DNA of 47,477 nt from Desulfocapsa sp. (GTDB lineage Bacteria; Desulfobacterota; Desulfobulbia; Desulfobulbales; Desulfocapsaceae). The stretch spans positions 1-47,477 of the forward strand of contig JAFLJS010000029.1 in the NCBI GenBank assembly GCA_022712895.1. Direction: 5' to 3'. A program made the translations under genes and the position numbers. Each line of letters begins with the position of its first letter. Within the stretch, counting starts at the first letter, position 1. This document shows positions 1 through 47,477 of the stretch, piece by piece. The notes below the pieces were generated by a model. The model had not been told where the DNA came from, made no database searches, and saw only the letters and a list, made by a program, of their open reading frames with translations.

Positions 1-1221
1 GACTTTCAGCTCTTCTTCTGTATGGGTGACTGTTGTAACTTCTTTCTCCTCATCCTCTGGTTGAATTATTTTATCAGCGACAAGGACAGAGACAGAAAGT
101 GAGTTGATCGTCCCAACAGGTAGAATCGTTTTCGAGATTGTTTTACTGATTTCAAAGTTGGTAGTACGGGAAGTTTTGCTGGAAGAAGGACCGGAGCCTG
201 TTTGTCCGGCACCTGGCCCTTGAAGGTTTGATTCTACGCCAGGTATACCGCCTGTACTATTTGAACCGGCAGATTCGCTCTGGGTCTGTTCACTCCTGAT
301 AACCGGCTCTTCACTATCAAATATTTCTTCGGTTTTTTCGACTTTTGAAAAGTCCAGATTGGCAGTAACTCGGACCATTGCCTGTCCATACCCCATGGTT
401 TGGTCAAGAAGATCCTGAGCACGTTTTTCGAGCCTACGCTCCATCTCCTGTTGATACAAAAGCATGTCAACCGAGAAACGTTCTTCATCATTTTCCTCCC
501 GTGTTCCCTCAAGTACTTTACCATGGCTGTTAATAACCGTTACTTCATCCCCGGCGAGACCTTCTACAGCACCAGAAACCAGGTGGATAATACCCTGAAC
601 CTGGTCTTTTTTGAGGTTTTCACCTTTACTAAGAGTTAAAATAATTGAAGCAGTGGCTTTTTTCTGTTGATTCTTAAAGAGTCTTTTTTCGGGCAACGCG
701 AGGTGCACTCTGGCATTTTCTACTGGATCAAGCGAGGCAATGGTTCTTGCAAGCTCACCTTGCAAGGCACGTGTATAGTTTACTTTCTGAACAAAATCGG
801 TAAGGGCGAATGATTGTTTGTCGAAAATTTCAAAGCCTACACTCCCGCCAGATGGCAAACCACTTGAGGCCAGGTTTAAACGGATTTCATAGAGTTGATT
901 TGCGGGAATCCAGATATTTTTACCGTTGTTTTTTATCTGGTAATCGATCTTTTCACCCTTCAGCCAGGTGACTATAGAACCTGCGTCTTTGGGGCTGAGG
1001 TTTGCATATAGCAATTGGTAGTCAGCAGTTCTTGCTTGAACGATTATCAAGGTAAATAAAGCAATGGAAATACACGCGACAGCAGCAAGAGCGATTTTTC
1101 TGGAAATGGGCCATTCTTTGAGAACGACCAGTAGCTTTTTCCTCTCTGGAATTGCTATCTCTTTTTCCTGTTCACTTTCTGTTCCAGTAATATCTGTTGG
1201 AGTTACATTCTCTTCAGCCAT
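1..1221 (-). CDS. fliF: FliF, flagellar MS-ring protein (N-terminal 407 residues, cut by window edge)
   Basis: FliF forms the MS ring in the inner membrane on which the flagellar motor and export apparatus are built. I translated the minus strand from ATG at 1221 and it stays open to base 1. There is a short cytoplasmic N-terminus, a hydrophobic segment at about residues 42-60, then the YscJ/FliF-type periplasmic region (YQLLYANLSPKDAG, and ARVHLALPEKRLF, which resembles the conserved ring-building motif). A low-complexity Gly/Ser/Thr stretch follows, as in the variable middle of FliF. The family is usually about 530-560 residues, so the second membrane segment and the C-terminal FliG-binding tail lie outside the window. 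It follows fliE in the same direction, but a 377-bp gap holding two palindromic elements separates them, which is unusual inside a flagellar operon. Confidence 0.93.
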   Translation of the reverse strand, partial: MAEENVTPTDITGTESEQEKEIAIPERKKLLVVLKEWPISRKIALAAVACISIALFTLIIVQARTADYQLLYANLSPKDAGSIVTWLKGEKIDYQIKNNGKNIWIPANQLYEIRLNLASSGLPSGGSVGFEIFDKQSFALTDFVQKVNYTRALQGELARTIASLDPVENARVHLALPEKRLFKNQQKKATASIILTLSKGENLKKDQVQGIIHLVSGAVEGLAGDEVTVINSHGKVLEGTREENDEERFSVDMLLYQQEMERRLEKRAQDLLDQTMGYGQAMVRVTANLDFSKVEKTEEIFDSEEPVIRSEQTQSESAGSNSTGGIPGVESNLQGPGAGQTGSGPSSSKTSRTTNFEISKTISKTILPVGTINSLSVSVLVADKIIQPEDEEKEVTTVTHTEEELKV

Positions 1222-1270
1222 GAAAAAGTCCTTTTTTCACCTGATTAATCTCTGTTGGTTTGTTTATATT

Positions 1271-1425
1271 TGATGGCGTCGTAATAACTCTCCATCTCTT
1301 TCGTTGCTGCACATTTACTATCACTACGACATACCTTAGTACGCTGAAATAATAGAAAATATTTGCGCCTCGGATATGGAGTGTTTTACTTAACCATTTA
1401 AATTATGGGTTTTACGAGTTTATCA
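1271..1425. repeat. MITE-like palindromic element, copy 1 (155 bp)
   Basis: It begins TGATGGCGTCGTAATAAC and ends ACGAGTTTATCA, whose complement TGATAAACTCGTAAAA mirrors the start, so the ends form imperfect terminal inverted repeats. The centre holds a second palindrome around CTTAGTACG that can extend the hairpin. It is closely similar to the copy at 2785-2940 and shares ends with 10212-10379. No coding capacity is seen. With the element at 1448-1550 it fills most of the fliE-fliF gap (1222-1598); apart from these I see nothing else there. Confidence 0.85.
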
Positions 1426-1447
1426 AACTAATTAAGTATGTAAAAAA

Positions 1448-1550
1448 TGATGGACTCGTAAAAACCCCGATTTTAGTGATTTTACACACTGTAACATGCT
1501 GAAATCATAAGGTTCGACTTTGCCGATTTGACCTTTTTACGGGTTCATCA
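1448..1550. repeat. Short element with the same type of ends (103 bp)
   Basis: It starts TGATGGACTCGTAAAAAC and ends TTTTTACGGGTTCATCA, whose complement is TGATGAACCCGTAAAAA. The two ends are thus near-perfect inverted repeats of the terminal motif seen in the longer elements, but the internal sequence differs. It looks like a shorter relative of the family, 22 bp from copy 1. Confidence 0.75.
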
Positions 1551-1598
1551 AAAATGATTCAGATAAAATTTCGGAATAGACCGGAATAATAAAAGAGA

Positions 1599-1898
1599 TC
1601 ATATCTGCATACGCAGCACTTCTTCATATGCCTGCAAAGCTTTATTTCTAAACTGCACCAGCATTTTGAGCGAGATGTCGGCTTTTTCGACACTTATCAT
1701 AACCTCATGCAAGTTTTTGGCCTGTCCGCTGGCTAGTCTCTCAATTGCCTGTTCGCCTTGCTGTTCTGCTTTAACTGTGTTGGCGATGGTATCTTTAATA
1801 ATATTCCCAAAATTGTTTTTTGTCTGCTCTATTGGATTGGTTACAACCTGGTTTAAGGGTAGGGGCGGAGCTCCAGAAGTTATGTTAATTGGATTCAT
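1599..1898 (-). CDS. fliE: FliE, flagellar hook-basal body complex protein
   Basis: FliE is the small protein linking the MS ring to the rod and is exported through the flagellar type III system. The 99-residue length fits the family (about 95-110). The C-terminal half carries the typical FliE pattern (LHEVMISVEKADISLKMLVQ, then RNKALQAYEEVLRMQI). The start ATG at 1898 is preceded by a GGGAG-type ribosome-binding site. It lies 5 bp after flgC, giving the common order flgB-flgC-fliE, and is surely cotranscribed with them. The downstream gap to fliF holds two palindromic repeats that may dampen read-through. Confidence 0.95.
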   Translation of the reverse strand: MNPINITSGAPPLPLNQVVTNPIEQTKNNFGNIIKDTIANTVKAEQQGEQAIERLASGQAKNLHEVMISVEKADISLKMLVQFRNKALQAYEEVLRMQI

Positions 1899-1903
1899 AT
1901 TTG

Positions 1904-2323
1904 TTATCTCCCAATCTCAAGTGCTTTAAGCGCCATTCTTTTTGCTGATTTGATGACCGTGGTGTTCGCCTCGTAAGATCTGGTGGCGGACATCATATCA
2001 GTCATTTCTTTTAAAATACTGATATTTGGCATGGCCACATAACCATCCTCTGCCGCGTCGGGGTGGGAGGGGTCGTAAACCTTTTTAGGTTCACTTTCGT
2101 CTGATATAATTTTAGTGACTTTGACACCGTTGATAGAAGAATCCAACTGTTCCTTGAAAGAAATGGGCTGTGTCTGGAAATATACAGACTTCTTTTTATA
2201 AGGGCCACCTTCAGGGGTTGAGGTTGTCTCAACATTAGCCATATTGGAACTGATCGTGTTCAGCCTGATACGTTGTGCTTTTAAGGCTGAGGCACTTATA
2301 TCAAATGTTGTAAAGATATCCAT
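1904..2323 (-). CDS. flgC: FlgC, flagellar basal-body rod protein
   Basis: FlgC is a proximal rod protein of the flagellar basal body. Its 139 residues match the family length. The N-terminus has the rod-protein signature for self-assembly (FDISASALKAQRIRLNTISSN, then MANVETTSTPEGGPYKKK). The C-terminus has the matching helix (EMTDMMSATRSYEANTTVIKS, then KRMALKALEIGR). The start ATG at 2323 follows an AGGAG-like site. It lies between flgB (11-bp gap) and fliE (5-bp gap) in one minus-strand operon. Confidence 0.96.
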   Translation of the reverse strand: MDIFTTFDISASALKAQRIRLNTISSNMANVETTSTPEGGPYKKKSVYFQTQPISFKEQLDSSINGVKVTKIISDESEPKKVYDPSHPDAAEDGYVAMPNISILKEMTDMMSATRSYEANTTVIKSAKRMALKALEIGR

Positions 2324-2334
2324 CTTTTCTCCTG

Positions 2335-2748
2335 TTATTTACCTTCCGAGATAGCATATTTAAGCATACCAAGTTTTTTCTTTAGAAGCTGGGCTACGGT
2401 TTCATAAAGCAATTCATTTTCTGAAAGAGCGATCATTTCCATGTCAACGCTTACCCCATTTTTATCCCCTATACCGGTTTCATCTTTTATCTCTATGATG
2501 TTACCGCTTATTGAACTGACATTAGATGAGCTCATCGGGAAATGATTTGCATGGGTTGTCAGCATAGTGCCGGTGGGGTTGCTGACTGCTGTCTGTAACG
2601 CTTCTTCAAACTGAAATTCTCTTCTGGCGTAACCAGGAGTTTCTGCATTAGCAATATTAGATGCAATAACAGTTTGATTTCTTGCACGAAGATCAAGAAC
2701 CTTGTGCAATAAATGAATGTTAGAGTCAAAGGGATCCAGTGTTTTCAT
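2335..2748 (-). CDS. flgB: FlgB, flagellar basal-body rod protein
   Basis: FlgB is the most proximal rod component. The 137-residue product has the family pattern: the N-terminal rod motif (LDLRARNQTVIASNIANAET followed by PGYARREFQFEEAL) and a C-terminal helix (ENELLYETVAQLLKKKLGML). It is the first gene of the flgB-flgC-fliE(-fliF) unit on the minus strand. Any promoter would lie at about 2749-2784 or inside the palindromic element at 2785-2940; I did not recognise a convincing sigma-28 or sigma-54 site. Confidence 0.95.
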   Translation of the reverse strand: MKTLDPFDSNIHLLHKVLDLRARNQTVIASNIANAETPGYARREFQFEEALQTAVSNPTGTMLTTHANHFPMSSSNVSSISGNIIEIKDETGIGDKNGVSVDMEMIALSENELLYETVAQLLKKKLGMLKYAISEGK

Positions 2749-2784
2749 AATGGTCTCTAAAGTTGTTTGCTAATCTATTAGTTA

Positions 2785-2940
2785 TGATGGCGTCGTAAAA
2801 ACTCTCCATCTCCTTCGTTGCTGCACATTTTCTATCATTACGACGTACCTTAGTACGCCGAAATGATAGAAAATATTTGCGCCTCGGATATGAAGTTTTT
2901 TACTTAACCATCTAAATTCTGGGTTTTTACGAGTTTATCA
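2785..2940. repeat. MITE-like palindromic element, copy 2 (156 bp); its end supplies a stop codon
   Basis: Starts TGATGGCGTCGTAAAAAC and ends TTTTTACGAGTTTATCA. It is nearly identical to copy 1 (1271-1425), including the central hairpin arms TCTATCATT...AATGATAGA around CCTTAGTACG. The last three bases (TCA on plus) are the TGA stop codon of the TPR gene on the minus strand. The element therefore begins exactly at a gene end and separates that gene from flgB. Confidence 0.85.
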
Positions 2941-5349
2941 GTTATTTAAAATTGCAGAGTACTCGATGGCTTTAGTTGCCAATCCTTTCCACAAAGGGTT
3001 CTTTCCTGTTTCGGCTAATTCTTTGTAGAGTTTTAATGCAGCACTCTCATTTTTGTTTTTACGTTCGAGTTCTGCCATTCTGTAAAGAGCCTGATCGTAG
3101 TGAGCAGAACCCTTTTCAATTTTTTTAAAATAGAGTTCTGCATTTTCTGCTTGCCCTTTTTTGTAGTAACTTTCAGCAATCATGAATGCATTTCGATTTT
3201 TCTTTGCAGAGCTTATATTCAGTGGGCGAACAAGTGTTTTGAGTACATTGTCAAAATCATTCTCATGGAAATAAAGTGTAGCGGCCAGCATGGAAAATGA
3301 TTCTGTAGCAGGGATCTCGTCTGGCAGCATGTTGATAGCCTCAAGATATTTACGGCTGGCTAATAGACTCTGTGTACGGATTTCAAGAATGGCCATATTG
3401 TGCTTACCGTTGGGATAACGAAAACTGTACTGATCTGCGTAATCTTCAACAACAAAATAACTGCCATGATCGAATGCCGCCTTTATAACAGGCAGATAAT
3501 ATTGTTCTTTCTTGTCTTGGGAGGAAAGCGTGATCAGGTAAAGATAGATATTTGAAGCCTCGTCATAGATGCCAAGAGAATTATAGGATGCTGCAAGTTC
3601 AGAAAGAAGATTTATATCAATCCAATTTTTCAAAAAAAGTTTTCGGTTTTGCTTGGCTAGTACAAGGGCGTCCATATATCGCCCCTGACTAACATATTCA
3701 TGGATAACGAGAGGGAATAATTCAATAAGAAGTGCTTGTCCTTCCTTGTAGAGAGCGCCTTTTCTGAAATTACGTAAAAAGCGCATGATGTGTTTAACGC
3801 CTTTGATATTTTCTTTTCTGAATTTATAGAGCAGTGCTATTTTAAAACTGGCCTCTTCCCGAAATTCTTTTGTAATACCTTTTTCAGCAAAGGCTTTATA
3901 GTGTAAAATGGCTTTTTCATCCCAATCCGGATCGGCTAGAAATCGAAGGTCATTTTTTTTCATAGCTCCACGAAAACCAGCATCTGTACCGGGGTAGGTG
4001 TTTTCAATGCGTGAAAAGAAATCGATCATCTGGGAAGGTTTTTTATAGTGGAGTTCGGCCATGTGTTTTCTAAAGTTTATCAGACCCAATTTGCTTTTAT
4101 CGTCAATATAGGTGGCCAAGTTATTGTAACATTCAGATGATTCAAGGAACTGCTTTTGCTGGTAAAGGGTGTTGCAGTATCCATTGAGGGAATAAACTTT
4201 ATCTCTTAAAATTGAATGTTTTTCAAGAAGCTGATAGCCGACATAGGCCTTGATTGCATCACCAGTGCCTGACCAGTAGTCTGCCTGACGTAACTCTTTT
4301 AAGAGCTCTGTATCTTGAGGGTATCCCACATTGTCGATAGTGAGAAGATCCCGTAGACGATTGTACTGTGCGGTCGCCAAGGCCGTTTCCATCTGAGTGA
4401 TTAGGAAATATGGTGTCAATGGATTGTCGGGAGTCATCGATGGGTTCAGGTTGCGAAGTTCAAAATCAGCAATAAATGGATCTTCAAATTTTGCACGCAA
4501 AAGAAGGAGAAGATATTTTGCCATAATGCCAATATCTTCTTCGTTGTACTCCTGAGCAAGCAGATACAATTGTTTGTAGGCATCAGAAAACTGACCTGCT
4601 CGCAAGAGAACGTCACCGTAGGTCATTGCCAGCATTTTTTTGATTTCTGAATCACTTTCCGTATCCAATAGCTCAAGAAGTAATGGAGGAATTGCATTCC
4701 AGAGGTGTTGTCGCGCAAGCGATTCTATCTCACTTCCCAAAAGTTCTTTGTTCTTTTCTCTGTCAGGTATCAAAAACTGGATGGCTGGAAAGGGAAGCAC
4801 TGTATACTGGACAGGTACTGAAATATCCAATTTCGCCTCATATAATTTGAAGAAACTTCTCCAGTCTGCGGAATAGGGAGATGCTATATATGGGTTTGAA
4901 AAGTCTTTTGTCGTACGTTCAACGATGGTAAGTCCGGAAAGTCTGGATGATAAACCAGGAAGAGCGGCACTATATGGGTTCCCAAGAAGAATACGAATGA
5001 CAAGTTTGTTTTCTTTCTCGTTGGGAACAAGGTCAAATTTTTGTGGAGGATATCTGAAAAAGAAAGAGAGGACAGTCTTATTATTTTTATGTTGTGACAA
5101 TATTTTGACTATTTTATCATCTTCTTTAAAAAAGACAAAGTCGTCAGCAAGCACCGTGTCTTCAAGGATAAAATCAACACGCTTGGCCCTGGTGGATGAG
5201 CGGTAGATAGGGAGACTGGTGAAGGTGCAATAAAGCTCTACCGCGTCCTTTGTGTCTATTTTGTTTATTCTTGTCAGTATACTCTCGGCTACCGAATATG
5301 AAGGCAGCAGGAATAAGAATGAAAGAAGCAATATGAAGGTTTTTATCAT
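2938..5349 (-). CDS. Secreted TPR-repeat protein with AMIN-like N-terminal region, beside flagellar genes
   Basis: An 803-residue protein of unknown exact role. A clear signal peptide (residues 1-21, ending SYSVAES) predicts export to the periplasm. Residues about 25-130 look like a beta-rich AMIN-type domain (VDFILEDTVLADDFVFF ... ENKLVIRILLGN), which in other proteins binds the envelope; this is inference from pattern. The rest is almost all helical TPR-like repeats, clearest near the C-terminus (AESYYKKGQAENAELYFKKI, ALYRMAELERKNKNESAALK). It lies upstream of flgB in the same direction, separated by a palindromic element that begins at its stop codon. A role as envelope scaffold linked to flagella or motility is plausible but unproven. 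Confidence 0.8.
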   Translation of the reverse strand: MIKTFILLLSFLFLLPSYSVAESILTRINKIDTKDAVELYCTFTSLPIYRSSTRAKRVDFILEDTVLADDFVFFKEDDKIVKILSQHKNNKTVLSFFFRYPPQKFDLVPNEKENKLVIRILLGNPYSAALPGLSSRLSGLTIVERTTKDFSNPYIASPYSADWRSFFKLYEAKLDISVPVQYTVLPFPAIQFLIPDREKNKELLGSEIESLARQHLWNAIPPLLLELLDTESDSEIKKMLAMTYGDVLLRAGQFSDAYKQLYLLAQEYNEEDIGIMAKYLLLLLRAKFEDPFIADFELRNLNPSMTPDNPLTPYFLITQMETALATAQYNRLRDLLTIDNVGYPQDTELLKELRQADYWSGTGDAIKAYVGYQLLEKHSILRDKVYSLNGYCNTLYQQKQFLESSECYNNLATYIDDKSKLGLINFRKHMAELHYKKPSQMIDFFSRIENTYPGTDAGFRGAMKKNDLRFLADPDWDEKAILHYKAFAEKGITKEFREEASFKIALLYKFRKENIKGVKHIMRFLRNFRKGALYKEGQALLIELFPLVIHEYVSQGRYMDALVLAKQNRKLFLKNWIDINLLSELAASYNSLGIYDEASNIYLYLITLSSQDKKEQYYLPVIKAAFDHGSYFVVEDYADQYSFRYPNGKHNMAILEIRTQSLLASRKYLEAINMLPDEIPATESFSMLAATLYFHENDFDNVLKTLVRPLNISSAKKNRNAFMIAESYYKKGQAENAELYFKKIEKGSAHYDQALYRMAELERKNKNESAALKLYKELAETGKNPLWKGLATKAIEYSAILNN

Positions 5350-5484
5350 TGAAACTCAGTTGTCAGGTTAATTTCAATCAGCACATGCAATATATGATCC
5401 AGAAGTGAAAGCCGTTTTAGTAAAAAAGATTTGATCAGTTTTTTTTGGTTTTTCAAAAATATTTTTTATTTTTTATAAAGTTAT

Positions 5485-5514
5485 TTGATTTTTAGTGCAT
5501 AATGCTGATATTCT
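5485..5514 (+). promoter_or_regulatory. Candidate sigma-70-type promoter for cheY
   Basis: TTGATT (5485-5490) and TATTCT (5509-5514) are separated by 18 bp in an AT-rich divergent gap (5350-5602) between the TPR gene and cheY. The match is only fair, and the poly-T background makes chance matches likely. Confidence 0.3.
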
Positions 5515-5602
5515 CTATTTACTAAAAGTAGGGATGATCAATTTCGAATCGTTGAGATTGGTTTACAGTATTATTTAAATGAGCAATTGCAGGAGAACTA
5601 CA

Positions 5603-5974
5603 ATGGGTAAGAACGTATTATTAGTTGACGATTCAAAAACCATGCGAATTATTATCGGTCGGTCTTTGCGACAGGCCGGGATTGATTTTGATAATATTTT
5701 TGAAGCAGCTGATGGCCTGGAGGCCTTGGAAGTGCTGGAAAACGAATCTGTGGATATCGTTCTCAGTGATATAAATATGCCCAATATGGATGGCATCGCT
5801 TTTCTTCGTGAAAAATCAAGTCGAGATTCTATGAAAGACATTCCGGTACTTATGATTTCCACTGAAACTGGTGAAGATATTATTGGTGAAGCAAAATCTC
5901 TAGGTGCTGTAGGTGCTATCAAAAAACCATTTACACCAGACAAAGTAAATGAGGTTCTTGGGCCACTACTTTAA
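5603..5974 (+). CDS. cheY: CheY-like single-domain response regulator
   Basis: A stand-alone receiver domain of 123 residues, the size of CheY. The acidic pair is D9-D10 (LLVDDSKTMR), the phosphoacceptor is D56 (SDINMPNMDG), the switch residues are in MISTE (86-88) and the conserved Lys is in KKPF (about 108), so it should be phosphorylatable. I chose ATG at 5603 because AGGAGA lies 6 bp upstream; an in-frame ATG at 5579 would add eight unconserved residues. It precedes two CheX-like phosphatase-type genes, which suggests that they dephosphorylate this regulator. It may control flagellar switching, but no cheA, cheW or receptor gene is in the window. Confidence 0.92.
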   Translation: MGKNVLLVDDSKTMRIIIGRSLRQAGIDFDNIFEAADGLEALEVLENESVDIVLSDINMPNMDGIAFLREKSSRDSMKDIPVLMISTETGEDIIGEAKSLGAVGAIKKPFTPDKVNEVLGPLL

Positions 5975-6003
5975 CAGATTACTTTTACACTATGGAGATT
6001 GGC

Positions 6004-6456
6004 GTGGAAATTCAGGACAAAATGATAGACGCCACCAAGGAAATTTTTTCCACCATGATTATGATGGAGATCACCCTTGAAGAGATGCAGGAAACTCATG
6101 GCCCGTTAACCAATACCATCACTGCGATGATAGGACTTGCAGGAACGCACAGGGGGGTACTTGCTGTTCACTTCCCTTATGCTGTCGCCATGGCCATTAC
6201 ATCCAATTTTCTTATGATGGATGTAACGGAAATGAACGAAGATGTACATGACGCCATGGGAGAAATAGCAAATATGCTTGGTGGAAATGTGAAAACTATC
6301 CTTTCCGAAAAAGGAAGGGATATCGATTTGTCGATGCCATCGACTATTAGTGGCTCCGAGTATTCTTTTCAGTCAGATAAGGACGTTGATAAGGTGATAA
6401 TCAAATTTGGTACAGAAAAAGGTTCCTTTATGGTGGAGATGGATCTAGAACGATGA
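6004..6456 (+). CDS. CheX-like CheY-phosphatase family protein (first copy)
   Basis: A chemotaxis phosphatase of the CheX/CheC type, predicted to speed dephosphorylation of CheY. The signature E-x-x-N is in GEIANMLGGN. I prefer GTG at 6004 over ATG at 5992: GGAG at 5994-5997 is well spaced for the GTG, and this start aligns residue for residue with the start of the second copy at 6534. The product is then 150 residues, the usual CheX size. It lies 29 bp after cheY and is followed by a strong terminator, so cheY and this gene form one transcript. Phosphatase activity is inferred from the motif. Confidence 0.85.
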   Translation: MEIQDKMIDATKEIFSTMIMMEITLEEMQETHGPLTNTITAMIGLAGTHRGVLAVHFPYAVAMAITSNFLMMDVTEMNEDVHDAMGEIANMLGGNVKTILSEKGRDIDLSMPSTISGSEYSFQSDKDVDKVIIKFGTEKGSFMVEMDLER

Positions 6457-6465
6457 GTATAATTG

Positions 6466-6506
6466 TTGCTGGTTTTGATACTTTCAAACCAGCAATTTAT
6501 TTTTAT
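6466..6506 (+). terminator. Rho-independent terminator after the cheY-cheX transcript
   Basis: TTGCTGGTTT (6466-6475) pairs perfectly with AAACCAGCAA (6486-6495) across a 10-base loop, followed by TTTATTTTTAT. This separates cheY and the first CheX-like gene from the second CheX-like gene. Confidence 0.85.
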
Positions 6507-6533
6507 AATGATTTCTCTTATGTGGTATGATTT

Positions 6534-6992
6534 ATGGACGTTGGTCAGGCAATAATAGATGGAACAGAAGAAGTTTTTTCCTCCATGCTTATGGTGGAGC
6601 TTCAAACGGGAGACCCCATAGAAGGTAAAGGTGGAGATGTAGAATCAAACCTTACCAGTATGCTGGGTCTTGGTAAGGATATCAAAGGAATGCTTGCTGT
6701 TCATTGTCCTGCTGTTGTAGCAAAGGATATTACAGGAACCTTTTTAGGACTTGAGGTGCAGGAGCTTGATGAGGATGTGAAAGATGCCATTGGTGAAATT
6801 GCCAATATGGTTGCAGGGAATTTAAAGATATTTTTCCAGGAAAATGGCATAAATATCGAACTTGCAATTCCCACAACTGTAGTGGGGAAGTCATTTCGTA
6901 CCGGAGGTATGTCTGGGGCGACCCGGGTAGCCGTTCCATTTTCCATGAATGGAACAACTTTTCTAGTCGAATTGAAGTATGTCGATGCCTAA
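6534..6992 (+). CDS. CheX-like CheY-phosphatase family protein (second copy)
   Basis: A 152-residue paralogue of the preceding gene, with the same order of features: an N-terminal helix (IIDGTEEVFSSMLMVEL), the central strand LAVHCPA, and the catalytic-type motif E88-x-x-N91 in GEIANMVAGN. It is an independent transcription unit, because a strong hairpin terminator lies in the gap before it. The ribosome-binding site is weak. Two adjacent CheX-like genes suggest either a heterodimer or separate control of different CheY proteins; both are inference. Confidence 0.85.
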   Translation: MDVGQAIIDGTEEVFSSMLMVELQTGDPIEGKGGDVESNLTSMLGLGKDIKGMLAVHCPAVVAKDITGTFLGLEVQELDEDVKDAIGEIANMVAGNLKIFFQENGINIELAIPTTVVGKSFRTGGMSGATRVAVPFSMNGTTFLVELKYVDA

Positions 6993-7111
6993 CAGGCAAG
7001 TATTTTATAAGAAACGATTTTTCCTATTTATAAAATGTTAAGAAATTCTATTTTTGTGTCGATACCTATTTATTGGGTTCATCTTTATAATTTCTTCCTC
7101 TCTATAATCGT

Positions 7112-8950
7112 ATGTCAGCAGATAAAGTAAAAAAGAAGTTAGATAAAATCCTCGAATTTGCTCAGGAACGTCTGGGCGAAGAGGTTGGCGGTCTTATGGG
7201 TGCCAAACTTGTTATGTCTGACTTGCAAACTCAGTTGATCAGCAAGGGGGATTTTTTTGATGAACCATATGGCAAAATGGTTTTTTCAGAGATGGAACTC
7301 AATGGCGAGATTGAAGGCAATGGAGGTCTTTTAATATCAGTTAAAGATGCTATTCGTCTTGGTGGTACCCTGATCATGCTTCCAGAGAGTGAACTTGTGG
7401 AAGCAGTTACTTCGGAAGATTATAGCGAAGAAATTGATGACTCATACGGAGAACTTGCCAATCTCATTGCCGGTGCATACACCTCCACTTTTGAGGAAAT
7501 GTTCCCCAAATCGTTTCGATTTATCCGAAAAACATCCACAGTTATATCTCCCATGAAAGTAGATGTTGACTCAGATCAGCCTCTACCCAATCAGCTCTAT
7601 TATCAGGTCTCCGCAGTAATTACCCTCAATGATACTGAACTTGGGCGACTCATTCTATTGGTTCCCGCCGCATCTTTTGGTTTGGAAGAGGAGCTAGTTC
7701 AGGTTGAACCCGAAAAAACCAATGATGGTTCACAAGCTGGACAATCAGCTGAAACGACTGGTTCAGTTGATGACGCTGCTGGAGATAGTGGCCAGGCCGA
7801 ACCGACGCAGCCTGAAGGGAACCCATTTGATCTTGAAAAGCAAAAAAAGAGAGTGGATGCTTGTCTTGCTGAGTGTCGGGCACGAATGGAAGAAGAGGTG
7901 GGAGCACTTCTTGGCGCGGATATTAAGTTAAGCGATCACGCTACTACCATCATTACTAAAGAAGATTATTTTATGGATGAGGCTGCCGGTAAACTCGTGC
8001 TGGCACACATGGATCTAGTAGGCGATCTTGATGGGAACGGTTACCTCGCTGTTAGTCTCAAAGATGCAATTCGTATCGGTGGCACATTAATTATGTTACC
8101 ACCAGAAGAACTTGATAATGTCGTAAATGAAGGCGATTTTAGTGACGATAGTGAAGATGCATATGGCGAAATCGCCAATATTATATCTGGTGTTTATACC
8201 AAAGTTTTTGAAGAGCAGTACCCTGAAAAAATTCGTTTTGTGAAAACCCATCTTGAAGAAGTAATTTCCATGAAAGTGGATAGTGAGTCTGATGAACCTA
8301 TACCCGATATCCCCTATTATATGGCAAGTTCCAGCATAAATTTGAGTGGGAAAGATTTTGGGAAAATGCAGATGTTGATTCCGGCAAAAACCTTTAAACT
8401 CGAGGCTCTTGCTCAGGATGAAGCTGCTGATGACGCAGAAGACGACGGCTCAAGAACAAAAGGGAGCGTTACTGGCGCTGCCGATAGTTCTGAAGGAGAT
8501 AGAGTAAAGGGTACTCTTGGAGGAGTGGTTGGATCTACTCCGGGAGCTGTGCTTTCGGGTGCTGTTGGCTCAGGTGGCGGTGGAGAAAATCCTGAATTCC
8601 TTATTGTGTCCAACGATGGTAATGAATGTTCCAAGCTTGCTGAAATCTTTAATCAACGTGGCATAGCATACCGGATTCTTGATTATAAAGACAATGTGAG
8701 CAATTATCTGCCAGGTGCTGTTCGCGCTGTCTTTTTACTGATGTCCTCTGTTGACGAAAAAGGACTTGGTGTTGCCATAAAGATAAGTGCCGCGAGTTCA
8801 CTCCCCCTTGTTGCCGCTGGGCCTGAGTGGACACGAACAAAGGTTATAAAAGCTGTAAAGTATGGTGTAGATGATATTCTCCTTACACCTGCAAGCGATA
8901 ATGATATCATAGAAAAGATTGATTCTCTCCAGGCACAAAAAGCTGCCTGA
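7112..8950 (+). CDS. Tandem CheC/CheX-like domain protein with degenerate receiver-like C-terminus
   Basis: A 612-residue protein with an internal duplication. Repeat 1 (about 1-195) and repeat 2 (about 240-435) share motifs such as GG(T)LIMLP and KDAIR(L/I)GG. Each holds the CheC/CheX/FliY phosphatase signature E-x-x-N: E114/N117 in YGELANLIAG and E353/N356 in YGEIANIISG. Acidic or Ser/Gly-rich linkers (about 200-238 and 440-497) separate them. The last 110 residues (PEFLIVSNDG ... VDDILLTPASDNDI) fold-match a receiver domain by pattern, but the strand that should carry the phospho-Asp reads AVFLLMSSVD and the Lys before Pro is absent, so it is probably not phosphorylated. It lies downstream of cheY and two CheX genes. 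It may be a scaffold or phosphatase hub at the motor switch; I do not know a named family for it. Confidence 0.75.
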   Translation: MSADKVKKKLDKILEFAQERLGEEVGGLMGAKLVMSDLQTQLISKGDFFDEPYGKMVFSEMELNGEIEGNGGLLISVKDAIRLGGTLIMLPESELVEAVTSEDYSEEIDDSYGELANLIAGAYTSTFEEMFPKSFRFIRKTSTVISPMKVDVDSDQPLPNQLYYQVSAVITLNDTELGRLILLVPAASFGLEEELVQVEPEKTNDGSQAGQSAETTGSVDDAAGDSGQAEPTQPEGNPFDLEKQKKRVDACLAECRARMEEEVGALLGADIKLSDHATTIITKEDYFMDEAAGKLVLAHMDLVGDLDGNGYLAVSLKDAIRIGGTLIMLPPEELDNVVNEGDFSDDSEDAYGEIANIISGVYTKVFEEQYPEKIRFVKTHLEEVISMKVDSESDEPIPDIPYYMASSSINLSGKDFGKMQMLIPAKTFKLEALAQDEAADDAEDDGSRTKGSVTGAADSSEGDRVKGTLGGVVGSTPGAVLSGAVGSGGGGENPEFLIVSNDGNECSKLAEIFNQRGIAYRILDYKDNVSNYLPGAVRAVFLLMSSVDEKGLGVAIKISAASSLPLVAAGPEWTRTKVIKAVKYGVDDILLTPASDNDIIEKIDSLQAQKAA

Positions 8951-8966
8951 TTCCTGTCTTTCCCCC

Positions 8967-9044
8967 TTGACTGTAAGCCATACGGTTCCTATTGTTAGCT
9001 CAATAAAGAATAGCGTTGTTTGGGGAGAAATCCTTTATTGTTTT
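8967..9044 (+). promoter_or_regulatory. Candidate promoter and leader hairpin upstream of the dnaJ-like gene
   Basis: TTGACT (8967-8972) and TATTGT (8990-8995) are spaced by 17 bp, a good sigma-70-like arrangement. A few bases downstream CAATAAAG (9001-9008) and CTTTATTG (9033-9040) form an 8-bp AU-rich stem with a 24-base loop, followed by TTTTA. It could be a weak terminator or a temperature-sensitive leader; neither is shown. The remaining 170 bp to the gene start show nothing recognisable. Confidence 0.35.
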
Positions 9045-9213
9045 AGTAGATATTTATTCAAATACAGAAGAATTCAGAAATAACGTGTAGAGGCTGGGAT
9101 TGTTACAGGCACTCTACTGGCTCGTGTTAGTGACCTGATGTTGGCGTTAAGGTGGTCAATTTAATACGCTTCAACGTTTCTATTTTTACAGCTTTTACGG
9201 AGTAGGGCACTGC

Positions 9214-10143
9214 ATGGAATATTATGAGATTTTAGGGGTAGCCAAAGGGGCGTCATCCCAGGAAATTAAGAAGGCATATCGTAAGCTTGCGTTGAAATAT
9301 CATCCAGACAAAAATGCTGGGAATAAGGCAGCGGAAGAAAAGTTTAAAGGGATTAGTGAAGCTTATGCTGTTCTTTCTGATCCAGAAAAAAAGAAACAGT
9401 ACGATACCTATGGTTCAGCAGATTTTCAACAGCGCTACTCCCAGGAAGACATCTTTAAGAATTTTAATATGGATGATATTCTACGGCAGTTTGGATTTGG
9501 AGGCAATGGCGGAGGTGGTGGTAGCTATCGAATGAATATGGGTGGAGTAGGTGGAGATATCTTTGGACAAGCATCAAGGGGAGGTGGATGTGGAGGTGGC
9601 GGTTGCCAGCAGGCCCCCCAGAAAGGTCAGGATATGACCTACCAACTTTCTATTACCCTTGAAGATGTGCTCAATGGCACCGAAAAAAGCATTGCCTTAA
9701 GGACTAATGGAAGTAATAAAAGTGTTAATGTTAAGGTCCCTAAAGGTATTGAAACCGGCAAAAAACTTCGACTGAAGGGGAAAGGTGGACAGGCACCTCC
9801 CGGAGGCATTGCAGGAGATTTGTTCCTGAAAGTTGATGTTGTCAAACATGCACACTATGAACGAGACGGTGATAATCTCATTTTTGAAAGGAAAATTCCT
9901 TTCAGCCAGGCATGTCTTGGGGCAAAACTAGAAGTAGAAACCCTGGAAGGCAAAAAGTTTAAGGTGAATGTTCCTGCTGGGATTCAGGGTGGTTCCAAGC
10001 TACGTTTGAAAGGTTATGGTCTTCCCAGCGGCCCTAACAGTAATAGAGGTGATCTGTTTGTTAAAGTGGGTGTTGATATACCCATAGAGCTGGATGATGA
10101 ACAACGCGATACCATAGCAAAATTGCAGGAGTGTGGCTTGTAG
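9214..10143 (+). CDS. DnaJ/CbpA-type J-domain co-chaperone lacking the zinc finger
   Basis: A 309-residue type II J-protein that would stimulate DnaK ATPase and bind unfolded substrates. The J domain is at residues 1-68 with the HPD tripeptide (KYHPDKNAG). A Gly-rich region with two Cys follows (about 98-132; CGGGGCQ), then the two beta-barrel substrate-binding domains ([46 protein letters not shown]) and a C-terminal dimerisation stretch. The four CxxCxGxG zinc repeats of true DnaJ are missing, so CbpA-like is the better name. It stands alone, with a palindromic element immediately downstream. Confidence 0.92.
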
Positions 10144-10211
10144 CAATACTAAGAAATTAATAACGGCAACAGTAGGCTTGTTGCGTATACGCTCTGAAAG
10201 TTTATAAAAAA

Positions 10212-10379
10212 TGATGGCGTCGTAAAAACTCTTCATCTCCTTCGTCTTGGAGGCGTTCTTATACCCTTTTACGGGTGCAAAATTAACATGATTACGGCCG
10301 TACTAAAGTACGTCGTAATCATGTTAATTTAGTAGCAACGAAGATAGGTGGCGAGTTTTAACCCAATTCAGATCTATCA
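10212..10379. repeat. MITE-like palindromic element, divergent copy 3 (168 bp); its end supplies the leuD stop codon
   Basis: It starts with the same TGATGGCGTCGTAAAAAC as copy 2. Near the right end the inverted complement of the left arm returns (AGCAACGAAGATAGGTGG, GCGAGTTTTA). The centre carries a strong palindrome, ATTAACATGATTACG...CGTAATCATGTTAAT. The final TCA at 10377-10379 is the TGA stop of leuD on the minus strand, repeating the arrangement seen at 2938-2940. The hairpin may end both the dnaJ-like and leuD transcripts. Confidence 0.8.
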
Positions 10380-10913
10380 ATAATTTGCATCCGCATAGGC
10401 CAGCCAGCCACCAGCACTAACTAGATTTTTATCATACTCATTCAAAATAAAAGTACACTCCAGAACATCCTGATTGCTATCGCTGGAAGTCGCCTTAAGT
10501 TTTCCTTCAAGAACCTTCACCTCGATCTCAAGCTGCCCATTCATTGCAAAGAGTGCTGCTATATCTTCAGCCGATAATTCCATGGCCAGGATACCGCAGT
10601 TGAACATATTCTGTCTGAAGATTCTTGCGAAACTCTCGGCAATAACGACATTAATGTCATTCATTTCAAATGCCCATACAGCATGTTCCCGAGAAGAGCC
10701 GCACCCAAAATTGGCTTTACTAATCACAACTTTGGCCTGCTTCATGGAGTCACTCTGTGAATCAAAAGCTTTGCCATCAACAAGTAAATCCTCAAGCAGA
10801 TGAGGTTTAAGAGCAGCTTTCGTTATTTCTGTGAGATACTTCGCAGGAATTATTTCGTCGGTATTTATATCGTTTCTGTCCAGCATTATGGCTGGTCCAC
10901 CAAATGATTTCAT
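10377..10913 (-). CDS. leuD: 3-isopropylmalate dehydratase small subunit
   Basis: The small (swivelling) subunit of the iron-sulfur isomerase that converts 2- to 3-isopropylmalate in leucine synthesis. The 178 residues include the family motifs DINTDEIIPAKYLT near the N-terminus and NFGCGSSREHAVWA in the middle. ATG at 10913 is preceded by AGAGG and lies 18 bp after leuC. A homoaconitase-type or other aconitase-like substrate cannot be excluded from sequence alone, but the paired leuC makes isopropylmalate most likely. Its stop codon is the first codon of a palindromic repeat. Confidence 0.9.
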   Translation of the reverse strand: MKSFGGPAIMLDRNDINTDEIIPAKYLTEITKAALKPHLLEDLLVDGKAFDSQSDSMKQAKVVISKANFGCGSSREHAVWAFEMNDINVVIAESFARIFRQNMFNCGILAMELSAEDIAALFAMNGQLEIEVKVLEGKLKATSSDSNQDVLECTFILNEYDKNLVSAGGWLAYADANY

Positions 10914-10931
10914 AAGTAGTAACCTCTTATT

Positions 10932-12218
10932 CTATTGCAGGAATTTTCTAGGATCGCTGATTGTGCCGGTGATTGCAGCAGCAGCAGCAGATGCCGGGCT
11001 CATAAGATGAACCATACCACCTTTGCCCATTCTGCCATTAAAGTTTCTGTTTGTTGTTGAGGCACACACTTCATCCTCTGCAAGAACTCCTGCACTCATT
11101 CCAAGGCAGGCTCCACAAGTTGGGTTCAATACGCAGAAACCACAATCCATAAAAATCTTAATGATCCCTTCTTCAAGAGCCTGGGAATAAATAGCAGGGG
11201 TAGCAGGTGTTACGATACCTCGGATACCTGTTGCTAGTTTCTTTCCTTTTAAGATTGTGGCAGCTTCACGAAGATCCTCAATTCTTCCATTGGTACATGA
11301 TCCGATATAGACCTGATCAATGGCCTCGCCTTCCATATCCTGAATATCTTTAACGTGGTCAGGTTTGTAACCATAAGTGGTCTGAGGGACAAGAGTTGTG
11401 ACATCAAAGGTAATAATCTCAGCGTACTCAGCATCAGCGTCTGAATGCCAGCGTTTAAAATCTTCTGTTGCGGCGTCGATGGTTACATATTCATCTTTTA
11501 TAAAAGGCCATAAATATTCAGCAGTAATACGGTCCGGGTAACAGACACCAGATGTCGCACCTGCCTCAACAGCCATGTTGCATAATGTCATACGCGCAGA
11601 CATGTTCATCTTTTCGACCAGAGTGCCGGTAAACTCGATAATTCTGTCTGTGGCACCATTTACAGTAAGTTTTTTAATGATGGCAAGAATAACATCTTTT
11701 GCAGAAACTCCGGTTTGAAGATCGCCTGTTAATTCAACTTTCATTGAAACCGGTTTTCGAAAGGTACAAACTCCTTTTAAGATACCAACTTCAAGGTCTG
11801 TGGTGCCAACGCCTGCAGCAAAGGCACCGAAAGCGCCATGGGTACAGGTATGTGAATCACCCATAATTACGGTGTAACCGGGACGGATAAAACCCTTTTC
11901 AGGGAATAATGCATGGCATACGCCGTTGTCACCAACATCAAAGAAGTCTTTTATGTTCTGGCGCTTGGCCCAGTCACGCATGATCTTTCCCTGCATCGCA
12001 GTTTTAGAATCTTTGGCAGGAGTGACGTGATCAATGACAGCTTTAATCTTTGTCGGGTCAAAAACTCTGTCCATACCTTTTGCCATAAGATCCATAATGG
12101 CAATGGGGGTGGTGATTTCATGACACAAGACCACATCAAGATCGAGCACCATGTTCTCTGGTGTTGGGTTGTCACGTAAATGAGCATCAAAAATTTTTTC
12201 TGTTATGGTTTTTCCCAT
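10932..12218 (-). CDS. leuC: 3-isopropylmalate dehydratase large subunit
   Basis: The large subunit carrying the 4Fe-4S cluster, 428 residues from the chosen start, the size of the prokaryotic/archaeal-type LeuC. Cluster ligands are in YIGSCTNGR and in the CGFCVLNPTCGACLGM stretch. The active-site motif GDSHTCTHGAFGAFAAGVGT is present. I chose ATG at 12218 (MGKTITEKIFDAH) because AGGAG precedes it and homology begins there; an in-frame ATG at 12290 would add 24 unlike residues. It forms an operon with leuD only: leuA and leuB are not nearby. Confidence 0.92.
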   Translation of the reverse strand: MGKTITEKIFDAHLRDNPTPENMVLDLDVVLCHEITTPIAIMDLMAKGMDRVFDPTKIKAVIDHVTPAKDSKTAMQGKIMRDWAKRQNIKDFFDVGDNGVCHALFPEKGFIRPGYTVIMGDSHTCTHGAFGAFAAGVGTTDLEVGILKGVCTFRKPVSMKVELTGDLQTGVSAKDVILAIIKKLTVNGATDRIIEFTGTLVEKMNMSARMTLCNMAVEAGATSGVCYPDRITAEYLWPFIKDEYVTIDAATEDFKRWHSDADAEYAEIITFDVTTLVPQTTYGYKPDHVKDIQDMEGEAIDQVYIGSCTNGRIEDLREAATILKGKKLATGIRGIVTPATPAIYSQALEEGIIKIFMDCGFCVLNPTCGACLGMSAGVLAEDEVCASTTNRNFNGRMGKGGMVHLMSPASAAAAAITGTISDPRKFLQ

Positions 12219-12425
12219 GGGATAGGCTCCTAATAATAAAACGATTACTTTGCTGCAGTTTGTATTGTTTTTGCTAAGAAAGCCTGACATATTACCTGAA
12301 AAATGATACAGTTGCCATGGATAAGTTATAAAATATTGACCACAAATACCCTTTCCTGATGTTGATTGGAAAAAGTCCTATTAATTTTTTTCAATATCTT
12401 TAAATGCGATTCGGAGAATATTTGA

Positions 12426-14228
12426 ATGTTTAACCGTTATAACCTGGTAGTATCCCTATTTGTTTTGCTGACCACTCCATCTCTGCTGCTGGGCGCTCAC
12501 GGCATCTCAATCGATGGAACGCTCAAATATCCGGTTGATTTTAAGAAATTTGATTACGTATCAGAGAAAGCGCAGAAGGGGGGCAAGCTTTTACTCCATG
12601 ATAATGGAAGCTTCGATAAGATGAACCCGTTTACCTTAAAAGGAACACCTCCATTTGGTCTTGAGATGTTTGTTTTTGAGCCTTTGGCTGCTGGTAGCCT
12701 TGATGAACCATTCGCCGAGTATGGCTTGATCGCTAAAAATATAGAAGTCGCGGATGATAAAATGTCTGTTACTTTTACTCTTAACAGTCAAGCCAGGTTC
12801 TCTGATGGGAGCCCGGTAACTCCAGAAGATGTAGCCTTTTCGCTCGACACCTTGAAAAGTGATAAGGTTCATCCCTTTTATCCCTACTATTATCAGGATA
12901 TACAAGAGGCTAAAATTCTTGATGATACAAAAGTGCAGTTTCTCTTTTCCAGGCCAAACCGTGAGCTGCACATGATTGCCGCCCAGATTCCTGTAATGTC
13001 AAAAGCCTTTTACCTGAAACATCCCTTCGCAGGAACCGGAAAAGGTAACCATCTTATCCCACCTATTGGTAGTGGGCCATATATTGTCAGCGACGTTAAT
13101 CAAGGCCGTTCCATAACGTACAGCAGAAATCCAGATTATTGGGCGTCAGATCATCCTGTTCGTAAAGGGATGTATAATTTTGATACTATAGTTGTCAATT
13201 ATTATAAGGACCAGGTCGTTGCTGTGGAGGCTTTTAAAGCCGGTGAATTTGATTTTATGATGGTAAATATTGCAAAGCAGTGGGCCAGGGATATGACAGG
13301 GAAAGGATTCTCTAATGGGACTCTGCTCAAGAAACGTTTTCCACATCAGAATAATGCCGGTATGCAGGGATTTCTAATGAATACCCGGCGGGAACTTTTT
13401 AAAGATGTACGCGTTCGTCAGGCGTTAGGGCTGGCTTTTGACTTTGAATGGACGAATAAGTCCCTGTTCTATGGACAGTACACCAGAAGCAGTTCATATT
13501 TCAGTAACTCGTATCTCGCCGCTACCGGTTTACCGAATGGTTTAGAATTGTCATATCTCGAACCTTTCCAAAACATTTTACCTGCCGAGGTGTTCAGTAC
13601 CCCTTTACAAGCACCGGACTCCAACGGGAAAAGGGGCATGCGTAACAATCTTCGTAAGGCAAAAAAATTACTTGCAGATGCAGGTTGGATAATAAAAAAT
13701 GGTACATTAAAAAATGATGCTGGAAAAGTGTTCAGATTCGAAATCCTGCTTGTTTCTCCATCGTTTGAACGTGTTATGGCACCGTATGTGGCAAACCTCA
13801 AAAAACTCGGAATAAACGTTGATTATCGAACAATCGACCCTGCTCTTTACACCGACAGAGTCCAAAACTTTGATTTTGATATGATTGTTCATGTTTATGG
13901 GCAGTCCTTATCGCCTGGTAACGAACAGAAGAATTTCTGGACTTCAGAGGCTGCAAGTCGGCCAGGATCAAAAAATCTCGCCGGCATTAATGATGAAGTT
14001 ATCGATACATTGGTAAAAAAAATAGTATATGCAGCAACACAAGATGAGTTAACTGCTGCATGTAAAGCCCTGGATCGGGTACTCTGGTATGGCTATTATC
14101 TGGTACCCAACTGGTATTTGAATGTTCATAGACTAGCGTTTCATAAAAAGTTTTCCCAACCTGATACGCTGCCTTTGTACTATAATCATTATGAGCTCCT
14201 TATGACGTGGTGGATGGATACGAAATAA
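12426..14228 (+). CDS. YejA-like extracellular solute-binding protein (family 5)
   Basis: A 600-residue periplasmic oligopeptide/microcin C-type binding protein. The signal peptide is residues 1-23 (ending LLLGAHG). It continues GISIDGTLKYPVDFKKFDYV and then the family 5 pattern (LAKNIEVADDKMSVTFTLNS-like region, FSDGSPVTPEDVAFS, GSGPYIV, GMQGFLMNTRRELFKDVRVR), which is close to YejA. A GGAGA site precedes the ATG. The yejB, yejE and yejF permease/ATPase genes are absent. Instead a cytoplasmic REC-PAS-kinase starts 1 bp after its stop. It may therefore deliver peptides to a transporter encoded elsewhere, or sense ligands for signalling; this is inference. Confidence 0.88.
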   Translation: MFNRYNLVVSLFVLLTTPSLLLGAHGISIDGTLKYPVDFKKFDYVSEKAQKGGKLLLHDNGSFDKMNPFTLKGTPPFGLEMFVFEPLAAGSLDEPFAEYGLIAKNIEVADDKMSVTFTLNSQARFSDGSPVTPEDVAFSLDTLKSDKVHPFYPYYYQDIQEAKILDDTKVQFLFSRPNRELHMIAAQIPVMSKAFYLKHPFAGTGKGNHLIPPIGSGPYIVSDVNQGRSITYSRNPDYWASDHPVRKGMYNFDTIVVNYYKDQVVAVEAFKAGEFDFMMVNIAKQWARDMTGKGFSNGTLLKKRFPHQNNAGMQGFLMNTRRELFKDVRVRQALGLAFDFEWTNKSLFYGQYTRSSSYFSNSYLAATGLPNGLELSYLEPFQNILPAEVFSTPLQAPDSNGKRGMRNNLRKAKKLLADAGWIIKNGTLKNDAGKVFRFEILLVSPSFERVMAPYVANLKKLGINVDYRTIDPALYTDRVQNFDFDMIVHVYGQSLSPGNEQKNFWTSEAASRPGSKNLAGINDEVIDTLVKKIVYAATQDELTAACKALDRVLWYGYYLVPNWYLNVHRLAFHKKFSQPDTLPLYYNHYELLMTWWMDTK

Positions 14229-14229
14229 T

Positions 14230-15816
14230 ATGTGTCAATTTAAAATATTATTTGTAGATGATGAGGAGATAAATCTTCTCAATTTCAGAATTATCTTCCA
14301 GGAACAGTATGAAATAATTACGGCCCTGTCTGGTGAAGAAGCTCTCGATATCTTTAACAGAACAGAAAATATAGGCCTGGTTATCTCTGATCAGCGGATG
14401 CCGGGTATCAGTGGCGTAGAGGTACTGAGTACTATCTATGAAATTGCTCCGGCCACCATTAGAGTATTGCTAACTGCTCATTCTCAGATTGAATATGTTC
14501 TGGATGCCATTAACCGTGGGCAGATTTATCAATATATTTTAAAACCATGGGATACAAATGAGCTCAGTGCAATTATTGACAGAGCAAAAAAACTGTATCA
14601 GTTAACCATTGAAAACAGGGGTCTCACTAAAGAGCTGGCTCTTAAAAACAGTACCCTGGAAAGTGCCAACAAAAAGCTGCAAAGTGTAAATCGAAAACTT
14701 GAAGAGGATGTCCAGCGCAGAAAAAAACTCGAAGCGTCTTTAAAAGAAAGTGAAGAGCGATTTCGTAAATTTACCACTGCCTCACAAGATATTATCATTC
14801 TTTTTGATGTAAGTGGAAGAGCTTTATATTCAAACCCAGCTGCGAAAAAATTGCTTGGCTATAGCCAAGAATATTTCATTAACAAACCACTCACAGCCTC
14901 CTTGCATCCGAATTACCGAAAAGTGGTGAGAGATGAAGTTGCAATGCTTCTTGTCACCAATAATCCACCCCAGGCTCGAGAGGTAAGGATTCAGAAAAAA
15001 GATAAGACATACCTGGATGTGGAGCTCAATTTTTTCTGTATTTCTCTTGAAAGTGGAGAACGTATAGTTGGATCAATTGTTCGTGACATTACCAAGAGAA
15101 AAAAAGATCGAGAGCAGTTACGTCTCTCAGAGGAGCGCCTGGGTGATCTTTCAGCCATGCTGATAAATGCCCAAGATGATGAACGTAGAAGAATCGCAAT
15201 GGAACTTCACGACGAGTTCGGGCAATCTTTGGCTGCGTTAAAACTACAGTTACGTGGAATGGAAAATAAAATTTATGAAGATAAGGATTATGAGCGTAAG
15301 GCTATTGTCGATGACCTGTGCGAGTTGCGGCAATATGTGAATCAACAGATTGAAAATGTACGTAATCTTTCCCACGATCTCTGGCCAATGGTTGTCGATG
15401 ATTTAGGTGTTGATGCTGCATTTGACAACCTTATCGCTACATTCTTGAAGCATGTTGATATAAACCTGGATCTCAACATGGAGGCTATTGGCCATTTTTT
15501 TTCCATAGAAGAGCAACGGCATCTGTATAGATTGTTGCAAGAATCATTGAATAACGTGATAAAACATGCTGATGCTCGTAGTATCCACATTGTGGCCAAG
15601 CAGGTGGCAAATGACGTAGTACTTGCTATTCACGATGATGGTGTAGGTTTTGATGCTGCCGCTGTTGCCAGAGATACCGGTACTTCAAGGGGTATGGGAT
15701 TGCAGGCCATGGATGAAAGGATAAAAATCCTCCAGGGAATAATGGAGATTCATTCAACTCCTGGGATTGGTACTTCTTTGGTTTTCACCATTGCCATTAA
15801 CAATATGACAGAATGA
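14230..15816 (+). CDS. Response regulator-PAS-histidine kinase hybrid (HisKA_3 / NarX-type kinase domain)
   Basis: A 528-residue soluble signalling protein without membrane segments. The N-terminal receiver (1-125) has D10-D11, phosphoacceptor D54 (SDQRMPG), T82 and K105 (LKPWD). A coiled coil follows at about 120-180, then a PAS domain at about 175-295. The HisKA_3 dimerisation helix carries the phosphorylated His327 (RRRIAMELHDEFGQSLAALK), and the ATPase domain has N-box QESLNNVIKHA and G-boxes DDGVGFD and GMGLQAMDER. Such kinases usually pair with NarL/FixJ regulators, none of which is nearby. It begins 1 bp after the YejA-like stop, so the two are translationally coupled. Confidence 0.9.
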   Translation: MCQFKILFVDDEEINLLNFRIIFQEQYEIITALSGEEALDIFNRTENIGLVISDQRMPGISGVEVLSTIYEIAPATIRVLLTAHSQIEYVLDAINRGQIYQYILKPWDTNELSAIIDRAKKLYQLTIENRGLTKELALKNSTLESANKKLQSVNRKLEEDVQRRKKLEASLKESEERFRKFTTASQDIIILFDVSGRALYSNPAAKKLLGYSQEYFINKPLTASLHPNYRKVVRDEVAMLLVTNNPPQAREVRIQKKDKTYLDVELNFFCISLESGERIVGSIVRDITKRKKDREQLRLSEERLGDLSAMLINAQDDERRRIAMELHDEFGQSLAALKLQLRGMENKIYEDKDYERKAIVDDLCELRQYVNQQIENVRNLSHDLWPMVVDDLGVDAAFDNLIATFLKHVDINLDLNMEAIGHFFSIEEQRHLYRLLQESLNNVIKHADARSIHIVAKQVANDVVLAIHDDGVGFDAAAVARDTGTSRGMGLQAMDERIKILQGIMEIHSTPGIGTSLVFTIAINNMTE

Positions 15817-16283
15817 GCGACTACGTACTCTATTTGCATGATTTGCAGGAAACCAGTCGTTTTGCTCGAACGCTGGCCAAAATTTCGAAACCTGGTGATG
15901 TAATCTGTCTTGACGGTGATCTTGGTGCCGGGAAAACAGCGCTCACCCAGCAAATTGCTAAAGGACTTGATGTCCCCGATTCCTGTTATGTGACCAGCCC
16001 TAGCTTTGCAATTCTTCAGGAATATCCGGGAAGAATTCCGCTGTATCATATGGATTTTTACCGTCTTTCAGATGAAACAGACGTAGAGGACCTTGGTTTT
16101 GAAGAGTTTTTTTATCTTTCAGGGCTAACAGTGATAGAATGGTCCGTACGTGCAGGTTCTTTGATTCCTGGATCGCGATTATTGTTGAAAATGACGATTG
16201 AAGATGATTTAACGAGGCGTGTCGAGATAGATTTCGGGAATGGCGATTGGCAGGAACGTTTAGAATCGTATTGTAAAAAATAA
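15813..16283 (+). CDS. tsaE: TsaE, tRNA threonylcarbamoyladenosine biosynthesis ATPase
   Basis: TsaE is the P-loop ATPase that works with TsaB and TsaD to make the t6A modification of ANN-decoding tRNAs. Its 156 residues match the family. Walker A is GDLGAGKTAL (about 35-44), followed by the typical VTSPSFAILQEY and HMDFYRL motifs and VIEWSVRAGSLIP. It overlaps the kinase stop by four bases (ATGA), so it is cotranscribed with it although functionally unrelated. This gives the kinase operon a housekeeping passenger. Confidence 0.93.
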   Translation: MSDYVLYLHDLQETSRFARTLAKISKPGDVICLDGDLGAGKTALTQQIAKGLDVPDSCYVTSPSFAILQEYPGRIPLYHMDFYRLSDETDVEDLGFEEFFYLSGLTVIEWSVRAGSLIPGSRLLLKMTIEDDLTRRVEIDFGNGDWQERLESYCKK

Positions 16284-16400
16284 CAAATTTCCTTAACGTA
16301 TGAGATGGAAGAAAGTAAACAATCGTTGTATGACTTTTTTCACTGTTTTCTACTCATAATTGTTCAGGGGCTCGATTGATCAGTTGTAGATGGAGAACGT

Positions 16401-17603
16401 ATGGATGTTTTTGTTGCAAGACAACCTATTTTTAATAAGCAAAAACATATTTTTGCTTATGAGTTGCTGTTTCGAACAGGCATGTCTAATGCTTTCCCGG
16501 ATTTGGATGGTGAAACTGCCACATCCAGTTTGCTTTCCTCCTCTTTTTTTACCGTCGGTATTGAAAAAATATCCGGTGGAAAAATCGCATTTATTAACTT
16601 CACTGAGGAGCTTCTGTTGCAAGGTACTCCCGCCATGTTTCCGCCTGAAAACATTATGGTTGAGGTTCTTGAAGATGTGACACCAAGTGAAGAGGTTACT
16701 GAGGCATGTAAAAGTCTTATTGCTAAAGGGTATGATATTGCTTTAGATGATTTTGTATTTAGTAAGGAGTGGTTACCGCTGGTCAAAATAGCAAAGATCA
16801 TAAAAGTTGATTTCATGCTTAGCAGTATTGAGGACATAGAGCAGATTGTTGCAGCTGTTAAGCCCTATAAATGTAAATTGCTGGCTGAAAAAATAGAGAC
16901 TTATGATGAATTTCAGCTGGCACTGCGTATGGGATTTGAGTATTTTCAAGGCTACTTTTTTGCCAAGCCAGAAATTCTGAAAAATAAAGATATCTCCAGC
17001 TCACAGCTGACGCTTCTCCAGCTTATCACTGAAATAACCAGGGCAGAATTTGATCCTAACACGCTCGAAAGATTAATCAATCAGGACGTTTCAGTATCCT
17101 TCAAACTCCTTAAATATTTGAACTCGGCGTACTATTCCCGTGTTTCCCCTGTTTCTTCAATAATACAAGCCATAGCGTATCTTGGAGAACGTGGGGTACG
17201 GCAATTTGTCTCTCTAATTGCTACCTCAAAGTTGTCTGAATCAAAACCGGATGAGTTGATTCGCACGTCAATCATTCGTGCACGTTTTCTTGAACAGATG
17301 GCAGATTCATTGGGCTATAAAAATTCCAGCGATTATTTTATGTTGGGACTGTTTTCCCAAATCGATGCAATGCTCGATAATTCTATGGAGTATTTAATGG
17401 AACAGCTTCCATTAAATACAGAAGTAAAGGATGCTCTTGTTTCCCGGAGCGGGAAAATGTTTCCCTTTATACGTTCTATTGAATGTTATGAACTCGGTGA
17501 ATTTGCAAAGTTTTCTGATATTATTCAAGAGCTTGGGCTGGAGTCTGAAAAAATACCAACTTTTTATATGGATGCAGTGAGTTGGGCAGATAGCTACAAG
17601 TAA
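16401..17603 (+). CDS. EAL-HDOD (YuxH-type) signalling protein
   Basis: A 400-residue protein with an N-terminal EAL-like domain (1-195) and a C-terminal HDOD domain (about 200-395). The start MDVFVARQPIFN, then FAYELLFR, is typical of the YuxH family. The EAL signature is degenerate (ELL), so c-di-GMP hydrolysis is unlikely; LDDFVF and KVDF mark later EAL-type strands. HDOD features include VSFKLLKYLNSAYYS and IAYLGERGVRQFV. ATG at 16401 follows GGAGA. Such proteins are linked to motility, stress or CheY-type control, and several other signalling genes lie upstream. Confidence 0.9.
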   Translation: MDVFVARQPIFNKQKHIFAYELLFRTGMSNAFPDLDGETATSSLLSSSFFTVGIEKISGGKIAFINFTEELLLQGTPAMFPPENIMVEVLEDVTPSEEVTEACKSLIAKGYDIALDDFVFSKEWLPLVKIAKIIKVDFMLSSIEDIEQIVAAVKPYKCKLLAEKIETYDEFQLALRMGFEYFQGYFFAKPEILKNKDISSSQLTLLQLITEITRAEFDPNTLERLINQDVSVSFKLLKYLNSAYYSRVSPVSSIIQAIAYLGERGVRQFVSLIATSKLSESKPDELIRTSIIRARFLEQMADSLGYKNSSDYFMLGLFSQIDAMLDNSMEYLMEQLPLNTEVKDALVSRSGKMFPFIRSIECYELGEFAKFSDIIQELGLESEKIPTFYMDAVSWADSYK

Positions 17604-17725
17604 ATGCCGCTACTATTTTCCCATTCCTCTTTCACAACTCTCTTTGCAAAAAACACTCAAGCTCAGTATAGTAGCATCCTCGCAAAAGTAGGAAAACACA
17701 CGATACTCATAACTTTGGTTACCCA

Positions 17726-19474
17726 ATGCTTCAAAAGAAATTTGTTCAACTTCAAGACTGTTTAAAAACATATACCATCGATCAGGACAAAGCCATCAGT
17801 CCTGAAGAAACTGTTGCCAGATTTAAGCAGAAACTGGAAGATCTCAACCTGGATATTTTAAAAGAAGTCAAGCGGATAGATAATGGAAGACTCGGTATTC
17901 CAGTTTATTTTTCTGTCTGTGGTGAAGATGCCCGAGCAATGACGGGGACAAAAAAACAGATGGGAAAGGGGGCCTCGCCTATCCAGGCTAAAGCTTCAGC
18001 CTGCATGGAACTGGCGGAACGGTTTTCCTTTTTCACTTTTAAAAATAATCCAGATAACTTTCTGTATGGTGACTATCAAACAATGCAAGAGCAGGGACAT
18101 CCCGTTCTTCCACTGCATTACCTGTTGCAATCAGTCCATGATAGTGAGCATGATGAAAAATTCATTGAAGAAGTCCTGCATGGAATACCAATGCAGTGGG
18201 CCTGGGCCAAAAATCTGACCCAGGATACAGAGGTACTTATTCCTTTCTCATGGTTTTTCGCGATCAATGAATTCAATGGTCCTTCAGCAGGAAATTCATT
18301 CGAGGAAGCTGCATTACAGGGCATTTGTGAGATAGTGGAACGCCACGTATGTGCGCTGGTGAATCACAAAAAACTGAAAACACCCCTTATTGACCATGAA
18401 AGTATTAAAGACCCGGTCGCCCGAGAAGTTGTCGCTATATTTAAGAAGAATGATATAGAACTCTATCTAAATGATTTTACACTGGATACGGGAATATGTA
18501 CCATTGCGGCCCTCGCCATAGATAGAAATACCTTTCCTGAGACAAGTGAAATTGTGTATACGGCAGGTACCACTCCCGACCCGGAAAAAGCACTTATTCG
18601 TGCAGTGACAGAAGTTGCACAACTTGCAGGTGATTTCAATTCAGGGTCAAACTACGTAGCTTCAGGGTTGCCAAAACCTTTAAACATGGATGAGGTTGCC
18701 CATGTACATGCAAGTGGTGAGAGTTGTGCCATGGATGATATTGCGAATCTTGGAGATATAAATATCCGTGTGGAAGTGGAAAACTGTCTTGAATCACTTC
18801 AAAATATTGGCATGGATACCTTTATGCTTGATGTCAGCCATCCGGATTTGAAGATCCCTGCAATTTATACAATCGTGCCTGGGGCACATTTTCGTGAGCG
18901 TTCCATGATTAACGATGTGGGACTCTTTGCTGCCAAATTACTTGTTGAGATGGTTGATGATCCACAGCAACTTGAAGAAAAACTTGCTCGACTTGAAACA
19001 ATCATTCCAGATGCGTATTACCTGCATTTTTACAGAGGACGTAATCTGTACGAAGCTGGAGAGGCTACGCAGGCACTTCAACATTTTGAACAGGCATTAC
19101 GTGGGAACCCGGAAGCAGAGGATCTTCCTTATATATACTCCTATATGGGAAATGCCTATAAAGACCTTGAGCAGTACGATCTGGCATTGGATATCTTGCG
19201 TAAGGGGTTGGATGAGGACGAAGAACGCTCAGATATTCATAATATGATTGGTGTCTGCCATTTTAAACAGGGTAACTTTGCTGATGCTGTGAAAAGCTTT
19301 GAACGTGCAGTTGAGCTCAATCCTGTGTCTGCCATGGATTATGCAAATCTTGGTGTAAATCATCGAAAACTCGGGAACATTGATCAGGCCATTCATTTCT
19401 TTACTCTTGCTTTGTCGCTGGATGCTGATATCGAGTTTGCCAGAATACAACTTGCTGAATTGATGGCAGGATAA
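17726..19474 (+). CDS. YcaO-domain protein with C-terminal TPR repeats
   Basis: YcaO enzymes use ATP to activate amide backbones, in RiPP azoline/thioamide formation or as helpers of other modifications. In this 582-residue protein the YcaO domain spans about 55-405. ATP/Mg-binding motifs are visible: ACMELAERFSFF, the LQGICEIVERH motif and RAVTEVAQL. The C-terminal 150 residues hold about four TPRs (FYRGRNLYEAGEATQALQHF, YIYSYMGNAYKDLEQYD, MIGVCHFKQGNFADAVKSFE, NLGVNHRKLGNIDQAIHFF). The E. coli YcaO linked to RimO-dependent S12 modification also has a helical C-terminus, so a ribosomal role is possible. No TfuA, radical SAM partner or precursor peptide was seen beside it. The next gene, waaF, starts 13 bp later. 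Confidence 0.85.
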   Translation: MLQKKFVQLQDCLKTYTIDQDKAISPEETVARFKQKLEDLNLDILKEVKRIDNGRLGIPVYFSVCGEDARAMTGTKKQMGKGASPIQAKASACMELAERFSFFTFKNNPDNFLYGDYQTMQEQGHPVLPLHYLLQSVHDSEHDEKFIEEVLHGIPMQWAWAKNLTQDTEVLIPFSWFFAINEFNGPSAGNSFEEAALQGICEIVERHVCALVNHKKLKTPLIDHESIKDPVAREVVAIFKKNDIELYLNDFTLDTGICTIAALAIDRNTFPETSEIVYTAGTTPDPEKALIRAVTEVAQLAGDFNSGSNYVASGLPKPLNMDEVAHVHASGESCAMDDIANLGDINIRVEVENCLESLQNIGMDTFMLDVSHPDLKIPAIYTIVPGAHFRERSMINDVGLFAAKLLVEMVDDPQQLEEKLARLETIIPDAYYLHFYRGRNLYEAGEATQALQHFEQALRGNPEAEDLPYIYSYMGNAYKDLEQYDLALDILRKGLDEDEERSDIHNMIGVCHFKQGNFADAVKSFERAVELNPVSAMDYANLGVNHRKLGNIDQAIHFFTLALSLDADIEFARIQLAELMAG

Positions 19475-19487
19475 AAAGGTAGCGGAT

Positions 19488-20663
19488 ATGTCAGCGAAAA
19501 ACTCAATTGACCATCTTAAGCCTCAGCAAATTCTGATCCGTTCCACCAACTGGATTGGCGATGCAGTGATGACTACGCCTGCCGTACACACCATCAGAAA
19601 AAATTTCCCTGACGCTGAAATTACAATGCTGGCCGTGCCCTGGGTGGCTGATATTTTTCGAATGAGCCCGGATGTGGATAAGCTGTTTATCTATGATAAA
19701 AAACATCTGTATCAGGGGAAGATGAAGGGGCCCCTAAAGCTCGCCAAAGATTTGAAAAGTTTTGGTTTTGATATGGTATTTCTCCTGCAGAATTCATTTG
19801 AAGCTGCTTTTATTGCAAAAATGGCAGGAATTCCTGTACGTGCCGGCTATAAACGTGATGGTAGGGGGCTTTTACTTACCCATGGAGTTACAATAGCTGA
19901 GGAAACCAGAAAAAAACATCATGTGCATTATTATCAGGATATGTTGGCAGCCCTTGGGCTTACACCGGGGTCAAATACATTACGCCTGCCTATCCTTGCG
20001 AGCCTGGAGGCAAAGGCTGAGGGGTTTGTTGATTGTTTAAGGCATCAAAACCCAATCTCTCATGTTGATTTGAGTCAAATGGATGAAAATCAGGGCTTGT
20101 CCCAGATACAATCTATGAACGATGACAGAGTTGCAATTCCTGTTATTGGCTTTAATCCGGGTGCCGCTTTTGGACCGGCTAAACAGTGGCCAGTAGATAA
20201 GTTTGGTAAGTTAGCTGAGCTGATCTGTGATAATTATGGGGATTCCGGCTGTGTGGTCATGGTATTTGGAACTGATGCTGATTCTGAGGCCGCGACTTCC
20301 ATTCTTCACGCATCAGAACGTACTCCATATCATGTGCTCGATATGACAGGGAAGACAAGTCTCAAACAGGCAATGGCATTGATTAAATGCTGTGATGCTT
20401 TTGTGACCAACGATTCAGGTCTGATGCATGTTGCTGCAGGGCTGGGTACGCCGAGTATTGCAATATTTGGGTCAACCGATCATATTGCGACCGGGCCGTT
20501 TTCAGAAAATTCAATAATCTTAAGACGAGAAATAGATTGTTCGCCTTGCATGCAAACCCATTGTCCAAAAGGGCATTTAAAATGTCTTGAGTCTATTAGT
20601 GCTGAGGATGTGTACAAGGATCTTGCAAGAATGCTTTCAAAAAATCTACTTGCTGTATCATAG
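19488..20663 (+). CDS. waaF: ADP-heptose:LPS heptosyltransferase II-type protein
   Basis: A GT9-family glycosyltransferase that adds heptose to the LPS inner core at the cytoplasmic face of the inner membrane. The N-terminal motif RSTNWIGDAVMTTPAVHTIR and the C-terminal NDSGLMHVAAGLGTPSIAIFG are hallmarks; the pre-terminal CSPCMQTHCPKGHLKCL is also typical of WaaF. The length of 391 residues is slightly above usual (about 350), partly from an insertion near residues 180-205. It is followed 5 bp later by gmhB, which makes a precursor of its donor, so the pair forms a heptose unit. Confidence 0.92.
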   Translation: MSAKNSIDHLKPQQILIRSTNWIGDAVMTTPAVHTIRKNFPDAEITMLAVPWVADIFRMSPDVDKLFIYDKKHLYQGKMKGPLKLAKDLKSFGFDMVFLLQNSFEAAFIAKMAGIPVRAGYKRDGRGLLLTHGVTIAEETRKKHHVHYYQDMLAALGLTPGSNTLRLPILASLEAKAEGFVDCLRHQNPISHVDLSQMDENQGLSQIQSMNDDRVAIPVIGFNPGAAFGPAKQWPVDKFGKLAELICDNYGDSGCVVMVFGTDADSEAATSILHASERTPYHVLDMTGKTSLKQAMALIKCCDAFVTNDSGLMHVAAGLGTPSIAIFGSTDHIATGPFSENSIILRREIDCSPCMQTHCPKGHLKCLESISAEDVYKDLARMLSKNLLAVS

Positions 20664-20668
20664 AAACA

Positions 20669-21247
20669 ATGACAAAAAAAGCAGCCGTATTTCTTGACCG
20701 TGATGGCACCATAAATGAACAGATGGGGTATATTAACCATCTCTGTCGGTTTCATCTCCTCGCCGGCGCAGCTGACGCAATTAAAAGACTCAATGATGCT
20801 GGTATTCCTGTGGTTGTCGTCTCCAATCAATCAGGTCTTGCCCGAGGCTACTTTCCTGAAGAACTGCTTACAGCGGTGCATGAAAAGATGCATTCACTTC
20901 TTGCAGAGAAGGGCGCTCGGGTTGATGCAATTTACTACTGTCCACATCATCCCGAAGCAAAAGAAGAACGGTTTCGAGAAAAGTGTAACTGTCGTAAACC
21001 ACGGCCAGGGCTCGTTTTACAGGCAGCTGAGGAGTTAGGCCTTGATCCAAAAAAGTCTTTTGTGGTTGGTGACAGATGGTCTGATATAAAAACTGCTGCT
21101 AACTGTGGAGCCAGATCTATTCTCGTTAGGACAGGGTATGGTCGGGGAGATGAACAGTACATTGGATCTTCGCAGGAAATACAGCCTCATAAAAAATGTG
21201 ACGATTTGTCGGGCGCTGTAGACTGGATTTTAACTCAAATTGGCTGA
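20669..21247 (+). CDS. gmhB: D-glycero-beta-D-manno-heptose 1,7-bisphosphate 7-phosphatase
   Basis: A HAD-type phosphatase in ADP-heptose synthesis. The 192 residues carry the nucleophile motif FLDRDGTINE (D10, D12), the SNQSG motif, the zinc-binding loop CPHHPEA...CNCRKP that distinguishes GmhB, and the acidic motif VGDRWSDI. It follows waaF by 5 bp, and the AraC-type gene follows by 2 bp, so all three may be on one transcript. Confidence 0.94.
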   Translation: MTKKAAVFLDRDGTINEQMGYINHLCRFHLLAGAADAIKRLNDAGIPVVVVSNQSGLARGYFPEELLTAVHEKMHSLLAEKGARVDAIYYCPHHPEAKEERFREKCNCRKPRPGLVLQAAEELGLDPKKSFVVGDRWSDIKTAANCGARSILVRTGYGRGDEQYIGSSQEIQPHKKCDDLSGAVDWILTQIG

Positions 21248-21249
21248 CG

Positions 21250-22092
21250 ATGATGCTAAAATCTACGAGCATTGATTTTAGCGACTCTTTTCCTGAAGTT
21301 CAGGAGCTCAGCCATTCCAAAACCAATACTGCTAAAACGTTTACTCCTCGATTTGAGGATAAAAACTGGACTTCTATTCTCTATATAGAACGTGGTAATT
21401 TTCAGATTCGTTATGAAACCGGGGAACTGCTTAGGGCGCAAGGAGGTACATTTTATTTTCACCCTCCCTTGTCATTGAAATACCAAACAGAAGATAAAAC
21501 AATTACCCCTTATTCCATGTACCATCTTGCTGTAGATCTATCCCTTGGTAATCGATCCCTATTTTCGTCGCATACTGCTGATGAGCAAATAATTCGGCAA
21601 ATCCCTGAAAAGCCATTTGTCAGAAATGCTGCTCCCTTAATGGTAGACTCATTTAAAACTATTTTGGTGGAATATAAGGAGCAGAAAGCTGGTTATCTTG
21701 TTCAGATAGAAAACTCAATTCGACAAATTGTAATCTCTGCCATACGGAGTGGAAATATCCGAGAAGGCGTTTCTGTCACTCACTGTAAACATATAGAAGT
21801 AGTTGATACTTTTCTTGGGGAAAATATCGATTTTATGGGGCCCGTTGAGCAACTTTTCGATTTAATGGGAGTGAGTAGAAGTCATGGATACGATCTTTTC
21901 CACAAAACATTTGGTATAAATCCAAAAGATTATATTATTCGAAAAAAAATTGTTTTAGCAAAACAGATGCTGCTCGAAGGAAAAGCTGTTACCACCATTG
22001 CCTTCGAACTAGGTTTCTCCTCCAGTCAGAATTTTGCGACTATATTCAAAAAAATCACCTGTATTACTCCAAGCCAGTTCAGAAAAAAATAA
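21250..22092 (+). CDS. AraC-family transcriptional regulator
   Basis: A 280-residue regulator with a cupin-like N-terminal sensing half (YIERGNFQIRYETGELL, GGTFYFHPPLSL) and a C-terminal AraC DNA-binding domain (about 180-280). Two helix-turn-helix units are visible: LFDLMGVSRSHGYDLFHKTF and VTTIAFELGFSSSQNFATIF, ending ITPSQFRKK. ATG at 21250 or 21253 could be used. It is the gene before the ATP-grasp and KamA-like genes, across a 273-bp gap, and is therefore their likely regulator. The ligand is unknown. Confidence 0.88.
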   Translation: MMLKSTSIDFSDSFPEVQELSHSKTNTAKTFTPRFEDKNWTSILYIERGNFQIRYETGELLRAQGGTFYFHPPLSLKYQTEDKTITPYSMYHLAVDLSLGNRSLFSSHTADEQIIRQIPEKPFVRNAAPLMVDSFKTILVEYKEQKAGYLVQIENSIRQIVISAIRSGNIREGVSVTHCKHIEVVDTFLGENIDFMGPVEQLFDLMGVSRSHGYDLFHKTFGINPKDYIIRKKIVLAKQMLLEGKAVTTIAFELGFSSSQNFATIFKKITCITPSQFRKK

Positions 22093-22298
22093 TCGATCAT
22101 CCTGCCTGCTTTTTTCTCTATGTACTTGCGATTAGCACATGATACTCAGCTGACGGCAGAAGTAGAAGAGCCTTGATGCTAATGTTTTGAAAAATTTATT
22201 GTACAAAGCTGAACGCAATTCGCTGAAATACGGAATAACTCTATCGTTAAGATATGCAGTTTTAAAGCTGTCTTCCCTTGAGGAGAGTTATACTGTTT

Positions 22299-22322
22299 AC
22301 CGGTTAAATACGTATCACCGGT
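22299..22322. promoter_or_regulatory. Pair of ACCGGT palindromes upstream of the ATP-grasp gene
   Basis: ACCGGT at 22299-22304 and again at 22317-22322 lie 18 bp apart, 44-67 bp before the ATP-grasp start. Each is a perfect palindrome, so this could be an operator for the AraC regulator or another factor. The rest of the 273-bp gap (22093-22365) shows no hairpin or RNA that I recognise. Evidence is the spacing only. Confidence 0.25.
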
Positions 22323-22365
22323 ATTGAAAACTGTTATGGAATTTTTTTATAGGAAGTGGGGTACA

Positions 22366-23784
22366 ATGGAAATTGCTACAGATCAGGAAATCTTATTCTC
22401 CAACTTCAAATATGATGCTGATATTTATTATTTCTTTTATTTGGGTGACGTCAAAGCATATTATCTGAATAGCTTTATTCAAGATGTTTTACAATCAAAA
22501 ACAGGGCAAAGAAAAGTTCAAATAATTGCTGTGATCCCCGATGTTTTAAATCAATACGATTATCAAAATATCATTGTAATCAATCCTGTTATACAAGAGT
22601 ATAGTAATTCCTCAACAGCACAAACAGATAGGGAACATTCCAACATCAGTTGCAGAATCAAATCTTCTGTCTTTATGAAAGCAGTTTCCAGCAATCCTCA
22701 GATCCGAAAGCTCATACAGTTGATTCTGACAAAACAAAGTAATCTGTTTATTTATCTCTTTGAATCCGTAGCGGAAATGACCCTTGATGAGATAAGTGGT
22801 GTTACTGTCCTTGGGCCTGATAAAGTTCTCTGCAGAGAAATAAATAATAAAATCGTTCAGTACAAGCAGGTGAGCGGACAGATTCCGACAGCTGAACACT
22901 GCTTTTGTGATGACACTGCTTCACTCATTACCAGTACTAGTCAAAAACGTAAGACATGGGACGATGGTATCTTTATAAGTTGCGCCTACTCGGCTGCGGG
23001 TGCAAATTCTATTGTCACAAACTATCAGCATGAGGTGGAAGAATGGTGCAGTAACAAAGAAGGTCCATTTCTTTTGTCTCGTTTCATTCCGCATACCCTC
23101 GATCCAACAGTACTTGCCGTTGTTGCAAATGAAAATGATGTCTATATAGCAGGTGTTGCTGATCAGGTTATCGAAAATGGAAACAGGTTTATAGGCTCAA
23201 CGTATCCCTCTGTTGCATCCCTAAAACAAAAAGAATTATTGCATCAATATACTGTTACCGTCGGCCAGATGCTCGGTCGTCAAGGATATCGTGGTATATT
23301 CGGTTGTGATTATATAATCGCTGATGATGGTACCATCTACTTTATAGAGATAAATGCTCGTAAACAAGGCACTACTCTTGAGTTTTGTTATACTTTGGCA
23401 CAGGCGTTACCCGATGGTTCACCAATGCTACCTGAGCTTGAATACTATGCCGTAACAGAAAACCGTTTTCCTGATAACAGTGTCGAGTTAAATTTAACTT
23501 ATGATCAGATAAATTGGGGGACCTATAACTTTAAAATTTTTGAAGAGAAGTTAACCACGGGCTATGTACCACATAATTCTTATGAGAGAGTGTCATTTGA
23601 GAAAATAGCACAGGGGTGTCTGAACAATGATTTCGTAGTTCTTGAACATGTAGGGCTCGGGGTTACAGTATTGCCAGGAACGTTTCTGGCACGAGTTGTG
23701 TCAGTTGCTGACAGTATAGCTGATATGGAAATAGGGCTGCGGCAAGGTGTCGATTTTATAAAACAAACAATTAATGAGGCTTAG
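22366..23784 (+). CDS. ATP-grasp domain protein, predicted amino-acid/peptide-type ligase
   Basis: About 472 residues. ATP-grasp enzymes couple ATP cleavage to joining a carboxylate to an amine or thiol through an acyl-phosphate. The core is at about 165-370; the metal-binding strand is visible as GCDYIIADDGTIYFIEINARKQ (the E-x-N motif), and FLLSRFIPHTLDPTVL precedes it. The N-terminal 150 residues are unlike families I know, and a C-terminal region (about 390-472) follows. I chose ATG at 22366 because AGGAAG lies 9 bp upstream; a TTG at 22324 would add 14 residues. The KamA-like gene follows after 52 bp, so the two probably act together. Substrate unknown. Confidence 0.75.
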   Translation: MEIATDQEILFSNFKYDADIYYFFYLGDVKAYYLNSFIQDVLQSKTGQRKVQIIAVIPDVLNQYDYQNIIVINPVIQEYSNSSTAQTDREHSNISCRIKSSVFMKAVSSNPQIRKLIQLILTKQSNLFIYLFESVAEMTLDEISGVTVLGPDKVLCREINNKIVQYKQVSGQIPTAEHCFCDDTASLITSTSQKRKTWDDGIFISCAYSAAGANSIVTNYQHEVEEWCSNKEGPFLLSRFIPHTLDPTVLAVVANENDVYIAGVADQVIENGNRFIGSTYPSVASLKQKELLHQYTVTVGQMLGRQGYRGIFGCDYIIADDGTIYFIEINARKQGTTLEFCYTLAQALPDGSPMLPELEYYAVTENRFPDNSVELNLTYDQINWGTYNFKIFEEKLTTGYVPHNSYERVSFEKIAQGCLNNDFVVLEHVGLGVTVLPGTFLARVVSVADSIADMEIGLRQGVDFIKQTINEA

Positions 23785-23836
23785 AAAAATATTCAGAATG
23801 TTACTCACTTTATTTTGAATAATTCTACGATAAAAA

Positions 23837-25432
23837 ATGGATAATTGCTCCAATAATTCTACCATTCAAGCTGGTTCATTTGATAGTTACACTCAGGAAC
23901 TAATCGATGAACTTTGCTCAACGTTGCAAGATAGTCGTGAACCAAACCATGATGAGCGCAAGGAAATAGCCGATCTTTTTGAAACGGCAGCAAAAAAGGA
24001 TCTTACAGCTCCTATTATTTTGCTCTTTGAAAAGTTACTGGATTTTCATCGCAATCGAAAAATTGATATAGAAGGGCTCGGCTTTGACTGCAGTGAACTT
24101 ACGGGATTAGCACTTAAACACCAAGAAATAGATGAGCATATGGTTTCTGTCGGTGGTCGGCTTACCCGGGCTTTACCAATTGCTGCTGATGCGAATGACC
24201 GGGTTACTGAGTATTTACAATCCAAGACCGAAGAGGCACCCAGTGGTATCGAGCTCTGGCCACAGATTCAAGAAAATATTGAAAGAATTAAACACGAATT
24301 GAATATGAGTGATGAGGAGTGGGACAAACCGTCAGGACAGCTCAGAAATGTTATTGATTCTGTTGATACCCTTGCTCGGTTGATAGATCTCCCTCCCAAA
24401 GCTGCTGAAGCAATAGGCAAGATTACTAAAGCTTACCGAATGCGCTTAACTCCTTATTATACTAGTCTAATTATGCCAGGCATGGTGAACGATCCCATCA
24501 TGTTGCAATCAATTCCAACCGGTGAAATGATAAATAATGCAGGTATTGAGATACCTCCTGTTGCGGCAGACCATTCCCCTGCACGACTGGTGGACCAATT
24601 TTATCCAAGGGTCGTAACTATCAAATCAACGAATATGTGTGCAATGTATTGCACACACTGCCTCAGGCTTGCACATATCGGCAGAAAAGACAATGTGTAC
24701 TCAAAAGAGGCATATGGTGAGGCCTTGGATTATATTCGTAATAATGACCGCATTAGAGACGTACTTATCACTGGTGGAGATGCCTTTGTTCTTCCTAATT
24801 CTATTATTAAATATATTTTATCAGAGCTGGATTCCATTGACCATGTCAAAATGAAACGAATTGGAACGAGAATTCCAGTGACCATGCCCATGCGTGTTGA
24901 TGATGAATTGCTCGATATCCTGGAAGCGAGTAATGATAAAAAACCCCTTAGGGTTGTTACACAGATCAATACAGCTCGGGAAATAACTCCCGTTTCACGA
25001 GACACTTTCAAGAAAATTTCCAAACGGGTTTATGCGGTATTAAATCAGGCTGTTTTGTTAAAAGGAATTAATGATTCACGAGTTAAGATGTGGAAATTAT
25101 GTGAAACCATACAGGAATCTTACGTGCGACCTTATTATATATTTAACTGTAGTTATAGGAATCCGCAGTTTAAACACTTTCGGGTTCCACTGGAAGTCGG
25201 CAGGGATATTGTTGAATCAATGTACGGCAATATTTCTGGTGATGCCATTCCCAGGTATATTTCAACTGCAGGCGGAAAAATCCCCATGCATCGAGATAAT
25301 GTTATAAGCAGTGATAGTGATGGAAATTATACCCTTAGAAAACCATGGAATGGCGAAGAAGTACAGTATCCTGATGCAGATATGGAACTGTATAACAGTG
25401 CCGGTTTCGCTTTTGCTGAATATCAGGAGTAA
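23837..25432 (+). CDS. KamA-family radical SAM / PLP aminomutase with altered substrate pocket
   Basis: 531 residues; the C-terminal 330 match lysine 2,3-aminomutase (KamA/AblA). The radical SAM cluster motif is C268-x3-C272-x2-C275 (CAMYCTHC). R277 matches the carboxylate-binding Arg134 of the clostridial enzyme, and K481 in AGGKIPM matches the PLP lysine. The positions of Asp293 and Asp330, which hold the lysine side-chain amine, are here S439 (NCSYRN) and S476 (YISTAGGK); their 37-residue spacing is kept, while the Gly loop is two residues shorter. In glutamate 2,3-aminomutase these positions are Lys and Asn, so this enzyme probably acts on another amino acid. A 200-residue helical N-terminal extension is unassigned. 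It follows the ATP-grasp gene by 52 bp. Confidence 0.82.
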   Translation: MDNCSNNSTIQAGSFDSYTQELIDELCSTLQDSREPNHDERKEIADLFETAAKKDLTAPIILLFEKLLDFHRNRKIDIEGLGFDCSELTGLALKHQEIDEHMVSVGGRLTRALPIAADANDRVTEYLQSKTEEAPSGIELWPQIQENIERIKHELNMSDEEWDKPSGQLRNVIDSVDTLARLIDLPPKAAEAIGKITKAYRMRLTPYYTSLIMPGMVNDPIMLQSIPTGEMINNAGIEIPPVAADHSPARLVDQFYPRVVTIKSTNMCAMYCTHCLRLAHIGRKDNVYSKEAYGEALDYIRNNDRIRDVLITGGDAFVLPNSIIKYILSELDSIDHVKMKRIGTRIPVTMPMRVDDELLDILEASNDKKPLRVVTQINTAREITPVSRDTFKKISKRVYAVLNQAVLLKGINDSRVKMWKLCETIQESYVRPYYIFNCSYRNPQFKHFRVPLEVGRDIVESMYGNISGDAIPRYISTAGGKIPMHRDNVISSDSDGNYTLRKPWNGEEVQYPDADMELYNSAGFAFAEYQE

Positions 25433-25478
25433 TGAGAGAGGAGTAGTTGTATCCTTTTTAGTGTAGCAGGACAGGAGT

Positions 25479-25520
25479 AACTGTTCAGCAGATTGTGCTT
25501 ATTGCAACTGTTGAACAGTT
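25479..25520. repeat. Inverted repeat between convergent genes
   Basis: AACTGTTCA (25479-25487) and TGAACAGTT (25512-25520) form a perfect 9-bp stem with a 24-base loop. It lies between the ends of the KamA-like gene and the convergent TAXI gene and may help end both transcripts, although no T-run follows closely. Confidence 0.4.
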
Positions 25521-25543
25521 ATATTTAGCCTGAGAGTACTGTT

Positions 25544-26533
25544 TTAATTCTCTGCAAAGAATTGTTCAGCACCTTGTTGAAGTTGAAGTCCTTTAATTCC
25601 TTTGCGGGATTCCTGTACAGGAAAAAGGGACAAAGCAGGGTGGCTTTTCTGTAAGCGTTTTTTGTTTTTATACAGAGCTTTTGTTATTGCATACCCGGTT
25701 TTTTGATCGATTGCACTGGACGCAACGAGTATTGCTCTTGTTCCAAAGGTCCTGACAGGTAAGGAATCGGAAGCAACCTTAATCTCCGTTTGCCAGCAAG
25801 ATTCACGCGAATCAACAAGTTTATCAATGGCATCGTCAGTAATGTCCAACACCGTTCCTTTACAATTTTCTATCAAACGCCGTGTTGTCTTTGACGGGTG
25901 TACACCAACTATAATCATAGCCTGTACGGTTCCCTGGCAGAAGGCCATGGTGTCTTGAGCATGAGAGGTGGGCAACTCTTCAAAGCGTTTAAAATCGCTT
26001 ACAGACCATCCTTTTGCTTTCAGTATTAAATCCATGGCTTGACGTTCAATGGACCCTGGTGCACCAGCGTTTATTCGTTTGCCTTTCAGATCATTCAATG
26101 ATGATATTCCCGCATTTGATCGGACTATAATACCTATGGGACGGGCATAGAGCGGGGTGAGAATGGAAAGGTTGCTATAGTTAATGTCGAGGAATTGAAA
26201 CTGTCCTGATTTTTTTACTGCCCCTTCAAGAACGTTTGAATTGATAATGGAAAGATCAAGCGAGCCTGATTGCAGGTTGGTCAAATTATCAATTTCACCT
26301 TCAGTCACCTGTATACGGCAGTTGAAATCGGGAATTTCTTTGTTGATAACTCTGCATACCATTCTGCCGGAAAAATAGGAAAAACTTCCGACTTCTCCAG
26401 TTCCCAAAAGGAGGTCATAAGCATTGCCATAGGAAGGCGTCAGAAACAGAACAACAGCCAGGAGCCAATTACAGCGTTTACGAAAAGCAGCTGGAGCACA
26501 GAACGTAAATGCGTATATCTTTAGTAAAGTCAT
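25544..26533 (-). CDS. TAXI-family TRAP substrate-binding protein (second, divergent copy)
   Basis: A periplasmic binding protein of the TAXI class. I chose ATG at 26533 because a near-perfect GGAGGT lies 4 bp upstream; a longer frame from 26587 would overlap the uspA gene. The 329-residue product has a signal peptide (FLTPSYGNAYD), then LLLGTGEVGSFSYFSGRMVCRVI, which resembles the TAXI motif [14 protein letters not shown] but is altered. GKRINAGAPGSIERQAMDLIL and the AMIIVGVHPS region are typical. It closes the TRAP gene group on the minus strand. Its divergence from the first binding protein suggests a different ligand or a sensory role. Confidence 0.83.
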   Translation of the reverse strand: MTLLKIYAFTFCAPAAFRKRCNWLLAVVLFLTPSYGNAYDLLLGTGEVGSFSYFSGRMVCRVINKEIPDFNCRIQVTEGEIDNLTNLQSGSLDLSIINSNVLEGAVKKSGQFQFLDINYSNLSILTPLYARPIGIIVRSNAGISSLNDLKGKRINAGAPGSIERQAMDLILKAKGWSVSDFKRFEELPTSHAQDTMAFCQGTVQAMIIVGVHPSKTTRRLIENCKGTVLDITDDAIDKLVDSRESCWQTEIKVASDSLPVRTFGTRAILVASSAIDQKTGYAITKALYKNKKRLQKSHPALSLFPVQESRKGIKGLQLQQGAEQFFAEN

Positions 26534-26579
26534 TATCACCTCCGGTTGATTCGATTTTTTACTATAAATATAAGACTTC

Positions 26580-27023
26580 TTACACAACGTTACCCCGTAG
26601 ATTTCTTAAACGTAAAACAGAACAGGGGGCATCGCGATAGACATGTTTGGCACAGGTATGACTGAACACCTCATTAATCTCACGGGTTCTATTGTGGTAG
26701 ACGACAATGAGGTCAGCTTCCCATTTTTTTGCAAGTTTTACGATTTCATCGTAGTGTTTTCCTGAGCGAATATGGAATCTGACAGAGTTTTCACAATTCT
26801 TCTCCACAAAGGATGTTAATTCATCTCTAAAATGTTCGAGAGCTTCTTTACGAACACGATCCGAAATAAAAGATCCAACAATCGGCATACCAAATCCCGG
26901 CATAACACTGACCAGGCGAATTTCTGCATCAAAAGGTTTAGCTATTGCAACGGCACCATCGTAAACAGCTTTGGCAGCAATAGGACGATCGACATCGATG
27001 GGAACTAAAATTTTCTTAAACAT
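26580..27023 (-). CDS. UspA-family universal stress protein associated with a TRAP transporter
   Basis: A 147-residue UspA-type nucleotide-binding-fold protein (MFKKILVPIDVDRP ... ADLIVVYHN ... DAPCSVLRLRN). The family's ATP-binding G-x2-G-x9-G(S/T) motif is not evident: the equivalent region reads YHNRTREINEVFSHTC, so it may not bind ATP. In Halomonas the UspA protein TeaD is encoded with and regulates the TeaABC TRAP transporter. A similar modulating role here is inferred from its place between the fused permease and the second binding protein. Confidence 0.85.
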   Translation of the reverse strand: MFKKILVPIDVDRPIAAKAVYDGAVAIAKPFDAEIRLVSVMPGFGMPIVGSFISDRVRKEALEHFRDELTSFVEKNCENSVRFHIRSGKHYDEIVKLAKKWEADLIVVYHNRTREINEVFSHTCAKHVYRDAPCSVLRLRNLRGNVV

Positions 27024-27060
27024 GCTTCACTCCAAGAGGTGATTTACCCATTTTCAGTAA

Positions 27061-27086
27061 GAGCCTTGAGCTATTGCTCAAGGCTC
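27061..27086 (-). terminator. Perfect hairpin between TRAP permease and uspA genes
   Basis: GAGCCTTGAGC (27061-27071) pairs perfectly with GCTCAAGGCTC (27076-27086) around a 4-base loop. No T-run follows in either direction, so it may be an mRNA processing or stability element rather than a classic terminator. Confidence 0.5.
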
Positions 27087-27149
27087 ACTTGTGTCACTGA
27101 ACATTTTCCAATGTATATCTACACAGGGATACCCTGTTAATGCCTGATG

Positions 27150-29738
27150 CTAATTTAAAGCAGGAGATATTTCCTGTTCATCCCTCCGTCGTCTTTGTAA
27201 TAAATAGACAAGAGCAAACAACGCTAAGGTAGGTATATAAACAAGTTGTTTGGGGAGCCTGTCTGTTGGCATTTGGATGTTCAGGATTTCCTGATCGAAG
27301 TCTAACCCTGCCTTTTCTGCAGCACTAGCAAAGACCACGTTGTCTATTAGTATTTTTCCTTCTTCATTGCGGGTTTCAATACCAATCGCATCCAATCGGG
27401 CTCTACCGCCTTCCTCACTACCAACAGGCAGCATCACGGTTTTGGTATACCCTTCACCGTTCATCTTTTCTCCTTTGATCATTACCCTCATCAAGGAACC
27501 AGGTTTGATCTCAGTCAGCAGAGTTTCTAGTTGAGCAGGGGGCTCAGACGTGAGAGGGGGGAAAAATTTATCCCAGATATATCCTGGCCTGAAGAGTAAA
27601 AAGGTTACCAGCAGGAGGGCCACTGTTTCCCAGATACGAGATTTTACCAGGAAAAATCCCTGGGTAGCGGCAGCAAAGGCCATCATGGCGGCAATAGCTG
27701 TAGAAACAACCATAACTAAAACAAAGACGCTATCCACACCAATCATTAATAACTGGGTGTTGAAAATAAACATGAAGGGAAGGATGGCTGTTCTGATATC
27801 GTAGGTAAATCCTTGTATACCCGTTTTGATGGGATCACCTCCTGAGATCCCGGCTGCAGCAAAAGCAGCTAGACCGACAGGTGGGGTATCATCTGCCAGA
27901 ATTCCAAAGTAGAACACAAAGAGGTGAACGGCAATCAGGGGTACGATAAGACCATTTTGAGCCCCTAAATCCACGATAACTGGTGCCATCAGGGTGGAGA
28001 CAACGATATAGTTTGCAGTGGTTGGGAGTCCCATGCCAAGAATTAAACTGATAAGAGCAGTAAAGCCAAGAATCAGCATCAGGTTACCCCCTGAAATATA
28101 TTCTACAAATTCTGTCATTACCAGCCCAACACCGGTGAGGGTAATGGTGCCAACAACAATACCAGCTGCCGCAGTAGCAACGCCGATACCAATCATATTT
28201 CTGGCACCGGAAACTAAACCATTGATAAAATCATCCCACCCATTTTTAAAACTGAAATTGTCTTCCTGACTTTTTCTGAAATACCCTTTCAAAGGTCTCT
28301 GGGTTAATACGATAACCATCATTAACACTGTTGCCCAGAAGGCAGAAAGGGCAGGAGACAGCCGCTCAACGACCAGACACCACATCAGGACAACAATAGG
28401 CAAAAGAAAATACAAACCCGCCTGGGCTGTTTTCCAAAGATCGGGAAGTTCTGTTATGTCATGGGTCTGTTCAAGCTCAGGTACTCTGGTTGCAAATTTA
28501 AGGAGTATCAAATAAGTACCAGCAAGAAGTGTTGAAACTATATAGATGGTGGAATCACCTGCGACAGTCTTAATCCAGCCAACGCCATAGTAAGTGGCCG
28601 CAGCCATAACAATCATAAAGAGAAAGGTGAACACAAAGGAAAGTAATTTCTGTGCGAGAGTCTGCTTGACTTTTTTCTCCATCCCTTCAAGTCCCATTTT
28701 ACAGGCTTCAAGGTGAACAATATAGACAAGGGCAATATAAGAAATGATGGCAGGTAAAAAAGCACATCTAATAACTTCTAGGTAAGTAATACCAACATAC
28801 TCAACCATAAGAAAAGCTGCTGCTCCCATAACCGGAGGCATCAGTTGTCCGTTGGTTGAACAGGCCACTTCAATGGCCCCTGCCTTTTCGGCTGAAAACC
28901 CAACTTTTTTCATTAGAGGGATGGTAAATGTTCCAGTGGTAACAACATTTGCAATGGATGAACCGGATACAAGGCCAGTAAGTCCCGATGATACAACAGC
29001 TGCCTTGGCGGGCCCACCTTTAAGATGGCCCAAACCGGCAAAGGCAGTACGAATAAAATAGTTTCCAGCACCTGCTGATTCCAGCAATGCGCCAAAGAGA
29101 ACAAACATAAAAACCATTCCGGTTGAAACACCAAGGGCTACACCAAAGACACCCTCAGTTCCAAGCCAGTAGTGGGACATGCCTTTATTAAGACTTGCCC
29201 CTTTATGCGCAATAACATCCGGCATTAACTGTCCACCAAAGGTGTAGATACAGAATATGGCTGCCACAATCATCAGTGGTGGTCCTAAGGCACGCCTGGT
29301 TGCTTCAAGAAGTAGAATCATTCCGATTACTGAAACGATGATGTCCATCTGGGTCGGGTCACCGGGGCGTTCAGCAAGACCGGCATAAAAGAAATATAAG
29401 TATGATGCGCAAAAGGCAGCAATCATACCAAGAACCCAATCCTGAATGGGTATATAGTCTCTGGGGGATGATTTAAAAGAAGGGTAAGCTGTATACGAAA
29501 GAAAAACGGCAAAAGCTAAATGAATGGCCCTGGCTTCAGTGTCATTGATAACAAAGAAGTTAAATATAAATGGAAGAGGAGATGCATAATAGAGTTGAAA
29601 AATAGTCCAGATCAGGGGAACTAAGAAGAGAACTTTTTTAGGAAAACCCCCGGTGGGGTTTCGAGCTCCAGAATCTGTTTCAGCGATCATCTCCTGAAGT
29701 TCTTCATCGGTTTTGATGTTTTTCTCTACTTCACTCAT
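27150..29738 (-). CDS. TAXI-type TRAP transporter fused permease (DctQ-DctM fusion)
   Basis: An 862-residue membrane protein combining the small (DctQ, 4 TM) and large (DctM, about 12 TM) TRAP subunits, as is usual for TAXI systems. DctM-type motifs include TGLVSGSSIANVVTTGTFTI, MGLPTTANYIV and the ADDTPPVGLAAFAAAGISGGDP stretch. After the membrane part, about 130 C-terminal residues form a soluble region of the kind annotated as DUF3394 in fused permeases (IKPGSLMRVMIKGEKMNGEG ... AAEKAGLDFDQEI), then one more hydrophobic segment. It uses an ion gradient to import a small carboxylate-type solute; the ligand cannot be told from sequence. It follows the first TAXI binding protein after an attenuating hairpin. 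Confidence 0.93.
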   Translation of the reverse strand: MSEVEKNIKTDEELQEMIAETDSGARNPTGGFPKKVLFLVPLIWTIFQLYYASPLPFIFNFFVINDTEARAIHLAFAVFLSYTAYPSFKSSPRDYIPIQDWVLGMIAAFCASYLYFFYAGLAERPGDPTQMDIIVSVIGMILLLEATRRALGPPLMIVAAIFCIYTFGGQLMPDVIAHKGASLNKGMSHYWLGTEGVFGVALGVSTGMVFMFVLFGALLESAGAGNYFIRTAFAGLGHLKGGPAKAAVVSSGLTGLVSGSSIANVVTTGTFTIPLMKKVGFSAEKAGAIEVACSTNGQLMPPVMGAAAFLMVEYVGITYLEVIRCAFLPAIISYIALVYIVHLEACKMGLEGMEKKVKQTLAQKLLSFVFTFLFMIVMAAATYYGVGWIKTVAGDSTIYIVSTLLAGTYLILLKFATRVPELEQTHDITELPDLWKTAQAGLYFLLPIVVLMWCLVVERLSPALSAFWATVLMMVIVLTQRPLKGYFRKSQEDNFSFKNGWDDFINGLVSGARNMIGIGVATAAAGIVVGTITLTGVGLVMTEFVEYISGGNLMLILGFTALISLILGMGLPTTANYIVVSTLMAPVIVDLGAQNGLIVPLIAVHLFVFYFGILADDTPPVGLAAFAAAGISGGDPIKTGIQGFTYDIRTAILPFMFIFNTQLLMIGVDSVFVLVMVVSTAIAAMMAFAAATQGFFLVKSRIWETVALLLVTFLLFRPGYIWDKFFPPLTSEPPAQLETLLTEIKPGSLMRVMIKGEKMNGEGYTKTVMLPVGSEEGGRARLDAIGIETRNEEGKILIDNVVFASAAEKAGLDFDQEILNIQMPTDRLPKQLVYIPTLALFALVYLLQRRRRDEQEISPALN

Positions 29739-29825
29739 GCGATGATACCTTCAGTTATGTTTGTTTGGTGTAGTTATATAAAATAACCTGAGGAGAGGCT
29801 TGTCATACGGAAAATAACAGGTAAA

Positions 29826-29859
29826 ACAAAAAAGGCGCACCGTTTGACGGCACGCCTTT
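29826..29859 (-). terminator. Terminator/attenuator between TAXI binding protein and permease
   Basis: Read on the minus strand, AAAGGCGTGCCGT pairs with ACGGTGCGCCTTT around CAA, followed by TTT. It lies 16 bp after the binding-protein stop. It would lower permease expression relative to the binding protein, as is common in binding-protein-dependent systems. Confidence 0.8.
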
Positions 29860-29874
29860 AATCAGTCTGGAGAA

Positions 29875-30849
29875 TTACATAAGTCCAGCTTCTTTATAAT
29901 ACTTAACAGCTCCATCATGTAAAGGAGCAGAGAGACCGTCTTTGATCATTTGTTCTTTCTTCAGGTTTTTGAATGCTGGATGCAGTTTCTGGAACTGGTC
30001 AAAGTTCTCAAATACTGATTTAACAACGTTATAGATAACGTCTTCAGGAACATCAGTGGAAGATACAAAGGTAGCACCTACACCAAAGGTTGGTGTGTCA
30101 GCGTCGGTTCCACGATACATTCCGCCAGGAATAACAGCAGTTCTATAGTAGTCGTTATCTGCAACAAGTTTATCAACTGCAGAACCCGTCACACTAACCA
30201 TAACTGTGTCACAAGTAGTGGTGGCTTCTTTGATAGATCCACTGGGATGACCAACGGTGAAAACCATGGCATCAATTTTGTGGTCACAAAGTGCTTTGGA
30301 TTGTTCGGAAGATTTACGCTCAGAAGCAAGTTTGAAATCTTTTTTGGTCCAGCCGACAGCTTCCATAAGAACTTCCATGGTACCACGCTGCCCGGAACCG
30401 GGATTACCAATATTTACACGCTTTCCTTTCATATCCATAAAGTCTTTGATACCGGAATCGGTACGGGCAACAACGGTGAAAGGTTCAGGATGAATAGAGA
30501 AAACTGCACGCAATTTTTTGTTTGGTCCTTTTTTTGCAAATTTAGAGGTACCATTATATGCGTGGTACTGCCAATCGGACTGGGCAACACCCATGTCAAG
30601 CTCGCCGGCAGCAATAGTATTAAGGTTGTATACAGAACCACCAGTACTTTCTACTGAACAGCGAATACCATGTATTTTTCTTGTTTTATTCACAAGACGA
30701 CAGATAGCGCCACCAGTTGGATAATAAACGCCGGTAACACCACCTGTTCCAATGGTAACAAACTTTTGGTCAGCAGCAAATGTGGGCGCAGCACTGAACG
30801 CAAGAGCTAAAACAGCGGTAGCTGCAAGTCCTGTAACTAATTTTTTCAT
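29875..30849 (-). CDS. TAXI-family TRAP substrate-binding protein
   Basis: A 324-residue periplasmic receptor with a clear signal peptide ([10 protein letters not shown] ... APTFAAD). It has the TAXI signature [20 protein letters not shown] near the mature N-terminus, and then [20 protein letters not shown] and [17 protein letters not shown], all typical of the class. It heads the minus-strand TRAP operon, so the promoter should lie in the 145-bp gap 30850-30994; I saw no clear -35/-10 pair. The solute is not predictable; known TAXI systems are poorly characterised, with glutamate or other carboxylates suggested. Confidence 0.94.
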
Positions 30850-30994
30850 TATTCTTCTCCAGAAGAGTGATTGAGGATTACGGCTGGGGAAGGAATTTCC
30901 CTAACCATTTGGTAAAACTATAAACTCACCGATACCACAATGAAAAGCGTCTGGCAAATGCTTTATGGCAAACAATATCATAAAATATTTTTTG

Positions 30995-31924
30995 TCAGGA
31001 AAAGCTCAATGAGGCCTGACAACTATCTGCATTCGCTATAGATCCATGGGGAAGGATGATATTGTTGGAACGGTGCCCTATGGGCAGATTTCCCCAGACT
31101 GGGATGCTTGTGTTTTCAGTGAGTTCGAGTACGCGTGTCCAGATTTCTTCATGGAAGCGAATGGACTCCAGAGAGTCCATTTCCTGGGATGGGGAGAAGT
31201 CACCCAGGAGAATGGCAGCAGGTTCATTCAGGATGCCAGCTTGAAAAAGTTGGGTGAACATTTTGTCGAGTTTATAAAGTGGTTCTCCGACATCTTCTAA
31301 AAAAAGAATACATTCTCTAAAATCCGGTTGAAACGGTGTTGAGAGTATACTGATAATACTACTGAGATTTCCGCCAACCAGTGGACCCGTGACAGAGTCA
31401 CCGCCACGGAGAATTTCGATGGATTTTAAGGGTAAAGGTTTGTCCCACTTCCCCATAAGAGTTGCATGAAATCGTTCAAGCGCCGCGGAGGAACAAGAGG
31501 ATAAACTGGTGAGCACCGGGCCATGAAAAGATATTAAGCCGCACTGCTGGAATAAGAGGGTGTGTAAAATTGTCAGGTCTGAAAAACCAATCACTGGTTT
31601 TGGATGTTTCTTGAGTTCTTTCAAGTCGAGCAGTGGCAGGAGGCGCAGGCAACCAAAACCGCCTCGAAGAGCCAGCAATGCGGAAACATCGTCGTCTGCC
31701 AACATCTTATGCATTTCAAGGGCTCGGTTACTATCTGTATCTGCAAGGTATCCGGTACCGGGCCATAGATTTCGCGGAAGCTTAACCTCAAATCCCATCT
31801 CCCGAAGAATCGATACTCCCTGTTCAAGGCCTTTTGTGTCAGGTATCTGACCAGCAGGGGCGATAATGGCTATAGTGTCACCACGTTTTAGTGGTTTGGG
31901 CCTGATGCTTGGTGGCGTTTGCAT
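30995..31924 (-). CDS. S66-family LD-carboxypeptidase (LdcA/MccF-like)
   Basis: A 309-residue serine peptidase of family S66, which trims the tetrapeptide stem in peptidoglycan recycling (LdcA) or cleaves microcin C (MccF). The nucleophile Ser is in IGFSDLT, the Glu in LFLEDVGEP and the His in PIGHRSNN. The N-terminal KRGDTIAIIAPAG and GGFGCLRLLPLLD are characteristic. No signal peptide is seen, so it is cytoplasmic. ATG at 31924 directly abuts the coaX stop, so the two are cotranscribed. A MccF-like role is a weak possibility, given the YejA-like microcin C-type binding protein 18 kb away. Confidence 0.9.
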   Translation of the reverse strand: MQTPPSIRPKPLKRGDTIAIIAPAGQIPDTKGLEQGVSILREMGFEVKLPRNLWPGTGYLADTDSNRALEMHKMLADDDVSALLALRGGFGCLRLLPLLDLKELKKHPKPVIGFSDLTILHTLLFQQCGLISFHGPVLTSLSSCSSAALERFHATLMGKWDKPLPLKSIEILRGGDSVTGPLVGGNLSSIISILSTPFQPDFRECILFLEDVGEPLYKLDKMFTQLFQAGILNEPAAILLGDFSPSQEMDSLESIRFHEEIWTRVLELTENTSIPVWGNLPIGHRSNNIILPHGSIANADSCQASLSFS

Positions 31925-32713
31925 TTATATTTTATTGTATAACAGTTGAAGGCCATGCAGGGTAAGCATGGTATCTACTTCTTTAATACACTTACTGTAC
32001 GGAGCGATAAGATGTGCCATACCACCTGTGGCAAGTATTTTATAGGGTTCATTTGCCGGGCAGAGCTCAGTTACAATTTTTTCACTGAGTCCATCAACCA
32101 GAGAGCCATAACCGTTAAGGATACCACTTTTCATGGCCTGCACTGTATTCTTGCCGATAATGGTATCTGGTGGTTCGGATACATCGATTCGGGGAAGTTT
32201 CGCAGTTCTTGTGGCCAGCGCATCTAAAGATATGGCAATACCTGGTAGAATTGTTCCCCCCAGGTACTCACACTCTGCGGATACGCAATCAAAGGTGATA
32301 GCTGTACCAAAATCGATAATGATTAAATTTTGTTTGTGTCGCTCCCAGGCGGCAATTGCATTGACCAGACGATCGGCACCAACCTCTTCAGGGTAATCAG
32401 TTTTTACTTTGATGATATGGCCAATACTTTTGGACGAAACAACAAAGGGTGCCCTTTTTAATGATGCGGAGAAATAGGTGTTGATACAGGATATCCATGC
32501 TGCTTCAAGAGAGGGTACAACACTTGCAATGATTATCCCGTCAATATCATCTTTATTGATTTTTGCCATGGAAAAGAGGGCGTGGTAGCGGATGGCCAAC
32601 TCGTCATCGGTGCGTTCACGGTCTGATTTGAGTCTCCAGTGGCCAACAAGTTTGTTGCCGTCGAAAAGTCCTGTTACCGTGTGTGAATTGCCTACGTCTA
32701 TGGTAAAAAGCAT
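31925..32713 (-). CDS. coaX: Type III pantothenate kinase
   Basis: CoaX catalyses the first step of coenzyme A synthesis, phosphorylating pantothenate. The 262-residue ASKHA-fold protein has the phosphate motif TIDVGNSHTVTGLFDG at the N-terminus, the catalytic region GADRLVNAIAAW, then IIDFGTAITFDCVS and YLGGTILPGI. This matches type III kinases and not CoaA/PanK-II. It is transcribed away from cutA; the 73-bp divergent gap should carry both promoters. Confidence 0.95.
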   Translation of the reverse strand: MLFTIDVGNSHTVTGLFDGNKLVGHWRLKSDRERTDDELAIRYHALFSMAKINKDDIDGIIIASVVPSLEAAWISCINTYFSASLKRAPFVVSSKSIGHIIKVKTDYPEEVGADRLVNAIAAWERHKQNLIIIDFGTAITFDCVSAECEYLGGTILPGIAISLDALATRTAKLPRIDVSEPPDTIIGKNTVQAMKSGILNGYGSLVDGLSEKIVTELCPANEPYKILATGGMAHLIAPYSKCIKEVDTMLTLHGLQLLYNKI

Positions 32714-32786
32714 AGCTTGTCCCTAAAAAGTGATTATAAACTTTCCTTATACCAGTAGATACTATAAAAGAAAAACCGAGAAAGCA

Positions 32787-33107
32787 ATGAGCAAAATAAT
32801 CCTTGTTACTACAACGTTTGATTCAAAAAAAGAAGCCTTGGATCTTGCGAAAAAACTCCTTGAAAAACGTCTCATCGCCTGTGCTCAGTTAAGTTCTCCT
32901 ATGGAGTCTCTTTATTGGTGGAAAGGTATTATTGAACCGGACACCGAGTATAAATTGCTCGTAAAAAGTGTTGAGTCTCTATGGAATACTTTAAGAAAAG
33001 AAATTGAAATCCTGCATCCGTACGATGTGCCTGAAATAATCTCGACTCCAGTCCTTGATGTTAATGATGAATACAAAAAATGGTTGCTTGAGGAACTGCA
33101 GAAATGA
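32787..33107 (+). CDS. cutA: CutA1-like divalent cation tolerance protein
   Basis: A 106-residue trimeric CutA1-family protein linked to metal tolerance, mechanism unclear. Motifs: VTTTFDSKKEALDLAKKLLE, LIACAQLSSPMESLYWWKG, and HPYDVPEIISTPV near the C-terminus. I chose ATG at 32787 (MSKIILVTT), preceded by GAGAAAG; the in-frame start 57 bp upstream adds an unrelated basic segment. Its stop overlaps the start of the Cys-rich gene by four bases. Confidence 0.92.
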   Translation: MSKIILVTTTFDSKKEALDLAKKLLEKRLIACAQLSSPMESLYWWKGIIEPDTEYKLLVKSVESLWNTLRKEIEILHPYDVPEIISTPVLDVNDEYKKWLLEELQK

Positions 33108-33313
33108 GTGAAGAAAAGAAAGAAAAAAAATATCGTAGAAGAAAGAATGAAAAATATATTTGTCACTGCTGCAAAAAAGAATTTCCTTACTGCTTTAGTT
33201 GCCCGTGTGGGTTTATGATTTGTGAAGAATGTTTTAAGGAGAATCGGTGGGGGATGTCTAACGGACCAACATGGATCTGCCCTGACTGTGAACGTATTCG
33301 CATGACGTATTAG
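33104..33313 (+). CDS. Small Cys-rich, probably zinc-binding protein
   Basis: 69 residues with a very basic N-terminus (EKKEKKYRRRKNEK) followed by ten Cys arranged as CHCC, CFSCPC, CEEC and CPDC, the pattern of paired treble-clef or zinc-ribbon sites. It overlaps cutA by ATGA, so it is translationally coupled. I do not recognise the family. Linkage to a metal-tolerance gene hints at metal binding or sensing. The basic tail could contact nucleic acid. Confidence 0.7.
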   Translation: MSEEKKEKKYRRRKNEKYICHCCKKEFPYCFSCPCGFMICEECFKENRWGMSNGPTWICPDCERIRMTY

Positions 33314-33357
33314 GACGTAACTAGTTAACACTTTCAAACTCAGCATATTATAAAACC

Positions 33358-34179
33358 ATGTTATTTTTCTCAGAAGCCGCCATCGTGGAGAAGATCAGAA
33401 ATCGTGAAATTTTTACTGCAACCATTGAGGATGGAGCATTTACACTCAAAATAAATAAATACATACCGGCACTGAGTGCAGCCATGCATAATGGCGGACG
33501 ACTTACTAAAGAGCTTGCTGATAATTGTCTGCTTTCACAGAAAGAACGCTATCACGAGGAAGATCCTTTTACCGGGAGCTTTATCGAAAATCAGGAAATC
33601 ACTATCATTGCCCATGATTCCCGTTATGAATACGATCTGAACAGGACTCATGAGGAGTGTGTCTACGAAACAGCGTGGGGAAAAGAGATATGGAAAACCG
33701 CGTTAAAAAGTAAGCGTATTCATGAAAGCCAGGCAAAGCATGCACGATTTCACCGCGTTATAACGGCCGTTATAGAGGCTTTGAGAGAGGATTTCGGCCA
33801 GTGCATTGTCTATGATATACACTCTTACAATTACCAGCGATATGAACGTACTGACTTGCCTGTTTTTAACCTTGGCACTTCCACTGTGACAAATAAAAAC
33901 TGGCGACCAGTGATTGCGTCATGGCTTGTAGCGCTCCAGGAGATAAAGGTTGATGGCATAGAGACAACAGTTGCTGAAAATGATATTTTTTATGGCAAAG
34001 GCTTCCTGGCCACCTACTGTCACAAACGTTATGATAATGTCCTCGTTTTGGCAACAGAAGTGAAAAAAGTTTTTATGAACGAAATGACAGGAGAGTCGGA
34101 TGTTGAAATACTAGGATCTTTACAACGTGTTTTTAATGCAACTGTCTCTGGAAACAGTGAATGCCACCTGTCTGTCTGA
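33358..34179 (+). CDS. N-formylglutamate amidohydrolase-family protein
   Basis: A 273-residue member of the family that includes HutG-type N-formylglutamate amidohydrolases, metal-dependent and related to zinc carboxypeptidases. Recognisable motifs are MHNGGRL, EEDPFTGSF, EYDLNRTHEECVYE and CIVYDIHSYNYQR. There are no histidine-degradation genes nearby, and similar proteins often occur beside ATP-grasp genes with unknown function. Its substrate therefore remains uncertain. It follows the Cys-rich gene by 44 bp and is the last ordinary gene before the accessory scar. Confidence 0.82.
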   Translation: MLFFSEAAIVEKIRNREIFTATIEDGAFTLKINKYIPALSAAMHNGGRLTKELADNCLLSQKERYHEEDPFTGSFIENQEITIIAHDSRYEYDLNRTHEECVYETAWGKEIWKTALKSKRIHESQAKHARFHRVITAVIEALREDFGQCIVYDIHSYNYQRYERTDLPVFNLGTSTVTNKNWRPVIASWLVALQEIKVDGIETTVAENDIFYGKGFLATYCHKRYDNVLVLATEVKKVFMNEMTGESDVEILGSLQRVFNATVSGNSECHLSV

Positions 34180-34223
34180 ATTAAAGTTGCTTATAACTGA
34201 ACGACAGCCAGGGAAGCAATGTG

Positions 34224-34289
34224 TTGTCAAATCTTACAGGAGTCATCGTTGAGCTGGTAATGCCACCCCAACGATCATATATTTGACAA
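34224..34289. repeat. Nested inverted repeat at the left edge of the accessory scar
   Basis: Outer arms TTGTCAAAT (34224-34232) and ATTTGACAA (34281-34289) enclose inner arms ATCGTTG (34245-34251) and CAACGAT (34269-34275), all perfect. It may be the end of a mobile element, a decayed transposon terminus or a recombination site. Integron attC core boxes are not present. Nothing else is recognisable in 34180-34340. Confidence 0.5.
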
Positions 34290-34343
34290 TGGCAAGCTCT
34301 ACCCGACTGCGCTTACCCCCAATATTAGGACCACCCTCATAAG

Positions 34344-34765
34344 TGGAGTTTGCATTCCAAAAGTAGTATTAAAGGAGAATGCAAATGAAAGGGAAAAGAA
34401 GAGCACATTCGGATAACGGATTGGTTGAAGGATAAGGGACATCAGGCCATAACACCAGGGCCTCACACGAGCAAACCTGCACCGGGGCATAAAACTTATC
34501 CATACCTGCTGCGAAATATGAGTATCGAGCAAGTTGGACAGGTTTGGAGCATGGATATCACGTATATCCCAATGCGATACGGCTTCATGTACCTTGCGGC
34601 AGTAATTGATTGGTATAGCCGCTACGTTCTTGCCTGGGAGCTTTCGAATACTATGGAAAGCCTTTTCTGCGTGGCCGCATTACAGCATGCACTGACGAAG
34701 GGTAATCCGACTATATTCTATACCCATCAGGGGGCACAATTTACTTCTGAGGCATTTACAGGTGT
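34344..34765 (+). mobile_element. IS3-family insertion sequence remnant, internally deleted (orfA stub plus orfB core)
   Basis: The left part (TGGAGTTTGCATTCC...) ends in AAAGGAG and ATG at 34385, followed by a short orfA-like start (MKGKRRAHS). The sequence then jumps, out of frame, to orfB-type pieces: RITDWLKDKGHQ, TSKPAPGHKTYPYLLRN, the first catalytic Asp region VWSMDITYIPM, DWYSRYVLAWELS and THQGAQFTSEAFTGV. In the last, the second catalytic Asp is replaced by His. Most of orfA, the middle of orfB and the C-terminus with the catalytic Glu are missing. The copy is inactive. The open frame 34425-34829 covers this core and runs into foreign sequence. Confidence 0.85.
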
Positions 34766-34945
34766 GTTCATAAGAACATTGATTTCTATTCACTTACATC
34801 TTCACAGAAGGGCTGTGGCAATCAGATAGTAAAGTCCATTGTTGATGCTACTCCTGAAGATTGGACTATCGTGGTAACAATGGATTGGAGTGGTGTTTTC
34901 TGGCAAAGAATGATTGAAGAATATCCACACATTGTTGTTTTGTAG
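34766..34945 (+). pseudogene. 3' fragment of an unidentified gene at the IS remnant edge
   Basis: Just beyond the point where transposase homology stops, another frame reads HKNIDFYSLTSSQKGCGNQI, then DATPEDWTIVVTMDWSGVFW and EEYPHIVVL, and stops at 34943-34945. It has no start codon of its own and looks like the C-terminal 50-odd residues of a cytosolic protein cut by the insertion or a deletion. I do not recognise it. Confidence 0.45.
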
Positions 34946-34969
34946 AATTATTCACTTCAAGGTAAAAAC

Positions 34970-35095
34970 ATGAACAAATCAGACCTAATAGAAGAACTAT
35001 ACAAGCAAGTAGATATCTCTCTACAAGAAGCCTCAAATTTCGTTAACACCATTCTGCAATCTATGACGCAAGCCTTAGTGGATGGTGAGAAATAA
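34970..35095 (+). pseudogene. Truncated HU/IHF-family DNA-binding protein (first 41 residues)
   Basis: Reads MNKSDLIEELYKQVDISLQE then ASNFVNTILQSMTQALVDGEK and stops at TAA. This is the N-terminal helical dimerisation part of an HU/IHF protein, which is normally about 90 residues. The strands and DNA-binding arms (usually VEIRGFGSF onward) are absent. The stop falls exactly at the end of the helical part, 3 bp before the next gene's ATG. Probably a fragment left by recombination; a functional HU-interfering mini-protein is possible but speculative. Confidence 0.7.
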
Positions 35096-35098
35096 GTA

Positions 35099-35752
35099 AT
35101 GACTACTCGTAAAGCTCTAATAGTAGGGGCTTCAGGCCTAATAGGGGGTTACTGTCTTCAAGCTCTTTGTGATGATCCCAAATACTCAGAAGTAATAGCT
35201 CTTGCAAGGAAACCACTACTCAAAACGCATCGTAATCTCAACGTAGTCATAACAAATTTCAACAACCTTGAGCAAATAATAGCTTCAATTTCTGCCAATG
35301 ATGTCTACTGCTGTTTAGGAACAACGATCAAAAAAGCTGGATCACAAGAGTCATTCAGAATGATTGATTATTCACTGGTTGTTACTGTAGCAGAGCTGAT
35401 GAAGAAACAGGGAGCAGAACAGTTTCTGGTTGTATCTTCTGTTGGTGCTGATGAAAAATCGAAGGGTTTCTATCTCAGGGTTAAAGGGGAGATGGAAGAG
35501 GCTGTTAAAGGAATCGGTTATAATTGCTTGCGAATAATAAGACCGTCATTACTTTTAGGAAAACGAGAAGAATTTCGTTTTGGAGAAGGAGTTGCCACTA
35601 TTCTCACTCCTTTATGGAAACCTTTTTTATTTGGTTCTCTAAAAAAATATAAGCCAGTTGAAGCTGAGTCGGTTGCACAATTTATGGTGAAAATAGCTCA
35701 TGACCAACCAGTGTCTGGAGTTCATGTTTACGAGTCAGCCCAGATCGTTTAG
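35099..35752 (+). CDS. NAD(P)-binding Rossmann-fold oxidoreductase (HTATIP2/NmrA-like)
   Basis: A 217-residue short-chain-type protein. The dinucleotide-binding motif is GASGLIGGY at the N-terminus. VYCCLGTTIKKAGSQESF, FLVVSSVGADEKSKGFYLRV and the K in VKGEMEEAV resemble the HTATIP2-like/NAD(P)H-binding family. LRIIRPSLLLGKREEFR is typical of its C-terminal half. No substrate can be named. It starts 3 bp after the HU fragment and lies inside the accessory region, so transfer is likely. Confidence 0.8.
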   Translation: MTTRKALIVGASGLIGGYCLQALCDDPKYSEVIALARKPLLKTHRNLNVVITNFNNLEQIIASISANDVYCCLGTTIKKAGSQESFRMIDYSLVVTVAELMKKQGAEQFLVVSSVGADEKSKGFYLRVKGEMEEAVKGIGYNCLRIIRPSLLLGKREEFRFGEGVATILTPLWKPFLFGSLKKYKPVEAESVAQFMVKIAHDQPVSGVHVYESAQIV

Positions 35753-35814
35753 TCTTATTCAAACTGGTTTATGTAAAGAATATTTCTTCTGTCTCATTAA
35801 AATAATATACTGCT

Positions 35815-36204
35815 ATGACAATCCTAAAATTCCCCAAACAGCCCAAAGAGCCACCGTTTTTCAAAGATGTAAGAGCAAACGGATATCATATCTATAGCCT
35901 GACGAATGCTAAGAAACTCAATTATTACGCACCAGAACTACCCGATTATTCCGGTGTGTTGCTCAATGATTTACGGGAGGGTGATACCCTAACTATCAGA
36001 GTCTTCTTCGGTGTCGGGAAAGGTAAGAAAATGCGTGTTGATGGTGGGTATCTGGATTTGAAAGTGGAGCACATTGAGGATGATAGCGTTTCGGCCGTTA
36101 TCGTGACTCAACTTCCAAAAGAATTTGCACTCAGTACTGGTGATTCTATAGAGGTATTTCAAGAAGAGATTCTTTATAAGGTTGAAGAAAAGGAACATAA
36201 CTAA
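35815..36204 (+). CDS. Hypothetical protein (129 residues)
   Basis: A soluble, beta-rich-looking protein (GVLLNDLREGDTLTIRVFFG, KMRVDGGYLDLKVEHIEDDS) with no recognised family. The reading frame is well formed and its stop overlaps the next start by one base (TAATG), so the two are coupled. Found only in the accessory stretch; function unknown. Confidence 0.6.
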   Translation: MTILKFPKQPKEPPFFKDVRANGYHIYSLTNAKKLNYYAPELPDYSGVLLNDLREGDTLTIRVFFGVGKGKKMRVDGGYLDLKVEHIEDDSVSAVIVTQLPKEFALSTGDSIEVFQEEILYKVEEKEHN

Positions 36205-36395
36205 TGGAACTTACAAATAATCAAGCCGCTCTCATTATAGAAACCTCTGATACTGGGGAAATAACCGTAAATGTAGCAACACCAGATTTTGATGGGTTGT
36301 CTGGAAAGGTATGTCAGGCTATTGCTATGAAGCTGATGCAGGATGTTGATTTCCAAGAAGAGATTATGCGGATGGTGGAAGAAGAGAATCCTTGA
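36204..36395 (+). CDS. Hypothetical small acidic protein (63 residues)
   Basis: Coupled to the gene before it by a TAATG overlap. An N-terminal beta-like half (AALIIETSDTGEITVNVATP) is followed by helices (LSGKVCQAIAMKLMQDVDFQ and EEIMRMVEEE). I do not recognise a family. The tight coupling suggests a two-protein unit. Neither protein shows toxin-antitoxin signatures. Confidence 0.55.
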   Translation: MELTNNQAALIIETSDTGEITVNVATPDFDGLSGKVCQAIAMKLMQDVDFQEEIMRMVEEENP

Positions 36396-36464
36396 TTCTG
36401 TTTTTTCAATGTGATTTAGTAACCAATGCTGAAGTGTAAAGTTAAGCGTCTCGAAGAGGGTATT

Positions 36465-36707
36465 GTGGACATCGATCAACTTCAAAAATTGTTCTTCTGG
36501 TGCTTGGTCGTCAACACTGGAATCTACACTTTCACTGCAATTGCGGTATTGCTTTTCCGAGGTATCCTTTGCAGGATTCATGAAAAGATATTTGGGTTTG
36601 ACGAGGAAACTACACTGAAATCAGTCCATAGGTATCTCGCAAACTACAAACTGCTGATTACTGCATTCAATTTCGTTCCTTGGATAGCGATATTGATTAT
36701 AAAATAA
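36465..36707 (+). CDS. Small membrane protein resembling DUF6868
   Basis: About 80 residues with two hydrophobic segments (FFWCLVVNTGIYTFTAIAVLL and LITAFNFVPWIAILIIK) joined by a loop with HEKIFGFDEETTLKSVHRYL. The pattern resembles small DUF6868-type membrane proteins; I assign this from memory of the pattern. I prefer GTG at 36465, with GAAGAGGG just upstream, over the ATG at 36426, which adds a basic stretch before the family's usual start. Confidence 0.55.
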   Translation: MDIDQLQKLFFWCLVVNTGIYTFTAIAVLLFRGILCRIHEKIFGFDEETTLKSVHRYLANYKLLITAFNFVPWIAILIIK

Positions 36708-36798
36708 GGTAAGTATGGTTGTATTCAGCCCATTTTTAAAGGGTATTAAAAGCAGAGCTTTTTGTTTCCCTATTTTATCAACTTAGCTTTAACTTTTT

Positions 36799-36821
36799 CC
36801 TCCCTTTACAAAAAAGGGAGG
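36799..36821. repeat. Inverted repeat at the edge of the second IS3 remnant
   Basis: CCTCCCTTT and AAAGGGAGG form a perfect 9-bp stem with loop ACAAA, flanked by T-run and A-run. No T-run follows the stem on either strand, so it is not a standard terminator. It may be part of the mobile remnant. Confidence 0.4.
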
Positions 36822-37240
36822 GAAGAAAAAATTAAAGCGGTTTCATGCTGCCATTTTAATTTTTGGTTGGGAGTTATCCCCCCCAATCCCCATATTGGGA
36901 CGCTCGTTGTTGTAACTCCAAAGCCTTGTGGTTCCAGCCAAATCCCTTCACATTGCGTAAGTCGTATCAACCAATCTGCTATTTCAGCATACATCTTTTT
37001 CAAACGACTATTTTCAGATTCCAGCTCCTTTAAACGGCGCATAAGGGATGCATCCATACCGCCATATTTGGCACGCCATTTGTAAAAGCTGGCACTACTC
37101 ATACCATGTTCACGGCACAGTTCTGGAATAGGAATACCACCTTCTGCTTGTTTCAGAATGCTTACTATTTGATTGTCACTAAATCTTGATTTTTTCATGT
37201 CGAATCTCCTCATCATTTTGTTAAGAGAAAATTCTACTTT
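36822..37240 (-). mobile_element. Second IS3-family remnant: truncated orfA joined to orfB pieces
   Basis: OrfA starts at ATG 37198 after GAGGAG and reads MKKSRFSDNQIVSILKQAEG then the helix-turn-helix LCREHGMSSASFYKWRAKYG and a leucine-zipper-like ELESENSRLKKMYAE. At about residue 72 it jumps to fragments resembling orfB (ADWLIRLT, then RNVKGFGWNHK in another frame), with most of orfB missing. The left end lies before 37198 (TGTTCAAAAGTAGAATTTTC on minus). It cannot transpose by itself. It differs from the other IS3 remnant in this region. Confidence 0.8.
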
Positions 37241-37264
37241 TGAACACCTTTATTTATCGGGGGG

Positions 37265-37759
37265 ATTACCGAGTGATACTCTTGTCGTATTTGCACTTAG
37301 CAGCCAGAAGAAACGAAATATTCTATTTACGATGTGAAGATGTAGATTTAAAGTTAAGGTAGGTCAGGTTGTATACACGTAAAAGAAAAGATGGTTCCCT
37401 GGAGTACGATTGGTTGCCGCTGACAGAGTATTTGTATGAGATGTATAAAAAGATAGTCGAAAAAAAATGCATCTGAGTGGATGTTTCCAAACCTAGAAAC
37501 AGAAATACCATATGTTGCTAGATCGAAATGGTTACCCCGATTGTGTGACACAGCTAAGGTCAAATCGTTCGGTATACACGCAATCAGACACCTTTCTGCA
37601 TCTAAATTGAGTAAGAACAATGTGCCTTTAATTGACATCCAAACAATATTAAGACACAAGAATCTTTCGACAACAGAAAAATATATACATAGGCTGGAAA
37701 GTGTGAGGAGCGCTTTAAGGCATTTTGAACAAAAAGCCCCCTTACCAAGTCCCCTATAA
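37265..37759 (+). pseudogene. Decayed tyrosine recombinase (integrase) next to tRNA-Glu
   Basis: The C-terminal half of a tyrosine recombinase. A first-Arg region (LHLAARRNEIFYLRCEDVDL) is followed by a TAG stop at 37360-37362, then VRLYTRKRKDGSLEYDWLPL. An A8 run at 37460-37467 marks a +1 frameshift, after which the frame reads SEWMFPN, FGIHAIRHLSASKLSKN, TILRHKNLSTTEKYIHRL, giving the HxxR, H and catalytic Tyr region. The N-terminal part is absent. It lies 47 bp from the tRNA 3' end, the classic place for an island integrase, so it marks an old integration event. Confidence 0.8.
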
Positions 37760-37806
37760 ACAAAAAAGGACCTAACGAAAACTCGCTAAGCCCTTGAATA
37801 TATTCA

Positions 37807-37881
37807 TGGTGACCCCAAGGGGAATCGAACCCCTGTTCCCGGCGTGAGAGGCCGGTGTCCTGACCGCTAGACGATGGGGCC
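37807..37881 (-). tRNA. tRNA-Glu (anticodon CTC)
   Basis: The minus strand gives a full cloverleaf: 7-bp acceptor stem (GGCCCCA with TGGGGTC, one G-T pair), D-arm TCTAGCGGTCAGGA, anticodon arm CCGGC-CTCTCAC-GCCGG with CTC in the loop, and T-arm AGGGGTTCGATTCCCCT. The CCA end is encoded (37807-37809). It decodes GAG. A decayed integrase gene lies on its 3' side. Confidence 0.95.
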
Positions 37882-37941
37882 ATGATAGACAGCGTTTTTA
37901 CCTGTTCGTCTGAATCTTGTCAAGCTTTAGTTCCATCTCTT

Positions 37942-38538
37942 TTAGAGTTTGTCTGTGGGAGAGTCCTGATTTTTAATGAGGTGCGTTCCAAACTGAACGC
38001 AGTCAGCCATTATTCCCATGTTGTTCTGAACAGCATGGATCTTGTCGACATTTTTTACGAGCAAGGGTGCTCCGTAATGGATATCTAAAGTGTCACAGAG
38101 GCATTGTATTATAAGTTCGGCACCCTCAAATAATTTTTCACCTTTGGTGGCTGCGCAAGACAGCAGATAGCCTGAGCGAATGATTGTCCTTGTCTGAGTT
38201 CTATGTAATAAGTATTTTTGTGCCCATTGAGCCTGACACCTGTCTATAAAGGTTTTTAGCTGTGCGCTGACGGAGTAAAAATATATGGGGCTTACAAAAA
38301 AAAGTCGATGGGCCTCGTCTATTTTGTTGTACAGTTCCTGCATGTCATCATTAATAACGCATGTTCCTGTCTTGTTACAGCCACCGCATCCCTGACAGGG
38401 GCGAATATTTAGGGCGTTCAGGTAAATATATTCCACGTTGTTATCTGTACTCTGCAAGATCCCACTGGCAACAGCTCGGGCCATATTTTTTGAATTGCCG
38501 CTTTTTCGAGGACTGCCCAAAATAAAAAGATTTTTCAT
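37942..38538 (-). CDS. Flavodoxin-fold NADPH-dependent FMN reductase / iron-sulfur flavoprotein-like
   Basis: A 198-residue flavoprotein with FMN-binding motif GSPRKSGNSKNMA at the N-terminus. A Cys cluster (RPCQGCGGCNKTGTC) resembles iron-sulfur flavoproteins, so electron transfer is likely. SPIYFYSVSAQLKTFIDRCQ is the conserved flavin loop. It overlaps the end of malQ by four bases, giving translational coupling, although the functional link is unclear. The partner and substrate are unknown. Confidence 0.85.
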   Translation of the reverse strand: MKNLFILGSPRKSGNSKNMARAVASGILQSTDNNVEYIYLNALNIRPCQGCGGCNKTGTCVINDDMQELYNKIDEAHRLFFVSPIYFYSVSAQLKTFIDRCQAQWAQKYLLHRTQTRTIIRSGYLLSCAATKGEKLFEGAELIIQCLCDTLDIHYGAPLLVKNVDKIHAVQNNMGIMADCVQFGTHLIKNQDSPTDKL

Positions 38539-40097
38539 ATTTGAGAGTTTTGTTTAGAAGTTTTTTCTTTTACAGGTGTAGGTAAACGGCCAAAGAGTTC
38601 ACATTGTGCTCGTAACCAGTCACTGATGTCATGGGTCAGAAAACGTTCGGCGCACCGCCAGGTCCAGTTTCCCTCCTTACTGCCGGGACTATTCATTTTA
38701 CAATCATTGCCAAATCCTAAAATATCCTGTAAAGGGATAATCGCGTAATTGCTCACAGATGATAGTGCTAGATAAATTAAATCCTTGTGGATGGCACCAA
38801 CGTCATGCGTTTTTTTGTTACAGTATTTTTTTATTTCCAGACGTTGTGAGTCGTTGATTTTATTACTGAGATACCAGCCAACGGTGGTGTCGTTATCGTG
38901 TGTGCCGGTGTAGATAACACTGTTGCTGTTTGTATAGTTGAATGGCAGAAATGCATTCTCCCGGTTTTGATCAAAGGCAAACTGGAGGATTTTCATTCCA
39001 GGAAATCCAAGATCATCACGAAGCTGGATAACCTCGGGGGTGATCTCACCAAGATCTTCGGCAATTATATTCAATGGGCCCAGTTGATTCTGTAAATCAT
39101 CAAAAAAAGCCTTCCCAGGTCCTTTAATCCATTTTCCTTTTACGGCAGTCTTGTGGGCTGCCGGGATCGACCAATAGGATTCAAACCCCCTGAAATGATC
39201 AACACGTACAATATCAACCATGGAAAACATTGCCTGGAAACGTTTTGTCCACCATTGCTGTAATGTCTTTTGAATGTTTCTGTCTTGGCTATTCCACCTG
39301 TAGAGCGGGTTGCCCCAGCGTTGTCCTGTCTTGGAAAAATAGTCGGGTGGAACCCCTGCAACATTGGTTGGCCGATAGTTTTTTTTGTTTAGTTCGAAAA
39401 TCTCCTGATTTGCCCAGACATCTGCACTGTCCCAACCAACGTAAATTGGAATATCACCAATTAGACGTATATTTTTGTCTTTTGCATTTTGTTGGAGGAG
39501 CTGCCACTGTTTGTGAAAAAGAAACTGTTCGAAGGCGTAGTAAGTGATTTTGGGGGCAAGGTCTTTTTGTGCTGCGGCAAGTGCTTTTGGTTTTCGAGCT
39601 GCAATATCAGCAGGCCAGTCAAACCAGCCTTTCTGTTTATACGTATCTTTAAGGCTCATAAACAGGCAATAATCGTTTAACCACAGGCAGTTCTTTCTAA
39701 ATCCAAGGAATTGTTCATCGTCTTTTATGAATAGTTTAAATGCTGATTGTAGAAGATCTTTTTTATAGACTGAGACTTCCTGGAAGGATGTCTGGTATTC
39801 AGAAAACAAGTCTGATTTCAGATCTGTTTTAGGGAGGAGTCCATCTTCCACCAAAAGTTCCATTGACAGGAGTAGAGGGGAGCCTGCAAAGGCGGAGTTG
39901 CCCATGTATGGAGAGTTGTCAAAAATAGGATTGGTTGGCACTATTGGTAGAAATTGCCACAGAGTCTGCCCACTTTTGTGGAGAAATTCGAGAAAGTTCC
40001 AGGATGAGTAACCTATATCGCCAATGCCGTGAGGCGAGGGGAGTGATGTTATATGTGCCAGGATACCGCTGGCGCGGGTCTGAGAATGTTTTGTCAT
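38535..40097 (-). CDS. malQ: 4-alpha-glucanotransferase (amylomaltase)
   Basis: A GH77 enzyme that moves glucan segments between maltodextrins in glycogen/maltose metabolism in the cytoplasm. The 520-residue protein begins RASGILAHITSLPSPHGIGD, typical of the family. The catalytic nucleophile is in VDIVRVDHFRGFESYW, the acid/base in IIAEDLGEI, and the third acid in YTGTHDNDTTVGW. Length fits the bacterial family. It is the first gene of a two-gene minus-strand unit with the flavoprotein. No glgP or other glycogen gene is in the window. Confidence 0.95.
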   Translation of the reverse strand: MTKHSQTRASGILAHITSLPSPHGIGDIGYSSWNFLEFLHKSGQTLWQFLPIVPTNPIFDNSPYMGNSAFAGSPLLLSMELLVEDGLLPKTDLKSDLFSEYQTSFQEVSVYKKDLLQSAFKLFIKDDEQFLGFRKNCLWLNDYCLFMSLKDTYKQKGWFDWPADIAARKPKALAAAQKDLAPKITYYAFEQFLFHKQWQLLQQNAKDKNIRLIGDIPIYVGWDSADVWANQEIFELNKKNYRPTNVAGVPPDYFSKTGQRWGNPLYRWNSQDRNIQKTLQQWWTKRFQAMFSMVDIVRVDHFRGFESYWSIPAAHKTAVKGKWIKGPGKAFFDDLQNQLGPLNIIAEDLGEITPEVIQLRDDLGFPGMKILQFAFDQNRENAFLPFNYTNSNSVIYTGTHDNDTTVGWYLSNKINDSQRLEIKKYCNKKTHDVGAIHKDLIYLALSSVSNYAIIPLQDILGFGNDCKMNSPGSKEGNWTWRCAERFLTHDISDWLRAQCELFGRLPTPVKEKTSKQNSQI

Positions 40098-40227
40098 AAT
40101 AGTTACATTGTATCATTGAATTTTGTCCTTGACAAATGCTTGCTTCGTGAAGACTTTTGTATGCAGAAATTTGAGTTTAAAACTGTTTGCACCGTAGGGT
40201 GGTTGCAGAAAACAACGGGTTATTTAT

Positions 40228-40308
40228 TTGCTTTTCGCATGAATCTGTTGTATTATGTGATGTTCGAGAAGTTTGGTACTTGGCAGCGTTTTTGCTGCCA
40301 TTTTTATT
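40228..40308 (+). promoter_or_regulatory. Candidate promoter followed by a terminator-like hairpin upstream of the sigma factor gene
   Basis: TTGCTT (40228-40233) and TATTAT (40251-40256) are spaced by 17 bp. Downstream GGCAGC (40282-40287) pairs with GCTGCC (40294-40299) and is followed by ATTTTTATTT. A transcript from this promoter would be about 45 bases if terminated, or continue into the sigma factor gene 117 bp further, so it might be an attenuator or a tiny RNA. The rest of the 327-bp gap (40098-40424) shows nothing I recognise. Confidence 0.35.
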
Positions 40309-40424
40309 TCCAGATGTACTTCACTTCACGTTTCACATTAACTAGAATCGTATCATGAGTGTAGAATTATTACAGTTATTGATGCGTCAAACATATTCTA
40401 ATTAAGTAAAGGAGCAACTTTACG

Positions 40425-41756
40425 GTGCTGGTCGAACTTAAAGAAAATCTTCTCAATGCAGGAAAAAAGGAAGGCTGTATCAGTTTTACAGAGCTGAACA
40501 AGTTACTTCCTGATGATATTAAAGATCCCGCTGCAATCGAGAAAGTATTTAATTTTCTGAGTGACAACAATATTGAAATTGTCACTCAGGATGGAAAAAA
40601 CGGTGAAAAAAGAACTCTTTCAGGAGAAATCTATAAAGAGGATTCTGAGGCAGATAACGATACGCAGGAAGATGCTGCTGCAAATTCTCAGCCTGATGAA
40701 CCTCATGATGGTGAAGAGACTACCACTACCTATCTTCGTGAGATGGGGCGCTTTGATCTCCTGACTCCTGAAGAGGAAGCTAAGTATTCCAGAACTATTC
40801 GACAGGGATTCGAGTCCATTATTGAAGCCATTAGGCTTGATAAGTCGGATGTGAAAGATATTGAAATTCTTTGCACTCGGATTGCTCTCTGGGAAAAAAG
40901 GGATCCAACGTTAAAGCCTAAAAAGCAGCAGCTGAATTTCATGCGCTATAGCGTTACCAGTGCTGCCAAAAAGTATTCTGAAGTCCGGGAACTCCTGGAG
41001 TTGCAGACAAGACTTGAGGCCTACTCACGGTCTATCGAAATTGCCAAAGATTGTATGATTCGTGCGAATCTACGCCTGGTTGTCTCCATCGCCAAGCGTT
41101 ATATGCATCAAGGTTTAACCCTTGCTGATCTTATTCAGGAAGGAAATCTCGGTCTTATGCGAGCTGTTTTTCGTTTTGATTATACCAAGGGCAATAAGTT
41201 CTCTACATATGCTTCCTGGTGGATTCGCCAGGCCATCACTAGAGCGATCCTCGATAAAACCAGAACCATCCGTCTTCCAGTTCACTTCCTTGAATTGCGC
41301 AGCCAGTTCTTTAAGGCTTTTTATGCGCTCTATAAGGAACTTGGAAGAGAGCCAACTCCCCTTGAGATCTCTAAGAATACTGATCTACCCATGGATAAAA
41401 TCCTGGCTATTCTTGAGGCTTCCCGAGAACCGATTTCCCTCGAAACTCCAGTGGGTGACGACGACTCCACCTTAGGTGATTTTCTTGAAAATCAAGAATC
41501 GCAGTCGCCCTATGAGGCTGTGCAAAACCGCGAGCTGTCTGGTCGTGTTGAGGAAATCCTCTCTACATTAAGTGAAAGAGAAGAAAAAATTATACGTCTG
41601 CGCTTTGGTATAGGTGAAAAAGCCGAATATACCCTCGAAGAAATTGGTAAGCGATTCAATGTCTCCCGTGAACGTATTAGGCAGATTGAGAAAAAGGCAT
41701 TAAATAGGCTGCGCCATTCAAGTAGACGTGATAAGTTAAAGTTTTTTCTTGATTAG
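40425..41756 (+). CDS. RpoD-family sigma factor with region 1.1, lacking the large non-conserved region
   Basis: 443 residues from a GTG start after AGGAG. An N-terminal region 1.1-like domain (about 1-70, LVELKENLLNAGKKEGCISF ... KVFNFLSDNNIEIV) is followed by an acidic linker. Region 1.2 begins at TYLREMGRFDLLTPEEEAKY. Then region 2 has ANLRLVVSIAKRYM, LADLIQEGNLGLMRAVFRFD, and the -10-recognising FSTYASWWIRQAITRAI. Region 4 has TLEEIGKRFNVSRERIRQIE. Only about 70 residues separate regions 1.2 and 2.1, and total length is below that of the usual deltaproteobacterial RpoD (about 580-600 residues). It may be a second RpoD paralogue or a compact main sigma; I cannot decide. A strong terminator follows. 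Confidence 0.85.
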   Translation: MLVELKENLLNAGKKEGCISFTELNKLLPDDIKDPAAIEKVFNFLSDNNIEIVTQDGKNGEKRTLSGEIYKEDSEADNDTQEDAAANSQPDEPHDGEETTTTYLREMGRFDLLTPEEEAKYSRTIRQGFESIIEAIRLDKSDVKDIEILCTRIALWEKRDPTLKPKKQQLNFMRYSVTSAAKKYSEVRELLELQTRLEAYSRSIEIAKDCMIRANLRLVVSIAKRYMHQGLTLADLIQEGNLGLMRAVFRFDYTKGNKFSTYASWWIRQAITRAILDKTRTIRLPVHFLELRSQFFKAFYALYKELGREPTPLEISKNTDLPMDKILAILEASREPISLETPVGDDDSTLGDFLENQESQSPYEAVQNRELSGRVEEILSTLSEREEKIIRLRFGIGEKAEYTLEEIGKRFNVSRERIRQIEKKALNRLRHSSRRDKLKFFLD

Positions 41757-41787
41757 CTACTATTATTTAAAATAATTGCTGGATACA

Positions 41788-41813
41788 AGCCGGGGTTATT
41801 CCCGGCTTTTTTT
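41788..41813 (+). terminator. Strong Rho-independent terminator after the sigma factor gene
   Basis: AGCCGGG (41788-41794) pairs with CCCGGCT (41801-41807) around GTTATT, followed by seven T. The last T directly precedes the mqnE ATG at 41814. Confidence 0.9.
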
Positions 41814-42917
41814 ATGACTATGAAAAATTTTATTGAGCAGGCTGGCCTTGGGGATATCTTCGAAAAAGTAGAGGCTCAGGAACGTCTTTCTGTTGAAGAT
41901 GGTGTCAGGTTATATAATTCAACTGATATTCTTGCCCTTGGTTATATGGCCAACATGGTTCGTAACAGGATGAATGGAGATAATACCTATTTTATCTATA
42001 ACCAGCATATAAATTACTCTAATATCTGTACAAATCTCTGTAAGTTTTGCGCCTTTGGTAAAGACAAAGAGTCTGAACTTGCCTACGAGATGGATTTGGA
42101 GACGGTTAAACAGAAAGTTCGTGACCGACTTGATGAACCTATTACTGAAATTCATATGGTTGGCGGTATTCATCCTGATTTACCTTTTTCTTATTACACA
42201 GATCTTCTGGAAGGGATTAAAGACGTTCGACCAGATGTTCATATTCAGGCATTTACCTGCGTGGAGATTGCACACCTTGCCGGACTTGCTGAAAAACCTG
42301 TCGGTGAAACTCTTGAAATTCTAAAAGCTGCTGGGCTTGGTTCAATTCCTGGTGGTGGTGCAGAAGTTTTTGCCCCTCGTATTCGTGAAATTACCTGTGA
42401 AAAAAAGCTCCCGGGTAAAGACTGGATAGAAATTGCTAAAGTAGCTCATAAACATGGGCTGCATACCAATGCTACTATGCTGTACGGTCATATAGAAACC
42501 ATGGAAGAGCGCGTTGAGCACCTTGATGCGTTGCGACTGGCTCAGGATGAAACCAATGGCTTTCTTGCCTTTATTCCACTGTCATTCCATCCCAAAAATA
42601 CAGAGATGTCTAGCCTGTCCCGCACTACTGGAATGGATGATTTAAAGAGTATTGCAGTGGCCAGACTGATGCTCGATAATTTTCCGCATATAAAAGCTTA
42701 CTGGGTGATGATTGGCCCTAAAGTCGCTCAACTTGCACTTTCCTTTGGCGCTGATGATATGGATGGCACCGTCAAGGAAGAGGTTATCACCCATATGGCC
42801 GGAGCTGAAACAGATCAGGCCATTGGTTCAACAACGCTTGTTAAACTGATTAAAGAATCGGGACGTATAGCAATTGAACGCGATACTCTTTACGAAACAA
42901 TCCAGGTACATAACTAG
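41814..42917 (+). CDS. mqnE: Aminofutalosine synthase (radical SAM)
   Basis: MqnE joins enolpyruvyl-benzoate to adenosine (via SAM radical chemistry) to give aminofutalosine in futalosine-type menaquinone synthesis. The 367-residue protein has the cluster motif C-x3-C-x2-C (CTNLCKFC) and the MqnE-type signature MLYGHIETMEERVEHL then FIPLSFHPKNTEMS. The start is at 41814 or at the next ATG 41820. Both lie on the T-run of the preceding terminator, so no ribosome-binding site is visible. The gene may be expressed from a leaderless or internal start, or the true start may be elsewhere. MqnC follows by 15 bp. Confidence 0.92.
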   Translation: MTMKNFIEQAGLGDIFEKVEAQERLSVEDGVRLYNSTDILALGYMANMVRNRMNGDNTYFIYNQHINYSNICTNLCKFCAFGKDKESELAYEMDLETVKQKVRDRLDEPITEIHMVGGIHPDLPFSYYTDLLEGIKDVRPDVHIQAFTCVEIAHLAGLAEKPVGETLEILKAAGLGSIPGGGAEVFAPRIREITCEKKLPGKDWIEIAKVAHKHGLHTNATMLYGHIETMEERVEHLDALRLAQDETNGFLAFIPLSFHPKNTEMSSLSRTTGMDDLKSIAVARLMLDNFPHIKAYWVMIGPKVAQLALSFGADDMDGTVKEEVITHMAGAETDQAIGSTTLVKLIKESGRIAIERDTLYETIQVHN

Positions 42918-42932
42918 AATCAGGTCGTAAAC

Positions 42933-44015
42933 ATGCAACTTCAAGTTGATACGTTTCAGGATATTAGCAGTAAAGTTCTTGATGGTGGTCGTATAGGGGA
43001 TGAGGAATTTCTTGCACTGTACAATAATGCGGATATTTACCAGCTTGGTTTTCTGGCAAATGCTATCAGAAAACAAAAACACCCAGAACCCATTGTTACT
43101 TATGTAGTTGATAGAAATATTAATTACACTGATATCTGTGTCTCTGCCTGTAAATTCTGTGCCTTTTTTAAGGCTCCTGAAAATAAAGACGGATATCTAC
43201 TCAGTAAAGAAGAACTGGCTGAAAAAATAAAAGAAACGCTACAACTGGGCGGAACACAAATATTACTGCAGGGTGGACTGCATCCCGATCTTCCCCTTGA
43301 GTATTATGAAGATATGCTCCGCTTCATCAAAGAAACCGGGATACATGTTCACGGTTTTTCTCCACCCGAAATTTACCATTTTGCCGAAATATCTAAATCT
43401 TCCATATCTGAAGTTATTAATCGTCTTATAAACGCTGGGCTTGATTCCATTCCTGGCGGTGGTGCTGAAATTTTAAATGACCGTGTTAGGGAATCAACCG
43501 CTCCACGCAAGTGTACAGCCGATCAATGGATAGAGGTGATGGAAGAAGCACATAACCAAGGCCTTCGTACCACCGCTACCATGATGTTCGGGCATATTGA
43601 AACCATCGAAGAGCGTCTCGAACATCTCCGGCGTTTACGTGAACTGCAGGATCGGACTAAAGGATTCACTGCGTTTATCCCTTGGCCATTCCAGCCTGAT
43701 AATACCGCATTAAATGATCTGAAGGTAATTGAAAAAACGTCAGGTTTCGCCTATCTACGTATGCTCGCTTTGTCCCGCATTTACCTCGATAATTTTGACA
43801 ATATTCAGGCCTCATGGGTTACACAAGGACCAAAAATTGCGCAAATATCTCTTAGCTTTGGGGCTAATGATTTCGGTTCAACAATGATTGAGGAAAATGT
43901 TGTGGCTGCAGCTGGTATAAGCTTCAGGTTATCTGAAAAAGAGATTAATCGTCTTGTCAAGGATGCAGGTTTTGAACCGAAACAGCGATTGATGGATTAT
44001 AGTCTGCTCGTGTAA
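42933..44015 (+). CDS. mqnC: Cyclic dehypoxanthinyl futalosine synthase (radical SAM)
   Basis: MqnC cyclises dehypoxanthine futalosine in the menaquinone pathway. The 360-residue protein has CVSACKFC (C-x3-C-x2-C). MqnC-type signatures are HVHGFSPPEIYHFAEIS, DSIPGGGAEILNDRVR and ATMMFGHIETIEERLEHL, followed by TAFIPWPFQPDNTAL. It resembles MqnE overall (same ancestor) but the FIPWPFQP form separates it. It sits between mqnE and the amidohydrolase gene, with short gaps, so all are cotranscribed. Confidence 0.94.
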   Translation: MQLQVDTFQDISSKVLDGGRIGDEEFLALYNNADIYQLGFLANAIRKQKHPEPIVTYVVDRNINYTDICVSACKFCAFFKAPENKDGYLLSKEELAEKIKETLQLGGTQILLQGGLHPDLPLEYYEDMLRFIKETGIHVHGFSPPEIYHFAEISKSSISEVINRLINAGLDSIPGGGAEILNDRVRESTAPRKCTADQWIEVMEEAHNQGLRTTATMMFGHIETIEERLEHLRRLRELQDRTKGFTAFIPWPFQPDNTALNDLKVIEKTSGFAYLRMLALSRIYLDNFDNIQASWVTQGPKIAQISLSFGANDFGSTMIEENVVAAAGISFRLSEKEINRLVKDAGFEPKQRLMDYSLLV

Positions 44016-44028
44016 GACTCCCCTTATT

Positions 44029-45270
44029 ATGTCCACCCTTGTTGACCACTCTTCTGTTGTTTTATACAGAGCACCGTGGGTAATCCCGGTTACATCGCAA
44101 ACCATACATAATGGTGTGGTTGTTGTTCACAGGGGCCGGATAAAGGCCGTTGGTCCCTGGAATGAATTTTCCACTATTTACTCCAAAAGCCCTATTTACA
44201 ACTGCTCTGGTGTTTTGATGCCTGGACTTGTGAATGCCCATATCCACCTTGAACTATCTGTTTTAGGTGTGGTGTCACAGGAAAATCCAAACAGTACTAT
44301 GTGTGACTGGGTTCGTAGTCTGCTACAAAAACGTCTAGCCTGCCAATATTCAGAGGAAGAAATTCATTTTGCTGCTGCAAAATGTGCCCATAATCAATTC
44401 GAGTCCGGTGTTGTTGTGTTGTTGGACACCGGGAACACTACTCTGCCATCTCTTTCCGGAGAGACTCCGGACATACATTCACTCTTAGAGTTAATAGGCC
44501 CATCTGCAAAGGCAACTCAGGCTGCTTTGTTGACTCTTGATGGTCTTGCTGAAGATGTTTTTCCAACTGGGCATGCCCCTTATTCAACTTCTCCACAACT
44601 GCTTCAAAGCATTAAGCAACGAGCAAGCGTAAAAAAATCTGTTTTTTCTTTACACGTTGAAGAAAGCAGGGATGAGGCATTATTGCTTTTACAGGGGGAA
44701 GGCTGTTTTTATGATTTCTTACAGGATAGAGATGCGCTAGATGGTACTTTTCCCCTGGCCGTAAACAGCTGTAAGTCTGTAGTGGACTACTTACATAAAA
44801 TAGAAGTTCTTGATGAAAAGACTATCTGTGTCCATTGTGTATTTGTCAGTGATGATGATATTCAGATACTTGCTGGGGCAAAGAGTCACGTTTGCCTCTG
44901 TCCTGGTAGTAATAAATTCCTGGGTGTTGGTAAGGCTCGACTAGAAACCTTTTTGGCACACGATATTATACCGGCCCTTGGTACTGATTCACTTGCCTCT
45001 AACCCTGAGCTTAGTATGTGGCATGAAATGGCACTGCTCCGCGAAGAACATCCAGCGGTCGCTCCCGAAACAATTCTTGCCATGGCTACAATTGCAGGAG
45101 CCAGCGCGATTGGCCGAGAGGCTGATTACGGAAGTCTTGAACCTGGAAAAAGTTCCAACTTTATAGGTATTGAAGATAAAAAAATATCTACCGCTGTCAG
45201 TGAAAAAGAAGTATTAGAGATACTCACGGTCATTGACAAACCTGAGAGGGTTATACGCTACAGTGAATAA
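44029..45270 (+). CDS. Amidohydrolase, probable aminofutalosine deaminase
   Basis: A 413-residue metal-dependent amidohydrolase. Metal ligands and catalytic residues are visible: HxH in NAHIHLELS, a His in SLHVEESRDE, another in CVHCVFV, and the Asp in LGTDSLASNPELSMWHEM. An N-terminal urease-like beta domain carries VVHRGRIKAVGPW and the C-terminal part GSLEPGKSSNFIGIE. In bacteria that use aminofutalosine, an enzyme of this family deaminates it to futalosine, and the position between mqnC and mqnA fits this role. Guanine or SAH deaminase-type activity cannot be excluded by sequence alone. Confidence 0.82.
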   Translation: MSTLVDHSSVVLYRAPWVIPVTSQTIHNGVVVVHRGRIKAVGPWNEFSTIYSKSPIYNCSGVLMPGLVNAHIHLELSVLGVVSQENPNSTMCDWVRSLLQKRLACQYSEEEIHFAAAKCAHNQFESGVVVLLDTGNTTLPSLSGETPDIHSLLELIGPSAKATQAALLTLDGLAEDVFPTGHAPYSTSPQLLQSIKQRASVKKSVFSLHVEESRDEALLLLQGEGCFYDFLQDRDALDGTFPLAVNSCKSVVDYLHKIEVLDEKTICVHCVFVSDDDIQILAGAKSHVCLCPGSNKFLGVGKARLETFLAHDIIPALGTDSLASNPELSMWHEMALLREEHPAVAPETILAMATIAGASAIGREADYGSLEPGKSSNFIGIEDKKISTAVSEKEVLEILTVIDKPERVIRYSE

Positions 45271-45295
45271 TATTCGGTTTGATAGGTAACGAGAA

Positions 45296-46135
45296 GTGAA
45301 CAAAGCTTTAGATACTAAAACCATACGCATTGGAATGGTTAATTTCATTAACACTGCTCCAATATATGAAACCTGGAAGACGCGCTCACATCCAGAAAAT
45401 TGGCATGTTGTCGAAGCACCTCCGTCAACACTTAACCAGATGCTGGCTGATGGTGAGCTTGATATGGGCTTTGTTTCTTCATACGAATATGGTGTTCGAC
45501 CGGAACGCTATAAAATATTACCAGATCTGTCGATTAGTGCTAACGGCTCTGTTGGTTCAGTTTTTCTCTTTTCAAGGATTGATCCTAAATTACTGGACAA
45601 ACATGTTGTCCTGCTCAGTGGTCAATCTGAAACCTCCATCGCCTTAGTTAAAATTATCCTGGAAAAATTTTATTGTGTTAAACCTGAATATATTGTTGGT
45701 GATGTAATTGGGGTTGAGGCCAATGATGCCGCTGGAATTTTAGCCATTGGTGATGAAGCACTACGTTTGTCAGCCAGTGGAGAGTTCCAGTACCAGATGG
45801 ATCTGGGTGAGGTATGGTGTAAATACACTGATCTTCCGTTTGTTTTTGCGATTTTTGCCGTTCGTGAAGAATTTTGCAGAGATAATGCTGAGGTTGTAAC
45901 TGCAATTCATCAGGAGTTCCTTACCTGTAAAGGGGAGGGCAGACAGGACCTAGAGTCAATTTGTCTGCGAGTGGCACCACGTATTCCAATGCATCCTGAT
46001 GAGTGTTATGTGTATTTAAGGGCAATTGAGTATGGGCTGGGAGATAGAAAACGACTAGCCCTTGAGAAGTTTTATAATTATCTTATAGAGCGTGGTGAGG
46101 GGTCTTCTCTAGCGGTTCCTTTGCAATTCTTCTAA
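45296..46135 (+). CDS. mqnA: Chorismate dehydratase
   Basis: MqnA removes water from chorismate to give 3-enolpyruvyl-benzoate, the first step of the futalosine route. The 279-residue protein has the solute-binding-like fold of the family: RIGMVNFINTAPIYETWKTR at the N-terminus, then GELDMGFVSSYEYG, ANDAAGILAIGDEAL and YKYTDLPFVFAIFAVREEF-like stretch (WCKYTDLPFVFAIF). It starts with GTG at 45296; ribosome-binding-like GAG is very close, so the start is somewhat uncertain. The 25-bp gap to the previous gene supports cotranscription. Confidence 0.92.
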   Translation: MNKALDTKTIRIGMVNFINTAPIYETWKTRSHPENWHVVEAPPSTLNQMLADGELDMGFVSSYEYGVRPERYKILPDLSISANGSVGSVFLFSRIDPKLLDKHVVLLSGQSETSIALVKIILEKFYCVKPEYIVGDVIGVEANDAAGILAIGDEALRLSASGEFQYQMDLGEVWCKYTDLPFVFAIFAVREEFCRDNAEVVTAIHQEFLTCKGEGRQDLESICLRVAPRIPMHPDECYVYLRAIEYGLGDRKRLALEKFYNYLIERGEGSSLAVPLQFF

Positions 46136-46204
46136 TGCCACCTGGCTTTACTCTCGGATGGTTACACTCTGTGCTGATAGTTTCATAAATAGATATTATT
46201 GAAA

Positions 46205-46783
46205 ATGAATACTCTGCAAGCAAAGAAAATCGTTGTTGCGATTACTGGCGCATCTGCCATGGTATTTCTCCATTCTTTTCTACAGCTCCTGGAAAACGAA
46301 CAAATTGAAGTACATGGAATCTGTTCGGAATCCGGAGAAAAAGTCCTTCAGTTAGAAACTGGTATTTCGTATACGCAGTTGCCAGGTGTAACCAGATGGT
46401 TTGACAGTAAAGACTTTGCAGCACCTCCGGCTTCCGGTTCAGCCGGGTACGATGCGATGGTTGTTTTGCCTTGTTCCATGGGAACGTTGGCAGCGATTGC
46501 TGCAGGTATCAGTTCCACTCTTGTACACCGTGCTGCAGATGTAATATTGAAGGAAAACAAAAAACTTCTGCTTGTCACCAGAGAAACGCCACTCAACAGA
46601 ACGCATCTCAAAAATATGCTGGCAGTACACGATGCCGGAGCGACGATCTGTCCACCACATCCCAGTTTTTATTTAAATCCAAAATCCATTGAAGAGGCTG
46701 CCACCACATTTTCATGGCGTCTTGGTGATCAACTCGGTCTTGAAATGAAAGGGCGTAAACGCTGGGAAGGAATGAATGTTTAA
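46205..46783 (+). CDS. UbiX-family flavin prenyltransferase
   Basis: UbiX enzymes prenylate FMN to make the cofactor of UbiD-type decarboxylases, needed late in menaquinone formation by this pathway. The 192-residue product has VAITGASAMVFLHSFLQLLE (FMN loop), VVLPCSMGTLAAIAAGISS, the LLVTRETPLNRTHLKNM motif and PSFYLNP near the C-terminus. I prefer ATG at 46205 over TTG at 46199. The partner UbiD-type enzyme is not in the window. Its stop overlaps the next gene start by 8 bp. A 69-bp gap before it shows no terminator. Confidence 0.9.
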   Translation: MNTLQAKKIVVAITGASAMVFLHSFLQLLENEQIEVHGICSESGEKVLQLETGISYTQLPGVTRWFDSKDFAAPPASGSAGYDAMVVLPCSMGTLAAIAAGISSTLVHRAADVILKENKKLLLVTRETPLNRTHLKNMLAVHDAGATICPPHPSFYLNPKSIEEAATTFSWRLGDQLGLEMKGRKRWEGMNV

Positions 46784-47477
46784 GAAAATTGCAATTCTCT
46801 TTGAGATGATCAAATTTAAATTGACCATATTTGCCATGCCCTTTGCTTTAATGGGTGCTTTTCTTGCTGCACGAGGTCTACCCGATGGGAAAACATTTCT
46901 CCTGGTAATCCTTGCCATGGTTGGGGCCAGGACTTGTGCCATGGGATTTAACAGAATAGTTGATGCGAAATTTGATGGAGCAAACCCGAGGACTGCTGGG
47001 CGTGCAATCCCCGCAGGAGCCGTGAGTACTCTTGAGGCATGGAGTATGGTTGTCATGGCCGGTGTTCTCTTTTTTGTGGTCGCATGGATGTTAAACCCCT
47101 TTACATTAACACTTGCTCCTTTTGCTTTAAGTCTGACGCTTTTCTACTCGCTGACCAAACGCTTCACATCTTTTTGCCATCTGATTTTAGGTGTTGCCCT
47201 TGCCTTTTCACCACTTGGGGGTTGGGTGGCGGTTCAGGGCGATTGGCAGAATTTTCCATGGGCTCTGTCGGCCGGTGTTTTATTTTGGGTAGCAGGGTTT
47301 GATACTGTATACGCGTGCCTGGATGCTGATTTTGATAAAAAGACAGGTTTACATTCCCTACCTTCACGCTTAGGTCCTAAAAATGCCTTTCGTCTAGCCG
47401 CGGTGTTCCACGTTATAGCTTTTCTTTTATTTGTTTTGACAGGTGTTCAGTCAGAACTGAATATTTATTATTTCGTA
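46776..47477 (+). CDS. UbiA-family prenyltransferase, partial (cut by window edge)
   Basis: A membrane prenyltransferase of the UbiA/MenA class, probably the MqnP-type enzyme that attaches the isoprenoid tail in futalosine-dependent menaquinone synthesis. ATG at 46776, with GGAAGG upstream, overlaps the ubiX stop by 8 bp. The open frame runs to base 47477, giving 234 residues with several TM segments. Both Asp-rich motifs are present: NRIVDAKFDGANPRTAGRAI and DTVYACLDADFDKKTGLHSL. The C-terminal TM segments (about 50 residues) lie outside the window. Confidence 0.92.
   Translation, partial: MFKKIAILFEMIKFKLTIFAMPFALMGAFLAARGLPDGKTFLLVILAMVGARTCAMGFNRIVDAKFDGANPRTAGRAIPAGAVSTLEAWSMVVMAGVLFFVVAWMLNPFTLTLAPFALSLTLFYSLTKRFTSFCHLILGVALAFSPLGGWVAVQGDWQNFPWALSAGVLFWVAGFDTVYACLDADFDKKTGLHSLPSRLGPKNAFRLAAVFHVIAFLLFVLTGVQSELNIYYFV

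Follow-up and report, generated by a model that had tools for sequence, protein, structure and literature searches.

A distinct specificity clade of KamA-type radical SAM aminomutases with a near-constant ATP-grasp partner

The window, i.e., the whole stretch of 47,477 nucleotides from Desulfocapsa sp. analysed here, carries an ATP-grasp gene followed on the same strand by a radical SAM aminomutase gene (the mutase), with a cluster of TAXI and TRAP genes on the other strand:

21250..22092, plus strand: AraC-type regulator, upstream of the ATP-grasp/mutase pair
22324..23784, plus strand: ATP-grasp protein (PF02655, 37.4 bits, cut-off 23.2), 52 bp upstream of the mutase
23837..25432, plus strand: KamA-type radical SAM aminomutase of a distinct clade (from ORF, profiles, alignment, model and tree)
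25478..25521, no strand: inverted repeat with 14-nt arms between convergent genes, a possible terminator, absent from the terminator scan
25544..26587, minus strand: second, divergent TAXI protein, with the VcGluP contacts Tyr45, Ser75, Gln93 and Glu125 replaced by Ser, Glu, Asn and Arg
26580..27023, minus strand: universal stress protein of the TRAP cluster
27150..29738, minus strand: fused TRAP permease with a C-terminal DUF3394
29875..30849, minus strand: TAXI solute-binding protein, 66% identical to VcGluP (8S4J)

The alignment of homologues suggests that the ATP-grasp protein starts near 22366, and both promoter and terminator scans gave results at chance level. Elsewhere in the window, the plus strand encodes a protein with a YcaO domain followed by TPR repeats (17726-19474), a member of the N-formylglutamate amidohydrolase family some 8 kb away from the mutase (33358-34179) and a short integrase-core (rve) protein, perhaps the remnant of an insertion element (34425-34829).

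The mutase has 531 amino acids, and its assignment to the KamA-like radical SAM aminomutases, proposed in an earlier note made from the DNA letters, is confirmed by both profile and fold. It scores 234 bits with the profile of KamA family radical SAM proteins (TIGR00238, cut-off 199.2), while its scores with the profiles of glutamate 2,3-aminomutase (TIGR04368, 334.8 bits, cut-off 650), lysine 2,3-aminomutase (TIGR03820, 283.1 bits, cut-off 525.4) and arginine 2,3-aminomutase (TIGR04468, 236.1 bits, cut-off 600) all stay below the respective cut-offs. The lysine 2,3-aminomutase 2a5h (LAM) is its sole strong sequence relative in the PDB and also the top Foldseek match (E 5.8e-28) of its AlphaFold2 model, which was built from 87 aligned sequences and reached a mean pLDDT of 92.3. 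A viral structure search returned only general radical SAM matches with low TM-scores. By default, such genes would probably receive the name KamA family or lysine 2,3-aminomutase. Within the mutase gene, the following features, all on the plus strand, could be located:

23837..24235: N-terminal region (residues 1-133), mostly helices in the model
24119..24160: invariant motif H95-x3-D99-E100-H101-x5-G107-R108 in the N-terminal region
24638..24661: CxxxCxxC motif (C268, C272, C275), in 81 of the 81 clade sequences covering it
24665..24667: R277, in the column of LAM Arg134, in 81 of the 81 clade sequences covering it
25151..25153: S439, aligned with LAM Asp293 and the Lys of glutamate-type enzymes, Ser in 79/79
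25157..25159: R441, Arg in 79/79; its loop exceeds that of LAM and glutamate-type enzymes by one residue
25253..25255: R473, Arg in 79/79
25262..25264: S476, the second serine of the earlier note, Ala in 71/79
25265..25267: T477, aligned with LAM Asp330 and the Asn of glutamate-type enzymes, Thr in 74/78
25277..25279: K481, in the column of the PLP lysine, Lys in 77/78

We take LAM Arg134 to be the arginine that holds the substrate carboxylate and LAM Lys337 to be the PLP lysine; the earlier note gave these roles to R277 and K481, and its statements that the cysteine motif, R277 and K481 are kept are confirmed. Four arginines common to lysine- and glutamate-type enzymes (LAM 112, 116, 130 and 136) have been lost from 76 of 76 clade sequences, which means that the cofactor site may also be different. 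The clade has gained other invariant charged residues, and some of the changed charged residues may touch PLP. Such losses would be expected if the protein were no longer an aminomutase and the changed arginines altered PLP binding to allow a different radical reaction, but the retention of the PLP lysine and of the carboxylate arginine makes this very improbable.

The substrate pocket was compared in an alignment of 82 distinct clade sequences with 13 glutamate-type and 7 lysine-type sequences. The glutamate-type set comprises 12 sequences above the TIGR04368 cut-off and one, L128, below it at 578 bits. The lysine-type set comprises 2a5h, five sequences labelled by their lower glutamate-profile scores (500-511 bits) and L031, whose label comes from its score against the window protein, so that six of these seven labels are based on scores only. 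The contrast between Asp/Asp in lysine-type and Lys/Asn in glutamate-type enzymes is drawn in the Structure-Function Linkage Database paper (PMC3965090). Our alignment recovers it: the column of LAM Asp293 holds Asp in 7/7 lysine-type and Lys in 13/13 glutamate-type sequences, the column of LAM Asp330 holds Asp in 7/7 and Asn in 12/13, and the clade has Ser and Thr, respectively. The window protein thus carries neither the Asp/Asp nor the Lys/Asn pair and stays below every NCBIfam equivalog cut-off, in agreement with the earlier note, which had seen neither signature and had correctly placed S439 in the Asp293 column. Its second serine, S476, is off by one, as T477 occupies the Asp330 column; being Ala in most clade sequences, S476 is not a conserved pocket residue and was rejected as such. 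The agreement in a spacing of 37 residues is a coincidence, since the clade has one extra loop residue after S439 and the true distance between S439 and T477 is 38. The Gly loop, described as two residues shorter, is three residues shorter than in LAM.

Two further positions set the clade apart. R441 lies in the extended loop, where the exact inserted column varies with the alignment. R473 replaces a Thr found in 7/7 lysine-type and 12/13 glutamate-type sequences; in the AlphaFold2 model it is on the strand 473-477, four residues ahead of T477, and the two residues are therefore probably on the same face. The full pattern S/R/R/T at 439/441/473/477 is present in 74 of the 82 clade sequences (of the other eight, three have no data, four differ at 477 alone and one has a gap there), and in none of the 13 glutamate-type, 7 lysine-type or 11 other KamA-family sequences, the last of which, including one annotated arginine enzyme, also lack Ser at 439. 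With Ser and Thr instead of charged residues at both classical positions, an aminomutase whose substrate is a neutral or polar amino acid, as the earlier note had tentatively supposed, might be expected. However, with two invariant arginines nearby and neighbours of glutamate type (see below), this is improbable; together with the position in the tree, these features favour an acidic or glutamyl substrate instead.

The N-terminal region is a second mark of the clade. It had been thought to add 200 residues, a length rejected by both alignments used here: the extension is about 145 residues relative to LAM (residue 156 aligns with LAM residue 11) and about 106 relative to the glutamate profile (residue 115 aligns with profile position 9). 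Residues 1-12 are modelled with a pLDDT under 50. H95, D99, E100, H101 and R108 are invariant in the 75 clade sequences longer than 480 aa, and the motif pattern is found in 75/76 clade, 0/13 glutamate-type and 0/6 lysine-type sequences. Searches with this region retrieved no Pfam family over the cut-off and no significant relative in the PDB.

In a tree of 59 rows, including 32 of the 82 clade sequences, the clade is a single, long-stemmed branch supported at 100/100. It adjoins L128 (85/83) and then the other glutamate-type sequences (88/87), although the tree program warned that the join of the clade and L128 is possibly a long-branch effect. L128 is an apparent intermediate with a Lys/Thr pocket; it is the same gene as L107, with an M20 gene adjoining. 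Among 144 related genomes, 39 match the mutase at the limit used, and 29 of them, including that of the window, hold a clade member with at least 68% identity; all 29 belong to the window's family, and the remaining matches have 34-38% identity. The window's genus has a clade member in 3 of the 20 genomes listed. A phylum-wide sample with at most three candidates scored per genome gave a clade member in 4 of 395 genomes, the window's included. A scan of named genomes retrieved at least 79 loci, and by our assignment those listed divide into 68 clade loci and 11 of glutamate type; a match over the TIGR04368 cut-off is present in 10 of the 11 glutamate-type genomes. Most hosts of the listed loci belong to the Desulfobacterota (Thermodesulfobacteriota), the others being Campylobacterota, Spirochaetes and a few further groups. 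The clade is seen mostly in sulfate-reducing bacteria. Many of the listed host records are marine, vent, seep or soda-lake samples by title; beside these titles, the saline origin of many hosts is partly our presumption.

A plasmid search returned 50 matching records, none covering over 80% of the query and none with a clade member. Outside the clade, L139:1538-4146 on a Rhizobium leguminosarum plasmid has a KamA protein with an Asp/Cys pocket and, directly upstream, an ATP-grasp-type gene annotated as biotin carboxylase subunit family, which the profile of the clade's ATP-grasp protein does not match; these genes may be a second, independent pair. Other KamA proteins occur beside clade members. 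Downstream of the mutase, L071:4176-6629 encodes a glutamine-synthetase-like ligase and another KamA protein, whose best score is with the arginine 2,3-aminomutase profile, though under the cut-off. In the soda-lake Desulfonatronovibrio/Desulfonatronospira loci L073, L077 and L080, a divergent KamA homologue of 372-430 aa is encoded upstream of the cassette, on the other strand and in head-to-head orientation; its first pocket position is Arg and its second is Met.

The genomic context was compared at 69 loci, i.e., the 68 clade loci listed and the window. Short contigs are frequent among them: 65 of the 69 extend 700 bp or more upstream of the mutase, and 61 do so downstream. An ATP-grasp gene is present at 57 of these loci and at 56 it is directly upstream (same strand, less than 600 bp), while the clade's ATP-grasp protein is found at none of the 11 glutamate-type loci among those listed. 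The search proposed in the earlier note, for homologues that combine this pocket with an adjacent ATP-grasp gene, yields 56 other listed loci in addition to the window. The two genes also occur together across the 144 related genomes: 27 have both, 114 neither, two the mutase alone and one the ATP-grasp alone, where the mutase-alone cases are both near contig starts and the ATP-grasp-alone case is a partial match. These results show that the clade is a specificity group of its own, accompanied almost constantly by the ATP-grasp gene. The 12 listed loci without the ATP-grasp gene include five with a protein of a gamma-glutamyltranspeptidase cluster (L057, L058, L062, L074 and L079), three that are cut short upstream (L052, L065 and L097) and four with neither an ATP-grasp nor a transpeptidase gene (L084, L094, L098 and L100).

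Regarding the activity of this partner, its best PDB match by profile is L-propargylglycine--L-glutamate ligase, a weak match of 38 bits over about 100 residues, and it scores 30.4 bits with the BesA-type profile NF042917 (cut-off 750). Among the 50 best fold matches of its model, carboxylases come first and the sole peptide ligase is at rank 50; since the carboxylases outrank the peptide ligase, fold rank was rejected as proof of function. Peptide ligation by the ATP-grasp partner is therefore likely rather than shown. The tight pairing of the two genes would fit a reading in which the ATP-grasp enzyme acts first and the mutase then moves the free amino group on the gamma-glutamyl residue of the resulting dipeptide. 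The extra arginines would hold the second carboxylate, and the small Ser/Thr replacing Lys/Asn, the two extra invariant arginines and the gamma-glutamyl enzyme at some loci are consistent with it. We know of no KamA enzyme acting on a dipeptide, however, and consider this order of events unlikely. A new class of aminomutases acting on a glutamyl dipeptide instead of a free amino acid, within a ligase-mutase-hydrolase cassette that makes and breaks a new beta-glutamyl compound in marine and soda-lake sulfate reducers, is a similarly speculative prospect.

Downstream of the mutase, an M20 hydrolase gene follows directly at 43 of the 69 listed loci; an M20 gene is present at 1 of the 11 listed glutamate-type loci. 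The closest solved structure to the one member examined (L059) is carboxypeptidase G2, and in NCBIfam this protein matches hydrolase and glutamate carboxypeptidase families, both below the cut-off. The window genome has no close copy of this cassette M20 (best match 36.8 bits). The gamma-glutamyltranspeptidase cluster, whose L057 member matches PF01019 with 329.7 bits, occurs at five of the 12 loci lacking the ATP-grasp gene and at none of the 57 having it. It adjoins the mutase or the M20 gene in L057, L058, L062 and L074 and is more than 5 kb off in L079; the window genome has a transpeptidase gene on another contig. L058, L062, L074 and L079 also have genes whose products look, from their sequences, like an ABC importer of dipeptide type; the same is true of L061, where the ATP-grasp gene is present. 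A GntR-type gene is upstream at 15 of the 69 listed loci.

The putative importers with a transpeptidase and without the ATP-grasp gene, the GntR-type genes and the M20 hydrolase could be read as a catabolic system, in which the cassette imports peptides of beta-amino acids, cleaves them by hydrolysis and converts the beta-amino acid back into its alpha form. An ATP-consuming ligase-type gene at 57 of the 69 listed loci weighs against this role, the window genome lacks a close cassette M20, and L061 has the importer together with the ATP-grasp gene; catabolism is thus a doubtful explanation and, in our estimate, probably not the right one.

Some loci hold further genes. Four Campylobacterota loci (L087, L088, L090 and L091) have a small downstream protein, YGSL, weakly resembling gamma-glutamylcyclotransferase: of the three examined against AIG2_2, two gave E-values of 0.035 and 0.065 and the third no match, all below the cut-off, and that of L088 has no PDB relative. 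L057, L058 and L079 each have a gene from a single cluster, represented in L057 by an MTTB-type methyltransferase, and in L057 a class III aminotransferase gene is upstream of the mutase on the opposite strand.

A TAXI protein or fused TRAP permease is encoded at 28 of the 69 listed loci and at 5 of the 11 listed glutamate-type loci. The window's TAXI protein 29875-30849 is related to VcGluP, a glutamate-specific TAXI protein according to PMC11574862. It keeps four of the six mutated glutamate-contact residues (Tyr45, Ser75, Gln93 and Glu125), while Tyr200 is replaced by Phe and Met201 by Thr. TAXI matches were found at 26 listed loci, window included, and in the 19 other proteins that are whole in the gene calls the same four residues are kept in 19/19, whereas Gln93 is present in one of the five TAXI proteins beside glutamate-type enzymes. 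This conservation is only moderate evidence because two of the contacts are common in the family, with Tyr45 in 78% and Gln93 in 54% of the TAXI set of PMC11574862. The ligand need not be identical either, since Met201 is Thr in 16 of the 19 clade-linked proteins.

The glutamate-type TAXI proteins and the glutamate-type nearest relatives would also suit a glutamate 2,3-aminomutase with a rebuilt pocket, making free beta-glutamate as an osmolyte, with the ATP-grasp enzyme amidating or otherwise modifying it. Beta-glutamate is indeed described as an osmolyte of methanogens and a few bacteria in PMC1224877. Nevertheless, the family-marking Lys/Asn pair (PMC3965090), present in 12 of the 13 glutamate-type sequences, is missing, and the equivalog score is 335 of 650 bits; we regard this alternative as a serious possibility, though not a probable one.

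Our preferred reading, held tentatively, is that the mutase works as a PLP-dependent radical SAM 2,3-aminomutase on an acidic, glutamate-type substrate (L-glutamate or a close derivative), coupled to peptide ligation. An acidic or glutamyl substrate is suggested because R441 and R473 are invariant (79/79) near the pocket, because the clade is nearest to the glutamate aminomutases in the tree, and because its neighbours are of glutamate type (the M20 hydrolase, the TAXI contacts and gamma-glutamyltranspeptidase). The coupling to ligation is suggested by the ATP-grasp gene upstream at 56 of the 69 listed loci and its co-occurrence with the mutase in 27 genomes. R441 and R473 would replace the single Lys of glutamate 2,3-aminomutase and hold the distal acidic group, while the alpha-amino group would be moved to carbon 3 via a PLP aldimine. 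The upstream ATP-grasp enzyme would then link the resulting beta-amino acid through an amide bond to a second amino acid, which may be glutamate. This would give a beta-peptide of glutamyl type that might serve as an osmolyte or a reserve compound; in other genomes the M20 hydrolase would break it down, and the TAXI-TRAP importer would supply glutamate. An osmolyte role is perhaps conceivable by analogy with beta-lysine and beta-glutamate (PMC9337991 and PMC1224877), and from the habitat of the hosts.

Several observations weigh against parts of this acidic-substrate reading. The clade lacks the Lys/Asn kept by glutamate-type enzymes; the match of the ATP-grasp protein to a glutamate ligase is weak, with carboxylases ahead in the fold list; L084, L094, L098 and L100 fit neither the ATP-grasp nor the transpeptidase pattern; TAXI/TRAP genes are present at 28 of the 69 listed loci, and the window genome is without a close M20; and the placement beside L128 (85/83) is possibly a long-branch join.

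In the searched literature, which includes few subscription papers, no work contains both "3-aminomutase" and "ATP-grasp", and the papers listed named nothing recognisable as this clade. As far as these searches reach, the specificity clade is new and its gene cassette undescribed. To our knowledge, few substrates of radical SAM 2,3-aminomutases are experimentally known. The sharply defined pocket and the partner gene at 57 of the 69 listed loci could bring the substrate within reach of a small assay panel combined with metabolite comparison. If true, the proposed activity would be a new specificity in a family used to make beta-amino acids and would point to an unrecognised glutamate-derived compound in anaerobes.

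Among known systems, the clade resembles glutamate 2,3-aminomutase (TIGR04368) in the cysteine, Arg and PLP Lys columns, in part of the N-terminal region (from residue 115) and in the TAXI-TRAP neighbours found at 5 of the 11 listed glutamate-type loci. In contrast to that enzyme, with which it shares 39-41% identity, it has Ser/Thr and two arginines in place of Lys/Asn, an extra N-terminal region and an ATP-grasp partner. It shares the fold and the catalytic columns with lysine 2,3-aminomutase (TIGR03820, 2a5h), but lacks Asp/Asp, has one loop longer by one residue and the Gly loop shorter by three, and carries about 145 additional N-terminal residues. The arginine 2,3-aminomutase (BlsG, TIGR04468; one annotated sequence) also has Thr at the second position and a shortened Gly loop, whereas it has Asp at the first position, no Arg at 441/473 and no N-terminal region. 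Finally, the partner is, like L-propargylglycine--L-glutamate ligase (BesA), an ATP-grasp protein and finds in it its best PDB and NCBIfam match, although the score is far below the BesA-type cut-off (30.4 against 750 bits) and only about 100 residues align.
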